Assembly: GCA_019636515.1 (NCBI GenBank)
Contig: JAHBXI010000002.1
Location: 434,001 to 498,000 of the forward strand
Origin: Phycisphaeraceae bacterium
GTDB taxonomy: Bacteria > Planctomycetota > Phycisphaerae > Phycisphaerales > UBA1924
DNA: 64,000 nt
Direction: 5' to 3'
Of the stretch, positions 1-64,000 are shown piece by piece (position 1 is the first letter of the stretch; every line of letters starts with the position of its first letter). Position numbers and translations under genes: made by a program. The notes below the pieces were generated by a model. The model made no database searches, had not been told where the DNA came from, and saw only the letters and a program-made list of their open reading frames with translations.

Positions 1-1
1 C

Positions 2-3000
2 GCGCCCGGGCGCGATCTTCAGTTCAAGATCATCGCCCTGAAGAACGCGAGGGTGACGGATATCCAGGCGACGGTGCGGAACCTCGCGGAGGAATTGCAG
101 TGGCAAAGGTCCAGCGCTCCCGGGGCGCGGCCCGCCGACCAGGGGGTCGAGACGCTGTCGGTCGACTTCAACGAGCGGACCAACAGCGTGGTGGTGATGG
201 GACAGGGCGATGGGGTGGTCGCGGTCGAGCGGCTGATCGCCGCGCTGGACATCCCCGACGCGGCGCGGACGGCGATGGTCGTCAAGGGGGTATCGATCGA
301 GAAGGCGGATCCGACGGCGGTGAGGCAGGCGGTCGAGCGGGCGATGGCAAACCCCAACTGGCGGCCGTGGCGCGGGGCCGACCCCGACGCGGTGACGGTG
401 ATTGCCGACGCCCGCCGCCGTGGTCTGGTGCTGGTCGGCCGCGAGGAGCGTGTGGACCAGGCGATGGCGTACGTGAAGGAACTCGATTCGGTGTCGGAGC
501 AGGCGGATCGGCGGGTCGTGACGATCACGCTGGAGCACGCCCGGGCGGACCGTGCGGCGGCCTCCATCTCTCAGTTCATGCGGGGGTGGATCGCCAGCCA
601 GGGCCGTCCGGCGGACGCGGGTCCTTCGGTGATCGGCTCATCGGACGGGAACGTGCTGATCGTCTCGGGCGATGAGGCGGAGTTGAAGGCGATCGGCGAC
701 ATCGTGGCGCAGATCGACCAGCCGGGCCTGAACCAGGGCCGGCGGATCGAGGTGTACCTGTTGCGCAACGCGCCCGCGCCCGACACGGCGGCGACGCTGC
801 GCTCGGTGCTGGCGCGGGGTCGGCAGGGTGACGAGCAGGCGACGGTGACGACGCAGGCGAGCACGAACTCGGTGATCGTGTCGGCTCCGGAGGCGATGTT
901 CGACCAGATCGACGCGCTGGTAAAGACTCTCGACGCGGCCCCGACGGCGGAGGCGAACAACCTGGTGACCGTGCCGCTCAAGACGGCGCGGGCGGCGGAG
1001 GTGGCGGCGGCGCTGCGGGCCGCGATGCCTCCGGGTCTGAAACTGACGGTGACGCCGGTGGCGAGGAGCAACTCGCTGCTGCTGTCGGGTTCGAACGACG
1101 CGATCACGGTGGTTCTTGGGCACGTGGCGAAACTCGACGAGGAACCCTCGCGCACGCTCGACGTCTTCCGTCGCGTCGCGGTGGTCCATGTCCCGGCCGA
1201 CGAGGTGGAGTTCACGATCGGGCAGGTGCTTCGGGCACGGGCTCGGGCGTCGAACGAGCCGGCGCCGACGCTGGAATCCTCGCGGACGGACAACTCTCTG
1301 CTGGTGTGGGCGGCCTCGGACCAGATCGACCAGGTCGAGGAGATGATCCGTCAACTCGACCAGCCGGCGAACGCGACACGGCGGACGGAGTTCGTGAAGG
1401 TCGAGTACGCCGATGCCGAGCAGGTCGGCAAGGCGCTGCGGATGTTCTACGGCCGCTTTGCCCCGGAAGCCTCGACTCCGGGGGCGAGGAACGTCACGGT
1501 CGTGCCCGACCGCGGGTCGAACTCGCTGATCATCAGCGCCGACGAGGCCGAATGGTCCGGCATCCGTGAACTGGTCGAGAAACTCGACGACAAGCAGTAC
1601 GACACGTCGCGACAACTGGCGGTCATCGCGTTGTCGCACGCCGACGCGGCGAGCGTGGCCCGGGCGATCAACGAGGGATTCCGGACGCCGCTGCTCGACG
1701 CGGTCAACCGTGCCCGGCAGGAGCGAACCGGCCGCCCGGGGGCTCGTCCCGACGAGCGCCCGATCACCGGGGTGGACGGCATCGTGCTCGAGGGTGAGAA
1801 CATCCCCGCGGTCTCGGCCGAGCCGCAGACCAACGCGCTGGTGGTCTTTGCGGCGCTGCGTGACCTCGAACGCATACGGGACGTGGTGAGCCAACTGGAT
1901 GTCCCCGGGTTTGCGAACCTCCCCGAGCCACGGATCATCCCGATCACCGGGGGCGGACGGCCTTCGCTGATCGCCCAGACGCTGCGGGACATGTTCACCG
2001 GCTCGAGGACCGGCCAGGCCGGGGCGACGCCGACGGGCCCGAGAGCCGTGATGATCGCGGGCCTCGACGACTCGGCGGCGATCATCGTCCGCGCGGACGA
2101 GTCGCAGTTCGCGCAGATCAAGGCGCTGGCGGACACGCTCCAGCAGCAGGGCCGGGTGAACCAACTCGCCCCGACGGTCGTGCGGGTCGTCCACGTCCCG
2201 GCGGCGCGGCTTCGGCAGACGCTGATGGCCACGTTCACGCCGATTGCGCAGAACCTCGGCGAGACCTTCGCGGTGGAGGCGGACCGTGGCAGCAATTCAC
2301 TGGTTATCGCCGGCTCGGAGCGTCTTCGGGAGGAGATCCGTCGGGTGATCTCGGAACTGGATCAATCGGCGTTCGGAGCGGAGGAGGCGGCGGGTGACTC
2401 GACGACGCGGCTGGGCCAATCGGTGTTCATCGTGGACGTGACGAACAACGCCCCGGAGGATGTGCGGAGGGTGTTGATCGAGATGGGGCTTGACCGGCCG
2501 CAGGCCGCCGACCGTCCCGGCGTGGTGAACGACCCGGTGACGGTGACCGCGCTGAAGAGCCGCCGGGCGCTGGCCGTGATGTCCAATCCGGGCGATTCGG
2601 CGGCGGTGATCGAGTTGATCAAGGCGATCGACGCCGCCCCGATGGAGCCCGATCAGCGTGTCGCGGTGGTCGGACTGAAATTGGCCACCGCCCAGACCGT
2701 CGTGGTGACGCTCGAAGCGATGCTCGCGTCCGAGCAGAAGGCCTCGGGGTCTGGTCCCGCTCGGGCGCTGGCCGAGCAGGTCCGGCGGCTGAGCCTGCTG
2801 GGAAACGGCGTTGATGCCAAGCCTCTGACGGTCGATCTGTCGCGCCCGATCCGGCTGATCGCCGACTCGGAGAGCAACAGCGTGCTGATCGCCTCGACGC
2901 CGGCGAACGTGGAGGCGCTGCGCGAGGTTGTCCGCATGCTCGACGCGCTGCCGATGGGAGACGCGGTCGTGGTGCGGATCTTCCCTCTGCAGAACGCGAC

Positions 3001-6000
3001 GGCTTCGAGGGTGAAGACGATCGTGGACCAGTTGTTCCAGCAGGGCGAGGCGTTGCGGCGGCTGCCCGGGACGCGTCGGCAGGGCCTTCCGACGACGGCG
3101 ACGGGGCAGGCACTGGCGGGTGAGATCGCCACGGCGATCGACGACCGGACGAACACGATGATCGTGGCCGGACGCGAGGAGGCGGTCGCCCTGGTCGAGG
3201 TGCTGATCCGGCAGATCGACTCGGACGAGGCGTCGAAGTGGATCGAGCCGGCGATCGTGCCGCTCCGCCACGCGGACGCGGTGGCCATGAGCCGGAGGCT
3301 CCGCGAGGTGCTGGTGGCCGGCTTTGCGACGACCCCCGAGGCGATGGGCATCCAGAAGCAGTTCGGCCGCCTGCGGATGATCGCGCGTGGCGGGGATCCG
3401 GCCGACCCCGGCTCACGGATCGAGGCGGATCTGTTCGCCCCTCTGTCGGGGCTGGTCATCACGCCCGACGAAGCACTCAACGCGCTGATCGTCGTGGGAA
3501 CGCCGACCAACATCGGCGTGGTGCGGGAACTTGCCGGGCAACTCGATGTCGAGGCCGCGGCGGCGGCGAACCAGGTGCGGGTCTTCGCCCTCGAACATGC
3601 CGCGGCGGACCGGGTGGCTCAGATCGTCCAGGGGGTCTTCCAGCAGCGTGAGCGCGACGGGCAGATCCGTCCCGAGGACCGTCTCATCATCGCCGCCGAT
3701 GTCCGGACCAACTCGCTTATCGTCACGTCGAGCCCCCGGAGTTTTGCCATCCTTGAGGGCCTGCTCAAGACCCTCGACGGGGACCGTGCCAACTTCTCCG
3801 TCGGGCTGCACGTGATCCCCGTCTCCGAGGCGGACGTCCGGGCGCTGGCCCCCAAGATCGAGAAACTCATGCGGGAGCGGATCGACGCGTCGAGGCGGAC
3901 CGGGTCGGTCGCCAACCCGTCGGACGTCTTCAGCGTCGAGGCCGAGCCGACGAACAACCTGCTGATCGTCGCGGCCAGCGAGGAGAACCTTCAACTCGTC
4001 CGTGAATTGCTCGCCGCGCTGACCGCCGACGCGACGCGCGTCGCCGGGTCGGCCCGGATCGAGATCATCTCCCTGCTCAAGTCGTCGGCGACCGACGCCG
4101 CGTCGCAGATCCGGCAGATGTACGTCGAGAAGGAGGTTGAGCGGCGAGGCGCCGGGTCGGTCTCGGTGATCGCCAACGAGCGTCTCAACGCGCTGGTGGT
4201 GACCGGGACCGAGCAGGACATCGCGGAGGTGCGGGGCCTGGTGGCCAGGCTCGAGAGCACGCAAGTCACGGCGGTCCGGCAGATCAAGCGAATCGAACTC
4301 CGCAGCGCCAACGCCCTGGAGATGGTCAACCTGCTGGAGAACCTCCTGGCGGGCAGGCCCGTGAGCGGGCGGGCCCTGGGCGGACGCCAGGCGACCCGGC
4401 TGAGTTTCCTGGGCGCGTCGCTCCGGGCGCTTCCCGACGGGTCAACGCTGCGGGAGGCGGAAATCGACGGGGCGATTCGTGACCAGGTCACGCTGACGCC
4501 GGATCTGAGGTCCAACTCGGTGCTTGTGAACGCCCCTCCGGAGATGCTCGCCCTGATCGAGGAGATCGTGCGCGACATCGACGCGACGGCGGCGGGGGCG
4601 CGGCGGATCGAGAAATTCCAGTTGCGCAACGCCGACGCCCGGGCCATGGCGGAACTGCTGCGCGACACCTTCCGCCTCCAGCAGCAGGGCAACGCGTTCA
4701 TTCTCGTTCCGCCGCGTGCCTCGGACCAGCCGGCGGTCGAGGGATCCACCCCGGGACCCGCGGAGCCGGCGGCGTCGTTCGCGGGGACCACCGTGACACC
4801 GGTGCCCGACGAGCGCCAGCAGTTGTCGATCGCGATCGACTCGCGGACCAACACGCTCATCGTCTCGGGAACCGAGGAGTACATCGAACTGGTGCGATCT
4901 CTGGTCAACGACCTTGACGGTGTCGAGGCCAACGAGCGGATCCAGTCCGTGTACCACCTGCGCAACGCCAAGGCCAAGGAAATCGAGACCACGCTCCAGG
5001 CGTACTTCCTGGCGGACAACCAGAAGTTCCGGGCCACCCTCGGGCCGAACAACATCGGATCCGTCGCCCGGATGCTCGAGCAGGAGGTGACGGTGGTCGG
5101 GGACGAGAAGAGCAACCGGCTGGTGATCTCGACGTCCCCGCGCTACATCGAGCGGGTCATGCGGATCGTTGAGGAACTGGACTCCTCGCCGCCGCAGGTC
5201 ATGATCCAGGTCCTGCTGGCCGAGGTGACGATCGACAACGAGCAGACATGGGCCGCGAACCTGAACGTGGGTCCGTTTGGCGGGGACAACTACCGCCTCA
5301 GCACGCTGGGGGCCGGGTCGGGGGTCGCCACGGCGCTGGGCGTGCCGAACCTGAGCGTGTCGAGCGCGGATTTCAGCCTTCTGATCCGGGCGCTCGAGGC
5401 GCAGGGCAAACTCGAGGTGCTGAGCGAGCCCAAGGTGATGGTCAACAACAACACCGAGGCGAGGTTCCAGGTGGGTGACGACATCTCGATCGCGACCAAC
5501 GTCGAGATCACCCCCCAGGGCGGCACCCGGTCGAGCGTGACACGCCGCGAGGTGGGCATCATCCTCAACGTCACGCCTTCCATCAACGCCGACGGGTTCG
5601 TCCGCCTGGAGATCGCCCCGGAGATTTCGACAGTGACCGACCGGACCACGCAGATCAGCGAGGATTTCTCGGCTCCGATCATCCGAAAGCGGACCCTCTC
5701 GACCAACGTGACCGTCAAGGACGGGCAGAGCGTTGTGATCGGCGGGTTGCTCCAGAACACCGACGAGTTGCGCAAGACCAAGATCCCGCTCCTGGGAGAT
5801 GTCCCGCTGGTGGGTGAGTTGTTCAAGAGCCGGACGAACAAGACCATCAAGACCGAACTGATGGTGATCGTGACCCCGCGGGTTATTCCCGGCCAGAGCG
5901 GCGGGGGATACTGGTCCAGCGGCGAGGAAGTGCAGCGGATCATCACCGAGCAGTCCACGCATCGCCTCAGCGATCCCACGACGGTGCGTGAGTACATGTG

Positions 6001-6166
6001 GAAGGTGGACGGGAATTTTCCCGAGCACCCGGCGAGCCAGCGGATTCCCGCCAACCCTTCGGCGAGCACACCCGGACCCGGCGCCATGCGTCCCCCGGAC
6101 GACGAGACGGCGCCGGCCGTCGAGCCGACCCCCGCCAACCGCGCCGCCCCCCGCCGGAGGTGGTGA
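2..6166 (+). CDS. Giant multi-N-domain secretin (GspD/PilQ superfamily), 5' end missing
   Basis: Outer-membrane secretin channel of a type II secretion or type IV pilus type machine. The reading frame is open to the first base of the window, and the residues encoded there already look like an N-domain, so the true start lies upstream. The C-terminal secretin domain is clear (about residues 1715-1950, counting from the GTG at 53): 'VLSEPKVMVNNNTEA', 'VGIILNVTPSI', 'VIGGLLQNTDELRKTKIPLL' and 'ELMVIVTPRVI'. Before it I count about 20 copies of the N1-type half-motif 'TNSLIV...I..LI..LD', spaced about 87 residues apart. Classical GspD has an N0 plus three such domains. A proline-rich tail of about 85 residues follows the channel domain. 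Family assignment is secure; which machine it serves is not shown, since no other secretion gene is adjacent. Confidence 0.93.
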   Translation, partial: APGRDLQFKIIALKNARVTDIQATVRNLAEELQWQRSSAPGARPADQGVETLSVDFNERTNSVVVMGQGDGVVAVERLIAALDIPDAARTAMVVKGVSIEKADPTAVRQAVERAMANPNWRPWRGADPDAVTVIADARRRGLVLVGREERVDQAMAYVKELDSVSEQADRRVVTITLEHARADRAAASISQFMRGWIASQGRPADAGPSVIGSSDGNVLIVSGDEAELKAIGDIVAQIDQPGLNQGRRIEVYLLRNAPAPDTAATLRSVLARGRQGDEQATVTTQASTNSVIVSAPEAMFDQIDALVKTLDAAPTAEANNLVTVPLKTARAAEVAAALRAAMPPGLKLTVTPVARSNSLLLSGSNDAITVVLGHVAKLDEEPSRTLDVFRRVAVVHVPADEVEFTIGQVLRARARASNEPAPTLESSRTDNSLLVWAASDQIDQVEEMIRQLDQPANATRRTEFVKVEYADAEQVGKALRMFYGRFAPEASTPGARNVTVVPDRGSNSLIISADEAEWSGIRELVEKLDDKQYDTSRQLAVIALSHADAASVARAINEGFRTPLLDAVNRARQERTGRPGARPDERPITGVDGIVLEGENIPAVSAEPQTNALVVFAALRDLERIRDVVSQLDVPGFANLPEPRIIPITGGGRPSLIAQTLRDMFTGSRTGQAGATPTGPRAVMIAGLDDSAAIIVRADESQFAQIKALADTLQQQGRVNQLAPTVVRVVHVPAARLRQTLMATFTPIAQNLGETFAVEADRGSNSLVIAGSERLREEIRRVISELDQSAFGAEEAAGDSTTRLGQSVFIVDVTNNAPEDVRRVLIEMGLDRPQAADRPGVVNDPVTVTALKSRRALAVMSNPGDSAAVIELIKAIDAAPMEPDQRVAVVGLKLATAQTVVVTLEAMLASEQKASGSGPARALAEQVRRLSLLGNGVDAKPLTVDLSRPIRLIADSESNSVLIASTPANVEALREVVRMLDALPMGDAVVVRIFPLQNATASRVKTIVDQLFQQGEALRRLPGTRRQGLPTTATGQALAGEIATAIDDRTNTMIVAGREEAVALVEVLIRQIDSDEASKWIEPAIVPLRHADAVAMSRRLREVLVAGFATTPEAMGIQKQFGRLRMIARGGDPADPGSRIEADLFAPLSGLVITPDEALNALIVVGTPTNIGVVRELAGQLDVEAAAAANQVRVFALEHAAADRVAQIVQGVFQQRERDGQIRPEDRLIIAADVRTNSLIVTSSPRSFAILEGLLKTLDGDRANFSVGLHVIPVSEADVRALAPKIEKLMRERIDASRRTGSVANPSDVFSVEAEPTNNLLIVAASEENLQLVRELLAALTADATRVAGSARIEIISLLKSSATDAASQIRQMYVEKEVERRGAGSVSVIANERLNALVVTGTEQDIAEVRGLVARLESTQVTAVRQIKRIELRSANALEMVNLLENLLAGRPVSGRALGGRQATRLSFLGASLRALPDGSTLREAEIDGAIRDQVTLTPDLRSNSVLVNAPPEMLALIEEIVRDIDATAAGARRIEKFQLRNADARAMAELLRDTFRLQQQGNAFILVPPRASDQPAVEGSTPGPAEPAASFAGTTVTPVPDERQQLSIAIDSRTNTLIVSGTEEYIELVRSLVNDLDGVEANERIQSVYHLRNAKAKEIETTLQAYFLADNQKFRATLGPNNIGSVARMLEQEVTVVGDEKSNRLVISTSPRYIERVMRIVEELDSSPPQVMIQVLLAEVTIDNEQTWAANLNVGPFGGDNYRLSTLGAGSGVATALGVPNLSVSSADFSLLIRALEAQGKLEVLSEPKVMVNNNTEARFQVGDDISIATNVEITPQGGTRSSVTRREVGIILNVTPSINADGFVRLEIAPEISTVTDRTTQISEDFSAPIIRKRTLSTNVTVKDGQSVVIGGLLQNTDELRKTKIPLLGDVPLVGELFKSRTNKTIKTELMVIVTPRVIPGQSGGGYWSSGEEVQRIITEQSTHRLSDPTTVREYMWKVDGNFPEHPASQRIPANPSASTPGPGAMRPPDDETAPAVEPTPANRAAPRRRW

Positions 6167-6209
6167 CCGATCTCCCCGCCTGGGACCGTTGAATCGAGGA
6201 TCCCGAACC

Positions 6210-6722
6210 ATGCCGCGATTGACCATGACATACCTGGCGGCGGCGGGGCTCGTGGCCGCGGCCATCGGGCCGGCCGCGTGCGAATCGTCGTCGGGTCGCA
6301 TCAAGCCGCTGGTTTCGCAGCCCGCCTGGGTGCGGCCGACGAGCATCGTCCTGAACGTCGAGCAGCCCGAGGACCGCAATTCCGACGGGTACGACGACAC
6401 GATCTTCGTCACGGTGTATGTCTTCGACGCCGACTTTCGCTCGCAGTCGATCCGGGTTGAGGGCACGTACGTGTTCGCGCTGGTCGACGCCGACGGCCTG
6501 GTGGCGCTTGACTGGGAAGTCCCGCCGGAGGTCGTGCGCGACGGGTACCGCATCGAGGCACCGGGGCCGATGCTCCGTCTGCGACTGACGATTCCCCAGG
6601 ATCGCGTCATGGAACTCGGGGGATATCCGTTCACGCTTCTGGCACGGCTGACCACCAGCGACGGGCAGGTCATCGAGAGCAGCGGTGGTTCCTCGTTCTC
6701 CCTTCGCCAAAAAGGCCGCTGA
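6210..6722 (+). CDS. Small predicted lipoprotein downstream of the secretin
   Basis: 170-residue protein of unknown function. The N-terminus is a lipoprotein signal with a hydrophobic stretch of alanines and a lipobox ending in Cys24 ('GPAAC'). The mature part is predicted beta-rich and carries an acidic segment 'DRNSDGYDDT' that resembles a calcium-binding loop. ATG 6210 was chosen because it directly precedes the signal peptide and has GAGGA about 9 bases upstream; the frame is open further upstream but overlaps the secretin. It starts 43 bp after the secretin stop and probably shares its transcript. A pilotin or accessory role for the secretin is possible from position only; no pilotin family is recognised. 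Confidence 0.75.
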   Translation: MPRLTMTYLAAAGLVAAAIGPAACESSSGRIKPLVSQPAWVRPTSIVLNVEQPEDRNSDGYDDTIFVTVYVFDADFRSQSIRVEGTYVFALVDADGLVALDWEVPPEVVRDGYRIEAPGPMLRLRLTIPQDRVMELGGYPFTLLARLTTSDGQVIESSGGSSFSLRQKGR

Positions 6723-6781
6723 GGGTGTGGATACGCTCGGGTCGGTCTTAGCGCGATCTGAACGCGGGGCCGCCCGTTCCT

Positions 6782-6805
6782 GATGAGGCCGGCACTACCC
6801 TCATC
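6782..6805 (+). other. Hairpin between the lipoprotein gene and pstS
   Basis: Seven-base perfect inverted repeat GATGAGG/CCTCATC with a 10-base loop. No T-tract follows, so it is a poor intrinsic terminator. It may separate the secretin transcript from pstS or act in the pstS leader. Confidence 0.25.
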
Positions 6806-6877
6806 CGGCCTGGTTGCCGTGTCCGAATCGCCGGGGCTTTGGGGATTTCACGCCGGGAATTCACTGGAGATTGCACA

Positions 6878-7924
6878 ATGACACGCGGGATCTCAACGTG
6901 GGCGATGGTGGTCATCGCCTCTTTCATGTCGTGTGCCACGACCGTGGCGAGTGGCCAGGCGCGCCTGATCAGGATCGACGGTTCGAGCACGGTCTTCCCG
7001 GTGACCGAGGCGGTGGCGGAGGAGTTCCAGAACTCCAAGCGAGGCTTGGTTCGGGTGACCGTGGGGATTTCAGGAACCGGCGGCGGGTTCAAGAAATTTA
7101 CCCGCGGCGAGACGGACGTCACCAACGCCTCGCGGCCGATCTCGGCGGAGGAAATGAAGGCGGCGTCGGAGAACGGGGTCCAGTACATCGAACTGCCGAT
7201 CTGCTTCGACGCGATCACGGTCTCCGTGCATCCTCAGAATACCTGGTGCGACTCGATGACGGTCGAGGAACTGAAGAAACTCTGGGAGCCCGCGGCGCAG
7301 GGCCGCGTGACCACCTGGAGCCAGGTCCGGGAAGGGTGGCCGTCGGAGAAGATCGAGTTGTACGGGCCGGGCACCGATTCGGGGACGTTCGACTACTTCA
7401 CCGAGGCGATCGTCGGCAAGGCCAAGAGCAGCCGGGGCGATTTCACGGCGTCGGAGGATGACAACGTCCTGGTCCGCGGCATCGAGGGGAGCAAGTACGC
7501 CCTGGGGTACATCCCGTACGCGTACTACGCGCCCCATGCGTCGCGGATGAAGGCGGTGAAGATCGACTGGGAGAAGGACGACCTCCCGGCGATCGAACCG
7601 TCGATGGAGAACGTGGTATCCGGTCGGTACAACCCGCTTTCACGGCCCCTGTTCATCTACGTGAACAAGGAGTCGTTGCAGACCCGTCCGGAGGTGCGCG
7701 AGTTCGTCGAGTTCTACATCAAGAACGTTCCGCAACTGGCCTCCGAGGTCAAGTACCTGCCGCTGCCTTCCGCCGCCTACGAGGCCTGTCTCGAGCGGGT
7801 GAGGAAGATGCAGGTCGGGACGGCGTTCGCGGGTCATGCCGAGATCGGGGTGAGTGTCGAGGAGATCATCCGACGGGAGCCGGGTGTTGAGGCCCGCCCC
7901 TCCACGGGCGGCGGCGGCAAGTGA
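6878..7924 (+). CDS. pstS: Phosphate ABC transporter, periplasmic binding protein
   Basis: Captures inorganic phosphate in the periplasm and delivers it to PstCA. The 348-residue product has an N-terminal signal peptide followed by the PstS start '[20 protein letters not shown]'. Typical phosphate-site loops are visible: '[16 protein letters not shown]', 'NASRPIS' and '[11 protein letters not shown]'. ATG 6878 is preceded by CTGGAGA at a good distance; an upstream TTG at 6839 would spoil the signal peptide. It is the first gene of pstSCAB, all on the same strand. I found no PhoB-like direct repeat upstream. Confidence 0.95.
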
Positions 7925-8046
7925 TCCCGTCCTCGCCGTCCCCGGACTCACCACCATCGAGTCCACGCCTCGCGTCCGCGAGTTTCATCCGATAGCCCCT
8001 GATACACCGCGATCCACGGTATGATGGCGTCCCGCTTACCCCGACC

Positions 8047-9018
8047 ATGCCTCAGGCATACACACCGAGCACGAGCGTTGATGGCCCCGGGCCGGGCGGG
8101 ACTCGGGTCGAGGCCCTGCCCGCGCTGCGTCCGCGATCGGCGTTGAGCCGGGCCCTGGAGTGGCTGGTCGAATCGTCGCTGCTCCTGGCGGCGGCGTTCT
8201 CGGTGTTTGTCACCGCGGGGATCGTGTACGTCCTGGCGACCGAGTCGATCCCGTTTTTCCGGCACGTCTCGATCTGGGAGTTCTTCACCGATCGGATGTG
8301 GACTCCCATGTTCGCCGAGCCCCGGCACGGCATCCTTCCCCTGGTGGCCGGGACGCTGACGACCACGGCCGTCGCGCTGGTGGTGGCGATGCCCGTGGGA
8401 ACGATGATCGCGATCTGGCTGAGCGAGTTTGCGCCGTCGCGCGTCCGGGAGATCGTCAAGCCGGTGATGGAGATGCTCGCGGCGGTGCCGACGGTGGTCT
8501 ACGGGTACTTCGCGGTGGACTTCGTAACGCCCGCGTTGCAGCACCTGATCCCCGGGCTTCCGACGTTCAACATGCTCGGCCCGGGGATCGTGATGGGCGT
8601 GATGATCATCCCGTACGTGAGTTCGCTGAGCGAGGACGCGATCCGGGCGGTCCCGATGCTGCTTCGCGAGGGCTCGTACGCGATGGGGGCGGGGCGCCTG
8701 ACGACGGCGCTGCGGGTGGTCTTCCCGGCGGCGTTCTCGGGGATCGCGGCGGCGTACGTGCTGGCGATCTCCCGGGCCGTGGGGGAGACGATGATCGTCG
8801 CGATCGCGGCGGGCCAGCAGCCCAACCTGACGTTCAACCCGCTTGACCCGGCGGCGACGATTACGGCGTTTATCGTGCAGGTGAGTTTGGGCGACCTGCC
8901 GCACGGGAGCGTGGGGTACCAGTCCATCTTTGCGGCCGGGGTCACGCTCTTTGTGATGACGCTGGGTTTCAACATCATCGGGGCGTACCTGAAGCGGCGG
9001 TACCGCCAGGCGTATTGA
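8047..9018 (+). CDS. pstC: Phosphate ABC transporter permease PstC
   Basis: Inner-membrane permease subunit of the phosphate importer, 323 residues with about six membrane segments. The binding-protein-dependent transport signature is present (SRAVGETMIVAIAAG region), as is the cytoplasmic loop 'LREGSYAMGAGRLTTALRVV' that contacts PstB. The gene follows pstS after 122 bp and its stop overlaps the start region of pstA. The N-terminus has about 40 polar residues before the first membrane helix, slightly longer than in enteric PstC. Confidence 0.95.
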   Translation: MPQAYTPSTSVDGPGPGGTRVEALPALRPRSALSRALEWLVESSLLLAAAFSVFVTAGIVYVLATESIPFFRHVSIWEFFTDRMWTPMFAEPRHGILPLVAGTLTTTAVALVVAMPVGTMIAIWLSEFAPSRVREIVKPVMEMLAAVPTVVYGYFAVDFVTPALQHLIPGLPTFNMLGPGIVMGVMIIPYVSSLSEDAIRAVPMLLREGSYAMGAGRLTTALRVVFPAAFSGIAAAYVLAISRAVGETMIVAIAAGQQPNLTFNPLDPAATITAFIVQVSLGDLPHGSVGYQSIFAAGVTLFVMTLGFNIIGAYLKRRYRQAY

Positions 9019-9035
9019 GGCCGGATGCACGTCGG

Positions 9036-9950
9036 ATGCTCACGAGCGAACGATCCATAGCCAGGACGCGACTCCACGACCGGGTCTTCTCGATCGCGGG
9101 TGGTCTTGTCACGCTCGGGGCGGTCATGTTCCTGGGGGTCCTGCTGTTTGACCTGGCGCGGGACGGGCTCTCGCGCGTGGACTGGCAGTTCCTGACGTCG
9201 TTCCCTTCGCGGCGTCCCGGCCAGGCGGGGATTTTCTCGGCGTGGGTCGGTTCGATGCTGATCATGCTGGTCACGGCGGTGACGGCGATCCCGCTGGGGA
9301 TTGCGGCGGGGGTGTACCTGGAGGAGTACGCGAGGAAGAACTGGATGACCTCCGTGATCGAGATCAACATCAGCAACCTGGCGGCGGTCCCTTCGATCAT
9401 CTTCGGGCTGATGGCGCTGGGGTTGTTCGTGTACAAGTTCGGCTTCGGCCAGAGCATCCTGGCGGGCGGCCTGACGCTCGGGTGCCTGATCCTTCCGATC
9501 GTGATCGTGGCGACGAGAGAGGCCTTGCGGACGATCCCCCGGGGGATGCGCGAGGCGGCGTACGCGCTGGGAGCGACCCGGTGGCAGGTCGTGCGGCACC
9601 ACCTGCTGCCGTACTCGACCTCGGGGATCGCGACGGGCGTGATCATCGCGATGTCCCGGGCGATCGGAGAGACCGCGCCCCTGATCACCATCGGGGCGCT
9701 GACGTTCATCGCCTTTCTTCCACCGGCCCCGATCGTCACCGACCCCGAACTGATGATTCAGCCGCTCAGGTGGGTCTGGTCCCCGTTTACCGTCCTGCCC
9801 ATCCAGATGTTCAACTGGGTTTCCAGGCCCGGCGATGATTTCCTGCGCAACGCGGCGGCGGCGGGGGTGGTGCTCATCGCGCTGACCCTGGGCATGAACG
9901 CGGTCGCGATCGTGTTGCGCTACCGCCTGCGGCGGAGGATCAAGTGGTAA
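9036..9950 (+). CDS. pstA: Phosphate ABC transporter permease PstA
   Basis: Second permease subunit of the phosphate importer, about 304 residues, with six predicted membrane segments. Diagnostic stretches are '[16 protein letters not shown]', the EAA-like loop '[18 protein letters not shown]' and '[16 protein letters not shown]'. I chose ATG 9036; a TTG at 9015 overlapping the pstC stop is an alternative and would add seven residues. The 3' end overlaps the probable GTG start of pstB, which indicates translational coupling. Confidence 0.95.
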
Positions 9951-10849
9951 ACTCGCCCGTTGTCAAGCCCGCCCCGAGACCCTCGATCGATGGACCAAAG
10001 CCCATGAACAGCGTTCCTCCGTCGATCCCGGGGGCCGGGTTGCCTTCCTCGGAGTCCGACGCGGCCGTTTCGGTCGGGTCGGTCACAAGGCCCGTCAAGG
10101 CCGAGGCGGTGGGCCTGAGTTTTCACTACGGGACGGCCCAGGCGCTCGATGATGTGAGCCTTCGATTCCACGAGCGTGCGATCACGGCCCTCATCGGGCC
10201 TTCGGGCTGCGGCAAGACGACGCTGCTTCGGTGCTTCAACCGGATGCACGACCTCTACCCCGGAAACAGGTACTCGGGTCGCATTGTGCTGTACCCCGAT
10301 GGGATCAATATCGTGTCCAGGGAGATCGATCCGATCGGCCTGCGGATGCGGATCAGCATGGTCTTCCAGAAGCCAAACCCGTTCCCCAAGTCGATCTTCG
10401 AGAACGTGGCGTACGGGCTGCGGCTGCGCGGGGTGCGATCCCGGTCGGAACTCGACGCCCGGGTCGAGGCGGCGTTGCGCGACGCCGCGCTGTTCGACGA
10501 GGTCAAAGACCGCCTCCGCAAGCCGGGGTACGACCTCTCCGGCGGGCAGCAGCAGCGGCTGTGCATCGCCCGGGCGCTGGCGATCGAGCCCGAAGTCCTG
10601 CTGCTCGACGAGCCTACGTCGGCCCTGGACCCGATCGCCACCGCGCGGATCGAGGAACTGATCGTGGAACTCAAACGCCGCGTGACGATCATCATCGTGA
10701 CGCACAACATGCAGCAGGCGGCACGGATCAGCGATTTCACGGCCTTCATGTACCTGGGAAGGCTGGTCGAGACCGGTTCGACCGCGGAGATTTTCCAGAA
10801 CCCGCGCCGCAAGGAAACCGAGGATTACGTGACCGGCCGTTTCGGTTGA
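9944..10849 (+). CDS. pstB: Phosphate ABC transporter ATP-binding protein
   Basis: ATPase that powers PstCA. Walker A 'GPSGCGKTT' lies at residues 85-93, the ABC signature 'LSGGQQQR' near 198, Walker B '[12 protein letters not shown]' and the H-loop 'IIVTHNM' follow. GTG 9944 has a strong GGAGG seven bases upstream and overlaps pstA; ATG 10004 is the alternative and would remove 20 residues. Compared with typical PstB of about 255 residues, the protein has about 45 extra N-terminal residues rich in Pro and Ser. No phoU follows here; the phoU-like gene is about 12 kb downstream. Confidence 0.95.
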
Positions 10850-11065
10850 TCCCCCTGCTTGTCGCGGCGGGTCGGTGGCGGATCCCGAGCCGGCGCCGCC
10901 CCCCGTTCGAGGGGGTGGCGGTCGAGATCCTTCTTTCTCGCTTCCCCGGTCACACTCGAAAGTCGCGCGAGCCGATTTGCCTATCATGACACCCGCGGCA
11001 CGGAGGCCAGGCGCCTGGCATTTTCGGTCCTTGCTCGGTGCCGCGTACCGAGGTCCCGACGCCCC

Positions 11066-13960
11066 ATGACCATTGCGCCACGAGTTCAGACGACCCCGAC
11101 GACCCCTGCCGTGAACGGATGGAACGCCGACTACCTGGACGAGCAGTACGCCCGGTTCCGCTCGGACCCGTCGTCGGTCTGTGCGGATGTCCGGGCTTTC
11201 TTCCAGGGATTTGACCTGGCGTTGTCGATGCCCCCGGCCAACGGGACGGCGACGGTTCCGAGGGCCACGGGGTCGGCCTCGGATTTTCAATCCGGCGTGG
11301 ATTCATTGATCGCGGCGTACCGGCGTCTTGGCCACATCGCGGCCCGGCTCGACCCGTTTGGTCGAGAGCCGACCCGTCCGGAGCAACTGGCCCTGTCGTA
11401 CCACGGGCTTTCGTCGTCGGATCTCGATCGTCGCGTGAGCGCGTCGATGATGAACGTCGAGGGAACGCTGACGCTTCGTGAACTGGTCGATCGTCTTGAG
11501 CGGACGTATTGCCGGACGATCGGGCTGGAGTTCACGTATATCCCTGACGCGAAGGAGCGTCAGTGGTTCCTTGACCATTTCGAGCGTCCCCAGGGGCAGG
11601 TCCCCCTGACGCGAGAGCAACGACTGGGCGTTCTCGAGCAACTGATTCGGGCCGAGGGCTTTGAACGATTCATGCAGCGCCGCTACCCGGGCGAGAAGCG
11701 ATTCAGTCTCGAGGGCGGTGAGTCGACGATTCCCACCATCAACCTCATGCTCGAAGCCGCGACCGCGCTTGGGGTTGAGGAGGTGGTCATCGGGATGGCC
11801 CACCGCGGGCGTCTCAGCGTCCTGAACAACGTGATGGGCAAGTCCTACGAGCAGATCTTCACGGAGTTCGAGGACAACTGGGAGGAGGGCTTCGCCGACG
11901 GCGGCGGAGACGTGAAGTACCACCGCGGGTACTCCGGTCAGCGGGAGTTTTCCGGACGGTCGCTCCACCTGGCCATGGCGAGCAATCCCAGTCATCTCGA
12001 GTCGGTCAACGCCGTGGTGCTCGGCCGTTGCCGGGCCAAGCAGCGTCTGCGTGGCGACAAACTCCGTCGCCGGGTGGCGCCGCTGCTTATCCACGGGGAT
12101 GCGGCCCTTCCCGGGCAGGGCGTGGTCACCGAATGCCTGAATTTCTCGCAACTGGAGGGGTACACGGTCGGGGGCGCGATCCACCTGGTCATCAACAACC
12201 TGATCGGGTTCACGACCGTTCCCGAGGATGGGCGCAGCACCCGGTACTGCACGGACGTGGCGAAGATGATCGACGCACCGGTGCTGCACGTCAACGGCGA
12301 CGACCCCGAGGCGTGTGCCGCCGCGGCCCTTCTGGCCATTCGCTACCGGCAGGAATTCCGCAAGGACGTCTTCATCGACCTGGTCTGTTTCCGAAAGTAC
12401 GGGCATAACGAGCAGGACGAGCCCAGTTTCACGCAGCCGATCCTCGCGGGCCTCATCCGCGGGCACCCGGGCGTGCTGTCCCGTTTCAAGGAGCGGCTGG
12501 TCGGGGAGGGTCAGGTCACGCAGGCCGAGATCGACGCGATCACGGGCAGGCTCAACGCCGCGCTCGAGGAGGCGCAGGCCAAGGCCAAGTCCCGCCCGTG
12601 CGACCCGACCATCGACCCCGCGGGCCAGCGCTGGAAGGGCATCACCAGCGAGTACTCCTTCGTCCCGGTCGTGACGTCGGTTCCGATCGAGGTTCTTGAC
12701 GAGGTCAGCCGGGCGATGGCGACCGTCCCCGAGGGCTTCCACGTCAACCCGAAACTCAAGGGCCTGCTCGACCAGCGCGGGTCGCTGGCACGTCCCGGCG
12801 GCACGGAGCCGAATATCTCCCACGCGGACGCCGAGCAACTGGCGATCGGGACGCTCCTGATCGAGGGGATCCCGGTCCGCCTGTCGGGGCAGGACTGCCG
12901 CCGTGGAACCTTCACGCAGCGTCACGCCGTGCTCCGCGACTTCGAGACCGGCAAGCCGTACGTCCCACTGAACAACATCCGGGAGATGGGGCTTCCCGGA
13001 AGCGGCGAAAGCGAGCCGGGCTCGATGGCTCCCGACGGCAAGACCCGCCAGGCGCGGTTCTGCGTCTACGACAGCCCGCTCTCGGAGGCTTCCGTCGTCG
13101 GGTTCGATTACGGGTACTCGCTGGCCGATCCCAGCATGCTCGTGATGTGGGAGGCGCAGTTCGGCGACTTCAACAACGGGGCCCAGGTCATGATCGACCA
13201 GTACCTGGTCTCCTCGGAGATAAAGTGGGACCGCTGGTCGGGGCTCGTGCTGCTGCTGCCGCACGGGTACGAGGGGGCCGGCCCGGAGCATTCGTCGTGC
13301 CGGATCGAGCGGTTTCTCCAGATGGCCGCCCAGGAGAACATCGAGGTGGTCGTGCCATCGACCGCCGCGCAGATGTTCCACCTCCTGCGTCGGCAGATCA
13401 AAAGATCGTTCCGCAAGCCGCTGATCGTTCCGACGCCAAAGAAGATGCTCCGCGAGTTCACCAGCCGCATCGAGGAACTGGTCACCGGGCGATTCCACGA
13501 GATCATCGACGATCCCATGTTCGCGGCCTCGGGGGGCCCTGGAGCGAAGAAGGCCGGGGCGTTCGACCGCAAGGGCGTCAAGCGGGTCGTGTTGTGCATG
13601 GGGAAGTTCTACCACGAGTTGGCCGAGCGCCGCGCCGCGCTTGGACGCGCGGATATCGCGCTGGTGCGGGTCGAGCAGTTGTACCCTCTTCATGCCGATC
13701 GGCTCCGCGAGATCCTCGCGTCGTACCCCTCCGCGGTCGAGAAGGTCTGGGCGCAGGAAGAGCCACGCAACGCCGGGGCCTGGACGCATATCTCGGACGC
13801 GGTCAAGGAGTCGCTTGGCGTTGAACTGATCTACACCGGGCGAGAGCCGTCGGCGAGCCCGGCGACGGGTTCCAAGCACCTCCATTACGCCCAGCAGGAG
13901 GCGGTGCTCGCCAAGGCCGTCGGTCCCAAGCCCAAGGGAGCCTCGAAGTCCGGACACTGA
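11066..13960 (+). CDS. sucA: 2-oxoglutarate dehydrogenase E1 component
   Basis: Thiamine-diphosphate-dependent E1 of the 2-oxoglutarate dehydrogenase complex (TCA cycle), cytoplasmic. The product is 964 residues, close to the usual 930-960. Visible family motifs include the N-terminal 'YLDEQYARFRSDP' E2-binding type helix, 'GMAHRGRLSVLNN', 'SNPSHLESVNAVVLG', 'HGDAALPGQGVV' and 'NGDDPEA', with the C-terminal transketolase-like half containing 'LLLPHGYEGAGPEHSS'. ATG 11066 was chosen because the N-terminal helix starts right after it; the frame is open 207 bases further upstream but without family-like sequence. The E2 gene follows after about 105 bp. No lipoamide dehydrogenase gene (E3) is in the window. 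Confidence 0.95.
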   Translation: MTIAPRVQTTPTTPAVNGWNADYLDEQYARFRSDPSSVCADVRAFFQGFDLALSMPPANGTATVPRATGSASDFQSGVDSLIAAYRRLGHIAARLDPFGREPTRPEQLALSYHGLSSSDLDRRVSASMMNVEGTLTLRELVDRLERTYCRTIGLEFTYIPDAKERQWFLDHFERPQGQVPLTREQRLGVLEQLIRAEGFERFMQRRYPGEKRFSLEGGESTIPTINLMLEAATALGVEEVVIGMAHRGRLSVLNNVMGKSYEQIFTEFEDNWEEGFADGGGDVKYHRGYSGQREFSGRSLHLAMASNPSHLESVNAVVLGRCRAKQRLRGDKLRRRVAPLLIHGDAALPGQGVVTECLNFSQLEGYTVGGAIHLVINNLIGFTTVPEDGRSTRYCTDVAKMIDAPVLHVNGDDPEACAAAALLAIRYRQEFRKDVFIDLVCFRKYGHNEQDEPSFTQPILAGLIRGHPGVLSRFKERLVGEGQVTQAEIDAITGRLNAALEEAQAKAKSRPCDPTIDPAGQRWKGITSEYSFVPVVTSVPIEVLDEVSRAMATVPEGFHVNPKLKGLLDQRGSLARPGGTEPNISHADAEQLAIGTLLIEGIPVRLSGQDCRRGTFTQRHAVLRDFETGKPYVPLNNIREMGLPGSGESEPGSMAPDGKTRQARFCVYDSPLSEASVVGFDYGYSLADPSMLVMWEAQFGDFNNGAQVMIDQYLVSSEIKWDRWSGLVLLLPHGYEGAGPEHSSCRIERFLQMAAQENIEVVVPSTAAQMFHLLRRQIKRSFRKPLIVPTPKKMLREFTSRIEELVTGRFHEIIDDPMFAASGGPGAKKAGAFDRKGVKRVVLCMGKFYHELAERRAALGRADIALVRVEQLYPLHADRLREILASYPSAVEKVWAQEEPRNAGAWTHISDAVKESLGVELIYTGREPSASPATGSKHLHYAQQEAVLAKAVGPKPKGASKSGH

Positions 13961-14065
13961 CCACCCCTGTACATGCCCAGCAGCCTCCCGCCATTCCCAC
14001 GGATTTCATGGCGTCCCCCGCGGTGACGGATTCCCGGCGCGGCGGGGCGACGCAGCGAGACTCGC

Positions 14066-15340
14066 ATGCCCATCGACATCGTCATTCCGACCATCGGCGA
14101 ATCGATCACCTCCGGCGTCATTGCCTCGTGGCGCAAGAAAGACGGCGAGGCCGTGCAGCGCGACGAGACGGTACTCGATCTCGAGACGGACAAGGTCACG
14201 ATGGAGATCCCCGCGCCCGCGGCGGGTGTCGTGAAGCGTCTGGCCAAGGAGGGTGACACCGTGGCCGTGGGGGCGGTGGTGGGGGTGGTTGACCCGGCGG
14301 GAGTGGCTTCCGCGCCCCCGGCGGGAAAGGCAACAGCAGAGCCAAAGCCGGCGGCGCCCGCGGCCGCTTCATCGTCCGTGGCCTCGGGTGCGGCGTCCGG
14401 CACCGCGGGTTCGGCGGTCGTGGAGACCTCGGAGACGCTCGCGACGCCCCTGGCCCGCAAGACGGCGGAGGAGCATGGGGTTGATCTTGCCACGATCAAG
14501 GGCAGTTTCGCGGGCGGGCGCATCCGTGAGAAGGACGTGCTGATCGCGGTCGGCGGATCGGCCCCTTTGCCCGGCGCGAACGGTTCGTCGGCGGCTTCAG
14601 AGGGCGGGGCCGGGCGGCGTGGCGTCACCCGTGAACGGATGTCCCCGCTCCGCCAGCGGATCGCTTCCCGGTTGGTCCAGGCCCAGCACACCGCCGCGAT
14701 GCTCACGACGTTCAACGAGTGCGACATGGGCGCGGTCATGGACCTGCGCAAGAAGCACAAGGACGAGTTCGAGAAACGCCACGGGATCGGGATGGGGTTC
14801 ATGGGCTTTTTCGTCAAGGCCGCGGCGCGGGCGCTCCGGGCATTCCCCCTGGTGAACGCCTCGATCGTCGAGGGCGCGGACGGCACGCCGGAAATCGAAC
14901 GCCACGAAGCCTGCGACATCGCGGTCGCCGTCTCGACTCCCAAGGGGCTGGTTGTGCCCGTGCTGCGCAACTGCGAGCACCTGTCGTTCGCGGCGATCGA
15001 GCGCGGCGTCAAGGACCTGGCCACCCGTGCCCGCGACGGCAAACTCGCGCTCGAGGACATGCAGGGGGGGACGTTCACGATCACCAACGGGGGCGTTTTC
15101 GGGTCGTTGATGTCGACTCCGATCCTGAACCCGCCGCAGTCGGCGATCCTGGGCATGCACACGATCAAGAACCGCCCGGCGGAGTACCCCCCCGGCAGCG
15201 GGCAGGTCGCGATCCGGCCGATGATGTACCTGGCGGTCAGTTACGATCACCGCCTTATCGACGGCGCCGAGGCCGTTCAGTTCCTGGTTACGATCAAGAA
15301 CAACATCGAGGATCCGGCAAGGCTCCTGCTGGACGTGTGA
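14066..15340 (+). CDS. sucB: Dihydrolipoyllysine succinyltransferase (E2 of 2-oxoglutarate dehydrogenase)
   Basis: Transfers the succinyl group from E1 to CoA via a lipoyl arm. Domains in order: lipoyl domain (about 1-75) with the lipoylated lysine K43 in 'ETDKVTME'; an Ala/Pro-rich linker; a peripheral-subunit-binding domain (about 130-165, '[17 protein letters not shown]'); and the C-terminal catalytic domain ending with 'SYDHRLIDG', where H395 and D399 are the catalytic residues. The 424-residue length is normal for a single-lipoyl E2. It lies downstream of sucA on the same strand and is probably co-transcribed. Confidence 0.95.
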
Positions 15341-15378
15341 TGCCGACTCGCGCGGCTCGGGATCATCACGGCGCGCAC

Positions 15379-15411
15379 GCGGCGGAGGATCGGACGCCGA
15401 CCCTCCGCCGC
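15379..15411. terminator. Hairpin between convergent sucB and protease genes
   Basis: Perfect 10-base inverted repeat GCGGCGGAGG/CCTCCGCCGC with a 13-base loop, 38 bases after the sucB stop. Its symmetry and position between converging genes suggest a bidirectional terminator, but there is no T-run on either side. Confidence 0.4.
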
Positions 15412-15497
15412 TCAAGGTTCATCTCGGTGTGCTCTTCACGCACTGGCGGCGTGGAGCGCCGCGTGGGCCGCGAGAGTGACCCGTCCGAGGATCCGTA

Positions 15498-16331
15498 TCA
15501 GGGCCTGCGCCGGCGAGACATGGTGATCGCGGCGATCATCGCGAGGGTGGCGGCCCCGGGCGAGGGCAACTTGTGAGCGAACGAGGCGGCCGCGTCGCCG
15601 ATGTCGTTGGCGTGTGGATTTCGGTCGAACATCACGTTCTTGTTGATCCGATGCCATCCGGTCTCAAGCACCGGGCGCATGACGTTCCCGATGATCCCGT
15701 CGATCGTGTTGTTGCCGAGGAAGTTCGTGTGATCCAGCCGGAGGGCGTGTCCGATCTCGTGCAGCGCCACGGTGATGGGGTCGAAGATGCCGATGGCTTC
15801 CCGGACCGCCGCGTTGGTCCCGACTCCCCACGTCACGAAGTTGTTGAAGACGATCTCCGCGGAAGTGGCGAAACGGGCGTCGGCCGCATCGGTTCCGGTG
15901 ATCCGGAAGAACGCGAGCACCTGCTTGGGATTGGCGGCGGGGTCGGAGTCCGGGTCCATGTTCCCGTGGGATCCGCTGACGGGCTCGAACTCGTTGTTGG
16001 CCGGGTTGGTCGGATCGATCTGCCCCATGCGCACGGTGATGGGGATGTCGCCCATGCCCGCGGCGCCGAGGTTCAGGTTCCACCCCGACCCGGTCGCGTT
16101 CCAGGACATCGCCGCGCGCTTGACCGAGTCGGAGATCGTGAACGCGGGTTCGATGGCGCCGACCGGCCGGTTGATCATGAACGCGTTGGCATCGGCCATG
16201 AAATTGAGGTGGAGCGTCCGGGCGTTGGCCTTGTAGTCCCAGTTCATGTCGAATCCCGCCAGCGCCGAGCCGGAGGCGAAGGCGACGACGGATACGACGG
16301 TGACGGACAGAGTGACAGCGGCACGGTTCAT
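15498..16331 (-). CDS. Exported metzincin-like zinc metalloprotease with PEP-CTERM-like tail
   Basis: 277-residue predicted exported protease. Residues 1-25 form a signal peptide. The zinc motif 'HEIGHALRLDH' gives ligands H191, H195 and H201 and catalytic E192, and a methionine follows in 'GNVMRP', as expected for a Met-turn. The metzincin consensus HExxHxxGxxH has Gly at position 8 of the motif; here it is Arg, which is unusual. The C-terminus 'KLPSPGAATLAMIAAITMSRRRRP' pattern (PSP motif, hydrophobic stretch, Arg cluster) fits a PEP-CTERM sorting tail. Start ATG 16331 has an AAGGA upstream. The substrate is unknown. Confidence 0.82.
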   Translation of the reverse strand: MNRAAVTLSVTVVSVVAFASGSALAGFDMNWDYKANARTLHLNFMADANAFMINRPVGAIEPAFTISDSVKRAAMSWNATGSGWNLNLGAAGMGDIPITVRMGQIDPTNPANNEFEPVSGSHGNMDPDSDPAANPKQVLAFFRITGTDAADARFATSAEIVFNNFVTWGVGTNAAVREAIGIFDPITVALHEIGHALRLDHTNFLGNNTIDGIIGNVMRPVLETGWHRINKNVMFDRNPHANDIGDAAASFAHKLPSPGAATLAMIAAITMSRRRRP

Positions 16332-16385
16332 GGCGAGGTTCCTTGCTTCGTATGGTCCGGTTGTTCTCGCATCCCACGCGGGAGG

Positions 16386-16415
16386 CGAGCGTTGCTGACA
16401 TACGAGGAACGCTCG
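16386..16415. promoter_or_regulatory. Inverted repeat upstream of the metalloprotease gene
   Basis: Perfect 8-base inverted repeat CGAGCGTT/AACGCTCG with a 14-base spacer, 55-84 bases upstream of the protease start. It could be an operator for that gene or the 3' hairpin of gpsA transcripts, which run the same way. Confidence 0.25.
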
Positions 16416-16486
16416 TTGGCGTGACGACTCACGGTGTACGAGAATAATTGTCGCGCGGCGGAACCGTTCGCGAGCGTCCGTTTGTG

Positions 16487-17596
16487 TTATCCAACCCGCT
16501 CGGCCTGCGGGTCGCGGGTCATCAGTCGCCCGATCGCCTCGATCGGGTCCATCGCCTGGAACAGCACCGCGTGTACGGCCTGGACGATCGGCATTTCCAC
16601 GCGATACCTGGCCGCGAGGTCGATGACCGAACGGGCCGTCGAGACCCCTTCCACGACCGAGGCCGACGCCGCGAGGTACTCTTCGAGCAGTCCCCCGCGG
16701 CCCAGGTGCTCCCCGCACGAGCGGTTGCGTCCCTCCGGAGAGAAGCACGACGTGGCCAGGTCGCCCAGGCCCGCGATGCCGAAAAAGGTTTCCTTGTTCG
16801 CGCCCATCGCGGATCCCAGTCGGGCGATCTCGGCCAGACCCCGGGCCAGTAGCGCGGACTTGGCGTTGTTCCCGGCGTGCAGGCCGTCGAGGATCCCCGC
16901 CGCGATCGCGATCACGTTCTTGGTTGCCCCGGCCAGTTCGACCCCCAGAACGTCCGGGTTCGTGTACACGCGGAGCCAACTGGTCGTGAACAGCGTCTGG
17001 ATCCTTCGAGCAAAGTCGGCCTCATCGCTCGCCGCCACCATGGCCGCCGGCAGACACCGGGCCAGTTCCGTGGCGATGGTCGGGCCGGAGAGGCAGGCCA
17101 TCGAGCGGGCTGGGCGGTCGGGATCGTCACGCCCGATGCCCCGCAGAACATCCTGGATAATCTGGGTTGGGCGCAGGAGCGTCCCGTTCTCGACTCCCTT
17201 GGCCACCGAGACGACCCCGGCGCCGTCCGAAACGCACGATCCCAGCCGTTCCCAGGCCGCCCGCATGAACTGAACCGGGATCGCCGAAACGACCAGGTCC
17301 GCTTCGCGGATCACCGAGACGTCGCGGTGGTGGACGTGAACGGACTCTGGCAGCGAGAATCCATCGAGCCGGGCGCTCCGGCGGCTCTGGGCAAGCCGAT
17401 CGGCCTCCTCTTCGCTGTGACCCCAGATCGAGACACGGGACGTCCGCGACGCCCTGCCGCTGGGAGCGATCCCGTGCTCCCCGGCCAGAACGCCCGCGCA
17501 CACCAGACCCATCTGGCCGATTCCCAGGATGGCCACCCTGGGCGGGGCTACGTCGCGAGTCGCGGCGTCGTCTGGGGTCGTGTTCATGGCCGTCAT
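16487..17596 (-). CDS. gpsA: NAD(P)-dependent glycerol-3-phosphate dehydrogenase
   Basis: Reduces dihydroxyacetone phosphate to sn-glycerol 3-phosphate for phospholipid synthesis. The 369-residue product opens with a Rossmann motif in 'VAILGIGQMGLVCAG', which differs from the usual GxGxWGTA of GpsA. Later signature segments are typical: 'SGPTIATELA', 'AGATKNVIAIAAGI' with the catalytic lysine, 'NNAKSALLARGLAEI' and 'GIAGLGDLATSCFS'. I placed the start at ATG 17596; ATG 17587 three codons later is equally possible. The divergent metal ATPase starts about 310 bp away. Confidence 0.9.
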   Translation of the reverse strand: MTAMNTTPDDAATRDVAPPRVAILGIGQMGLVCAGVLAGEHGIAPSGRASRTSRVSIWGHSEEEADRLAQSRRSARLDGFSLPESVHVHHRDVSVIREADLVVSAIPVQFMRAAWERLGSCVSDGAGVVSVAKGVENGTLLRPTQIIQDVLRGIGRDDPDRPARSMACLSGPTIATELARCLPAAMVAASDEADFARRIQTLFTTSWLRVYTNPDVLGVELAGATKNVIAIAAGILDGLHAGNNAKSALLARGLAEIARLGSAMGANKETFFGIAGLGDLATSCFSPEGRNRSCGEHLGRGGLLEEYLAASASVVEGVSTARSVIDLAARYRVEMPIVQAVHAVLFQAMDPIEAIGRLMTRDPQAERVG

Positions 17597-17904
17597 GGGT
17601 GCTGTATTTTCTGGGGCTTGAAGCCGTCGGGCGGAGGCCCACCGTCGATGGGTCCTCGGTACGCGATCGTTTCGGGAGATGTCAGGATATCGAGCGCGGC
17701 GGCGCGAAATCGAACACGCCCGGCGTGGATGCCGTATGCTAGTGCGAGAATTTCCGGGTTGCCCGTTCTGATTTTGTTTGTTCCCGTGCGGCCTCACGAT
17801 CGGTAGGCGGGTGGACGTGATCAAGGCCGGTGGATCTTTCGCATAGGCGGCCTCCGGGCCCTGTTTTCGGGGCATGGATGTCGGCCCTGACGGAGTTCTG
17901 GCGA
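17597..17904. other. Divergent intergenic region gpsA / P1B-ATPase
   Basis: About 308 bp that must hold both divergent promoters. The only compositional feature is a relatively AT-rich patch near 17755-17785 (TGATTTTGTTTGTT) within otherwise GC-rich DNA. I could not assign convincing -35/-10 pairs or a metal-regulator operator. Confidence 0.4.
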
Positions 17905-19986
17905 ATGTCGAACAACGTTGCCTCTCACGCTTCCGCGGCCGGGGTCGGGCACCATCACGACTTCAATCCGGACCATGCCCGCGAGGGGCTCGCCTGCTGC
18001 TCGCACCACGAGATCGAGATCGAGCGGTACATCATGCTCTGCCTGGTGGGGTGCGTGCTGCTGCTTTCGACGTGGATCGTGCAGATCCTGGGCCTGACGG
18101 ACGATCACGTGGCGGTGATCCCCGCGGCGATCGGGGCGGTGGTGATGGGGATCCCGCTGTTCACGGCGGCGATCAAGGAACTCAGGACGGGCCTGCTCTC
18201 GAGTTCGACGCTCGCCGCCTTGGCGATCCTGGCCGCGCTGGCGACGGGGCAGTTCGTGGCGGGCGGCTGGCTGGCGTTCATCCTGGTGATCTTCGGGCAG
18301 TTGGTGCGGCGGTCGGCTTCGGGCGCGCAGCGTGCGATCCAGGAACTGGTCCAGTTGACGCCCGACACGGCCCGGCTGGTCGAGAACGGGCAGGAGCGAG
18401 AGATCCGTCTCGCGGAGGTGAAGGTCGGCTCGCTGGTTCGAGTGCGCGCCGGAGAGAATCTGCCGGTGGACGGCAAGGTGGTGACGGGCCGGTCAACGGT
18501 GAACCAGGCCTCGCTGACGGGCGAGGCGGTCCCGGTCGAGGTGGCCGTGGGCGACCTGGTGTATGCCGGCACGACCAACCTCACGGGCGGCCTTGACATC
18601 TCGGTCACCCAGGTCGGCGAGGACACGACGATCGGCAAGGTGACGCAGTTGATCCGGCAGGCCGAGCAGAGCCGCACGCCGCGGCAGATGCTCATCGAGC
18701 AGGTGTCGCGATTCTTCGTGCCCGTCGTGCTGAGCGTGACGGCGGTGGTGTGGTTCCTGATGAGCCAGTCCGAGAATCCGGCGACGCGCGAGCAGGCGGC
18801 GACGACGGCCGTGACGGTCCTGGTGGTGGCCTGCCCGTCGGCTCTGCTGCTGGCCAGCCCCAGCGCGATGCTCGCGGCGTTCGCGGCGGCGGCACGCCTG
18901 GGCATCCTCATCAAGCAGCCCGCGTATCTCGAGGGAGCCGCGAACGTCAACGCGGTGGTCTTCGACAAGACCGGGACGATCACCACCGGCAAGTTCCAGG
19001 TCACCAAACTCGCCCCGGCGACGGGGGTGGACGGCGCCGAACTGCTGGCCGCCGCGGCCAATGCCGAGCAGAACTCCAACCATCCTCTGGCGCAGTCCAT
19101 CCTGGCGACGGCGACCGCGGCCAAGATCACGCCCGATGCCACCCAGGACTACGAGGAGATCCACGGCCGTGGCGTCCGCGCCCGCACCACGATGGGCGAA
19201 TTGTGCGTCGGCCGGGCGAGTTGGCTGCTCGAACTCAGCCCCGGCATCAAGTCCGAGATTGACAAGGTCGAGGACCAGATCGAGGGACGTTCAAGTGTTC
19301 ACGTGATGCGCAACGGCCGTTACCTGGGCGCCGTGGGCCTCGAGGACACGGTGCGCCCCAACACGCGGGCGGTGATTGCCCGCCTTCGCGAGCAGGGGGT
19401 CAAGCAGGTCGCGATCTTTACCGGTGACCGGATGGCGGTCGCCCGGCGGGTGGGAGTCGCGGTCGGCGTCGACTCGATCGAGGCCGAGTGCCACCCCGAG
19501 GAAAAGCACGAACTGATCAAGGGGATGGTGCGGTCGGGGTACCGGACGTTGATGGTCGGCGACGGGATCAACGACGGGCCGTCGCTGGCGGCGGCGGACG
19601 TCGGCGTGGCGATGGGCCTGTCGGGGTCGGATATCGCGGCCAACTCGGCGGGCGTGGCGCTGATGAACGATGATCTTTCGCGGGTGCCGTTCCTGATCGA
19701 ACTTGCCCGTCGTTCACGCGCGATCATCGCGCAGAATATCGGGGCGTCGATCGTGATCGCGCTGGCGGGCCTGGCGGTGGCCGCGACCGGGACGCTCGCC
19801 CAGACCGGCGCGCTGGCCGTGCCGATCGCCGCGTTGTATCACTTCGTCGGCGACGTGTTCGTCGTCGGCAACAGTTTCAGGCTCTTCCGTTTCGGCGAGA
19901 GTTTCGTGACGGCCGAGGCGGACCAGCAGGCGGCTCAGAAGCGCCGAGCCGCGAGCATGAGAGGCCTGGCGGCCCAGACGGCGTGA
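17905..19986 (+). CDS. P1B-type heavy-metal-transporting ATPase
   Basis: Membrane ATPase that exports a transition metal. With ATG 17905 (GGAG nine bases upstream) the product is 693 residues. Motifs: TGE actuator loop in 'ASLTGEAVPVEV', intramembrane metal motif C310-P-S, phosphorylation site 'DKTGT' at D354, the P1B-specific H393-P in 'NSNHPLA', and hinge 'GDGINDGP' at 552-559. There is no N-terminal HMA domain; instead the first 50 residues hold 'GHHH' and 'CCSHH', which could bind metal. The transmembrane motif is CPS rather than CPC or SPC, so the metal cannot be assigned from sequence. The stop lies in an 18-bp tandem duplication. Confidence 0.9.
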   Translation: MSNNVASHASAAGVGHHHDFNPDHAREGLACCSHHEIEIERYIMLCLVGCVLLLSTWIVQILGLTDDHVAVIPAAIGAVVMGIPLFTAAIKELRTGLLSSSTLAALAILAALATGQFVAGGWLAFILVIFGQLVRRSASGAQRAIQELVQLTPDTARLVENGQEREIRLAEVKVGSLVRVRAGENLPVDGKVVTGRSTVNQASLTGEAVPVEVAVGDLVYAGTTNLTGGLDISVTQVGEDTTIGKVTQLIRQAEQSRTPRQMLIEQVSRFFVPVVLSVTAVVWFLMSQSENPATREQAATTAVTVLVVACPSALLLASPSAMLAAFAAAARLGILIKQPAYLEGAANVNAVVFDKTGTITTGKFQVTKLAPATGVDGAELLAAAANAEQNSNHPLAQSILATATAAKITPDATQDYEEIHGRGVRARTTMGELCVGRASWLLELSPGIKSEIDKVEDQIEGRSSVHVMRNGRYLGAVGLEDTVRPNTRAVIARLREQGVKQVAIFTGDRMAVARRVGVAVGVDSIEAECHPEEKHELIKGMVRSGYRTLMVGDGINDGPSLAAADVGVAMGLSGSDIAANSAGVALMNDDLSRVPFLIELARRSRAIIAQNIGASIVIALAGLAVAATGTLAQTGALAVPIAALYHFVGDVFVVGNSFRLFRFGESFVTAEADQQAAQKRRAASMRGLAAQTA

Positions 19987-20008
19987 TATCCCCAGACGGC
20001 GTGATATC
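19973..20008. repeat. Perfect 18-bp tandem duplication across a stop codon
   Basis: Two adjacent identical copies of CCCAGACGGCGTGATATC (19973-19990 and 19991-20008). The first copy contains the last codons and TGA stop of the P1B-ATPase gene, so the second copy is untranslated. This looks like a recent slippage duplication. Confidence 0.95.
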
Positions 20009-20039
20009 CAGGCCCCGGGGCGGGGTCCGGACGGCGTTC

Positions 20040-21446
20040 CTACAGCAGCGAGCCCGACAGGATGATGATCGCCATGCCCAGGTAAATGAGCGTCCCGGAG
20101 GCGTCCATCAGGGTCGCCACCATCGGGCTCGAAGCGGTCGCCGGATCGATGTTCAGCCGCTTGAGGATCAGCGGCAGGAGCGACCCCAGCAGGGTCCCCC
20201 AGATCACAACCCCGAAAACCGCGGCCCCGACCGTCATCCCGAGTTGGATCGGGAACTTCGTCTCGGGATGCTTCAGAAGCCTCGTGAAGAACTCGACGCA
20301 GATCACGCCCATGATGGACAACGTGGCGGCGAGCATCATCGCGGTGATCACCTCGCGACCGACGATCCGAAGCCAGTCGGCGCTGGTTACCTCACCCAGA
20401 GCCAGGGCGCGTGTCACGAGCGTCGCGGCCTGAGACCCCGAATTGCCGCCGCAGGAAATGACCAGCGGCAGGAAGACCGAGAGCACGGCGGCCCGCTCGA
20501 TCTGGTCCTGGAATGAACCCAGGACCAGGATCGTGATCGTCTGCCCGACAAACAGGACCGAGAGCCATATGCCTCGCTTGCGGAACATCTCGACGTGCCC
20601 GGTCTGGATGTACGGCGATTCGAGCGCCTGCATGCCGGCCATCTTCTGCATGTCCTCGGTGGCCTCCTGCTGGGCGACGTCGGCCACGTCGTCGTGGGTG
20701 ACGATGCCAAGAAGCACGCCGCGGGAATCGACCACGGGCAGCGCCGAGCGGTCGTACCGGGACATGAGCGCCACCGCCTCGGACTGGTCGTGGTCGGCTC
20801 GGAGCGTGACGAACTGGCGGTTGGTGATGTCGTCGATGGTCTGGTCGGGATCGGCCAGGAAGACCTGCCGAAGCCGGAGGTCGTCGATCAGCACGCCCTG
20901 GTCGTTGACGACGTACACGACGTTGATCGTCTCGGCGTCCCTGCCGTACCGGCGTATGTGGTCCAGGGACTGGCGGATGGTCCAGTCGGGCTTCACCCGT
21001 ATGTAGTCCGGGGTCATCAGGCGTCCGACCGAACGCGGGGGGTACCCCAGGATCGCCTGCGTGATCCTTCGAGACTCGGGTGAGAGCGACGCGACGAGGC
21101 GCTGCGCGACTTCGTGCGGAAGTTCGTCAAGGATCCTGGCGCGGTCATCGGCCGACATCCCCTCGACCACGCGGACCGCCTGCTCCTCCCCGAGTTTGGT
21201 GATCAACTGCTCCTGGAAATCCTGCGACAGATAGCCAAAGACCTCGCCGGCGTCGTCGCGGGGAAGAAACCGGAACGCCAGCGCCGCGTCGTCGGGTCCG
21301 AGTTCCGCGAGGATGTCGGCGATGTCGGCCGGGTGTACCCCCTCCAGCGCGTGGCGGAGTTCGCTGAACGCGCCCTCCCGCACGAGTTCCCGGATCTCGG
21401 GCTCGAGCAATTGGGCGCAGGGGCTCGTGGTGCCGGAGGGAGACAT
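20040..21446 (-). CDS. mgtE: Magnesium transporter MgtE
   Basis: Mg2+-gated magnesium channel of the inner membrane, 468 residues. The order is standard: cytoplasmic N domain of helical repeats (about 20-140), two CBS domains (about 145-270, including 'LMTPDYIRVKPDWTIRQSL' and 'LPVVDSRGVLLGIVTHDDV'), a connecting helix and five membrane segments from about 300 to the end, with the pore-region signature 'CGGNSGSQAATLVTRALALGE'. It converges with the P1B-ATPase gene with only 53 bp between them. Confidence 0.94.
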   Translation of the reverse strand: MSPSGTTSPCAQLLEPEIRELVREGAFSELRHALEGVHPADIADILAELGPDDAALAFRFLPRDDAGEVFGYLSQDFQEQLITKLGEEQAVRVVEGMSADDRARILDELPHEVAQRLVASLSPESRRITQAILGYPPRSVGRLMTPDYIRVKPDWTIRQSLDHIRRYGRDAETINVVYVVNDQGVLIDDLRLRQVFLADPDQTIDDITNRQFVTLRADHDQSEAVALMSRYDRSALPVVDSRGVLLGIVTHDDVADVAQQEATEDMQKMAGMQALESPYIQTGHVEMFRKRGIWLSVLFVGQTITILVLGSFQDQIERAAVLSVFLPLVISCGGNSGSQAATLVTRALALGEVTSADWLRIVGREVITAMMLAATLSIMGVICVEFFTRLLKHPETKFPIQLGMTVGAAVFGVVIWGTLLGSLLPLILKRLNIDPATASSPMVATLMDASGTLIYLGMAIIILSGSLL

Positions 21447-21536
21447 CCGGTCATATGAAAGCGCGGCGGGCCACCGGCAGCAAGGAACCTCATCGAGTTC
21501 TCTCGAAGAACGAGTTTCGTCCTTGCCTTGCCCGGG

Positions 21537-22493
21537 TCAGGGGCGTCCGGAGGTCCGACGGGCCAGGACGCGGTATTCCCCGTAGGCGTTGGGGTGGCTC
21601 TTGTGGTCGCTCGTACGGTCACGGATCGTCTCGAACCCCGTCCCGGAGAGCAGGTCCTTGATCGACGCCTGGGAGAAGGGGTTGGGGTGCAAGTGGTCCC
21701 GGTAGTCCATCAGGTCCACCAGGATCCACGCGAGCCCGCCGGGCCTGAGCACCCGGGCGCACTCCCGCAGGACTCGGGACGGGTCCTCGATATGGTCGAG
21801 GCAGTTCTCAAGGACCACCAGGTCCATGGCATCCGAAGGGATGGGGATGGATTCACCCGTCGCGGCCAGGAACACCACCCGGGACGTCTCGAACGCCCGG
21901 GGAACCAGGCCCTCGGTGATGAACCCCTCGGCCAGGGGGTCGAGCGCGACGGCCTGCTCCCATCGGACCAGTGAGATGGATGGAAGCGGCCCGGAGCCGA
22001 TCTCAAGGGCTCGGCGGGTGACGGCCCATGCCGCCAGCGCGTCGAGGGCGTCCCCCGATCCCTCGATCCCCAGGAACTCGACGAACTCGGTCATTCGGGT
22101 TTTCTGCCACCCGCCGTAGACCTCCTCGAAAGGCATGGCCCAGGTTGCCATGGCGTCCCGGCGCACCAGGGACTCCCAGAACCCCAGTTCGGATCGATAT
22201 TTCTCGGTCATCTCGGGTACGGGTTGTCCCAACTCATCGACGGCCGACCCGCGCAGGCCGCCGCGCCACACCGCCCCGGAAACCAGTCGGCGCTCCATCC
22301 GGGCCAGCAGGCGCTCGACGCGGTCCTGGAAACCCTGCACCGACGACCGCAGCCCGGCCAATTCGTGCTGATGGCGGGCAAGATGGTCGCACGTCGAGAG
22401 TGTGACGGCTTGCACCTGATCAAGCCGATCCACCACGTCCTTCATCGCGGGTCGCAAGGCTCGGTAGACGGTTTTTTTTAGGAACTCCCGCAT
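21537..22493 (-). CDS. SAM-dependent methyltransferase with N-terminal coiled coil
   Basis: 318-residue class I methyltransferase of methyltransferase-11 type. Residues 1-80 are predicted helical or coiled coil. The SAM fold begins near 'RALEIGSGPLPSIS' (motif I), followed by 'PSDAMDLVVLENCLDHIEDP' (motif II/III) and 'VLRPGGLAWI'. The product resembles methyltransferases encoded in glycan biosynthesis loci, but no sugar genes are adjacent, so the substrate is unknown. The start ATG 22493 lacks a nearby Shine-Dalgarno sequence and is divergent from phoU. Confidence 0.82.
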   Translation of the reverse strand: MREFLKKTVYRALRPAMKDVVDRLDQVQAVTLSTCDHLARHQHELAGLRSSVQGFQDRVERLLARMERRLVSGAVWRGGLRGSAVDELGQPVPEMTEKYRSELGFWESLVRRDAMATWAMPFEEVYGGWQKTRMTEFVEFLGIEGSGDALDALAAWAVTRRALEIGSGPLPSISLVRWEQAVALDPLAEGFITEGLVPRAFETSRVVFLAATGESIPIPSDAMDLVVLENCLDHIEDPSRVLRECARVLRPGGLAWILVDLMDYRDHLHPNPFSQASIKDLLSGTGFETIRDRTSDHKSHPNAYGEYRVLARRTSGRP

Positions 22494-22745
22494 GGATAGG
22501 CAGCAGTTACTCCTGGGCAGGCGCCTGATGCCGGGACGATAGGGTTGTTCGCCGGTTCGCACCGGCGGGTCCGCCCGCGGGAAGGTCCAAAAAAAGCGGC
22601 GGAGTTGCTGGCATTGGAGGCCGATTGGTTCGATGTCAGGAATAGCATGACAACTGCCAACCACAGGACCGGTCATCCAGGGCTGCTCGGCGGTTTGATC
22701 GGCCGATGGCGGCTCCCCCGTCCCGCGGACCTGAAAGGCTTTCCC

Positions 22746-23483
22746 GTGAACGATCCAGAGGTTCCAACTCCCGAACCCACCCCGACGCCGGGGCACAGCA
22801 TCTTCTTTGACCGCAAACTGGTCATGCTCAAGAGGCGGCTGGTCCGTGAGGCCACGGGTGCCATCTCGATGCTCGAGCGGGCGATCGACGCCCTGTGGAG
22901 GCTTGATCGCCAGGCCGCGGCCGAGGTCCGGCGTATCGACGACACCATCGATCGGGAAGAGGTGGAGATCGAGCAGGAGTGCTTCAACCTCCTGACGCTT
23001 CACCACGTCTTTGCGCGTGATTTTCGGGTGGTGGCCTTTGTCCTGAAGGTGAACCATGACATCGAGCGGGTCGCCGACCACGCGTCCTCGATCGCCAAGA
23101 TCGTCGGGAAGATCGAGGGCGACATCCCTCCCGCGTGGCCGACCTCGCTGATCGAACTCGGCCAGCGCGTCCCCGTCCGGTGCCATGAACTCCTGCGGGC
23201 CGTCCTGGACGAGGATGTCGAGGCCGCCCGGAGCCTGGTCGCCAAGGACAAGACCATCGACGGATTGGACGACCGGCTGTTCGGTGAGACCATCGACTTC
23301 ATGGGTCACGAGGGCGCCACTCCCGGCGGGCTGACCAACGGCCTTTTGATCTACCGGGCGGGGCGAGAACTCGAGCGGGTCGGCGACCTCATGAGCAACA
23401 TCGCCGAAGAGGTCATCTACCTCGCCACAGGCGACATCATCCGCCACTCCCACAAGCGCCCCGGGATCCAGAGGTCGGCCTGA
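22746..23483 (+). CDS. phoU: PhoU-like phosphate uptake regulator
   Basis: Cytoplasmic regulator that links the Pst importer to PhoR/PhoB signalling and limits phosphate uptake. The 245-residue product shows two PhoU three-helix bundles, each with the metal-binding E/DxxxD-type pattern: 'NHDIERVADHASSIAK' in the first and 'ARELERVGDLMSNIAEE'-type sequence in the second. GTG 22746 was chosen because it has AAAGG at a good distance and starts right before the first helix; the frame is open 201 bases upstream. It is separated from pstSCAB by about 12 kb, unlike the common pstSCAB-phoU order. Confidence 0.9.
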   Translation: MNDPEVPTPEPTPTPGHSIFFDRKLVMLKRRLVREATGAISMLERAIDALWRLDRQAAAEVRRIDDTIDREEVEIEQECFNLLTLHHVFARDFRVVAFVLKVNHDIERVADHASSIAKIVGKIEGDIPPAWPTSLIELGQRVPVRCHELLRAVLDEDVEAARSLVAKDKTIDGLDDRLFGETIDFMGHEGATPGGLTNGLLIYRAGRELERVGDLMSNIAEEVIYLATGDIIRHSHKRPGIQRSA

Positions 23484-23528
23484 CGCCGATCGGGGCGGGC
23501 CGGCGGCGTCCGCGATACCCTCCCCTCC

Positions 23529-24245
23529 ATGATCGACGCGGCGCGCGTCAGGCACCTGATGTTTGATTGCTACGGCACTCTCATTGACTGGGAGGCCGGG
23601 ATCCTTCGGGCGATCCGTCCGGTCCTTTCCGTCCACGGCGTGCGGACCTCGGACGAGGAGTTGCTCGAGAGGTACGCGCGGTCGGAGGCCGCCGTCGAAT
23701 CCGGGACGTACAGGCCCTACCGGGAGGTACTCGACCGCGTGATGGAGTCGATCGGGGTGTCGTACGGGCTGCGATTCGAGTCGCGGGAACGGGAGCGCCT
23801 GGCGGCTTCGGTCGGGGCGTGGCCGGCATTCCCGGACACGGCCCAGGCGCTGGCGCGGCTTGGCGAGCGGTTTACGTTGACGGTGGTCTCGAACGTTGAC
23901 GACGACCTGTTCGAAGGGTCACGCCAACGGCTCGAGTCGGCCGGGGCGCGGATCGATCGCCTGGTCAGCGCTCAACTCTGCCGGTCGTACAAACCCTCGC
24001 CGCGGAATTTCCGGGTGGCGCTGGCGCTGCTCGATGCCCCGGTTGAATCGGTCCTGCACGTCGCGCAGAGTCTGTACCATGACGTGGCTCCGGCGCGGCA
24101 GGCCGGGCTGACGACGGCGTGGATCAACCGCCGGCGCGGTAAGCCGGGGAGCGGGGCGACGCCCGCCGCCCGGGGCGTGATGCCTGATCTTGAACTGCCC
24201 GACCTTCGGTCGCTGGCGGACATGCTGTGCGGGCCGACGGCGTGA
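23529..24245 (+). CDS. HAD-superfamily hydrolase, haloacid-dehalogenase type II-like
   Basis: 238-residue HAD hydrolase. Motif I is 'FDCYGTLIDWE' with the nucleophile Asp and the dehalogenase-like Tyr instead of the more common GDG; motif II is 'VVSNVDDDL'; motif III is the Lys in 'RSYKPSPRNF'; motif IV is 'HVAQSLYHDVAPARQAGL'. This pattern is closest to L-2-haloacid dehalogenase and related phosphatases, and the substrate cannot be told. It follows phoU by 45 bp on the same strand and may be co-transcribed. Confidence 0.85.
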   Translation: MIDAARVRHLMFDCYGTLIDWEAGILRAIRPVLSVHGVRTSDEELLERYARSEAAVESGTYRPYREVLDRVMESIGVSYGLRFESRERERLAASVGAWPAFPDTAQALARLGERFTLTVVSNVDDDLFEGSRQRLESAGARIDRLVSAQLCRSYKPSPRNFRVALALLDAPVESVLHVAQSLYHDVAPARQAGLTTAWINRRRGKPGSGATPAARGVMPDLELPDLRSLADMLCGPTA

Positions 24246-24263
24246 GTATCGAGGACCGAAGCG

Positions 24264-25379
24264 TTATTTCGCCGACGCGAGAAGAGCGATGACGGCGACG
24301 ATCGCGGCAACGGCCAGGGCCGCCGCGGTGATCTTGATCCAACTCCACGGCCGCTCGCCTTGCACTTCTCCGGTGCGGGCGTTGACCAGGATGCGAAAGA
24401 CGCGGTCTTTGAATCGGTACGACCCGATCCAGATGGGCAGCAGGACGTGCTTGAAGGTGATGTCCCGGTAGTGAATCCGCCGTGACAGGATCCGCTGGGC
24501 ATCGCCGCCGATGTGCCGGCGGATCGTGGCGTCGATCTCGGGGGCCATCCGCGTCTTGGCGACGTCAAAGCCGGCCGCCAGGTCGATCTGATAGTTTTCC
24601 GCGAGAAACCCGGCGAGGTAATCGTCACGGTAGGGGGCGAGGGCCTTGAGGTCCCAGGGCTCGAGTTTGTGGGCGAAACGATCCGGCAGGGACCGGCTTG
24701 CCAGCACCAGCACGTCGTCGAAGGTGTTGTGGACGGTTCCCCAGGCCGGGGTCCAGCGGATGCGGCGCTCCATGCGCGTGCGTCGCTGCGGCTTGCCGTT
24801 GACCATCGTGGTGTACGAGACCGGGACGTAGTAGGCGTCGCCGCGAAACCCCGTGTACTGGGTATCGGTCGAGCAGTCGTACGTCCAGGCGGGGTAATAG
24901 ATCCCGCGGATCGCGCCGTCGATGTCGGCGAAGCGCTTGATCGCCGAGGGGGCGAACCACAGCGACGCGACCCACGAACGCACGCGGTCGGCCGCGGAGC
25001 GTCGCTCGATCGAGAACGGGAGCAGGGACCTGGGCTTGATGGCCCGCCGCGTGACCGACTGGAGGACAATGTTGCTCCGGCAGTACGGGCAGGAAAGCGA
25101 GGTGACGTTCGGCGGGCGGTCGATCTCGGCGGCGCAGGCGTCGCACTTGACGAGCGTGTGCTCGCAGTGCTCGGCGGCCGAATCGAGATCCCGCAGGACG
25201 ACTTCGAAGTCGAGTTCCTCGACAATCTCGGACGACCCCTCGATGGCGTTTTGGTGACCGCAAAAAGGGCACGCCAGGGCATCTTGCCCGGGCGAGAACT
25301 CGAGTTTGGCGCCGCAGCGCGCGCACGGGAATCGATTTCCCTCCAGCGCCGGCGGCGATGTCTCGATGGCCTCGCTCAT
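24264..25379 (-). CDS. TFIIB-type zinc-ribbon membrane protein (YdjG-like)
   Basis: 371-residue protein with two zinc ribbons at the N-terminus ('CARCGAKLEF...CPFCGHQN' and 'CDACAAEI...CPYCRSN'), a large middle region rich in aromatic residues, and one C-terminal membrane helix ('ITAAALAVAAIVAVIALLA'). This layout matches zinc-ribbon proteins such as Bacillus YdjG, which are commonly encoded next to SPFH-domain proteins, and that is the case here: the SPFH gene lies 103 bp upstream on the same strand. The function is unknown; membrane-stress or envelope maintenance is suggested only by the SPFH partner. Confidence 0.82.
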   Translation of the reverse strand: MSEAIETSPPALEGNRFPCARCGAKLEFSPGQDALACPFCGHQNAIEGSSEIVEELDFEVVLRDLDSAAEHCEHTLVKCDACAAEIDRPPNVTSLSCPYCRSNIVLQSVTRRAIKPRSLLPFSIERRSAADRVRSWVASLWFAPSAIKRFADIDGAIRGIYYPAWTYDCSTDTQYTGFRGDAYYVPVSYTTMVNGKPQRRTRMERRIRWTPAWGTVHNTFDDVLVLASRSLPDRFAHKLEPWDLKALAPYRDDYLAGFLAENYQIDLAAGFDVAKTRMAPEIDATIRRHIGGDAQRILSRRIHYRDITFKHVLLPIWIGSYRFKDRVFRILVNARTGEVQGERPWSWIKITAAALAVAAIVAVIALLASAK

Positions 25380-25482
25380 GCGTGGCGGTCCTGTGTGAAA
25401 GGCGACGGACCGTGCGGATGGCCGAACAAGGTCCTTCGGGAGAGGGAGCCATCCGGGAGTTGGAATCCCGCGGGAGTTTGAA

Positions 25483-26595
25483 TCACCCGTTCGGCAGGGG
25501 CGGGGGGGCCGATCCGGTGCCAAACAGAGCCGCGAGTCCGGGGACGGTTCCCGCGGCGGTCCATTGCGCCATGCCGGGTGTCCAGACGAGCGTTGCCTGG
25601 GTGAGTTCGCCCGAGCGAACCCGTGCCTGCAGTCCCGCCATGTCAAGCGGGCCGACCTGCTGCCCCCCGACGGCGAGGTGATACACGGGCATCGGAGGAG
25701 GCGCCGCCGGCCCGCTCGCGGGCGGGGGGTTGGCGGCCCCGGCCATCGCCCCGGCCATGGCCTGCCCCATGGCGATTCCGGCGCCGACGCCCACACCGGC
25801 GCCGGCCGCTCCGCCGGGGTTCTTCGCCGCGTCACCAAGCGCGTTGGCCGCCTGGAACTGGGTGAACCGGTTCATGTCGCCCAGCACGCCCATGCTCGTG
25901 CGCTTGTCGAGCATCTGCTCGACCTCGGGCGGCAGGGAGATGTTCTCGATCAACAGGGAAGGGACCTCGATGCCGTACTGCTCGAACTCGGGGCCGAGTT
26001 TGGCGAGCATCGCCGCCGCGAGCGAGTCGTAGTTGGCCGCCAGGTCGAGCGCGGGGATCTTGCCCTCGCCCAGGGTGTCGGCGAACCGAGAGACGATCAG
26101 GTTGCGCAACTGATCGGTGATCTCGTCGGTGGTGAAACGGGCGTCGGTTCCCACCGACGACCGGATCAGGTCCACCGGCTTGGCCACCCGGAGCACGTAC
26201 GTTCCAAAGGCCCGCAGGCGGACGGGTCCGAAGTCCGCGTCTCGGAGCATCACCGGGTTCTTCGTGCCCCACTTGAGGTCCGTGAATCGGCGGGTATTGA
26301 CAAAGTACACCTCGGCCTTGAACGGGCTTTCGAATCCGTACTTCCACCCCTTGAGTTTGCTCAGCAGCGGCAGGTTCTGCGTCGTCAGCGTGAACGTCCC
26401 GGGGAACTCGAAGACGTCGGCCACCTGGCCCTCGTTCACGAAGACCGCCGCCTGCGATTCGCGGACGACCAGCCTGGCTCCGTTCTTGATCTCGTTGTCG
26501 TGGCGCGGATACCTCCAGACGAGGGTGTCGCGCGTCGAATCCAGCCACTCGATGATGTCGATCAGTTCACCGCGGATGGCCTTCCAGATGCTCAT
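25483..26595 (-). CDS. SPFH-domain protein with GYF_2-like C-terminus (YdjI-like)
   Basis: 370 residues. The N-terminal SPFH/band-7-like domain (about 35-260) includes 'ESQAAVFVNEGQVADVFEFP' and 'SPFKAEVYFVNTRRFTDLKW'. A glycine/alanine-rich linker (about 270-310) follows, and the C-terminal 60 residues ('YHLAVGGQQVGPLDMAGLQ', 'TLVWTPGMAQWTAA') are a GYF_2-type domain. This is the 'virion core protein'-like SPFH family. A strong GGAGG precedes ATG 26595. It is first in a two-gene unit with the zinc-ribbon protein. The pair probably forms a membrane-associated assembly; this is inference from family context. Confidence 0.88.
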   Translation of the reverse strand: MSIWKAIRGELIDIIEWLDSTRDTLVWRYPRHDNEIKNGARLVVRESQAAVFVNEGQVADVFEFPGTFTLTTQNLPLLSKLKGWKYGFESPFKAEVYFVNTRRFTDLKWGTKNPVMLRDADFGPVRLRAFGTYVLRVAKPVDLIRSSVGTDARFTTDEITDQLRNLIVSRFADTLGEGKIPALDLAANYDSLAAAMLAKLGPEFEQYGIEVPSLLIENISLPPEVEQMLDKRTSMGVLGDMNRFTQFQAANALGDAAKNPGGAAGAGVGVGAGIAMGQAMAGAMAGAANPPPASGPAAPPPMPVYHLAVGGQQVGPLDMAGLQARVRSGELTQATLVWTPGMAQWTAAGTVPGLAALFGTGSAPPPLPNG

Positions 26596-26821
26596 GCGTC
26601 ACCTCCGTCGCGCCCAGAGTGCCCGATCAATCGCCGGAAGAACAGGCCAGCGGGAACGGCGAGGCCCGTGGCGCGTATTTATCGTAGTTCGTCCGTCGTG
26701 GTTTCGATGCAGGCCGTGCCGACCGGGCTCCGTTATGATCCCGCGGGCTCTCCGCGTCGATTCGAGCCCCGCCCTGGATCCCGTTCCGCCGCCCGCTCCG
26801 TCACTTGCCACGAGGTTTTGC

Positions 26822-27673
26822 ATGCGATGCCGCTACCAGACGCCGCTCGTGATCGTCGGCGGAGGAACCATGGCCCGTGCCATCGCCGACGGGGCGGCGG
26901 CGGTCGGCGACTCGCTCACCGCGTGGCGGCTCGCCGAGCCCGATCCGTCTCGCCATGCCCACTTTCAGACCCTGGGCATTCAGGTTTTCACCGATGCCGC
27001 ATCGGCGATGGACGACGCCGTGTCCCGCGAGCCGGCGGGTGGCGAGGGCGTGCGACTGCTGCTTGCCATCAAGCCGCAGGTACTCGCCGAGGTGTCGGCC
27101 GGCCTTGCCAACGCGCTGCCCGTTCGCGGCGTGCCGATCGTCTCCATTCTCGCGGGCACGACCATCGAGCGCCTGCATCACGCGTTTCCGGGGTGTCGGC
27201 GTGTCGTCCGGGCGATGCCGAATCTCGCGGCACGGATCGGGATGGGCGTCACCGCCCTCGCATCTTCGTCCCAATCCACGCCGGAGGACCTGGACTTCGC
27301 CAGGTCGATGTTCGAGTCGGTCGGCCCGATGGTGGTCTCCATCGAGGAATCGCTCATGGATGCGTTCACGGCGCTGGCCGGTTCCGGCCCGGCGTACCTG
27401 TTCTTCCTCGCCGAGGCGATGGCCCGGGCGGGCGTTGAACTCGGCTTCGACGACGCCACGGCTCAGTCCGTAACCAGGCAGACGCTCGCGGGGGCCGCCC
27501 GACTGCTCGCCGAGACCCCGGATCGCCCGGAGGCGCTGCGAGCGGCCGTGACCAGCAAGGGGGGGACGACGGAGGCGGCGTCGGCGGTGCTGGAGAGGCG
27601 TGGCGTGGCGGCGTCGCTCCTGGAAGCGATGACCGCCGCCCGCGACCGGGGCCGGGAGTTGTCCCGGTTCTGA
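26822..27673 (+). CDS. proC: Pyrroline-5-carboxylate reductase
   Basis: Last step of proline synthesis: NAD(P)H-dependent reduction of pyrroline-5-carboxylate. The 283-residue product has the Rossmann motif 'VGGGTMARAIADG', the conserved 'IKPQVLAEV', 'SILAGTTIERL', 'VVRAMPNLAARIGMG' and the C-terminal signature 'GSGPAYLFFLAEAM' through 'VTSKGGTTEAASAVL'. ATG 26822 has GAGG six bases upstream. The residues at the start are slightly unusual ('MRCRYQTP'), but the length is normal. Confidence 0.94.
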   Translation: MRCRYQTPLVIVGGGTMARAIADGAAAVGDSLTAWRLAEPDPSRHAHFQTLGIQVFTDAASAMDDAVSREPAGGEGVRLLLAIKPQVLAEVSAGLANALPVRGVPIVSILAGTTIERLHHAFPGCRRVVRAMPNLAARIGMGVTALASSSQSTPEDLDFARSMFESVGPMVVSIEESLMDAFTALAGSGPAYLFFLAEAMARAGVELGFDDATAQSVTRQTLAGAARLLAETPDRPEALRAAVTSKGGTTEAASAVLERRGVAASLLEAMTAARDRGRELSRF

Positions 27674-27755
27674 GGCCCCACTGGGAATCTTCCTTGAAAT
27701 CAGCGAGGGTTTCGGTCACACTCGTGTCCGAACTGCCCACACCCCGGAGATCGCG

Positions 27756-30479
27756 ATGTTGCACCGATCCGTCCTTCGCACGGCCGCATTCCTTGCCCTC
27801 GTGTTCTTCGTTTCACCCGTCATGGGGTGGCAGGCCGGGGTCGCTCGCCACGACGGGGGCGGGAAATCCCTCTCGCCATCGTTCGTCGAGCGGCCGGGCA
27901 TCGTCGAGTTCTCGGGCCAGTTGATCGCCCGGCCGCGGCAGGACCTGGATCCGGCGGCGCGTCCACTGGTGGACGCCGCGGTCGCGGGAATGGTGGCCAA
28001 GTACTACCCGGAGGTCGATGAGTTCGTGCTGGACGTCGGGTCACGGGAGGGCGACATGGCCGCCGGGCCGGGGTGGGGTGAGAACCACCACGCCGGCCGC
28101 CTGATGCGCACCGGCTTGTTCGAGTACGTGCATCCGAACTGGAAGTGCTTCCGTGTCGAGACAATCCCCAACGACCCGCAGTTTGGCGCCCAGTGGCACC
28201 ACGGGGTGATGCGGTCCGCCCAGGCGTGGGACCTCACGACCGGGTCACCGTCGGTCATCGCCGCGTTCACCGACACGGGCATCGACCTGACGCACCCGGA
28301 CCTTGCGGCGAACCGGGTGCCCGGCTTCAACGCGGTGACCGACCTGGCCGAGGTCAACGGGGGGCAGGTATGGGACGTCGGCGGGCACGGGACGCACGTG
28401 GCCGGGTGCGCGGCCGCGATCGGCAACAACGGTGTCGGCGTGGCGGGGATCGGGTGGAACTTCAAGATCATGATGATCCGCGTCGAGGAGCCTGGATGGG
28501 GGTATGCGTACCTCGACGACCTGCTCCAGGGCGCCCGCTGGGCCGCCGACAACGGGGCCAAGACCGTCAGCACCAGTTACAGCGGCGTCGACTACGCTGG
28601 CGTGGGGACGACCGGCACCTACTGCAAGAACCGGGGGACGCTCCACCTCTACGCCGCCGGCAACGACGGGCGAGACCTCTCGTGGTTCGATTATCCCAAC
28701 ACGATCGTCGTCGGGGCATCGCATTCGGGAGAGGATCGCGCCGGGTGGTCCGCCTATGGAAAGGCCGTCGATGTCTTCGCGCCGGGCGAGTCCATTCTCA
28801 GTTCGTGCATCGGCGGGGGGTGGTGCTACGCCTCGGGAACAAGCATGGCCACGCCGGTCGCCAACGGCGTCTGCGCCATGATCTGGGCCGCCCGACCGTC
28901 GCTGACCGCCCAGCAGGTTGAGAACATCCTCTTTGCCACCTGCAAGGACTGGGGTGCTCCCGGCAACGACGATGTGTACGGGTGGGGCCGCGTGGATACG
29001 TACGACGCGGTCAAGGCCGCCGTCAGTTTCGGGAGCAACCACCCGGTCGCCGTGGACGACAACGCCGGGAAGATCCTCGCCGGGGCCTCCCTGCGGATCG
29101 ACGTGCTCGCCAACGACTTTGATCCCCAGTCGCAGCCCATTTCCATCGTCGGGTTCAGCCCGGCCTCCGGTCTTGGTGGAACGGTCTCGCTCTCGACGGG
29201 GACCGGCCCTGGCGGTCGAGACGAACTGCTGTACCAGGCTCCCGCGGTCGGCCCGGGCATGGACACCTTCACGTACACGATCCAGGATTCGACCGGCCTG
29301 ACCGACGGGGCGACCGTGCGCCTCCAGGTGATGACGCTGGACGAGTTCCGCGTTCCCGAGAACCCAAACTACCCCATGCCGGGTGTCGAGGGAAGGTATT
29401 ACGCCCTGTCATCCCCGACGCAACTTCCTGATTTCTCGGTGCTGACGCCGATCGTCGTGAAGGTCCGGCCGGATATCAACATCAACGCGGGCGGGGGCGT
29501 CTTTGGGGACTCGGGCCTGGCGGACAACGTCGGGGCGGTCTTCGAGGGGTGGCTGCTGGTTCCCGCCGACGACGTATACACCCTGTACGCCAATTCCGAC
29601 GACGGCTCAAGGCTGCTGATCGGCGACACCGTGGTCGTGTCCAACGACGGCCTGCACGGGCCGGTGGAGGCGGGGGGCGAGATCGCGCTGCGGGCCGGTC
29701 GCCACCGGATCCGGGTCGAGTACTTCGAGGCCGGCGGGGGGGCCACGCTGGTGGTTAGCATTGCCGGCGGCGGGCTATCCAAGCAGGTGATCCCGTCGTG
29801 GATGTGGTCGCACGGAGACTTTGCCGATTCGGATTTCCTCGATCCGGCGAGCCCCGGGGTCACGCGACCCGGGCTTGACGCCAATTACTACGCCACGACG
29901 CTCTTCATTACCACGCTGCCCAACTTTGCCGCGCTGACCCCGTACCTGGTCACGTCCGTTGACATGCTCAACTACGCGCCGACCAGCGGGGTGTTCGCCA
30001 ATTCCGGACGCTCCGACGCCGTCGCCGCGCTCTTCACCGGTTTTGTCACCGTCGGGGAGACGGGCTTTCACACTTTTTACTCAAACTCCGACGAGGGTTC
30101 GCGGGTGTACGTCGGGGGGCACCTGGTCGTCGACAACAACGGCCTGCACACCATGCAGGAGCGTTCGGGCATGATCGGGCTCAAGGCCGGGACGCACGCC
30201 CTGCGGGTCGAGTACTTCGAGCGAACCGGATCCTGCGGGCTGATCGTCAGCCACCAGGGCCCCTCCACGCCCAAGGCGGTCATTGCGGCCGCGGCCCTCT
30301 CTCGGGTCAACCCATGCCCCGCGGACTTTGACGGTTCGGGCTTCGTGGATACGGACGATTTCGACGCCTTTGTGGCCGCGTTCGAGGCCGGTGGCAACGA
30401 CGCCGATTTCGACGGATCGGGCTTTGTCGATACGGACGACTTCGACTCCTTCGTGGGCGCGTTCACCCTGGGGTGCTGA
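27756..30479 (+). CDS. Secreted subtilisin-like protease with two PA14 domains and dockerin-like tail
   Basis: 907-residue secreted S8 serine protease. Residues 1-24 are a signal peptide and about 40-130 a possible propeptide. The catalytic triad is visible: D173 in 'FTDTGIDLTHP', H211 in 'GHGTHVAG' and S363 in 'GTSMATP'. Next come a cadherin/VCBS-like beta domain (about 427-530, 'VDDNAGKILAGASLRIDVLA'), two PA14 domains (about 541-680 and 703-845, each ending with 'IRVEYFE' or 'LRVEYFE' type strands), and two copies of 'DFDGSGFVDTDDFD' at 857-907. The latter is the dockerin-type repeat common in Phycisphaerae proteins. PA14 domains suggest carbohydrate binding. ATG 27756 has CGGAGA just upstream. 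Confidence 0.93.
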   Translation: MLHRSVLRTAAFLALVFFVSPVMGWQAGVARHDGGGKSLSPSFVERPGIVEFSGQLIARPRQDLDPAARPLVDAAVAGMVAKYYPEVDEFVLDVGSREGDMAAGPGWGENHHAGRLMRTGLFEYVHPNWKCFRVETIPNDPQFGAQWHHGVMRSAQAWDLTTGSPSVIAAFTDTGIDLTHPDLAANRVPGFNAVTDLAEVNGGQVWDVGGHGTHVAGCAAAIGNNGVGVAGIGWNFKIMMIRVEEPGWGYAYLDDLLQGARWAADNGAKTVSTSYSGVDYAGVGTTGTYCKNRGTLHLYAAGNDGRDLSWFDYPNTIVVGASHSGEDRAGWSAYGKAVDVFAPGESILSSCIGGGWCYASGTSMATPVANGVCAMIWAARPSLTAQQVENILFATCKDWGAPGNDDVYGWGRVDTYDAVKAAVSFGSNHPVAVDDNAGKILAGASLRIDVLANDFDPQSQPISIVGFSPASGLGGTVSLSTGTGPGGRDELLYQAPAVGPGMDTFTYTIQDSTGLTDGATVRLQVMTLDEFRVPENPNYPMPGVEGRYYALSSPTQLPDFSVLTPIVVKVRPDININAGGGVFGDSGLADNVGAVFEGWLLVPADDVYTLYANSDDGSRLLIGDTVVVSNDGLHGPVEAGGEIALRAGRHRIRVEYFEAGGGATLVVSIAGGGLSKQVIPSWMWSHGDFADSDFLDPASPGVTRPGLDANYYATTLFITTLPNFAALTPYLVTSVDMLNYAPTSGVFANSGRSDAVAALFTGFVTVGETGFHTFYSNSDEGSRVYVGGHLVVDNNGLHTMQERSGMIGLKAGTHALRVEYFERTGSCGLIVSHQGPSTPKAVIAAAALSRVNPCPADFDGSGFVDTDDFDAFVAAFEAGGNDADFDGSGFVDTDDFDSFVGAFTLGC
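30324..30464 (+). repeat. Imperfect 60-bp direct repeat encoding the dockerin-like pair
   Basis: Two copies start at 30324 and 30405 (offset 81 bases, 27 codons) and encode the near-identical 'DFDGSGFVDTDDFD' segments at the end of the subtilase. Synonymous differences show an older duplication that selection on the protein has kept similar. Confidence 0.85.
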
Positions 30480-30564
30480 TCCGTACGGGGCTTGCTTCCA
30501 CGGATTGGCCCTCCGTGGGAGTTGCCGGGCGAGGGCGTGCCGGGGGTGGTATTCTCTGGTCCTG

Positions 30565-31749
30565 ATGCGGCGATTCGCGGACACCCCGGCGATCTTGGCG
30601 GCGGCTTTGGCCGTGGCGGCGTGCAGCGCGATCTCTCAGGGTCAGCAGAAGACCTTCAAACTCGACGCCGAGGGGAACTGGAACGTCTCCGAGGCCCCCG
30701 AGCCCGGCAGCGACGCCGAGGTCATCGGACGCGCCCGGGAGATGATTGTTCAGGGCCGGTACGCCGCCGCCGAATCGCTCATGGACGGCTGGATCGAGCG
30801 CCACGAGCGGACGAGCAACCCCTGGCTGGCCGAGGCGTACCTGGCCCGCGGGGATGCCCGTCTCATGCGCGACCGTGAAGTGCCCGCCCTGGAGGACTAC
30901 GAGGAGATCGTCAAGAATTTCCCCGGATCCGAGGCCTACACGACCGCGCTCACCCGTGAACTGGACATCGGCCTTCGGTACCTCAACGGACTGCGAAAGA
31001 GATTTCTTGGCCTGCGCATCGAGCCCGCCGAACGCATCGGCGAGGAGATCGTGCTCCGTGTGACCGAGCGGATGCCCCGAAGCCTGCTGGGGGAGCGGGC
31101 GCTGCTCGAACTGGCCGACTACTACTACCGCGTCCGCGACATGAGCATGGCGTCGGACGCGTACGAGGTGTTCCTGCGCATCTATCCAAACAGCGATGAG
31201 CGTCAGCGGGCCATGCAACGACGCATTTACTCGAACATCGCGATGTTCAAAGGGCCGCGGTACGACGGGTCGGGCCTCCGAGAGGCGAGGTTCCTGATCC
31301 AGGACTACAAGGCCAGGTATCCGCTCGACGCCGAGCGAACCGGGCTGGACGATGCGCTGATCGCACGCCTCGACGAGTCGGCGGCGGTGCAGATGCTCGA
31401 GTCGGCCCGGTGGTACCTGCGAAGGGAGAATCCTGTCTCGGCACGACTCACGGTATCGAGGCTCCTGCGGCGCCACCCCGGAACGGTCGCGGCGGTCATC
31501 GCGAGGGAATTGGCACAGGAATACGGCTGGATCATGCCAGAACCGGCGAGGTCGATCGGCGAGGCATGGCCGGAGGAGGCCGCCCAGTCCGGTGACCCCC
31601 CGCGCGATCCGGAGGACGTCGAGCCCGGGTCTGGTTCGCCCCCGGATTCGCCCCCGGATTCGCCCCCGGATTCGCCCCCGGATTCGCCCCCGGATTCGCC
31701 CCCGGATTTGCCCCCGGTCGATGGCCCTTCGGGCCAGGGGAGGAACTGA
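30565..31749 (+). CDS. BamD-like outer-membrane assembly lipoprotein with SPPD repeat tail
   Basis: 394-residue predicted lipoprotein. The signal ends with a lipobox at Cys20 ('LAVAAC'). Residues 45-340 are TPR-like helical repeats ('RYAAAESLMDGWIERH', 'ALLELADYYYRVRDMSMAS', 'SDAYEVFLRIYPNSDER') with the spacing of BamD/YbgF-type proteins. It is longer than E. coli BamD (about 245 residues). The C-terminus is a disordered acidic/proline tail with six exact SPPD repeats. The stop overlaps the start of the LptE-like gene (TGATG), so both are translationally coupled. The BamD assignment is by fold and context; a general TPR lipoprotein is the alternative. Confidence 0.75.
   Translation: MRRFADTPAILAAALAVAACSAISQGQQKTFKLDAEGNWNVSEAPEPGSDAEVIGRAREMIVQGRYAAAESLMDGWIERHERTSNPWLAEAYLARGDARLMRDREVPALEDYEEIVKNFPGSEAYTTALTRELDIGLRYLNGLRKRFLGLRIEPAERIGEEIVLRVTERMPRSLLGERALLELADYYYRVRDMSMASDAYEVFLRIYPNSDERQRAMQRRIYSNIAMFKGPRYDGSGLREARFLIQDYKARYPLDAERTGLDDALIARLDESAAVQMLESARWYLRRENPVSARLTVSRLLRRHPGTVAAVIARELAQEYGWIMPEPARSIGEAWPEEAAQSGDPPRDPEDVEPGSGSPPDSPPDSPPDSPPDSPPDSPPDLPPVDGPSGQGRN
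31636..31707 (+). repeat. Six perfect 12-bp tandem repeats encoding SPPD
   Basis: Six identical TCGCCCCCGGAT units in frame, followed by a degenerate seventh (TTGCCCCCGGTC). Because the unit is a multiple of three, copy-number change by slippage would alter tail length without a frameshift. Confidence 0.97.
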
Positions 31750-32282
31750 TGCGGCGAATGACCTCGTGGCCGACGGTGCTGGCGATCACCCTGACCGCGA
31801 TGTCGGGCGTTGTCGGGTGCGCCTCGGATCCTCGCGAGGGGTACAGTTTTTCTTCGGGCCACGGTGACACCGTGCGCACGGTGGCGATCGAGGTCTTTGA
31901 CAACGAGACTTTTTCGACCGGCCTGGAGGCCCAACTTTCCGAGGCGGTCGCCCGAGAGATCATGCGGACCACTCGATGGAGGGTGGCCAGCACCCGCAAC
32001 GCCGAGACGATCCTGTCCGGCAGGTTGACCGCTTCCGAACTGCGCCCGCTGTCGAGCGATCAGCAAACCGGCCTGGTTCAGGAACTGGGCGTCCGGCTCA
32101 CGGTGGATTTCGACTGGATGGACAACCGCTCGGGCAAGACGCTGGTTTCCAGGCGGTCCTTCACCGCGATGGATACGTTTGTCCCGGCGATCCGGACGGG
32201 TGAACGCATCGAGATCGGTCAGGCATCGACCATTGACGCGCTCGCCAAGGCCATCGTCGCCGAACTGCGTTCGTCCTGGTGA
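31749..32282 (+). CDS. lptE: LptE-like LPS-assembly lipoprotein
   Basis: 177-residue lipoprotein with lipobox Cys24 ('GVVGC'). The mature start 'GYSFSSGHGDTVRTVAIEVF' followed by 'DNETFSTGLEAQLSEAVARE' is the LptE pattern (Gly-Tyr after the lipobox, then strand plus amphipathic helix). LptE plugs the LptD barrel and helps place lipopolysaccharide in the outer membrane. Start and preceding stop overlap, coupling it to the BamD-like gene. No lptD is in the window. LptE families are very divergent, so the assignment is moderately sure. Confidence 0.72.
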   Translation: MRRMTSWPTVLAITLTAMSGVVGCASDPREGYSFSSGHGDTVRTVAIEVFDNETFSTGLEAQLSEAVAREIMRTTRWRVASTRNAETILSGRLTASELRPLSSDQQTGLVQELGVRLTVDFDWMDNRSGKTLVSRRSFTAMDTFVPAIRTGERIEIGQASTIDALAKAIVAELRSSW

Positions 32283-32354
32283 TGGTCCGCCCCGCGGCAT
32301 GGCGGGTGTGGCGTGCGAACGCGGACGAGCCTCGGCCCGTAGAAACCGACGGGT

Positions 32355-32383
32355 CCCCTTGAACCACGTGTTGTTTCCCGACC
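32355..32383 (+). promoter_or_regulatory. Possible sigma-32-like promoter of ftsH
   Basis: CCCCTTGAA at 32355-32363 matches the -35 box of RpoH promoters well, and CCCGAC starts 13 bases later where CCCCAT would be expected (four of six match). ftsH is a known heat-shock gene in other bacteria. It would give a long leader of about 230-240 bases, and whether this organism has RpoH is not known. Confidence 0.3.
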
Positions 32384-32394
32384 GCCCAGTCGGG
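32377..32394. other. Hairpin in the lptE-ftsH spacer
   Basis: Perfect 6-base stem CCCGAC/GTCGGG with a 6-base loop, about 95 bases after the lptE-like stop. There is no T-run. It could be a weak terminator or overlap the ftsH promoter. Confidence 0.3.
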
Positions 32395-32628
32395 AATAAC
32401 CCCTACTCGAACCCTATCATATGAGCCGATGTGGTGGCTCTACGCTCCCCGAGAGGGATGGCATGCCCGCCGCGGAGAGCGTTCGAGCGGTGAAGCGAGG
32501 CTCCGGTGCATCCGGCATGTTCGCGAGCCGAAAGTTGAGGTACGGTGATCGATCAGAACTTACACGCGCCGCCGACACGACCGGGTGATGCCCGGGTTTT
32601 CCCGAGCGGTGGAGGGACCGTGCCCGCG

Positions 32629-34659
32629 ATGGCACGGGACGACGGCAAGTCCGACCGGCCCGAACCGGGCCGGGGTGACGGCGAGGGCGATCCCCGACGC
32701 CGGACGACGCCCCCGACCATGCAGCCCAGCCGGGGGATCTTCGGCATCGTCACGATCGTGGTGGTGGTGATGCTGCTGTTCATGGCGTTGAACATGCAGA
32801 ACCAAGGCGAATCGATCTCGCTCAGCGAGTTCAAGACGCGGTACGAGAACGGGACGCTGGTGCGTAACAGCGTCGTGATCCGTGAGGACGCGATCACGGC
32901 GGGGCAGATCGACGCCCAGGGCAAGGAATCGACGGTCCGGATCTCGCTCAACACCGCCTCGCGCGAGGCGGTGGTGCGGGAGGTTCTTCGGATCACCGAG
33001 GGAGAGGCGCTCAGCCGGCCGCAGTCGTACTGGGGTCCGTTCCTGTACATCTTCGCCCCGTTCCTGATCTTCATCGCGTTCCTGTGGTTTTTTATCTCCC
33101 GTGGCCTTCGGTCGGCGGGGGCCGGGGGGGGCATGCTCGGCAATTTCGGAAAGTCCCGCCACCGGACCCTGACCAAGGAGATGACCGGCGTGACCTTCGC
33201 CGACGTGGCCGGGATCGACGAGGCCAAGGACGAAGTCACCGAGATCATCGAGTTCCTCCGCAACCCGAAGAAGTTCACGAAACTCGGGGGTCGCATCCCC
33301 CGCGGCGTGCTGCTCATCGGGGAGCCCGGGTGCGGCAAGACGCTGCTCGCCAAGGCCATCGCCGGCGAGGCGGATGTCCCGTTTTTCTCGATCTCCGGGT
33401 CGGACTTCGTGGAGATGTTCGTCGGCGTCGGGGCGTCGCGCGTGCGCGACCTGTTCAAGCAGGCCAAGGACTCCGCCCCGTGCATCATCTTCCTGGACGA
33501 GATCGACGCCGTCGGTCGGCGGCGCGGCGGGGGCTTCACCACCGGCGGTCACGACGAGCGCGAGCAGACCCTCAACGCGATCCTGGTTGAGATGGACGGG
33601 TTCAACTCGACCGACGGGGTGATCGTCATCGCCGCCACGAACCGCTCGGACGTGCTCGACCCCGCGCTCACGCGGCCGGGCCGGTTCGACCGTCAGATCG
33701 TGGTTTCCCTCCCGGACGTCAAGGGCCGCATCGAGATCCTGAAGGTCCACGCCAAGAAGGTCATGCTCGGGCCGGATGTTGACCTTGAGAAAGTCGCCCG
33801 CGGGACGCCGATGTTCTCGGGAGCGGACCTGGCCGCCATCATCAACGAGGGCGCGATCGCCGCGACGATGCAGAACAAGGAATTCATCGAGCACGAGGAC
33901 CTTGAGGAAGCGCGCGACAAGGTCAAGTTCGGCCGGGCCCGCAAGAGCCGGAAGCCCGACGCGCTCGAGAACAGGGCCACCGCCTACCACGAGGCGGGCC
34001 ACGCCGTGCTGCAGGCCCATCTCGCCGACGCCGATCCCCTGCACAAGGTCACCATCATCCCCCGAGGACAGGCCATGGGCGCGACGTTCTCGCTCCCGGA
34101 GAAGGACCGCTGGGGGTACGGCGCCAAGTGGCTCCGCGCCACGATGCGGGTGCTGTGCGGAGGACGTATCGCCGAGCAGCGCGCCACCGGAGACATCGGA
34201 TCCGGGGCGGCCATGGATATCGCCCAGGCCACCAGCCTGGCGCGCAAGATGGTCCTCGAGTGGGGAATGAGCGAGAAACTCGGCTTTGTCCGCTACGAGG
34301 GCGCCGACACCCGCGAGATGTTCATGCAGGACAAGGACTTCTCCGAGGAGACGGCCACGCTGGTCGATTCGGAGGTTCGCCGCCTCATCGACGAGGCCTA
34401 CAACGAGGCCACGAAGGTCCTCGACGAGAACTGGAGCAAGGTCGAGGCGGTGGCCGAGGCTCTCATCAAGTACGAAACGCTCACGTCGGATGACGTGTCC
34501 AAGATCATGCGCGACGGTGTGCTCGACCGACCGACGGTCAGCGACCTGCTGCGTGCCGAGGCCCGGCGAAAGACCCTCGAATCCCCCGCCCCCTCCCGCC
34601 CGCCCGATGCCGCGGCCGGTACCGAGTCCCCCCCGGGCGCCATGCCCTCTCCCGCCTGA
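32629..34659 (+). CDS. ftsH: ATP-dependent zinc metalloprotease FtsH
   Basis: Membrane-bound AAA+ protease that removes damaged membrane proteins and short-lived regulators. The 676-residue product has two N-terminal membrane helices ('[20 protein letters not shown]' and '[13 protein letters not shown]') flanking the small periplasmic domain, an AAA domain with Walker A 'GEPGCGKT' at 231-238, Walker B '[11 protein letters not shown]' and the second region of homology '[12 protein letters not shown]', then the protease domain with 'HEAGH' at 454-458. Walker A deviates from the usual GPPGTGKT. GTG 32620 is an alternative start three codons upstream; the GGAGG at 32611 sits between ideal distances for both. 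Confidence 0.95.
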
Positions 34660-37009
<2,350 letters not shown>

Positions 37010-37054
37010 CCGCCGCCGCCACGGCATTGAACCCTGACCACAACGCGCACCGCG

Positions 37055-37085
37055 AACGCCGTCCGATGGGGCGGCGTTTGTCATT
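37055..37085 (+). terminator. Probable dnaK terminator
   Basis: Perfect 7-base stem AACGCCG/CGGCGTT with a 10-base loop, followed by the T-rich TGTCATT, 45 bases after the dnaK stop. Confidence 0.55.
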
Positions 37086-37108
37086 CCCGGCCGCCACGTC
37101 CCATCATG

Positions 37109-37140
37109 AAAAGGCCGCGGGACATTTCGGTCCCACGGCC
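37109..37140 (-). terminator. Rho-independent terminator of the minus-strand PEP-CTERM gene
   Basis: Read on the minus strand, GGCCGTGGGAC and GTCCCGCGGCC pair over 11 bases with one mismatch around a 6-base loop and are followed by TTTTC. It sits 32 bases after the stop of the gene ending at 37172 and is the best intrinsic terminator in the window. Confidence 0.75.
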
Positions 37141-37171
37141 CAGTGAGGAATGCACGTTTCAGGTCGAGGGA

Positions 37172-37984
37172 TCATCCCCGGCGGCGACGGGCGGCGATCA
37201 CACCGCCCAGGCACGCCAAAGCCACGGTTGCCGGGGATGGCACCATCGTGAAGGTCTCGAGCACCGTCCAGCCATTGAATCGGCCGTCCTTGCCGTTGGC
37301 CATCGCCTCGGTGATCAGGTCCCGGGCGGTCTTGTCGATCGTCACGGCCTTGCCGAAGGTTGAGACGCCGTTCTTTTTTGAGCCGTCGAAATCGTCGTCG
37401 CCCTGGTAGTTCCACTCCCAGCCGGCGAGCACGAGAAACTGCTTCTTGCCGTCAAGGGCGAACTTGTTGTTGTCTTGCAGGATCAGGAACGTGCTGAAGT
37501 CGAACCCTCGCTCCTTTGGCTGCTTAGGAAAATCGATGAACTGGGTGAACGACTGGTCTCCACGGAGCGTGCGGCCGTTTAACTTGTTGTCCGTAATCCA
37601 CTCCGCCTCCGTGTAGTAGTGAGGGAAGGTGTCCTCCATCTCGGGGTCCATGTTTGGAGTCTTGGAGAACAGCCCCAAGGCCGGGCCGGTCTCCCGGCGG
37701 ACAACGTTGATCCAGTTGAAGTCGTACGTGTCGTCGAGCGACTTGAAGGCGTTGGTGAAGGTGAAGTAGCCGTTCATGAAACTTGCGTGACCGGAGCCCT
37801 GGAAGCCGTCCGCCTTGCCCGGTTCCACGGCGATCGAGCCGATCTTCTGCGGGGTGCCGAACCCCTGGACCTTCCCGTTCACGTCGATGGTGTGGATCGC
37901 CGCCTGGGCCGTCCCGGCCGCCAGCAGCATCGACAACAGGATGAATCCGCGGGTCGGCAGGAGCGTCGGTGTCTTGGTGTTCAT
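37172..37984 (-). CDS. Exported PEP-CTERM-like protein of unknown function
   Basis: 270-residue exported protein. A signal peptide with the stretch 'GFILLSMLLAAGTAQA' precedes a mature domain with no recognised family; it is rich in aromatic residues and Asp/Gly and probably beta-sandwich. The C-terminus 'VPSPATVALACLGGVIAARR' is a PEP-CTERM sorting signal with PSP in place of PEP, then an Arg cluster. ATG 37984 has CGGAG upstream. The strong terminator at its 3' end and an isolated position suggest a single-gene transcript. Confidence 0.82.
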   Translation of the reverse strand: MNTKTPTLLPTRGFILLSMLLAAGTAQAAIHTIDVNGKVQGFGTPQKIGSIAVEPGKADGFQGSGHASFMNGYFTFTNAFKSLDDTYDFNWINVVRRETGPALGLFSKTPNMDPEMEDTFPHYYTEAEWITDNKLNGRTLRGDQSFTQFIDFPKQPKERGFDFSTFLILQDNNKFALDGKKQFLVLAGWEWNYQGDDDFDGSKKNGVSTFGKAVTIDKTARDLITEAMANGKDGRFNGWTVLETFTMVPSPATVALACLGGVIAARRRRG

Positions 37985-38159
37985 GGCATGACTCCGTGGC
38001 CACCACGCCGTATGCCTCGGTGGCAATCCAGAAATCCGAAGGGGCATCCCTCTCGACGTTGACAGGGTGCTATGGAATTGGAACGACACAGGACGCGAGT
38101 ACTCACGCGCCCGCGGACAGAATCACCCGAAGACCACCGATGCAGACCCCCCGGCGGGA

Positions 38160-38723
38160 TCATGGACGGGATCCGGACAGGACTCCCGCGAGGCGCCGGT
38201 ACCGGGCGGCCATGTCCTCGATCGCCGACGGGATGACGCGAACCTGTCCGATAACGCTCATGAAGTTCACATCCCCGCCCCAGCGGGGCACCAGGTGGAC
38301 GTGCAGGTGCTGCGGCACGCCCGCCCCGGCGGCCCGGCCCTGGTTGATTCCGATGTTGATCCCCTGCGGGTCGAGCGTCCGCTGCATGAGATCGGCGGCG
38401 ATCTCGGTCAATCTCCACAGGGCGTCCCTCTGGTCCGGGTCGTAGTCGAGCAGCGTGGGCCGGGCCTCCCCGAGCGCCACGAGCAGGTGCCCGTTCGCGT
38501 ACGGGAACGCGTTCAACAAGATCAGGCCATGATCGGTCCGGACGATGACGTGGTTTTTCACGTCGCTCGACGGGTCGCGCCAGTAGTCAAGCAGGAACGA
38601 CCCCGATCCCGCGGCGGGGGGGCCGGACGATTTTTCCTTCTCGTCCATGGCTTGCAGGTAGGCAAGGCGCCACGGGGCGGGGAGCGACGACGGCCCGAAC
38701 GAACGGTCGGCGGGGGGTTGCAT
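38160..38723 (-). CDS. HIT-family hydrolase (Ap4A phosphorylase-like)
   Basis: 187-residue histidine-triad protein. The triad 'HLHVHLVPRW' (HxHxHxx) is preceded by 'NHVIVRTDHGLILLNAFPYA' and 'NGHLLVALGEARP', matching HIT enzymes that cleave dinucleoside polyphosphates. The N-terminus 'LPAPWRLAYLQAM' resembles the APWR start of the Ap4A-phosphorylase-like subgroup, so I placed the start at ATG 38723 instead of a later Met. The CxxC zinc pair common in this subgroup is missing. It is divergent from the aminopeptidase gene. Confidence 0.88.
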   Translation of the reverse strand: MQPPADRSFGPSSLPAPWRLAYLQAMDEKEKSSGPPAAGSGSFLLDYWRDPSSDVKNHVIVRTDHGLILLNAFPYANGHLLVALGEARPTLLDYDPDQRDALWRLTEIAADLMQRTLDPQGINIGINQGRAAGAGVPQHLHVHLVPRWGGDVNFMSVIGQVRVIPSAIEDMAARYRRLAGVLSGSRP

Positions 38724-38820
38724 GAGAGCCGAGTGTACAACCCGTCCTCGGCGATCCGCTAGACTCCGCCGTGTCGGTGGGAAACAACCCGATCCGTGCC
38801 GGGCACGGGATGGAGAAGCC

Positions 38821-40353
38821 ATGTTCGAATCAGTGACCGTCGGCGGGCGAGGCAAGAGTGAGGTCCTGGTCCTCGGGGTTTTCCAGCCCTCCAGCGGGAA
38901 GGACCGCCTGGCCCTCGACCGCCAGACCGCCGGGCTGGATCCCAGTTCCTCCGGCGGCGACGCGCTCAAACGACCAGAGGCCACGGGGGAAGCCGGCAGT
39001 GTCGTTGAGGCGTACGCGGGCAAGCCGCTGCGATCGGGCCACTCTCGCGTCTGGATCCTCGGCCTGGGCAAGAAGGAGGGCCTCTCGACCGACGTGCTGA
39101 GGTCGGCGGCGGGGAACCTGGGCCGCCGCCTGGCGGCGAGCAAGGCCGTCTCGGCGCAGATCGAGGTTCTTCCCTGCTGCACCGCCGCCCGGATCGATGC
39201 GGGCGGCGCGGGTTCCGCGATCGGTGAGGGCCTGGGCCTGATCGGCTGGGTCTGCGACCAGTTCAAGGGAACCGGCGGCACGAAATCGGGGAGAAAAAAA
39301 CTCGCGGTCAAGGGACCGACCGAGCGGTTCAACGCGGGGCTTGAGCGCGGCCTGGGCCTGGCTCTGAGCGCCAACATCGCGCGCACGCTCAGCCAGACAC
39401 CTCCCAACATCGCCACGACGTCGTACATGGCGGACAGGGCACGCCGACTGGCCCGTGAGTGCGGCCTCAACTACCGCCTCTTCGAGGGCCAGGCCCTCGT
39501 CCGGGAGAAGTTTGAGGGCCTGATCAATGTCGGAAAGGCGAGTGAAAACAAGCCGTGCATGGTGCGGCTGGAATACTCACCCCGGCGGGGGCGCGCCGCT
39601 CGGGGCGTGGCCAGTCGCCCGCTCGTCCTGGTCGGAAAGACCATGACCTACGACACCGGCGGCCTGTCCTTGAAGGTCAACAACGGCATGGTGGGCATGA
39701 AGCGCGACAAGGACGGCGGGTGCGCCGTGCTGGGGGCGATGCACGCGATCGCGACCGTGGTCAAGCCCTCGCGCCCCGTTGTCGCGCTGCTGGCCATCGC
39801 CGAGAACTCGATCAGCGACGAGGCCTACCGCCCCGATGACGTGCTTACCTACCGCAACGGCGTGACCGTCGAAGTCACCAACACCGACGCGGAGGGTCGG
39901 CTGGTGCTCGCCGACGCCCTGTGCTGGGCCTGCGAGAAGGAGGACCCGTCCGCTATCGTCGACCTGGCCACCTTGACCGGAGGCGTGGTCGTCGCCCTGG
40001 GATCGACCTACTGCGGGATGTTCTGCGAGGACGATCGCCTGAGGTCCCGCATCGAGCGAGCCGCCGCCGCCGCCGGGGAGCGAGTCTGGAGGCTGCCCAT
40101 GCACGACGAGTACCGAGAACTGATGAAGAGCCCTGTCGCCGACATCGTCAACAGCAACCCCAATCGAAAGGCACACCCCATCCAGGGCGCGGCGTTCCTG
40201 AGTTATTTCGTCAAGGAGGGTGTCCCGTGGTGTCACCTTGACATTGCCGGCGTTCACGTCGCCGAGGCGAACAAGGGCTGTTTTATTGAAGGTCCCACCG
40301 GCTGGGGTGTGCGCACGCTCGCGTACCTGGCCGAGCAGGACAGCGCGGGGTAA
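38821..40353 (+). CDS. pepA: Leucyl aminopeptidase (M17 family)
   Basis: 510-residue cytosolic di-metal aminopeptidase. The C-terminal catalytic domain has the metal and catalytic residues in 'VGKTMTYDTGGLSLK' (Lys and Asp ligands plus catalytic Lys), 'GMKRDKDGG' (Asp) and 'NTDAEGRLVLADAL' (Asp, Glu and the bicarbonate-site Arg). 'NTDAEGR' is diagnostic for M17. The N-terminal domain is short and divergent. ATG 38821 has GGAGAAG just upstream. Intracellular peptide turnover is the expected role. Confidence 0.92.
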   Translation: MFESVTVGGRGKSEVLVLGVFQPSSGKDRLALDRQTAGLDPSSSGGDALKRPEATGEAGSVVEAYAGKPLRSGHSRVWILGLGKKEGLSTDVLRSAAGNLGRRLAASKAVSAQIEVLPCCTAARIDAGGAGSAIGEGLGLIGWVCDQFKGTGGTKSGRKKLAVKGPTERFNAGLERGLGLALSANIARTLSQTPPNIATTSYMADRARRLARECGLNYRLFEGQALVREKFEGLINVGKASENKPCMVRLEYSPRRGRAARGVASRPLVLVGKTMTYDTGGLSLKVNNGMVGMKRDKDGGCAVLGAMHAIATVVKPSRPVVALLAIAENSISDEAYRPDDVLTYRNGVTVEVTNTDAEGRLVLADALCWACEKEDPSAIVDLATLTGGVVVALGSTYCGMFCEDDRLRSRIERAAAAAGERVWRLPMHDEYRELMKSPVADIVNSNPNRKAHPIQGAAFLSYFVKEGVPWCHLDIAGVHVAEANKGCFIEGPTGWGVRTLAYLAEQDSAG

Positions 40354-40621
40354 ACCCTCGTCCATGGGCGCCGCAACAACCCCTCGTGACCACCAGGAGC
40401 GGGTCGTGCGATTACGGCCATCCCGGTTGCCTCTTCGATCCGTCGTTGCCTGGAGGATTGCCCGAGCCGCCGACCCCGCCGCCTCCGGGTTTCCCACCGG
40501 ATCCGCCGCTGGCGCCCTTGCCGCCGACGCCGCGAAAGCGAAGATGGGCCGCATGGCACGGCTCCCCGGTTCACGGCGTTGAGCCGCGAGCCGGCCGGAG
40601 TATCCCTCGTCGGGCGGTCGT

Positions 40622-42601
40622 TTATTGCCCGATGTGCTGGTCGAGGAACCTGGCGACCCGGTCGGTATAGAGCAGGCGGTTGTCCAGTTTCGCGAACCCG
40701 TGCCCTTCGTCGGGGAAGACCAGGAGTTGCGGCATCAGCGCGGGGTTGTCCCTGGCCTGGTCGCGCAGCGCCATCGCCAGTTGCACCGCCTCATCGATCG
40801 GCACCCTCGGGTCATTGAACCCGTGCGCGATGAACATCGGCACGCGGATCCGGTCGGCGCGGTGCAGGGGGGAGATTGACACGAGGAACTCGGGGTCGCT
40901 CAACGGGCCGTACTCGACCTCCCGGAGTTTGCGGCGGTACCCCGCCGTGCGCTCGAGGAAGGTCTTGAAGTTCACGATGCCGACGATGTTGACGCCGGCT
41001 CCGAAGACCGGCTGGCCAGACTCCTGGTCCTCGACCAGGCACGCCACCGACATGAAGCCTCCGTACGACCCTCCGAAGGTTGCGATTTTTCCGGGCTTGG
41101 CGTGGTTCTTGGCGACCAGCCACCGCGCGGCCTCGACCCCGTCCTTTACCGAGTCCCATCGGTTCTTGTAGTTATCCATCATGTGGAACTCGCGGCCGTA
41201 GCCGGTCGAGCCGCGCACGTTCGGCAGCATCATGCCGTACCCGCGGGCCAGCATGAACTGGTTGAACGCGCTGAACGACGGCCGATGCTGCCCTTCGGGC
41301 CCGCCGTGGTAGTTGACCACGAAGGGAACCGGCTTTCCCCTGGTCGCCCCCGGAGGAAGGAAGACAAACGCGGGAATCTCGACGCCGTCAAAACTCTTGT
41401 ATCGGACCAGTTCGGGAAGGGGAAACGACGTGAGGTCAATCCCCCGCGTGTCGGTGAACGTCACCTGCGCCGCCTGCACGCGGGCGGAGGACCCCACCTG
41501 CTCGGGAACGCGGTACGCGTACGCGACCCCCGCCGTCCGGGCGTTGCTGAGTGTCCACGTGACGGTCCGGTCGCGAAGGCCCGAGAGGGAGACCACGCCC
41601 TTCTCGATCGGCGGAAGGACGATCGCGTTGAACTCGGGGAGTTTGAAGAGGTGAAGGACCCCGTACCCATCCTCGTTGACCGTCACCGCGAGCAGGTCTT
41701 TCTCCCGGCTGATCGCCGCGGAGTCGATCTCGAACTTCGCCAGGCGGTCGAGGGGCTGGGTCACCGAGCCGGACTCGAGGTCCTTGACGAACAACTGTCG
41801 GCGCCCGTCGATGAGGTCGGAGATCATCAGCACGCGCCGCTCACCGGGGAGGAACCCCACCGCCGAGTTGGCACGCGTCCCTGGCTCGGCCCCGGGGATC
41901 TCAATCGGAACCTCGGTCAACTCGCCGGTGGTCGTGTCGAGGAGGTGAACGGTTGAATCGGAGATGCTCTTGTACTGCTGGACCAGGAGCCGCTTGCCGT
42001 CGGCGGACGCCGCCGCGCACGCCCAACTTCCCTCCCTGGCCAGCACGCGAGTGATGGCGCCCGTCTGCCCGGCCGGGCCGAAGTCGTACCGGTAGACGTA
42101 GAAATCCGTCGGGCTGGCGTCGTTGGCCGAGAAGTAGAACCCCGAGGAGTCGTCGAGCCAGGCGTTTACCGAGTGCTGAACCCGAGGGTCGTCGGTGATC
42201 GCCACGACCTCGTTCGATGGGCCGAGCATCGAGATCTGCGTGTTCTCGTTCCCTCCGACCGCCGCCGTCAGCACGACCCGGGACCCATCCGGGGAGACCG
42301 TGTAGCCGGAGATCCCGTCGGTGAACGACGTGAGACGTTCGAGTCCGCCCGCCGCGGCGTCGGCCTTGCCGTTGCGAGAACGGTACAACTGGCCGACCCC
42401 GTCGGGCCAGTCGACCACGTAGAGCGTCCCGTCGGCAAGCAGCGTGGGACGCGAGGGCGTCCGGATCCGCATGAATTGCTCGATACTCGGCTCATGGCCG
42501 GCGGAGCGGGCCGCCGGCGGCTCGGCTTGCCGGGCCGTGGCGGAGAGGTTGGCGAGCATGGTGACGGCCAGCGCCGCGGTCACGTGTTGAAGGGTGGTCA
42601 T
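40622..42601 (-). CDS. Exported prolyl-oligopeptidase family (S9) peptidase
   Basis: 659 residues: signal peptide, a beta-propeller region (about 45-390) and a C-terminal alpha/beta-hydrolase domain. The nucleophile is S512 in 'GGSYGGFM', the acid D597 in 'GFNDPRVP' and the base H634 in 'DEGHGFAK', in the order typical of S9. It resembles acylaminoacyl-peptidase or dipeptidyl-peptidase-like S9 enzymes. ATG 42601 is preferred over ATG 42610 because GAGG then lies at a workable distance. The gene converges on pepA; 268 bp between them hold only a proline-rich reading frame that I do not consider real. Confidence 0.9.
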   Translation of the reverse strand: MTTLQHVTAALAVTMLANLSATARQAEPPAARSAGHEPSIEQFMRIRTPSRPTLLADGTLYVVDWPDGVGQLYRSRNGKADAAAGGLERLTSFTDGISGYTVSPDGSRVVLTAAVGGNENTQISMLGPSNEVVAITDDPRVQHSVNAWLDDSSGFYFSANDASPTDFYVYRYDFGPAGQTGAITRVLAREGSWACAAASADGKRLLVQQYKSISDSTVHLLDTTTGELTEVPIEIPGAEPGTRANSAVGFLPGERRVLMISDLIDGRRQLFVKDLESGSVTQPLDRLAKFEIDSAAISREKDLLAVTVNEDGYGVLHLFKLPEFNAIVLPPIEKGVVSLSGLRDRTVTWTLSNARTAGVAYAYRVPEQVGSSARVQAAQVTFTDTRGIDLTSFPLPELVRYKSFDGVEIPAFVFLPPGATRGKPVPFVVNYHGGPEGQHRPSFSAFNQFMLARGYGMMLPNVRGSTGYGREFHMMDNYKNRWDSVKDGVEAARWLVAKNHAKPGKIATFGGSYGGFMSVACLVEDQESGQPVFGAGVNIVGIVNFKTFLERTAGYRRKLREVEYGPLSDPEFLVSISPLHRADRIRVPMFIAHGFNDPRVPIDEAVQLAMALRDQARDNPALMPQLLVFPDEGHGFAKLDNRLLYTDRVARFLDQHIGQ

Positions 42602-42654
42602 CGAAAGCATCCTCAATGGGAGTGTTGTGGGCGAGCAGCGCTGCCCGGGCCTTG

Positions 42655-42897
42655 TCAACGGAGCAACATCACGAAAATGAACGCCGCCGCGGCGGTCGCC
42701 GCCGTGACGACGACCCACGCGGGGACTTTTTTGTCCGTCGCGTCGGACATGACATGCCCGCACGCGTGGCACCACTCGGCCTCGTCATAGATATCACGGC
42801 CGCATCGCGGGCACGGCCTGGTTTCACCGCCGAAGCGTTCGAGGTCGGCTTCCTGCGGACCTTCATCCGCCTCGCGGTAGACGCGTTGGCTGGGCAT
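42655..42897 (-). CDS. Small zinc-ribbon membrane protein
   Basis: 80-residue protein with a zinc ribbon ('CPRCGRDIYDEAEWCHACGH', two CxxC knuckles) and one C-terminal membrane helix ('WVVVTAATAAAAFIFVML'). ATG 42897 has GGAGG seven bases upstream, so it is a real gene. It lies just upstream of the S9 peptidase on the same strand and is probably co-transcribed. The function is unknown. Confidence 0.8.
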   Translation of the reverse strand: MPSQRVYREADEGPQEADLERFGGETRPCPRCGRDIYDEAEWCHACGHVMSDATDKKVPAWVVVTAATAAAAFIFVMLLR

Positions 42898-43019
42898 CAC
42901 CGGTCCTCCACAGCAGGAACCCTTCACGGCCATCGTCAATGGTAGGTGTCGGAGGCGGAGGTCGCGCGGCGATCGCGCGGCGGCCGCGCGAACCCGTGGG
43001 TCGATCCGGCACCCCCTGG

Positions 43020-43214
43020 CCGGCGACGCCTCGGGCGCCTTTCAGGGCAAGCGCCCGTGGTCCAGGCACGCTCCGCCAAACCCCTGCCCGCCTTGCGGCT
43101 GGGACAGGGGTGGAGGGAAATGAGGTGGGCCGACCGGCACCGGAGGCCGGCAGCCCCCTGCACCCGGGCTTGTACACCAACTCGCGAAAGGAATCGCCGC
43201 GATTTGCCTTTTTT
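43020..43214 (+). ncRNA. Candidate structured RNA or leader upstream of the HTH regulator
   Basis: Successive stem-loops at 43033-43056 and 43080-43111 end in a terminator-like hairpin with a T-run at 43209-43214, all pointing towards the regulator gene at 43367. This is the layout of either a small RNA or a transcription-attenuating leader. No family was recognised; GC-rich DNA makes hairpins common, so this is tentative. Confidence 0.25.
43187..43214 (+). terminator. Intrinsic-terminator-like hairpin 150 bp before the HTH gene
   Basis: AAAGGAATCG, a CCG loop, then CGATT-TG-CCTTT (10 pairs with a two-base bulge) running into TTTTTT. On the plus strand this has stem and T-run in the right order. 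Confidence 0.45.
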
Positions 43215-43366
43215 CCGTGAAGGGATGTGAGGTGGGCGCACGTTCTGCCCGCCGGGCGCACGAAAGTGTCACCTTCGCGAGAGATCCGCGCCGATGTAAC
43301 CGGAGCAGGAAGCGCCGCGCCGACTTCAGGTCGCGCGGGATGTTCCCCGGAAAGGGAGATCGAGGC

Positions 43367-44614
43367 ATGGAAGCCGAGTCACTACGACGAGCCAGGGTTG
43401 ATCAACTCCTGGACCTGGCCGCGACCTACAAGGGCCTCAACCGACGCCAACTCGCCGATGCCCTCGGTCGAGATCAGACCAAACTCTCCCCCGCCTCGGG
43501 GAACCCGAAACTCGATTACCTCGTCCGGCTCGCCGAGATCCTTGACTGGCCCATCGGCAACGTGGCCGATGCGATCTGGGAACGAGCGGGCCTGCCCGCG
43601 ACCGAACGGGGACTCGGAGGCTCATTCGACCACTGGAACGACCTTGCCCGCAAGTCGCACCGGGAGGGTGATTTTCGCGGCATGATCGATGCCGCTCGCC
43701 GCATGTGGTCCTGCGCGGCGACGCCGCAGCAGCGGGCTCTGTCGATGCTCCGGGAGTCGGGAGGATGGGATGGCCTGGGTCGCTACGCCCAGGAACTCGA
43801 CGTGCTGCGCCGCGGGCTCGCCGAGTCGCCCATCGATCGCGACACGTCAACCCTTCTGACCGCGAACCTTGCCAACACCTACTTCACGCTCGGGCACCTG
43901 GTCGAAGGTCGCTCGATCGCCAGGGACCTGGCCGAGCGGCTCGAGGCGGCTCGGCCCGTCGAGCGTGCCCCTCGGGCCGCGCTGGCCTTCTCTCGCTACG
44001 TCATGGGGAATGCCGGGCGCTCCCTGGCCGGTCACGACTCCGCCAATGCCCAGTTCCACGCCTCGGAGGCGATCCGCGCGTACGAAGCCTCCTCGTGGCT
44101 CTACCTCACCCTCGCCGACGAGTTCGGCAACGACGCGTGGCGGGGCATCGCCGGCACGTGCGCCGGCGGCATCCTCGCCTGCGAGGTTGACCTGGGCCAA
44201 CGCTCCCCGGATTCCGCCGTCGAAGAACTCACCGACGGGCTTGGCGCGGTCATCGACGCCTCCGACGGACTGGTCGGGGACCGACTCGAAAGTTACGGAT
44301 GGTGGTGTGTCTTTGGGTGCGAGGTGGCGATCCGGCACATGCACGGGCGGGACCTGGCCAAGGCCGTCGCGATCTTCACCAACAAGGGGTACGAGATCGC
44401 CGATCGACTCGACAACTGGGCCATGCGTGAGCGGCTCTTTACCCTCGAGTATGTTCAAAGGCACCGGGCCGCCGAGGACGGGGACCCCGATTCGGACTGG
44501 TCCATCGACCAGGAGGAAGTGAAAGTGATCGTGGGGACCATGGGCCGATTCCCGATGTTCCGCTCGACCGGATGGAGAATCCTCCAGACGGCGACGGTGG
44601 TGGACGAGCGGTGA
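43367..44614 (+). CDS. HTH (XRE-like) regulator with helical-repeat domain
   Basis: 415 residues. Residues 10-70 form an XRE-like helix-turn-helix ('GLNRRQLADALGRDQTKL' followed by 'NPKLDYLVRLAEILDWPIGN'). The remaining 340 residues are predicted all-helical with TPR-like repeats ('TANLANTYFTLGHLVEGRSIA', 'AKAVAIFTNKGYEIADRLDN' region) and no enzymatic motif. HTH plus TPR-like repeats is the layout of RRNPP-type peptide-sensing regulators, although sequence similarity to them is not evident. ATG 43367 has GGGAG nearby. The next gene encodes a small exported protein 16 bp downstream, so the two likely form one transcript. Confidence 0.75.
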   Translation: MEAESLRRARVDQLLDLAATYKGLNRRQLADALGRDQTKLSPASGNPKLDYLVRLAEILDWPIGNVADAIWERAGLPATERGLGGSFDHWNDLARKSHREGDFRGMIDAARRMWSCAATPQQRALSMLRESGGWDGLGRYAQELDVLRRGLAESPIDRDTSTLLTANLANTYFTLGHLVEGRSIARDLAERLEAARPVERAPRAALAFSRYVMGNAGRSLAGHDSANAQFHASEAIRAYEASSWLYLTLADEFGNDAWRGIAGTCAGGILACEVDLGQRSPDSAVEELTDGLGAVIDASDGLVGDRLESYGWWCVFGCEVAIRHMHGRDLAKAVAIFTNKGYEIADRLDNWAMRERLFTLEYVQRHRAAEDGDPDSDWSIDQEEVKVIVGTMGRFPMFRSTGWRILQTATVVDER

Positions 44615-44630
44615 CGAAGGGAGCCAGACG

Positions 44631-45203
44631 ATGAACACCAAAGACCACGCGCGGATCTTCCCCGTCATCGCCATGCTCGCCGGCGGGATCCTGCCCGCCT
44701 CGGTTGCGAGCACGGCCGTTGCCCAGTCCGCCCAGGTCAATCCGGGCGGATCCACCACGACCACCACCAGCAGCGATTCCATCAGGGCCCACAACGAACA
44801 GGGACGCCATACGTTGACCCCATCGGGCCGGGCGTCGGGCGGCATGTCCGATTGGTTTGGAGATGCCTCGAACATTGACCAGATCGCCCGGGCGACGTCC
44901 GGCGGTCACGGATGGGACGATCACTCGGGGATCATCGACGGGATCGATTGGCTCCTGGACGTACTCGCTACGCCCCGCCGTGCGCACGGCGGGATCGTGG
45001 TTCGGTCCGGCCGTGATTCCGACATGGACCGATCGGGAGATCGCGTGTCCGTCGAATCCGGCGTACGGCCGGTCGGCCATCGCGAGATCGGGCCCGGCCG
45101 GGGTGAATCGGCGACGATTCCCGCGCCGGGGATTGCCGTCCCCGCCGCGATGTTGCTGGCATGCCGAGCGGCTCGCCGCCGCCGTCCGTTGGTCATCTGG
45201 TGA
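44631..45203 (+). CDS. Small exported protein with PEP-CTERM-like tail
   Basis: 190 residues with an N-terminal signal peptide ('AMLAGGILPASVASTAVAQS'), a low-complexity mature part rich in Ser, Thr, Gly and Asp, and a C-terminus 'IPAPGIAVPAAMLLACRAAR' with further Arg that looks like a degenerate PEP-CTERM sorting signal. There is no known domain. AAGGGA precedes ATG 44631. It is 16 bp downstream of the HTH regulator, so their functions may be linked. Confidence 0.7.
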   Translation: MNTKDHARIFPVIAMLAGGILPASVASTAVAQSAQVNPGGSTTTTTSSDSIRAHNEQGRHTLTPSGRASGGMSDWFGDASNIDQIARATSGGHGWDDHSGIIDGIDWLLDVLATPRRAHGGIVVRSGRDSDMDRSGDRVSVESGVRPVGHREIGPGRGESATIPAPGIAVPAAMLLACRAARRRRPLVIW

Positions 45204-45342
45204 CGGCACTCCCGATCCCTGATCCCGTCGTTGGCGTACAGTGATCCGTGGGGATGGCGAAGCCGTCGGCCGCCGTGACGGGTCGAGGTCACCCGTCGCG
45301 TTCCCATGGCCGATAGTGCTTCGTGGAGGACGGGTTTTTCTG

Positions 45343-48300
45343 ATGCCCGACCACGCGCCGCTGAGTTCCACGACGCCCGCGGGCAATACCCCGCCCCTCG
45401 ACCCAGACCGTGTCGAGGGTGTGATGCGCGCCCTGAGACGCCTGCGGACAAAGGCGTGGGTTGTGCTGGTTGCCTGGGCCCTGGCCAGCATTGCCGGCAT
45501 CATCGCCGCCGGACTGACCGTCGTGGCTCTCGCGGACTACTCCCTGAGAACACCACCAACTCTCAGGATCGGGCTGCTGGCGGTCGGTTTGTTAGGATTG
45601 TGGTCGTTGCTGCGTACTCGTCTTGGCCCGGTGATCTTGTTCAAGCCCCCGCTGGTTGAGATCGCGCTTCGCGTCGAGAAGACAGACCAGGCTCGGCGAG
45701 CCGGTCTGAGCGGGCGACTGGCCTCATCGGTGGAGTTCGCGGCTTGCCAGGTCTCCGGTTCGATGGATAAGGACCGAGCCGCGTACCTGATACGAGACTC
45801 GATGGATCGGCTCGAGTCCTCGGGGGCCATGGTGGGGGTTGTGCGTGCGCGAGGCGCCTGGCGGGCCGCGTTGCTCGCGATGTGCCTGGCACTGCCGGGC
45901 ATCGGATTGTCCGCGTGGCGGCCGGATCTTGCCCAGATCGCGGCCCGGCGGCTGCTGACCCCCTGGTCCGACGCGGCCTGGCCCAAGCGGACCATGCTCG
46001 CCGATGTCACGGGCGTGATGGTTCATTCCTCTCGCGCCTCACTGCCGGTCAGGGCGGCCGTGGCGCACGGGTTCTCCTCCACGCCGGATGTCTGGATCCG
46101 CTACCGCCTGGTGGTGGATGGATCGTCGGGACCATGGCGATCGGAACTTCTGACGCCCCAAGGGCGGCGTGCCGTCTCCTCGGACGGCCGCCTGGAGGGC
46201 GATCTTGTCGAGCGACTGATCGAGCCGGCGCACACGACCGCAGACCGAAGCACGGCCGGCCATGGCGAGGTTGAGTATCGCTTCATAAGCATGGACGACC
46301 AGACGCCCCTGGCTCGCATCATGCTGGTCGATCCTCCCGTCATCGCCCGGTCGATTGTCTCGGTCGAGCCGCCGGACTACGCCAAGGGCATGACGGGGGC
46401 GTTCTTCGCGGGCTCGCATTCCATCACGGAGGCCGACGGCATGGCGCCGGTCGGGCCGGTGCTCGCCGGTTCGTCGGTGACGATCCGATCATTCCTGAAC
46501 AAGCCGGTTCCCGCCCCCGAAGGCGGGGCGGCGTCCGTTTTCGTCGGGCCTCTACCCGCCGACGGGTCAATCACCGCCGATGGCGACGCCTGGGTCGTAC
46601 GGTTCACGGCCGAATCGCCTGTTCGCGTGGTGATGGTGCCCCGCGACGAGTTCGGGATCTCCAGCCAGTCCGAGACGGTGATCGGCGTCACGGTCCACAC
46701 GGATCAGCCCCCCGCGTCGTCGGTGCTTGTTCCCGCGCAGGACGAGGGCGTCCTGCCGACCGCGACGGTTGCGATTGAAGCCGAAGGCCGAGATGACGTC
46801 GGACTTGAGCACGCGGCGATCGAGGTCGTCTTGTCGTCGGCCGCGCCGGGTTCGCCGGGGGCCCGGCGGCCCCCGTCCGATCCTGTCCGCATCGCCTCGG
46901 CCGTGGGCCGTGGATCGGACGGCACGATCGAATCAAGGGTTCGCGTCCAGGCCCAACTCCGGTTGTCCGATCTTGAGGCAAAGCCGGGCGACGAGATCGT
47001 CGTGACCGCGGTTGCCAAGGACGTGTTCCGGCGAGACGGGATCGAGCACGAGGAGGTGCGGTCACTCGCCCGTCGGCTCTTTGTCCTGTCCGAGGCGCAA
47101 CTGGTCGAGCAGGTCCTGAGCGAACTGGTCGCGGTGCGGGATGCGGCGATCCGCCTCGATCGTGACCAGGAAGAACTGATGGAGAATCGAGGCACGCGCA
47201 CGGCGGCACGCCAGATTGCCGGTCAGCGTTCGATCGGCCAGCGGCTGATTCCCCCGTCTGAACTCATTGATCGACTCGCCGGGAGACTATCTCGCAACGG
47301 CCTGGAGGATCAGGCGTTGACGGGGATGCTCGCCGACGCCGCCGAGGCCGCGCGGATCGCCGCCGAGGAATCCCAACGCGCCGCCGAGTCGCTCCAGGCC
47401 GCCGATCGGCTCGCCGAATCGGGGGAGGATTCCGACGCCGCGAGCGAGGCCGCGCTCTCGGATGCCGCCGATTCCCAGCGACGAGTCCGTGACGAACTCT
47501 CGTCGCTTGTTTCCATGCTCGACCGAGGCCAGGACGGCTGGACGGTCAGGCGAGAGGTGAGCCGCCTGCTTGACCAGCAGCGCGATCTCCTGGAAGAAAC
47601 AAGGCGCCAGACCGCCGAGACGTCGGGGAAGACCACCGACCGTTTGTCGGCGGAGGAGCGTGAGCGGCTCTTGGCCCTGGCCGACCGCCAGCGGGAGTTG
47701 TCCTCCCGGACCGAGGAGGCGATACGCCAGATCGAACAGCGTGCCGATGCGATCGAGCAGGCGGACCCGGGGCAGAGCCAGGCGATGCGAGAGGCCGCAC
47801 AGCAGGGACGCGAGCAGCGTGTCCCGGACAGCCAGCGCCAGGCCGCCCAGGCCATCACCGAGAACCGGTCCCGATCGGCCAACGAACTCCAGCAGCAGGC
47901 CGTGGAAGCGATGGCCGAGATGCTGCGGCGATTCGACCAGTCCGAGCGCCGGCGAGACGAGGCCCTTCGGCGTGTCCTGGCCGAACTTACCGACCAGATC
48001 AACGCCCTGATCGCTCGGCAGCGGGATCAACTCGACGCTCTTGACCGTGCCGGTCCCGACCTGCCCGGGTCGGGCCTTGACGCGGGCATGATCCCGCTTC
48101 ACGCCTCGACGGTCGCCCTCGCGGCGGAGGTTGCCCAGGGTTCGCAGGCGGCTCGATCCGTCGCCGAGCCGCTCGGGCGCGCTTCGTCGGCTCAGGGCCG
48201 CGCGATCGCCGAACTTCGTCGGCCGACGCCGGCCGCGGACACCGTCCGAGAGCACGAGAACCAGAGCCTGTCTTCCCTGGGTGAAGCGCTCACGATGGCA

Positions 48301-49026
48301 AGGTCGATGGCACGGCAGGCCGAGGAGCGAGACCAGGCGCGTCGTCGGTCCGAGATCCTCCAGGCGTACAAGGAGGCGCTCGAAGAACAGTCCGCCATCA
48401 CGGCCGAGACCGATCCGCTGATCGATCGCGTGCTTGATCGCCGACAGCGGGCGGCGGCCCGAACGCTTGGAGAGCGGGAGGAGTCACTCCGCGTCACCCT
48501 CGCCGAACTCCGCAAGGCCAACACGGACATCGACGCGACGATCATCATCAGTTTCGCACACGACCAGATCGACGAGGTCCTGCGGCGCACGGCCTTGTCG
48601 CTTCGTTCCGGGCTGACGCCCGCGCCGGTCCGGTCCGATCAGAACACCGCGGTGATGCTGATCCGCTCTCTGGTCCAGGCGATGGCGACCGCCGATCAGA
48701 GGGACCCGTTCCGGGACGACGCTTCTCAGGACGGGGCCGACGAGGGCGGCGCCGGTGGTCCGGGCGCGGACCAGGAACCACCCCTGATCCCGGATATCGC
48801 CGAACTCCAGGGCCTCAAGGCCCTGCAGGAGATCGCCAACCTCCGTACCCGATCCGCCGAGGAATCACCCTCCGACTCCGCCCAGGTCGCCGAGATCCAG
48901 CGGTTCCAGCGTTCCATCGCCGATCGGGCCAGGGCGCTTCTCGAAAAACTCCAGAACCCCGCTCCCGGCGACCAGGGGTCCGATGGCGCGGGCCATCGGG
49001 AAGATCCCAAGGAGGGCGACGCGTGA
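45343..49026 (+). CDS. Giant membrane-anchored coiled-coil protein (DUF4175-like)
   Basis: 1,227 residues. Two membrane helices lie at about residues 35-80 and a third near 170-185. A beta-rich region (about 220-560) follows, then a long charged Gln/Arg/Glu-rich helical and coiled-coil region from about 590 to the end, with many 'RQ.EL..R' runs. This resembles DUF4175-type proteins of alphaproteobacteria and planctomycetes. ATG 45343 was chosen because the first membrane helix follows; GGAGG is 13 bases upstream. The stop overlaps the next start (GTGA). It heads a four-gene coupled operon. The function is unknown. Confidence 0.82.
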   Translation: MPDHAPLSSTTPAGNTPPLDPDRVEGVMRALRRLRTKAWVVLVAWALASIAGIIAAGLTVVALADYSLRTPPTLRIGLLAVGLLGLWSLLRTRLGPVILFKPPLVEIALRVEKTDQARRAGLSGRLASSVEFAACQVSGSMDKDRAAYLIRDSMDRLESSGAMVGVVRARGAWRAALLAMCLALPGIGLSAWRPDLAQIAARRLLTPWSDAAWPKRTMLADVTGVMVHSSRASLPVRAAVAHGFSSTPDVWIRYRLVVDGSSGPWRSELLTPQGRRAVSSDGRLEGDLVERLIEPAHTTADRSTAGHGEVEYRFISMDDQTPLARIMLVDPPVIARSIVSVEPPDYAKGMTGAFFAGSHSITEADGMAPVGPVLAGSSVTIRSFLNKPVPAPEGGAASVFVGPLPADGSITADGDAWVVRFTAESPVRVVMVPRDEFGISSQSETVIGVTVHTDQPPASSVLVPAQDEGVLPTATVAIEAEGRDDVGLEHAAIEVVLSSAAPGSPGARRPPSDPVRIASAVGRGSDGTIESRVRVQAQLRLSDLEAKPGDEIVVTAVAKDVFRRDGIEHEEVRSLARRLFVLSEAQLVEQVLSELVAVRDAAIRLDRDQEELMENRGTRTAARQIAGQRSIGQRLIPPSELIDRLAGRLSRNGLEDQALTGMLADAAEAARIAAEESQRAAESLQAADRLAESGEDSDAASEAALSDAADSQRRVRDELSSLVSMLDRGQDGWTVRREVSRLLDQQRDLLEETRRQTAETSGKTTDRLSAEERERLLALADRQRELSSRTEEAIRQIEQRADAIEQADPGQSQAMREAAQQGREQRVPDSQRQAAQAITENRSRSANELQQQAVEAMAEMLRRFDQSERRRDEALRRVLAELTDQINALIARQRDQLDALDRAGPDLPGSGLDAGMIPLHASTVALAAEVAQGSQAARSVAEPLGRASSAQGRAIAELRRPTPAADTVREHENQSLSSLGEALTMARSMARQAEERDQARRRSEILQAYKEALEEQSAITAETDPLIDRVLDRRQRAAARTLGEREESLRVTLAELRKANTDIDATIIISFAHDQIDEVLRRTALSLRSGLTPAPVRSDQNTAVMLIRSLVQAMATADQRDPFRDDASQDGADEGGAGGPGADQEPPLIPDIAELQGLKALQEIANLRTRSAEESPSDSAQVAEIQRFQRSIADRARALLEKLQNPAPGDQGSDGAGHREDPKEGDA

Positions 49027-49829
49027 AGGTCGAATCGCCGATCAGGTTGCCCGTGGCCTTTGCTTCGCGACGTGAGCGTGCGCGAGCCGTCGCCATCGCG
49101 CTTGTCGCGGTGCTTCACGCCGTCGTGGCCGGGGCGGCGTGGGGTTGGCAGCCGGCCAGCAGCGCGGAGCGGACGGATTCGCCCCCTCCCGCGCGTGACC
49201 CGCTCCCCTCGCTGGACGAACTCCTGGGACTGGTCAAGGAGCGTCCCGGGCGTGGCGGGTCCACGTCGGGGACTTCGGATCTTGACCGCCAGTTGCTTGA
49301 CCAGACGCCGGGCGATGATTTCAGCCAGGCGGTCGACCTCATGGACCGCGTGGCCGCCCGGCTCGAGCGTGATCAGGACACGGGATTGCCCACGCAGCGC
49401 CTGCAGGAAGAGGCAATCCGCCGACTTGACAAACTGATCGCCGACGCCCGCCGGCAGCGCCAGCCACAGCGCCAGAGGCAGAACCAGCAGCCGCGTCCCC
49501 AGGACCAGGAACAAACCCAGTCCCAGCCGCAACCATCCCCCTCCGCGTCTTCTTCCTCGCAGGCCCAGGCCGGACGAGAAAACCAGGGCCAGGAGATGGA
49601 TCCGGGTGATCGACGATCGGGATCGCTCCGGCAGATCGCCCCCGGCGGTTCGGCCGCGTGGGGGAGCCTGCCCGAGCACATCCGTTCGTCGCTCATGCAG
49701 GGATTCAGCGACCAGTTCAGTTCCATGTACCAGTCGATGACCGAGGCGTATTACCGGCGCCTGGCCGAGGATCAAGGCCGGGATCGACGAAGCGGTCCCG
49801 AGGATCGTCCGGTCGGAGGCTCGCGATGA
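49023..49829 (+). CDS. Exported Gln-rich protein of unknown function
   Basis: 268 residues. The N-terminus has a long hydrophobic segment ('AVAIALVAVLHAVVAGAAWG') that is a signal peptide or anchor. The middle (about 140-190) is a Gln/Arg/Pro/Ser low-complexity tract. The C-terminal part ('LPEHIRSSLMQGFSDQFSSM') may be a short interaction helix. The GTG start shares bases with the stop of the giant coiled-coil gene, and its own stop overlaps the start of the next gene. Confidence 0.75.
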   Translation: MKVESPIRLPVAFASRRERARAVAIALVAVLHAVVAGAAWGWQPASSAERTDSPPPARDPLPSLDELLGLVKERPGRGGSTSGTSDLDRQLLDQTPGDDFSQAVDLMDRVAARLERDQDTGLPTQRLQEEAIRRLDKLIADARRQRQPQRQRQNQQPRPQDQEQTQSQPQPSPSASSSSQAQAGRENQGQEMDPGDRRSGSLRQIAPGGSAAWGSLPEHIRSSLMQGFSDQFSSMYQSMTEAYYRRLAEDQGRDRRSGPEDRPVGGSR

Positions 49830-51055
49830 TGGCGCCACGCGCGGCCACGGCTCGATTCCCGTTCATCGCGGCGACGGCGAGCCTGGTGGGAGCCGTCCTG
49901 ATCGCGTCGGCGGCGCCGAGCCGCGTCGGTCCGTCCGGGATCGGTGCTGCCGCTGCCCGAGCCGTGAGCATGAGCGCCCCGCGGCAGCCCGGAGGAGAAG
50001 CGCCGCCCGAGCCGGTTGACCCCGCCGCCGAGCCGCACGATCCGCCGAAGCCGGACAACGAGACCCGCCTGCCCAACTCGGCGCAGAACAACGCGGCCGA
50101 GGGAGAGATCACGCCCGAATTGAACGAGGCGGTCTCTCGTGGCCTGTCGTCGCTGGCTCGCCGGCAGTTGGAGGATGGTTCGTTCGGGGGCGATCGCTTC
50201 GGGCGCAGCGTCGCCATCACGGCGCTGGCGTGCCTGGCGTACATGGCCGACGGCAATCTTCCCGGCCGCGGTCCGTACGGCGACCTGGTGGCCCGCGGCC
50301 TTGAGCACATCCTGGCCAACTGCGCCGAGACGGGCCTGGTGGCGACCGATGCGACCACGGGGCCGATGTACGGTCACGGCTTTGCCACGCTGTTTCTGGG
50401 CGAGGTCTATGGGATGACGGCCGGGGGCGGGGATACCGCGCTCAACGCCCGGGTGCATACGGCGCTGGTCAAGGCGGTCCGACTGATCCAGGCGAGCCAG
50501 AACGCCCAGGGGGGGTGGAGATACAACCCGATTCCGTACGACGCGGACGTATCGGTGACGATCTGCCAGGTCATGGCGCTGCGGTCGGCGCGCAACGCGG
50601 GCCTGGATGTCTCGAAGGACACGATCGACAAGGCCGTCGAGTACATACGCCGGTGCCAGAACCCCGACGGTGGGTTTCGCTACCAGATGGACGCCGGGGA
50701 CAGTCTGTGGCCGCGATCGGCGGCGGGGGTATCGTCGCTGTTCTACGCGGGGATCTACGCCGACGCGGCGATCGACCGCGGACTGTCGTACATCTCCGAC
50801 TCGGCCTTCCCGGGCCGTGGAGACAGCAGCCGAGCCCACTATTTTTACGGGCATTACTACGCGGTCCAGGCGATGTACCTCGCCGGTGGCTCGCACTGGG
50901 CACGGTGGTGGCCCGCGATTCGAAAGGAACTCCTCGACACGCAGCGAGACGACGGCACGTGGAACGACCAGAGCATCGGCGAGACCTACGGGACGTCGAT
51001 GGCGCTGATCATTCTTCAGATGCCCAAGCGGTACCTCCCGATCTTCCAGAAATGA
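49826..51055 (+). CDS. Exported terpenoid-cyclase-fold (prenyltransferase/squalene-oxidase repeat) protein
   Basis: 409 residues with a signal peptide (about 1-30). From about residue 110 it shows repeats of the alpha/alpha toroid fold with QxxxGxW-like turns: 'QLEDGSFGG', 'QNAQGGWRY', 'QNPDGGFRY', 'QRDDGTWND'. The squalene-hopene-cyclase acid motif DxDD is reduced to D239-A-D-V, and export to the periplasm argues against a cyclase role. It is more likely a binding or scaffold protein, as often seen in planctomycete envelope operons. ATG 49826 has GGAGG six bases upstream and overlaps the previous stop. Confidence 0.87.
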   Translation: MMAPRAATARFPFIAATASLVGAVLIASAAPSRVGPSGIGAAAARAVSMSAPRQPGGEAPPEPVDPAAEPHDPPKPDNETRLPNSAQNNAAEGEITPELNEAVSRGLSSLARRQLEDGSFGGDRFGRSVAITALACLAYMADGNLPGRGPYGDLVARGLEHILANCAETGLVATDATTGPMYGHGFATLFLGEVYGMTAGGGDTALNARVHTALVKAVRLIQASQNAQGGWRYNPIPYDADVSVTICQVMALRSARNAGLDVSKDTIDKAVEYIRRCQNPDGGFRYQMDAGDSLWPRSAAGVSSLFYAGIYADAAIDRGLSYISDSAFPGRGDSSRAHYFYGHYYAVQAMYLAGGSHWARWWPAIRKELLDTQRDDGTWNDQSIGETYGTSMALIILQMPKRYLPIFQK

Positions 51056-52440
51056 AGTCCTTTGGCTCCATATGGCGATTCCTGGCCGCCGCCGTTCTTC
51101 CGGTCGCGGCGGCCGGCGCCGATGCCCGGCAGGATTCAACGGTTTCAGCCGGGGTTCGGCGGGTCGTGGCGCCCGTGCGGCTGGTCATTCCCTCCTCGCT
51201 CGATCGTCGCCCGGTCCGGCTTGTTGAGTGGACACCCGCCGGCGCGAGGGTCGCTCCGGCGACCGTTCCGGAGGAGTTCGCCATCGACGCCGCGAACGAG
51301 GTGATACCCGCGGCCGAGGTGATCGCGATTTTCGCCCCCGACGACACCCTGGACGATGCCGTGCCGTGGGGCCCTGGTGCGACGTCCGGCCTGATCGACC
51401 GGTCGCGTTCGAGGTCTCCGGCTCGCGTACGAGTGACCCTTGCCGATGGGCAGCGGTATGTCGGGTCCGTCAGGCCGGCGGAGGCGTCCGAGCCATCGGA
51501 TGCCCGCTCTCTTGCCGACGCCCCGTTCACGCTTCAGACATCGCTCTTTGGCGATCTTGTCATTTCCCTTGAACACGTGGCGATGATCGAGCCCATCTCC
51601 CAGGCGGCGGGGCAGGGCGGTCTTCCCGCGGGTCCTGAACCCCCACGCCGGCCGGGCACCGACCGCGTGGTGCTGGTGAACGGTGATCGAATCGAGGGCT
51701 TTATCGAGTCGGTCGGGATCGAGGTGGCGATTGCCCCCGACGCTTCCAGTGGCCGTGCGATCGACCTGGCGCGGGTTCCGATCGATCGTGTTCGCGCGAT
51801 CGAGTTCGCCAACGCCGCGGTGCCACTGGCGGGCTTTGTGGCGTGGGTGAACGACCACTCGGGAGAGATGCATGTGGTGCGTGCGGCGCAGGTGCGGATC
51901 ACCGCGTCAGGAGAGGCGACGATCCTCCCGGATATCCCCGGCTTCGCGGCCCTGGCCTGGGTCGTGGGCTCCCACCAGGTCGCCGCATTCACGCCCGACG
52001 CGTCCCGCGTCGTGCCGCTGTGCTCGATCGCCGCGCCAGAATTCGAGCCGGATCGCTCCCGCCGCTGGGGCCGGCCTCCCCGAGTTGATGCGGGGTTGCG
52101 CTCTCCCCTGGGGCTGGGAGACGTGGTCCTCCAGGGGGCGATGGATGCCCGTTGGGCCCTGCCTTCGGGCGTCACCGCTCTGGCAGGCACCGTCGAACTT
52201 TCCCCCGAGTCCAGGCTGTGGGGAGACTGCAAGGTCTCGGTTTCCATCGAACGGGCCGGTGGATTGCCTCACGTGGTCTGGGCGGGAACGCTTCAGTCGG
52301 ACTCGCCGGCCGCGGTGATCGGGGCGAGCATCCCCGACCCTGGTGATCGGGGTGTCCTGCGCGTTCGGATCGAGCCCGGCCTGCATGGTCACGTCCACAA
52401 CCACGTGACGTTGCGGGGCTTCATGCTCATCCGCGAGTGA
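51052..52440 (+). CDS. Exported protein with NPCBM-like C-terminal domain
   Basis: 462 residues, signal peptide at the N-terminus (about 1-25). The central part contains several short beta repeats with 'VRVTLADGQRYVGSV'- and 'VVLVNGDRIEGFIESV'-like sequence, reminiscent of small SH3/Sm-like barrels. The C-terminal 110 residues ('DARWALPSGVTALAGTVEL' to 'VTLRGFMLI') resemble NPCBM carbohydrate-binding modules. Its ATG overlaps the stop of the cyclase-fold gene (ATGA), so it completes the coupled operon. The domain call is by eye and moderate. Confidence 0.72.
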   Translation: MKSFGSIWRFLAAAVLPVAAAGADARQDSTVSAGVRRVVAPVRLVIPSSLDRRPVRLVEWTPAGARVAPATVPEEFAIDAANEVIPAAEVIAIFAPDDTLDDAVPWGPGATSGLIDRSRSRSPARVRVTLADGQRYVGSVRPAEASEPSDARSLADAPFTLQTSLFGDLVISLEHVAMIEPISQAAGQGGLPAGPEPPRRPGTDRVVLVNGDRIEGFIESVGIEVAIAPDASSGRAIDLARVPIDRVRAIEFANAAVPLAGFVAWVNDHSGEMHVVRAAQVRITASGEATILPDIPGFAALAWVVGSHQVAAFTPDASRVVPLCSIAAPEFEPDRSRRWGRPPRVDAGLRSPLGLGDVVLQGAMDARWALPSGVTALAGTVELSPESRLWGDCKVSVSIERAGGLPHVVWAGTLQSDSPAAVIGASIPDPGDRGVLRVRIEPGLHGHVHNHVTLRGFMLIRE

Positions 52441-52514
52441 CGGTGTTGAGATGATCGGTGCATTCCGTGCGCACGGGCGAACCCGGCCCTGACCGAGCCG
52501 GTACACTGTCGTTG

Positions 52515-53168
52515 ATGCCGACGCCGATCCGACCGAGCAGCCCTGGTGCGCACGGCTCCCGAGAGGCCCTGTGCGTGTTGTGGCACCCTCGTGGCAAGCA
52601 GCCCGACTCCGAACTGGTGGAGACGCTGCGTACCAAGGGCTTCCGGACCATCGAATGCGACAGCCCTGTCGAGGCGACCTCATGGGTCTGCTCCACCGCG
52701 ATTCCGGCGGCCGGGTTCAGCAAGGCGGGCCGATGTTCGCCGGATCCGATCCAGCCGGTCGTGTTCCTTCTTGACCGTCCGACGATGCTGCTTGGGATTT
52801 CCGAGGTTCGCCAAGCCCTGGATCGGTACGCCCCGGGCGCCGCGATCTGGGTCCACGATCCGGGCGGAGTGCCCAGGCTGAGCCGTTACCCGGCCGCCGA
52901 GCCGATCCGGCGAGCAGCCCCGCCGGGGCCGGTCGGCGATCCCGGGACGACGTTGCGTCTGGCGTTGACATCCGATCCCCAGGATGATGATGCGGGCACG
53001 CCGGTCGATCTCTCGTTCGATACCGGCCGGGTGCCAACGCCCGAGGTGGGGACGTTCGAGCGTGCCACGGCACCCCGGGATCTTCTGACCGACGAGGAAC
53101 TGTCCATGCTCCTGGACGGCCCCCTTGCGGATCCCCCCCCCTTTAACACCCCCCGCCCCCGTCCCTGA
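52515..53168 (+). CDS. Pseudo-receiver-like protein of unknown function
   Basis: 217 residues. The N-terminal half looks like an alpha/beta receiver-type fold ('EALCVLWHPRGKQPDSELVE' then 'VVFLLDRPTMLLGISEVRQAL') but lacks the acidic phosphorylation pocket. The C-terminal half is disordered and ends with 'LTDEELSMLLDGPLAD', a possible docking helix, and a proline-rich tail. Start ATG 52515 has no clear Shine-Dalgarno. It is 104 bp before a GGDEF gene on the same strand. Confidence 0.6.
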   Translation: MPTPIRPSSPGAHGSREALCVLWHPRGKQPDSELVETLRTKGFRTIECDSPVEATSWVCSTAIPAAGFSKAGRCSPDPIQPVVFLLDRPTMLLGISEVRQALDRYAPGAAIWVHDPGGVPRLSRYPAAEPIRRAAPPGPVGDPGTTLRLALTSDPQDDDAGTPVDLSFDTGRVPTPEVGTFERATAPRDLLTDEELSMLLDGPLADPPPFNTPRPRP

Positions 53169-53272
53169 ACGACCGATATCTCCAACTCCGCGCGGATTTG
53201 CTTGCTTCGGAACCCTCCGGCGAGAACAGTGGTGGAGCGTGCGCGCTCCGACCCGCTCCGAGGAGGGAATGG

Positions 53273-54529
53273 ATGGCCCGGGCCGACGCGGTTGTTCGAG
53301 TCATCCTGGTCGGCACGACCGGGCTTGACGATGTTGTTCGCCATCAGGCGGGTGTGGAGGTGTCGCGCGCGCCCCGCGTCCTGGATGCCATTGGCCAACT
53401 GGCCCGCCTCCGCGCCGCCGGGCAAACGCGGCGTACCGTGGTGGTCGTGGGAAATGATGCTGACAGGCATGCGGAGGAATCGTTGGGCTCGTCGGCCGAC
53501 GAGATCGTCGACGGCCTGAGGCTCGTTGATCCTCACGTGCGCGTTCTGCTGATGCTGGGGAGCCCGGGCGAGTTGCCCGAGCCCGCCGATGTCGCCGCCT
53601 ACGACGGGTTCGTTCCCGCCGGGGCGGGCGTTGAAGAGATCCTGCGGGCGATCGACCCGGCGATCGGGAACGAACTGACCGCGACGGGTGACTCTCGGGC
53701 GCCGGGGCCACCCGGGGACGCGGCCGTTGTTGCCGCGATTCTGGCCGGGAAGGACATCACCCAGGCGGCCCTGGAAGTGATTCGATCACGTCTGAGCGAT
53801 CCGGGCGTCGCCTTGTTGTCGCCAGGTCCCGATCAACCGGCCGGGTCGGCCCGGGTGAGCGCGCCGGGCGGGGGTGAGCATGGCTGGCTCGTCGCTCCGT
53901 CGGCGAACGCCGAGCAACTCCAGGCGCACGCCGCATGGCTCTCGGCGTGGCTCCGGCTTCAGCACCAGCAGACCACGCTGCGCCGGGCCGCGTTCACCGA
54001 TCCTCTCACGGGCGCGTGGAACCGGCGGTACTTCGAGCGGTTTTTGGCCTGGGCGATCGAGCAAGCCAGGTCCAACCGTCTCTCGCTCGCCGTGCTGCAC
54101 CTGGACATCGACGACTTCAAGCGGTTCAACGATACCTACGGGCACGCCGCGGCCGATGAGATCCTCGTCGAGGTCGTCAAGATGCTCCAGTCCGTCATCC
54201 GGCCCACCGACCGCGTCTGCCGCATCGGGGGGGACGAGTTCGCCGTGATCTTCCACGAGCCCACCGGGCCGAGAACCCCCGGGAGCACCCCGCCTCGGGC
54301 CGCGGCCCAGATTGCCGAGCGGTTCCAGCGGCAGATCCTCGAACAACGGTTCCCCAAACTCGGGATCGATGCCCCGGGCCGACTGACCGTCTCGGCCGGT
54401 CTGGCGACGTTCCCGTGGGATGGATCGACATCCGAAGAGATCCTCAACCGAGCCGACGAACGGGCCCGGCAAGCCAAGCAGCAGGGTAAGAACGCGATCC
54501 GCATGGGCCCCGACGCCGAGCCCGCCTGA
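53273..54529 (+). CDS. Diguanylate cyclase with N-terminal pseudo-receiver
   Basis: 418 residues. The C-terminal GGDEF domain (about 245-410) has the active site GGDEF at 319-323 and an RxxD product-inhibition site, RPTD at 310-313, exactly five residues upstream, so it should make c-di-GMP with feedback control. The first 130 residues resemble a receiver fold ('VRVILVGTTGLDDVVRHQAG', 'TVVVVGND') without the usual phospho-acceptor arrangement. ATG 53273 has a strong AGGAGG six bases upstream. Confidence 0.92.
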   Translation: MARADAVVRVILVGTTGLDDVVRHQAGVEVSRAPRVLDAIGQLARLRAAGQTRRTVVVVGNDADRHAEESLGSSADEIVDGLRLVDPHVRVLLMLGSPGELPEPADVAAYDGFVPAGAGVEEILRAIDPAIGNELTATGDSRAPGPPGDAAVVAAILAGKDITQAALEVIRSRLSDPGVALLSPGPDQPAGSARVSAPGGGEHGWLVAPSANAEQLQAHAAWLSAWLRLQHQQTTLRRAAFTDPLTGAWNRRYFERFLAWAIEQARSNRLSLAVLHLDIDDFKRFNDTYGHAAADEILVEVVKMLQSVIRPTDRVCRIGGDEFAVIFHEPTGPRTPGSTPPRAAAQIAERFQRQILEQRFPKLGIDAPGRLTVSAGLATFPWDGSTSEEILNRADERARQAKQQGKNAIRMGPDAEPA

Positions 54530-54578
54530 CCGGATCGATCGGCGGCCCAGGGCAACGGTCGTCATACCCTATGGCTCG

Positions 54579-55475
54579 ATGAATGCCCCGCGATACGACC
54601 TGGTCGCGATCGACCTCGACGGCACGCTCCTGGATTCGGCCTCGCGTGTGTCGGAGGCCAACGCCCGAGCCGTGGCGCGTGCGCGTCACGCGGGGATGAA
54701 GGTTGTCGTGTGTACCGGCCGGGGTTTGGTGGAGTGCCGGCGGTACCTGGACGCGATCGGGCAGACCGATCCCGTCGTGGTCGCGGGCGGATCGATCATC
54801 GCCTGCCCGGTCACCTCTCGAACCATCCATCACTTCAAACTCGACCACGCCCTGGTCGGCCACGCGGTCGGCCGCATCCACGCCCACGGGTATCCGGCCC
54901 TGATCCTGAAGGACCCCGTCGAGGCGGGGTACGACTACCTCGTGGTGACGGGCGACGACGATCACCCCATCGACCCGGTGACCCGATGGTGGTTCCAGAG
55001 CATGGATGTCAACGTTCGCTTCGTGCGGCGCCTGTCGGACGACGCGCACCCCGAGCACACCGTCCGGCTTGGCGCGTGCGGCCTGTCCGGGGCGATGGCC
55101 CGGGTCGAGAAGGACCTGATCGAGGCCTTCGGGGACGAACTGCACCTTCACCATTTTCCGGCGGTTGTGGCGCCCGAGCATTCCAGCCGGGCCGACGACG
55201 GCCAGGTCCTGCACGTGCTGGAAGTCTTTGACCGAGATGCGAACAAATGGTCCGCCATCGACGTGCTGGCTCGACGCCTGGGCATTTCCAGGGAACGGAT
55301 CGCCGCGATCGGAGACCAGATCAACGATGTCTCCATGCTCCGTCACGCCGCCCTGGGGGTGGCGATGGGCAACGCGGTCGCGGCGGCGACCGACGCCGCC
55401 GATCGCCGGACCCTGACCAACGACCAGGACGGCGTGGCGCACGCCATCGACCGGATGCTGACCGGGGAATGGTGA
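54579..55475 (+). CDS. Cof-type HAD phosphatase
   Basis: 298 residues, HAD subfamily IIB. Motif I 'AIDLDGTLLDSASRVSEAN' is typical of Cof/YbiV proteins, motif II is 'VVVCTGRGL' and motif IV 'AAIGDQINDVSMLRHAALGV'. The C2-type cap lies between. Sugar or nucleotide phosphates are the usual substrates, but none can be named. ATG 54579 fits the family start. It is 22 bp before ksgA and probably shares its transcript. Confidence 0.9.
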   Translation: MNAPRYDLVAIDLDGTLLDSASRVSEANARAVARARHAGMKVVVCTGRGLVECRRYLDAIGQTDPVVVAGGSIIACPVTSRTIHHFKLDHALVGHAVGRIHAHGYPALILKDPVEAGYDYLVVTGDDDHPIDPVTRWWFQSMDVNVRFVRRLSDDAHPEHTVRLGACGLSGAMARVEKDLIEAFGDELHLHHFPAVVAPEHSSRADDGQVLHVLEVFDRDANKWSAIDVLARRLGISRERIAAIGDQINDVSMLRHAALGVAMGNAVAAATDAADRRTLTNDQDGVAHAIDRMLTGEW

Positions 55476-55497
55476 CCGTTTCCTCCGGCACGATGCC

Positions 55498-56331
55498 ATG
55501 CAGACCCTTGCTCGTATCAGGCAGTACCTCGATGATCGCGGGCTTTCGCCCCTGAAGCGGTTCGGGCAGAACTTTCTCATCGACCACAACCTGATCCGCA
55601 AACTTGTTGATGCGTCGGGTGTCGGCCCGGGGAGCCTGGTGCTCGAAGTCGGCCCCGGCACCGGCACGATGACCGAAGAACTCCTGGAGCGCGGCTGCGA
55701 GGTCGTCGCGTGTGAACTCGATCACGGCCTGGCGAGCCTGCTCCGGGACGTGGTCGGTGGCGGGGTCGGTGGCGGTCGCTTCACGCTTGTGGAAGGGGAC
55801 TGCCTGGCTTCCAAGCACGCGCTGTCGTCCGAACTGATCGGGGCGATCGGGAACCGCCCGTTCACGCTGGTGTCGAATCTCCCGTACGGCGCGGCCACGC
55901 CGCTGCTGACGACGTTGCTTTCGCGGCACCGGTCATGCCGGGTCATGGCGGTCACGATTCAGCGAGAGGTGGCGGATCGATTGTCGGCACGGCCGGGTTC
56001 GCGCGACTACGGGCCGATCTCCGTCGTCGCGCAGGCGTCGGCGACGATCGAGCATGTCGCGACGCTCCCCCCCGAGTGCTTCTGGCCGCGCCCGGACGTG
56101 ACCAGCGCGATGGTCATGCTGACCCGCCTGAACTCACCGCTCACCGACGATCTTGAGACGCTGGAGTTGGTCTGCCGGGATCTGTTTTCACGACGCCGCA
56201 AGCAGATCGGCTGGTTCATGTCCACGCTGACCCACAGGCCCGCGGGCATCGAGACGACGATGAGGCCGGAAGAACTGACGCCGCCCCAGTTTGTTCAACT
56301 CGCACGGTCGCGACGTTCCATGGATCCCTGA
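55498..56331 (+). CDS. ksgA: 16S rRNA dimethyladenosine transferase
   Basis: Dimethylates the two adjacent adenosines in helix 45 of 16S rRNA during 30S maturation. The 277-residue product has the family start 'RFGQNFLIDHNLIRKLV', SAM motif I 'VLEVGPGTGTMTEELL', motif 'VACELDHGL', the catalytic 'NLPYGAATPLL' (NLPY) and the C-terminal helical part with 'RRKQIGWFM'. The overall layout is standard. Confidence 0.95.
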   Translation: MQTLARIRQYLDDRGLSPLKRFGQNFLIDHNLIRKLVDASGVGPGSLVLEVGPGTGTMTEELLERGCEVVACELDHGLASLLRDVVGGGVGGGRFTLVEGDCLASKHALSSELIGAIGNRPFTLVSNLPYGAATPLLTTLLSRHRSCRVMAVTIQREVADRLSARPGSRDYGPISVVAQASATIEHVATLPPECFWPRPDVTSAMVMLTRLNSPLTDDLETLELVCRDLFSRRRKQIGWFMSTLTHRPAGIETTMRPEELTPPQFVQLARSRRSMDP

Positions 56332-56341
56332 TCCGGGGGCT

Positions 56342-57493
56342 TCACGAGGCGGCGAGCGGGGGCGCCGCGGCCAGGGTGCCCTCGATCATCCCCGGCTGCC
56401 ACAGGTCGGAAGGATCCTGCCCGTCGTTGTGTTCGCGGAGCAGGAGATAGGTGATCGTGGAGACCGAGACGTACGCGCTGAGGGCGTACCCCGCGACGGC
56501 GAGCATGGGAACACTCAGGCACAGGCCGGTCACCGAATCGGCGAATCTCCGGCTCCATCCCGGCTCTTCGCCCGGTCCGAGCGGCGAGACCCACGCGTGA
56601 GAGGCAAAGACGGCAAGGTCGGAGGTCCACGTCGCGATGAACCACACGACGACGCCGAACAGCGCGGTCTGAAGGGTGCCAAGGGCCGCGTACACCAGAA
56701 ACCGGCCCGGAGAGGCCACCACGTACGCCATCGACCTCTGGAAGGCGTCGAGCGCGTCCGAGCCTTCGCAGGCGACCGCCGGGCATATCAGGTGCTTGCC
56801 CAGGCCATGGCCGACCAGGAGCAGAACCGAAACAAGCCCCCCGGCGAGCAAGAGCGGATAAGTTAGCGATCCAGCCGCTTCGACGTACGGGATTCCCAGG
56901 AGGACCCACCCCGCCGCCGCCATTCCCAGGCAGATCAGCCCCGCCCCGATCGGGGCGACCAGCAGCGCCGCCATCGACGATGACCAGCGCCGAAGCGCGA
57001 TCGCCAGGGCCTCGGTCCAGGGGGCCGGGGAGCCGTGTCCAAATTCAACGGCGTTCATGCGGGCCAGGGCGGTGGCGCCCACCGACCAGATGGCCAGCAG
57101 CGGCAGGAGCACCGCGAGGGTGGTCAGCGGTCGGGAAAGAGGCGTATCCACGAGCAGAGAGCGGATCGAACGCCCCGTTGCCGCCGCGATCGCCGGAAGA
57201 TCGCCACGCGTGCATTCCAGCGTGACTTCGTCGATGGCTCGCCCGGCGGCCACCGTGAACGACGAGAACAGCGATCGACCCGGCGCGGTCGAGTCCGCGA
57301 GGCGGATGCCGAGCAAAAGCACGACCAGCAGGACGCACGAGAAGACCCATCGCTGGGGACGCATGGCAAGCCCGGCGGCCCGCAAGGCCCGTGGCCAGCG
57401 CAGGTCGCGCGTCAGGTCCGAGAGGAGCGGAGGCCGCATCGGGGCGTATCCATGGCCGGGGGTGTGAGGGCTCGGGGGGCGAGAAGTATCCAT
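56342..57493 (-). CDS. Multi-pass membrane protein of unknown function
   Basis: 383 residues with about six hydrophobic membrane segments (for example 'WVFSCVLLVVLLLGIRL', 'LTTLAVLLPLLAIWSVG', 'PLLLAGGLVSVLLLVGHGL', 'VPMLAVAGYALSAYVSVS'). There is no recognised motif. It converges with ksgA with 10 bp between them. Planctomycete genomes carry many such proteins. An alternative start is the Met at codon 19. Confidence 0.75.
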   Translation of the reverse strand: MDTSRPPSPHTPGHGYAPMRPPLLSDLTRDLRWPRALRAAGLAMRPQRWVFSCVLLVVLLLGIRLADSTAPGRSLFSSFTVAAGRAIDEVTLECTRGDLPAIAAATGRSIRSLLVDTPLSRPLTTLAVLLPLLAIWSVGATALARMNAVEFGHGSPAPWTEALAIALRRWSSSMAALLVAPIGAGLICLGMAAAGWVLLGIPYVEAAGSLTYPLLLAGGLVSVLLLVGHGLGKHLICPAVACEGSDALDAFQRSMAYVVASPGRFLVYAALGTLQTALFGVVVWFIATWTSDLAVFASHAWVSPLGPGEEPGWSRRFADSVTGLCLSVPMLAVAGYALSAYVSVSTITYLLLREHNDGQDPSDLWQPGMIEGTLAAAPPLAAS

Positions 57494-57615
57494 GGCGATC
57501 GATGCTAAAGCCTTCCATGCCTTTGTGCCACCCGCCCGGCGCGGCGGCGGACGATTCCGCGACTCCTCGCGCGGGGGGCTTGCCCCGGGCGTCCTGGATG
57601 CCCATCATCCCCGTC

Positions 57616-58503
57616 ATGTCACGAGAGGCGATGCGGAACACCGCTCTGGTTCTTGAACTTCTGGCCGTCGGCCCGCTTGCCGGAGGCGCGGTCACGTTCT
57701 TGCGTGCTTCCGACGGGGGGCTCGCCGTCACCCCGCTTCTCAACAACTCCCCGGTTCTTGGGCTCGTCGTCGGGGTGTTCGTGATCCTCGCCGCGGCGGC
57801 GGTCGGGATGATCGACACCAGGTACTTCGGGCCTCGCTCCGGAATCGTCGGCGCGGGGATCGTCTTTGCCTGGGCGAGCCTGTATTCGGGCCGTGTCGAT
57901 GATCTCCTCCGAACCACCGCCCCCTCCCAGGTCACGATCATGCTGGCCATCGAGGGCGTTCTTGCCGCCGTGGTCATGGTTCTGCTCACCCACCGCCTCA
58001 CGCTGGTTCGCTGGGCCGAATCTCCCCCCGACAACTCCACCGCCTCCCGTCGGAGTATGGTTCCCAGGGGTTTATTCACTCCCGGCGCCCTGGCCTGCGT
58101 TGCCGCGGCCGCCGTTGCGGGCGGGTTTATGGCGTGGCTTGTGACTTTTCACGCCGCCAAGGGGCAGGCCGTCTTTGGTGCCTCGGCCGCGGGAATTGCC
58201 GCGGGGGCCCTGGCCGCGATCGTGTCGGCGAACACCACCGCCGGCCGAAAGGACCCGCCCGTTGACCCGGTGCTGACCGCGATGCTCGGGATGGGCGTTC
58301 TGGCGATGGTATCGCCTGTGACGATTTCAATGCTCCATTCCGATCCGTTGGCGAGCATTCGAACCGGGAGCCTTTTTCGTCTGGGGTTGTTGAATTCCTT
58401 TGACTGGATGGCGGGAGCGATGATCGGGATCCCGATCGGTCTGGGGTGGGCGGGGGCTCATACCCATTCTCCCGCCCGGCAGGCTCCCTCCTCGGCTGTG
58501 TGA
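57616..58503 (+). CDS. Hydrophobic membrane protein of unknown function
   Basis: 295 residues with about seven hydrophobic segments ('VLGLVVGVFVILAAAAVGM', 'IVGAGIVFAWASLYSG', 'ALACVAAAAVAGGFMAWLV', 'GASAAGIAAGALAAIVSA', 'LTAMLGMGVLAMVSP'). There is no domain that I recognise. The start is uncertain: ATG codons at 57502, 57598, 57616 and 57631 are in frame and none has a Shine-Dalgarno sequence. It is divergent from the membrane protein gene at 56342-57493. Confidence 0.65.
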   Translation: MSREAMRNTALVLELLAVGPLAGGAVTFLRASDGGLAVTPLLNNSPVLGLVVGVFVILAAAAVGMIDTRYFGPRSGIVGAGIVFAWASLYSGRVDDLLRTTAPSQVTIMLAIEGVLAAVVMVLLTHRLTLVRWAESPPDNSTASRRSMVPRGLFTPGALACVAAAAVAGGFMAWLVTFHAAKGQAVFGASAAGIAAGALAAIVSANTTAGRKDPPVDPVLTAMLGMGVLAMVSPVTISMLHSDPLASIRTGSLFRLGLLNSFDWMAGAMIGIPIGLGWAGAHTHSPARQAPSSAV

Positions 58504-58638
58504 GGATCTCCCGAGTCATGGGAACCGCTTGATCCGGCTGGCGTCCAATCCGATATCATCTGAGAGCGGCCGTTTGTTTGGATTTTGTATGGCGCGTGTA
58601 TCCATCGGGTGTTCCGCGGCCTCGGTAAGGAGCCGGGT

Positions 58639-59580
58639 ATGAAGACCGTTTCCTCAAGCCTGATTGCCTGTGTGGTCGTGTTCGCCGGATCCGTGTCGGT
58701 GGCCACCGCTCAGCAGGGGCCTGGTCGGCCGGGGTTGTCGGCCGGGATGGCCGACGGCGTGCGCACGGCGTCGTCGTCCACTCGTCCGGAGCGGGAGACG
58801 CTCCTGAAGTTCATGCGTCCGCTGACCGTTGAATTCAAGGAATCTCGGCTTGAGGATGTGGTCAAGTTCATGGCCGAGGTAACCGGGGCGGACATCGAGG
58901 CGATGTGGATCGATGACCGCCATTCGATCGGCCTGAACAAGGACATGCTCATCACGTTCAACGCCAAGGGCCTCACCGCGCTCAAGGTGATCGAGCGTGT
59001 GCTGCAGCGGTCGAGCGAACGCGGCGACTACAACGAGAACGGGTGGCAGATGTCCGACGGGGGCGCGATGCAGATCGGCCCGAAGGAGCGCCTCAACGCC
59101 TTCAAGCGCCTTGAGGTGTACGACATCAACGACCTGCTGGTCGAACTTCCGCGATACGACAACGCTCCGGAGTTTGACCTTCAGTCCGTCCTGCAGAGCA
59201 CCGGCCAGGGCGGAGGGGGTGGGGGCCAGAGCCCCTTCCGCGATACCAACCAGGATCGCGGCAACCAGGATCGCACCACTCGCCAGGACCGGGCCGACTC
59301 GGTCATCGACATCCTGACTCAACTGGTCGAGCCCGAGCAATGGGCCGACAACGGCGGCACCGGCGGAACCATCCGGTACTACCAGGGGACCCTTATGGTC
59401 AACGCGCCGGACTACATCCACCGGCAGGTCAACGGATATCCGTACTGGCCCGCCGGTCAGTCGGTCACGGTGGTCCAGGGCCGGCGGTGGGTTTCCTTGA
59501 ACGCCGACACGGCGGCTTCCCAGTTGGAGGGGTTGGCCAACCAGCCGGTCACGGCCGTGGTTCCCGGCGGGGGTCGCTGA
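58639..59580 (+). CDS. Exported protein with secretin N-domain (STN)-like region
   Basis: 313 residues with a signal peptide ('SLIACVVVFAGSVSVATAQQ'). Residues 50-130 ('LTVEFKESRLEDVVKFMAEV' onwards to 'LTALKVIERVLQ') match the STN/N0-like fold of secretins. After a Gly/Gln/Asp-rich linker (about 195-225) comes a second beta region with 'IRYYQGTLMVNAPDYIHRQV', like the end of an N1 repeat. No channel domain follows, so it is a soluble relative of the secretins. AAGGAG six bases upstream fixes ATG 58639. Confidence 0.8.
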   Translation: MKTVSSSLIACVVVFAGSVSVATAQQGPGRPGLSAGMADGVRTASSSTRPERETLLKFMRPLTVEFKESRLEDVVKFMAEVTGADIEAMWIDDRHSIGLNKDMLITFNAKGLTALKVIERVLQRSSERGDYNENGWQMSDGGAMQIGPKERLNAFKRLEVYDINDLLVELPRYDNAPEFDLQSVLQSTGQGGGGGGQSPFRDTNQDRGNQDRTTRQDRADSVIDILTQLVEPEQWADNGGTGGTIRYYQGTLMVNAPDYIHRQVNGYPYWPAGQSVTVVQGRRWVSLNADTAASQLEGLANQPVTAVVPGGGR

Positions 59581-59649
59581 CGGCCTTCGGGCCGGGCGGA
59601 GTTGTTGGGATTGTGAATCCCCCGGGGCGGCGTTTCGGTACATGCAGGC

Positions 59650-61125
59650 ATGGCACCGAAGCGACGATCGTTCATACGAAGAAACCCGGCCCTTTCGTTT
59701 TCCCTGGCCGCGTTTGCTCTGATCGGAGCATGGCTGGCCTACGAAGTCACCAGGGCGATCACGGCCACGCCTGGACGGCCTGGTCAGTACGCCTCCACGG
59801 TCGAGTCCTTGATCGCCGATTTGCAAAAAGGCCTTCCCGGCCCCGACGCGTGGGCCGAAGTGGTTCGCGTGGTGAACCTGGCAAAGTCATCCCAGCGTGC
59901 GGTGTATGACCGGGTCGGCCGGACCGCGAATCCAGGTCAATTCCCTCTTGCCCCCGAGGATTGGACGGAGACGGATTTCTGGCCGCCCGATCCAAACACC
60001 GTCGGGACCAGCCAGGCGACGCCGCGTACCGAAGCAATCGTCCGGGAGATCATCGCCCAGGCACGGGCCGATGGGGTGATGGACGGTCTTGACGCCCTGA
60101 CGCCCCCGCGGCGGGCCGTTCGCCCGATCCCCGAAGCACGGTTTATCGACATTTTGGTTCCGGAACTGGGCGCGGCAAGAGGTGTGGCAAGGCTCAACCA
60201 CGCGAGGATGGTCTTTGCTGTCGGTGACGGCGATATGAACGAATTCGTGTCCGCGTTCGAGCACACCCTGGCGCTCGCGAGGATCATCGGTTCGCAGAGC
60301 ACCTTGATTGATCGTCTCGTCGGCTACGCCATGGCCGGCCTGGCGATGACCGATCTTCGGAACGTGATTTCCGATGGGCGTCTGGACGCCGAAACTCTGC
60401 GCCTGGCCCTTGCGGTCATCGACCGGAACCTGCCTCTTCCCTCGATCGAGTCGGCGCTGGAGTGTGAGCGGTACTTCATGCTCGACACGATTGAATGGAC
60501 GCACACCACGAGCGGGCGGGCGATACCGTCGGCCATGCACGCCCTGAGCGGCGATGGTTCGTCGGCCGCGGGCGTCGCCGCGTCGAATCTGGGTCGGCTG
60601 GCGAATCTGGCCGCGGTCGTGATGCCTTCCCGCGAAGAATCGATCTCGGTGGCCAACGCCCTGTACGACCGTATGGTCGAGGAGGCACGCCTGCCCGCGC
60701 ACGCCCGTTCAAAGCCTTCCCCCGCGGATCAGTACGTCGAGGGTGTTTCACCGCGGTACGTGGTGGTCAAGACCCTGGCCCCGGCGTTTTCAAGGTCCTT
60801 CGAAGTGGCTTCGATGCATGTCACCGACGTCGCGGGGACGCGAGCGTTGATCGCTCTCGAACTCTACAGGTCCGATCATGGCAGGTACCCCGGTTCACTG
60901 GGCGACCTTGTTCCCGGCTACCTCGATGCACCGCCCGAGGATCAGTTCAATCCCGCCGGGCTGACCTACACCCTCCGCGATCCGACGGCTCCGGTTTCCA
61001 GGGCGTTTCTCCTGTACTCGCTTGGGAGCGACATGGCGGACAATCAGGGCGCGTTTACGGCGAAAGGGTCGCCCTTTGTCGCGGGAGAAGACATGGTCTA
61101 CAACCTCCGCCGGCCCGAGCCGTGA
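59650..61125 (+). CDS. Membrane-anchored protein with pseudopilin-like C-terminal motif
   Basis: 491 residues. One N-terminal membrane helix ('ALSFSLAAFALIGAWLAYEV') is followed by a long mostly helical region of unknown fold. Near the C-terminus 'ALELYRSDHGRYPGSLGDLV' and 'DQFNPAGLTYTL' resemble the end of GspG-type pseudopilins (helix, N/HGRYP turn, then a beta strand). I do not recognise the family as a whole; similar proteins occur in planctomycetes. It follows the STN-like gene by 69 bp and may be co-transcribed. Confidence 0.72.
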   Translation: MAPKRRSFIRRNPALSFSLAAFALIGAWLAYEVTRAITATPGRPGQYASTVESLIADLQKGLPGPDAWAEVVRVVNLAKSSQRAVYDRVGRTANPGQFPLAPEDWTETDFWPPDPNTVGTSQATPRTEAIVREIIAQARADGVMDGLDALTPPRRAVRPIPEARFIDILVPELGAARGVARLNHARMVFAVGDGDMNEFVSAFEHTLALARIIGSQSTLIDRLVGYAMAGLAMTDLRNVISDGRLDAETLRLALAVIDRNLPLPSIESALECERYFMLDTIEWTHTTSGRAIPSAMHALSGDGSSAAGVAASNLGRLANLAAVVMPSREESISVANALYDRMVEEARLPAHARSKPSPADQYVEGVSPRYVVVKTLAPAFSRSFEVASMHVTDVAGTRALIALELYRSDHGRYPGSLGDLVPGYLDAPPEDQFNPAGLTYTLRDPTAPVSRAFLLYSLGSDMADNQGAFTAKGSPFVAGEDMVYNLRRPEP

Positions 61126-61176
61126 GTCAACCGAAGGGCAACGCCGATGTGCCGGTCGCCGCGCCATCAGGGCTCA

Positions 61177-63765
61177 TCAGCGCCGTCGCGGGGCGTCGGG
61201 CGCATCCTGAATATCATCGCGGCCGGGCGCCGTCACGGTGGTCGGCTCGATGGTCGTCGCCCTCTCTGAAAGGCGGCGATAGACGCGGCGCACCAGTTCG
61301 CTGCGTCGAGACGGGATCGTCTGCTGCTCGAGGGCACGTTCCACGCCTCGGGCGGCCTCCCGGGCCGACTCTTGAGTGATGCCCACGCCGCCCCGCCCCC
61401 CCGGCGCGCCGCCCAGAAGAGTCGGGATGTGCCCGACGGGGCGCGATGCGTCGAGGCCTTCTCCCGGACGCCGAGCGTCCATCGGAGTCTGCTCGAACCC
61501 GTCCGGGGATTCCGCCGTGTCGTTCTGCCTTGTCGAGCGTTCTCCGAATCGACGATCCGACGCCGCGGGGTTGTCGTCCATGTTGCTTCCGGGGAGTGAC
61601 GGCTTGGCGTTGGAATCAGGCCGCTCACGATCATTGGCGCCGCCTGGGACAGGGCCCTTGTCCCGCGCGAATTCACGGGCCAGGCGTTCGAGTTCACGTC
61701 GTTGCTCGGGCGTGGACCGACGGAGAAGGTCCTCGGCCTTGCGTCGGAGTTCTTCGCTCACCGCTTCGCCGCGGCGAGCATCCTGGCGCTGGCGATCAAG
61801 TTTCTCGAACTCGCGAGCCAGACGTTCCAGTCCTTTCAGGTCCGTTGGGAGGTCCGACGGCGGGGTGTTTGCGTCCGGCGGGGAAGTCGGCGCCTCCCGC
61901 TGATCGTTCTTCAACTCATCGACGGGAGCCCCGCCCTCGGGTGGCTGGCGATCGGAGGACGATGCCGCCTGGCTTGCTGAATCGGACGCTTGCGGTTGAT
62001 CGTCTCTCGGGGCTTGTGGGCTCTTCTTGCCGCCTGGCATGCCGGGATCCCGGGGTTGTTGAGCCGGGGGAGGAGACTCACCAGGAGTTGGCGCCGGCCG
62101 CAGGTCGTCCGCCGCCTGTCGCATCGCCTCGCCGATCGACCGGGCAGGTTCGTTTCCACGCTCCCGCGGGCTGGCGGTCGATTCGGGTGAACGCTTCGCA
62201 TCGGGGTCCGTGTCGGCCTGGTTCTCTGGACGCTTCGCCGAGGATTCCCGCGGAGCGAGTTTTTCACGATCGTTCGATTCGCCCGTATCGGCGGGCCTTT
62301 GATCGCGCGGTGTCGCGTCGGTGTCCGGGCTGGGCCTGGGCGGAACCTGACTCGGGGCCTGCCCTGGGGATGGGTCTTTCCGGGGCGCGGGTTCCGGCTC
62401 GCCGCGAGGTGCCGAATCGGGCGGATCCGCGGGCGTGGGGTTCACCTCGGGGTCGCGCTTGCCATCGGAAGGCGGCCGCTCATCCGATCCCTTCATGCGT
62501 TCGCCCGCGGGCGGTTGAGCAGGATCCGGCGTCGATGCCACCTCGGGCCGATCATCGATTTTTTCAGGGCGGTTCGCGGGGACGGTGTCTCTGGGGTCTT
62601 TGGGAGATGACTCCGCGGCGTTGGCCGCCCGATCATCGGCTCGCGAGCCCTCTGGCAAGTCGGCGGTGTCATCGGTCGCTTCAGGCCCGCGAGCCCTCCC
62701 CGGTGGGGGAACTTGCGGCTCGCCTTCGAGTTCCCCCGCGATTCGGCGGAGTTCGTCCGCGAGTGTTTCACGCCCCAACTCGTCGAGCGACTCAACCGCT
62801 CGGGCGAGTTCCCGTGCCGCCTCCCGGGCCGTCTCCAGGTCGCCCTCGCGCATGGCACGTCGCAGCGCCTCGGCGGGCGACTCGTCCGAACGGCCGGATT
62901 CACTTCGCGTCGTGTTTCGGCGGGCGGCTTCCGCGAGACGCCGCCTGGCTTCATCCGCGACTTGTCCTTGCTCTTCGGACGCCGAGCGCACACGGTCGGC
63001 CAGTTCGTTGATCGATCGAGCCGACTTCGCCACCGCCTCCTCGGCTTGTCTGCCTCCCGGAGCCGAGGCCGTGCCGGATTCCAGTTCTTTCGTGATTCGA
63101 TCGAGATCCGCCAGGCGACGCCCGGCCTCGGAGGTGATCGCCTCGTCGAGCGGGACTTCGGCGATGAGTTGGCGTGTCGAATCGGCCGCCTGGGTGACCG
63201 CCCTGGACGCCTCGAGCCGCACGGCCTTCTCCGAATGGCGAGGGCCCTGGTCGCGCGGCCCGAGGACCTGCGGTGTCATCCAGGCGGCGAAGGCCAGGAT
63301 CAGACCGGCGGCGGGCCAAATCCACCGTCGGCCGATGCGGATGGGAACGGCTTTGCTGACGGGGATCCCCGAGGCGGCTTGTTCGGCATCCTCGACGGCG
63401 ACCACGGCGAAGGGACTGAACGGGCGCTTGACGGCCAGGTCGGCCAGTTGCAGCGCGGTGGAGAGGCGGTCCCGCAGTTGCAGGGTTTGGTCAAGGTCCG
63501 TGGCGGCCCATTGCAGGGGGCGCCGACCCATCCACGTCGCTACCAAGGCCCCGGCCAGTGCGAGCAGTGGAAACAGCGCAAGGACCGTGACCAGGGTCCC
63601 GCTGGTGAACGGGAGCAGGTTCATGCGTACCGCGAGGATCCACGCCGCCGAGGCCGCCAGCGCGATCCCCAGGGCAAGGAGGAAATGCCGGACGAACGCC
63701 GCGGCCAGAAACCGGGCCGCGGCTTTCCGCGCGGTCTTTCGCGTGATGACAGGGTCGGGGATCAT
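61177..63765 (-). CDS. Second large membrane-anchored, charged low-complexity protein
   Basis: 862 residues. Two membrane helices (about 25-85) and a third near 145-165 are followed by a helical region (about 190-370), a long Pro/Asp/Arg/Ser-rich disordered segment (about 370-700) and a final helical part with 'LERLAREFEKLDRQRQDARR'. The N-terminal arrangement parallels the coiled-coil protein at 45343-49026 ('LQLRDRLSTALQLADL' versus 'EKTDQARRAGLSGRLASSVE'), so the two may be distant paralogs. The function is unknown. Confidence 0.75.
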   Translation of the reverse strand: MIPDPVITRKTARKAAARFLAAAFVRHFLLALGIALAASAAWILAVRMNLLPFTSGTLVTVLALFPLLALAGALVATWMGRRPLQWAATDLDQTLQLRDRLSTALQLADLAVKRPFSPFAVVAVEDAEQAASGIPVSKAVPIRIGRRWIWPAAGLILAFAAWMTPQVLGPRDQGPRHSEKAVRLEASRAVTQAADSTRQLIAEVPLDEAITSEAGRRLADLDRITKELESGTASAPGGRQAEEAVAKSARSINELADRVRSASEEQGQVADEARRRLAEAARRNTTRSESGRSDESPAEALRRAMREGDLETAREAARELARAVESLDELGRETLADELRRIAGELEGEPQVPPPGRARGPEATDDTADLPEGSRADDRAANAAESSPKDPRDTVPANRPEKIDDRPEVASTPDPAQPPAGERMKGSDERPPSDGKRDPEVNPTPADPPDSAPRGEPEPAPRKDPSPGQAPSQVPPRPSPDTDATPRDQRPADTGESNDREKLAPRESSAKRPENQADTDPDAKRSPESTASPRERGNEPARSIGEAMRQAADDLRPAPTPGESPPPAQQPRDPGMPGGKKSPQAPRDDQPQASDSASQAASSSDRQPPEGGAPVDELKNDQREAPTSPPDANTPPSDLPTDLKGLERLAREFEKLDRQRQDARRGEAVSEELRRKAEDLLRRSTPEQRRELERLAREFARDKGPVPGGANDRERPDSNAKPSLPGSNMDDNPAASDRRFGERSTRQNDTAESPDGFEQTPMDARRPGEGLDASRPVGHIPTLLGGAPGGRGGVGITQESAREAARGVERALEQQTIPSRRSELVRRVYRRLSERATTIEPTTVTAPGRDDIQDAPDAPRRR

Positions 63766-63831
63766 CGCCTGAAGGGTATTCGTCCAGAGGAGGGCGGGTG
63801 TTCGTTCGGAGGCTCGCGTACCCTCTCTTCA

Positions 63832-64000
63832 ATGGATATCGGCGATGTTTTTCAACGTCTTCTGCCGGGCGGGACGCTCAATGAAGCCGAGGCCGAGGGG
63901 GTCTTCGGGGAGTTGCTCACGGGAGGGCTCGACGAACCCAGGATGGCGGCCATGCTCTCGTTGATCCAGTCTCGCGGACCAACCACGGGGGAACTGATCG
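63832..64000 (+). CDS. trpD: Anthranilate phosphoribosyltransferase, N-terminal fragment
   Basis: Only the first 56 codons are in the window; the gene runs off the right edge. 'LLPGGTLNEAEAEGVFGELL' followed by 'AAMLSLIQSRGPTTGEL' fits the N-terminal helical domain of TrpD (L.xG.xL...EA...F..il.G, then a.fL.al..kG.t..E), the enzyme joining anthranilate to PRPP in tryptophan synthesis. The absence of the PRPP-binding part keeps this below certainty. It is divergent from the large gene at 61177-63765. Confidence 0.75.
   Translation, partial: MDIGDVFQRLLPGGTLNEAEAEGVFGELLTGGLDEPRMAAMLSLIQSRGPTTGELI

Follow-up and report, generated by a model that had tools for sequence, protein, structure and literature searches.

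A giant GspD-type secretin with about fifty N-domains encoded in a Phycisphaeraceae genome

Does a secretin gene that runs off the edge of a planctomycete DNA stretch carry far more N-domains than the N0 plus three of GspD and, if so, what might such an array do? The stretch that was analysed, referred to here as the window, comprises 64,000 nucleotides (G000:C2:434001-498000) of the genome of a Phycisphaeraceae bacterium (3.39 Mb, 7 contigs). A sequence-only reading of it had described about 20 N1-type domains in front of a normal secretin pore, in a frame (2..6166, + strand) still open at the window edge. It had proposed either a very long periplasmic neck or a chain spanning an unusually wide planctomycete periplasm.

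The complete gene and its N-domains

The frame is indeed truncated by the window, and it was completed from the upstream genome sequence. The whole gene runs from an ATG at G000:C2:425959 to a stop at 440166 and encodes 4,735 amino acids; the nearest upstream in-frame TGA lies at 425902, and the ATG is followed by what was judged by eye to be a typical signal peptide, MRRSRTIGSLSTRVFVSATLAAAAGLAVSVKHASA. The protein is composed of the signal peptide, a GspD-type N0, about 50 contiguous N1-type domains and a conventional secretin pore, the last being recognised by a single match to PF00263 (E 7.5e-49, residues 4478-4643). The features located within the window are given in Table 1.

Table 1. 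Positions of the 3' part of the giant gspD and of its downstream neighbour in the window
Feature	Position	Strand	Basis or remark
Giant gspD, 3' part (residues 2683-4735 of 4735)	2..6166	+	Gene start upstream of the window, G000:C2:425959
N1-type secretin domains 31-50 of ~50, 20 in a row	17..5218	+	Pfam and family profile
Five-domain stretch, five beta-alpha-beta-beta-alpha units	266..1408	+	AlphaFold2, mean pLDDT 83; best PDB matches T2SS secretins
Conventional secretin pore domain PF00263	5390..5887	+	Pfam
C-terminal tail, end proline-rich, varying between relatives	5888..6163	+	Comparison with relatives
Small predicted lipoprotein directly downstream of giant gspD	6210..6722	+	Lipobox judged by eye

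It had been suggested that the claim of many N-domains should be given up if profile searches recognised only three to five of them. Pfam Secretin_N (PF03958) recognised 45 stretches in the giant, and a six-frame search of the host genome gave more than 40 such places in its single frame, so that this attempt at refutation failed. A profile built from the family gave 51 hits, corresponding to 50 head-to-tail domains (residues 183-4420), one of which is split by an insert. The domains are 66-117 amino acids long with a mean spacing of ~85, and their junctions are tight; neighbouring domains overlap or abut, almost without linkers. The same profile gave 1-7 hits (mostly 3-4) in each ordinary secretin, 5 hits in 65 shuffled proteins and 1 in 13 reversed proteins, and with these last controls nearly empty, chance repeats were rejected. 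The 20 or so domains first noticed proved to be 20 complete ones (residues 2687-4420), less than half of an array that, at ~50, lies far above the complement of GspD. The split domain is number 25, upstream of the window; its long, proline-rich insert (residues ~2127-2240) is poorly conserved and partly low-complexity-like.

Could the giant be an assembly or frameshift artefact? The frame is uninterrupted over 14.2 kb, the repeats are too dissimilar among themselves for mis-assembly, and the domains are kept in other assemblies from independent projects, which was counted as already refuting an explanation whose probability is close to nil. The ~50-domain array is a genuine protein architecture.

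The fold of the array was modelled with AlphaFold2 on the five-domain piece listed in Table 1, as a single chain with an alignment of 33 sequences. The five units were clean, and the pTM was 0.48, a low value at which the domain-to-domain geometry is without confident prediction. Foldseek gave the T2SS secretins ExeD, GspD, EpsD, PulD and XcpQ as the best PDB matches of the model, and a profile comparison of the same piece returned mostly the same proteins. Unrelated folds between the N-domains were rejected, as Pfam, the family profile and AlphaFold2 all gave secretin N-domains. The Pfam search did not report PF21305 for the giant; the GspD-type N0 was recognised through the N-terminal model of a relative (L050), in which N0 and three N-domains match N0-N1-N2 of PulD and XcpQ (E ~1e-13). 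By these models, the array is made of true secretin N-domains, preceded by an N0 of the GspD type.

A type II secretion operon

The giant passed the TIGR02517 GspD equivalog with 1182.4 bits against a cut-off of 351.35, a total that is inflated by the repeats; its best stretch, residues 4200-4645, corresponds to profile positions 147-592 of 600. The PilQ and SctC models were likewise passed, with scores below that of TIGR02517. A type IV pilus secretin of the PilQ kind was disfavoured, since Pfam gave no AMIN domain hit in the giant and its neighbours are gsp genes. Because TIGR02517 was passed and a conserved gsp operon lies upstream, the giant was assigned as the GspD of a T2SS, and judged by sequence its membership of this family can be called secure.

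The upstream genes lie on the same strand in the order gspF, gspG, prepilin-like H/I/J, GspK-like, PilM/GspL-like and GspM-like, with the giant gspD last, and up to 11 of 12 relatives share this order. The gspG gene is over the cut-off of TIGR01710, and H/I/J/K/L/M are weak by profile yet stand in canonical order. The GspK-like gene gives weak helix-hairpin-helix matches; that GspK, GspL and GspM match curated models weakly or not at all counts against the reading preferred below, as does the fact that no GspC-like gene was noticed among the operon genes. A gspE with an MshEN domain is found nearby on the opposite strand (L007:8981-10660, -), and its product passed the NCBIfam model of an MshE-related cyclic-di-GMP-binding domain (53.4 vs 38 bits); from this sequence feature, the giant's T2SS may be controlled by c-di-GMP. 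Between gspE and gspF there is a glutathione-peroxidase/redoxin-like gene (L007:11753-12622, +), which is kept beside the operon in several relatives. On the 3' side of the giant, the small lipoprotein gene is followed by phosphate-uptake (pst) genes, which are only partly conserved in place. The lipoprotein gave no Pfam or NCBIfam match, and it is an unproven candidate member of the giant's T2SS.

In its N0, its N1-type, ring-building beta-alpha-beta-beta-alpha domains, its pore and its gspF-G-H-I-J-K-L-M operon, the giant resembles the known GspD proteins (PulD, XcpQ, ExeD, EpsD; TIGR02517). It differs from them in having ~50 N-domains instead of three (a number typical of GspD, not definitional) and 4,735 amino acids instead of ~600-700.

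Distribution and age of the array

In class Phycisphaerae, the C-terminal profile has a match at E 1e-60 in 154 of 248 genomes. Among the genomes listed, about 69, from many families, were counted by hand as having secretin open frames of at least 2,000 aa; the longest frame (G099:C18, loci L129 and L130) is 6,169 aa long and includes 63 N-domains. Family f19 has secretin forms of 1.5-1.8 kaa, and three genomes of the same order (G044, G048, G181) have secretins of 781-818 aa with 3 N-domains. At G050:C2:55605-57392, an in-frame TGA was seen within the profile match of a 3,109-aa relative. Matches in other Planctomycetota classes reach at most ~1.4 kaa. It was also asked whether the giant shows itself in the crateriform structures of Planctomycetia (PMC5394234), and nothing was found that links the two. 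In the pore region, the T2SS-type secretins of the other classes are among the short relatives closest to the giant; the one in which N-domains were counted (G503, 1,253 aa) has 7, unlike the giant. A plasmid search returned distant secretins only, below 31% identity.

Giants were also found in an order of Verrucomicrobiota, where 13 of 58 genomes carry secretin frames of at least 3,000 aa, with maxima of 5,155 aa and 56 N-domains; a further three look cut by contig ends. Giants of ~2,900-5,155 aa from Verrucomicrobiota were recorded at L088, L092, L100, L101, L103, L106-L109, L112 and L119 and in G776, and the L100 giant and L090 of Phycisphaeraceae are collinear at the level of single domains. 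The pore-domain tree clusters by phylum, its rooting being too weak to separate inheritance from transfer between Planctomycetota and Verrucomicrobiota. Two giants recorded under Leptolyngbya sp. PLA1 (L050) and Cyanobacteria bacterium CYA (L059) are nested inside Phycisphaerales in this tree; these records are probably mislabelled bins.

The occurrence of the operon was compared in 34 genomes picked according to whether they carry the giant. Its GspL was present in all 16 giant-bearing genomes (E 1.7e-53 or better), and in 9 same-family genomes without the giant the best match had an E of 1.7e-10. By this pattern, the giant serves one particular T2SS, whose gain or loss involves the whole unit.

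Twelve relatives have 31-53 N-domains by the family profile. Domain k of the host giant pairs best with domain k of those in G001, G013, G025 and G026 at all or nearly all of the 50 positions; exactly 50 domains are in register in five genomes, which belong to at least four genera. Inside one giant, the domains are mostly only ~25-37% alike. Between the host and G001, single domains are 54-91% identical and the differences at the three codon positions are 0.20/0.13/0.46 over 4,700 codons. Because 50 domains are in register across genera and resemble each other so little, the array is old and stable, and by these comparisons it is ordered and under purifying selection.

It has also to be asked whether repeats accreted in a neutral or ratchet-like manner, being retained after duplication without a length-specific role. 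Domains 9-11 resemble domains 14-16 with up to 46% identity, which points to a later duplication of a block; where a relative has fewer domains, they are missing in blocks of some four or five, and block loss or gain leads to numbers of 39, 41, 45, 46, 50, 52 and 53. These observations would fit accretion, which is nonetheless improbable in view of the fixed register over genera and the low similarity of most domains.

A proposed stacked tube and its alternatives

The reading preferred here, with moderate confidence, is that of an enlarged T2SS GspD whose ~50 N1-type domains are stacked as a periplasmic ring tube; the very long periplasmic neck of the sequence-only reading can reasonably be proposed from the domain organisation. 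About 12-15 giant subunits would assemble, with each N-domain position giving one ring, and the rings would stack into a tube leading from the outer-membrane pore to the inner-membrane platform (GspE/F/L/M). Folded exoproteins would enter the tube and be driven out by the GspG/H/I/J/K pseudopilus. As ring heights, 2.5 nm of GspD was used as the lower and 4 nm from T. thermophilus PilQ as the upper value; by extrapolation, 50 rings at ~2.5-4 nm would give a tube of ~125-200 nm and, with 15 subunits, an assembly close to 8 MDa. Since both the number and the order of the domains are kept from genus to genus, length itself probably matters, as in a fixed-length conduit or ruler, as opposed to loose repeat expansion. 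A bolder version is held tentatively, with doubt slightly outweighing belief: a fixed-length tube of ~50 rings, more than 100 nm long and of several MDa, would be the longest secretin conduit known, belonging to a dedicated T2SS of Phycisphaerae and some Verrucomicrobiota, and the number of its domains would serve as the ruler for a pseudopilus of great length or for a vestibule that takes many substrates.

Extra N-domains are found in PilQ of T. thermophilus, a secretin for type IV pili and DNA uptake, in which six rings (N0-N5) and the pore are 350 A (35 nm) long (PMC5745081, PMC4463427). The periplasm of this organism measures ~70 nm, and the authors called six rings an "unusual number" (PMC5745081, PMC4463427). 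As in the giant, there are additional domains, and in PilQ the extra rings lengthen the periplasmic part; the giant differs in having ~51 domains instead of six rings and an operon of the T2SS, not of a pilus.

An unusually wide periplasm, spanned by the chain, was weakened as a sufficient reason for the length. The host genome encodes four other secretins of ~880-1,120 aa with 0-4 N-domains, and it was on this ground that a wide periplasm was rejected as enough to explain long secretins. The GspD of its second T2SS (L125:10462-13113), with neighbours matching GspJ, GspK and PilN, is a T2SS secretin like the giant and differs by its 884 aa and its GspD_N0 plus 4 N-domains. Because both T2SS of the host face one envelope, the width of the envelope alone does not demand 50 domains. 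The reason lost further ground with the same-family members that lack both giant and operon and with the giants of Verrucomicrobiota. The giant and the short GspD may differ in where in the cell, or in which phase of it, they are used. The host genome also carries a 1,123-aa secretin (L128:6015-9383, in G000:C2:67000-85000) with a pore and no N-domain recognised by these profiles.

The short GspD in the same cell counts against the tube too, in that a long tube would be no general need of the envelope. Further points against it are that it would call for a pseudopilus of far more than the usual length and that the modelled domain-to-domain geometry carries little confidence. The same low pTM, together with the periplasm of P. 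limnophila, which is variable and much enlarged by invagination (PMC5394234), would suit N-domains that form a flexible tether, like beads on a string. Only the pore-adjacent domains and the far-end N0 would then build rings, and the rest would keep pore and platform linked while the width of the periplasm varies. A plain tether needs no ~50 folded ring-building units in fixed order under purifying selection, and tight junctions almost without linkers do not favour it; it is rather unlikely, and is at the same time the likeliest of the tether, processing and accretion alternatives. Processing would mean that a precursor is proteolysed to a pore of conventional size with few N-domains, the rest of the array working separately. 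Indirectly, the insert in domain 25 would allow this, as a possible place of cleavage or hinge; domain number and order on either side of the insert are conserved together, and such processing is thought very unlikely.

No published description of giant secretins was found in a search of open-licence papers. Secretin vestibules have been described with three to six rings, and the giant array, which belongs to a widespread bacterial class, is roughly tenfold longer and evolutionarily fixed. It would mean either that conduits spanning the envelope reach a new scale or that N-domains have some role other than lining a short vestibule. How pore and platform are coupled across an enlarged periplasm becomes testable, with the short GspD of the same cell as an internal control and the relatives with 31-63 domains as a natural length series.
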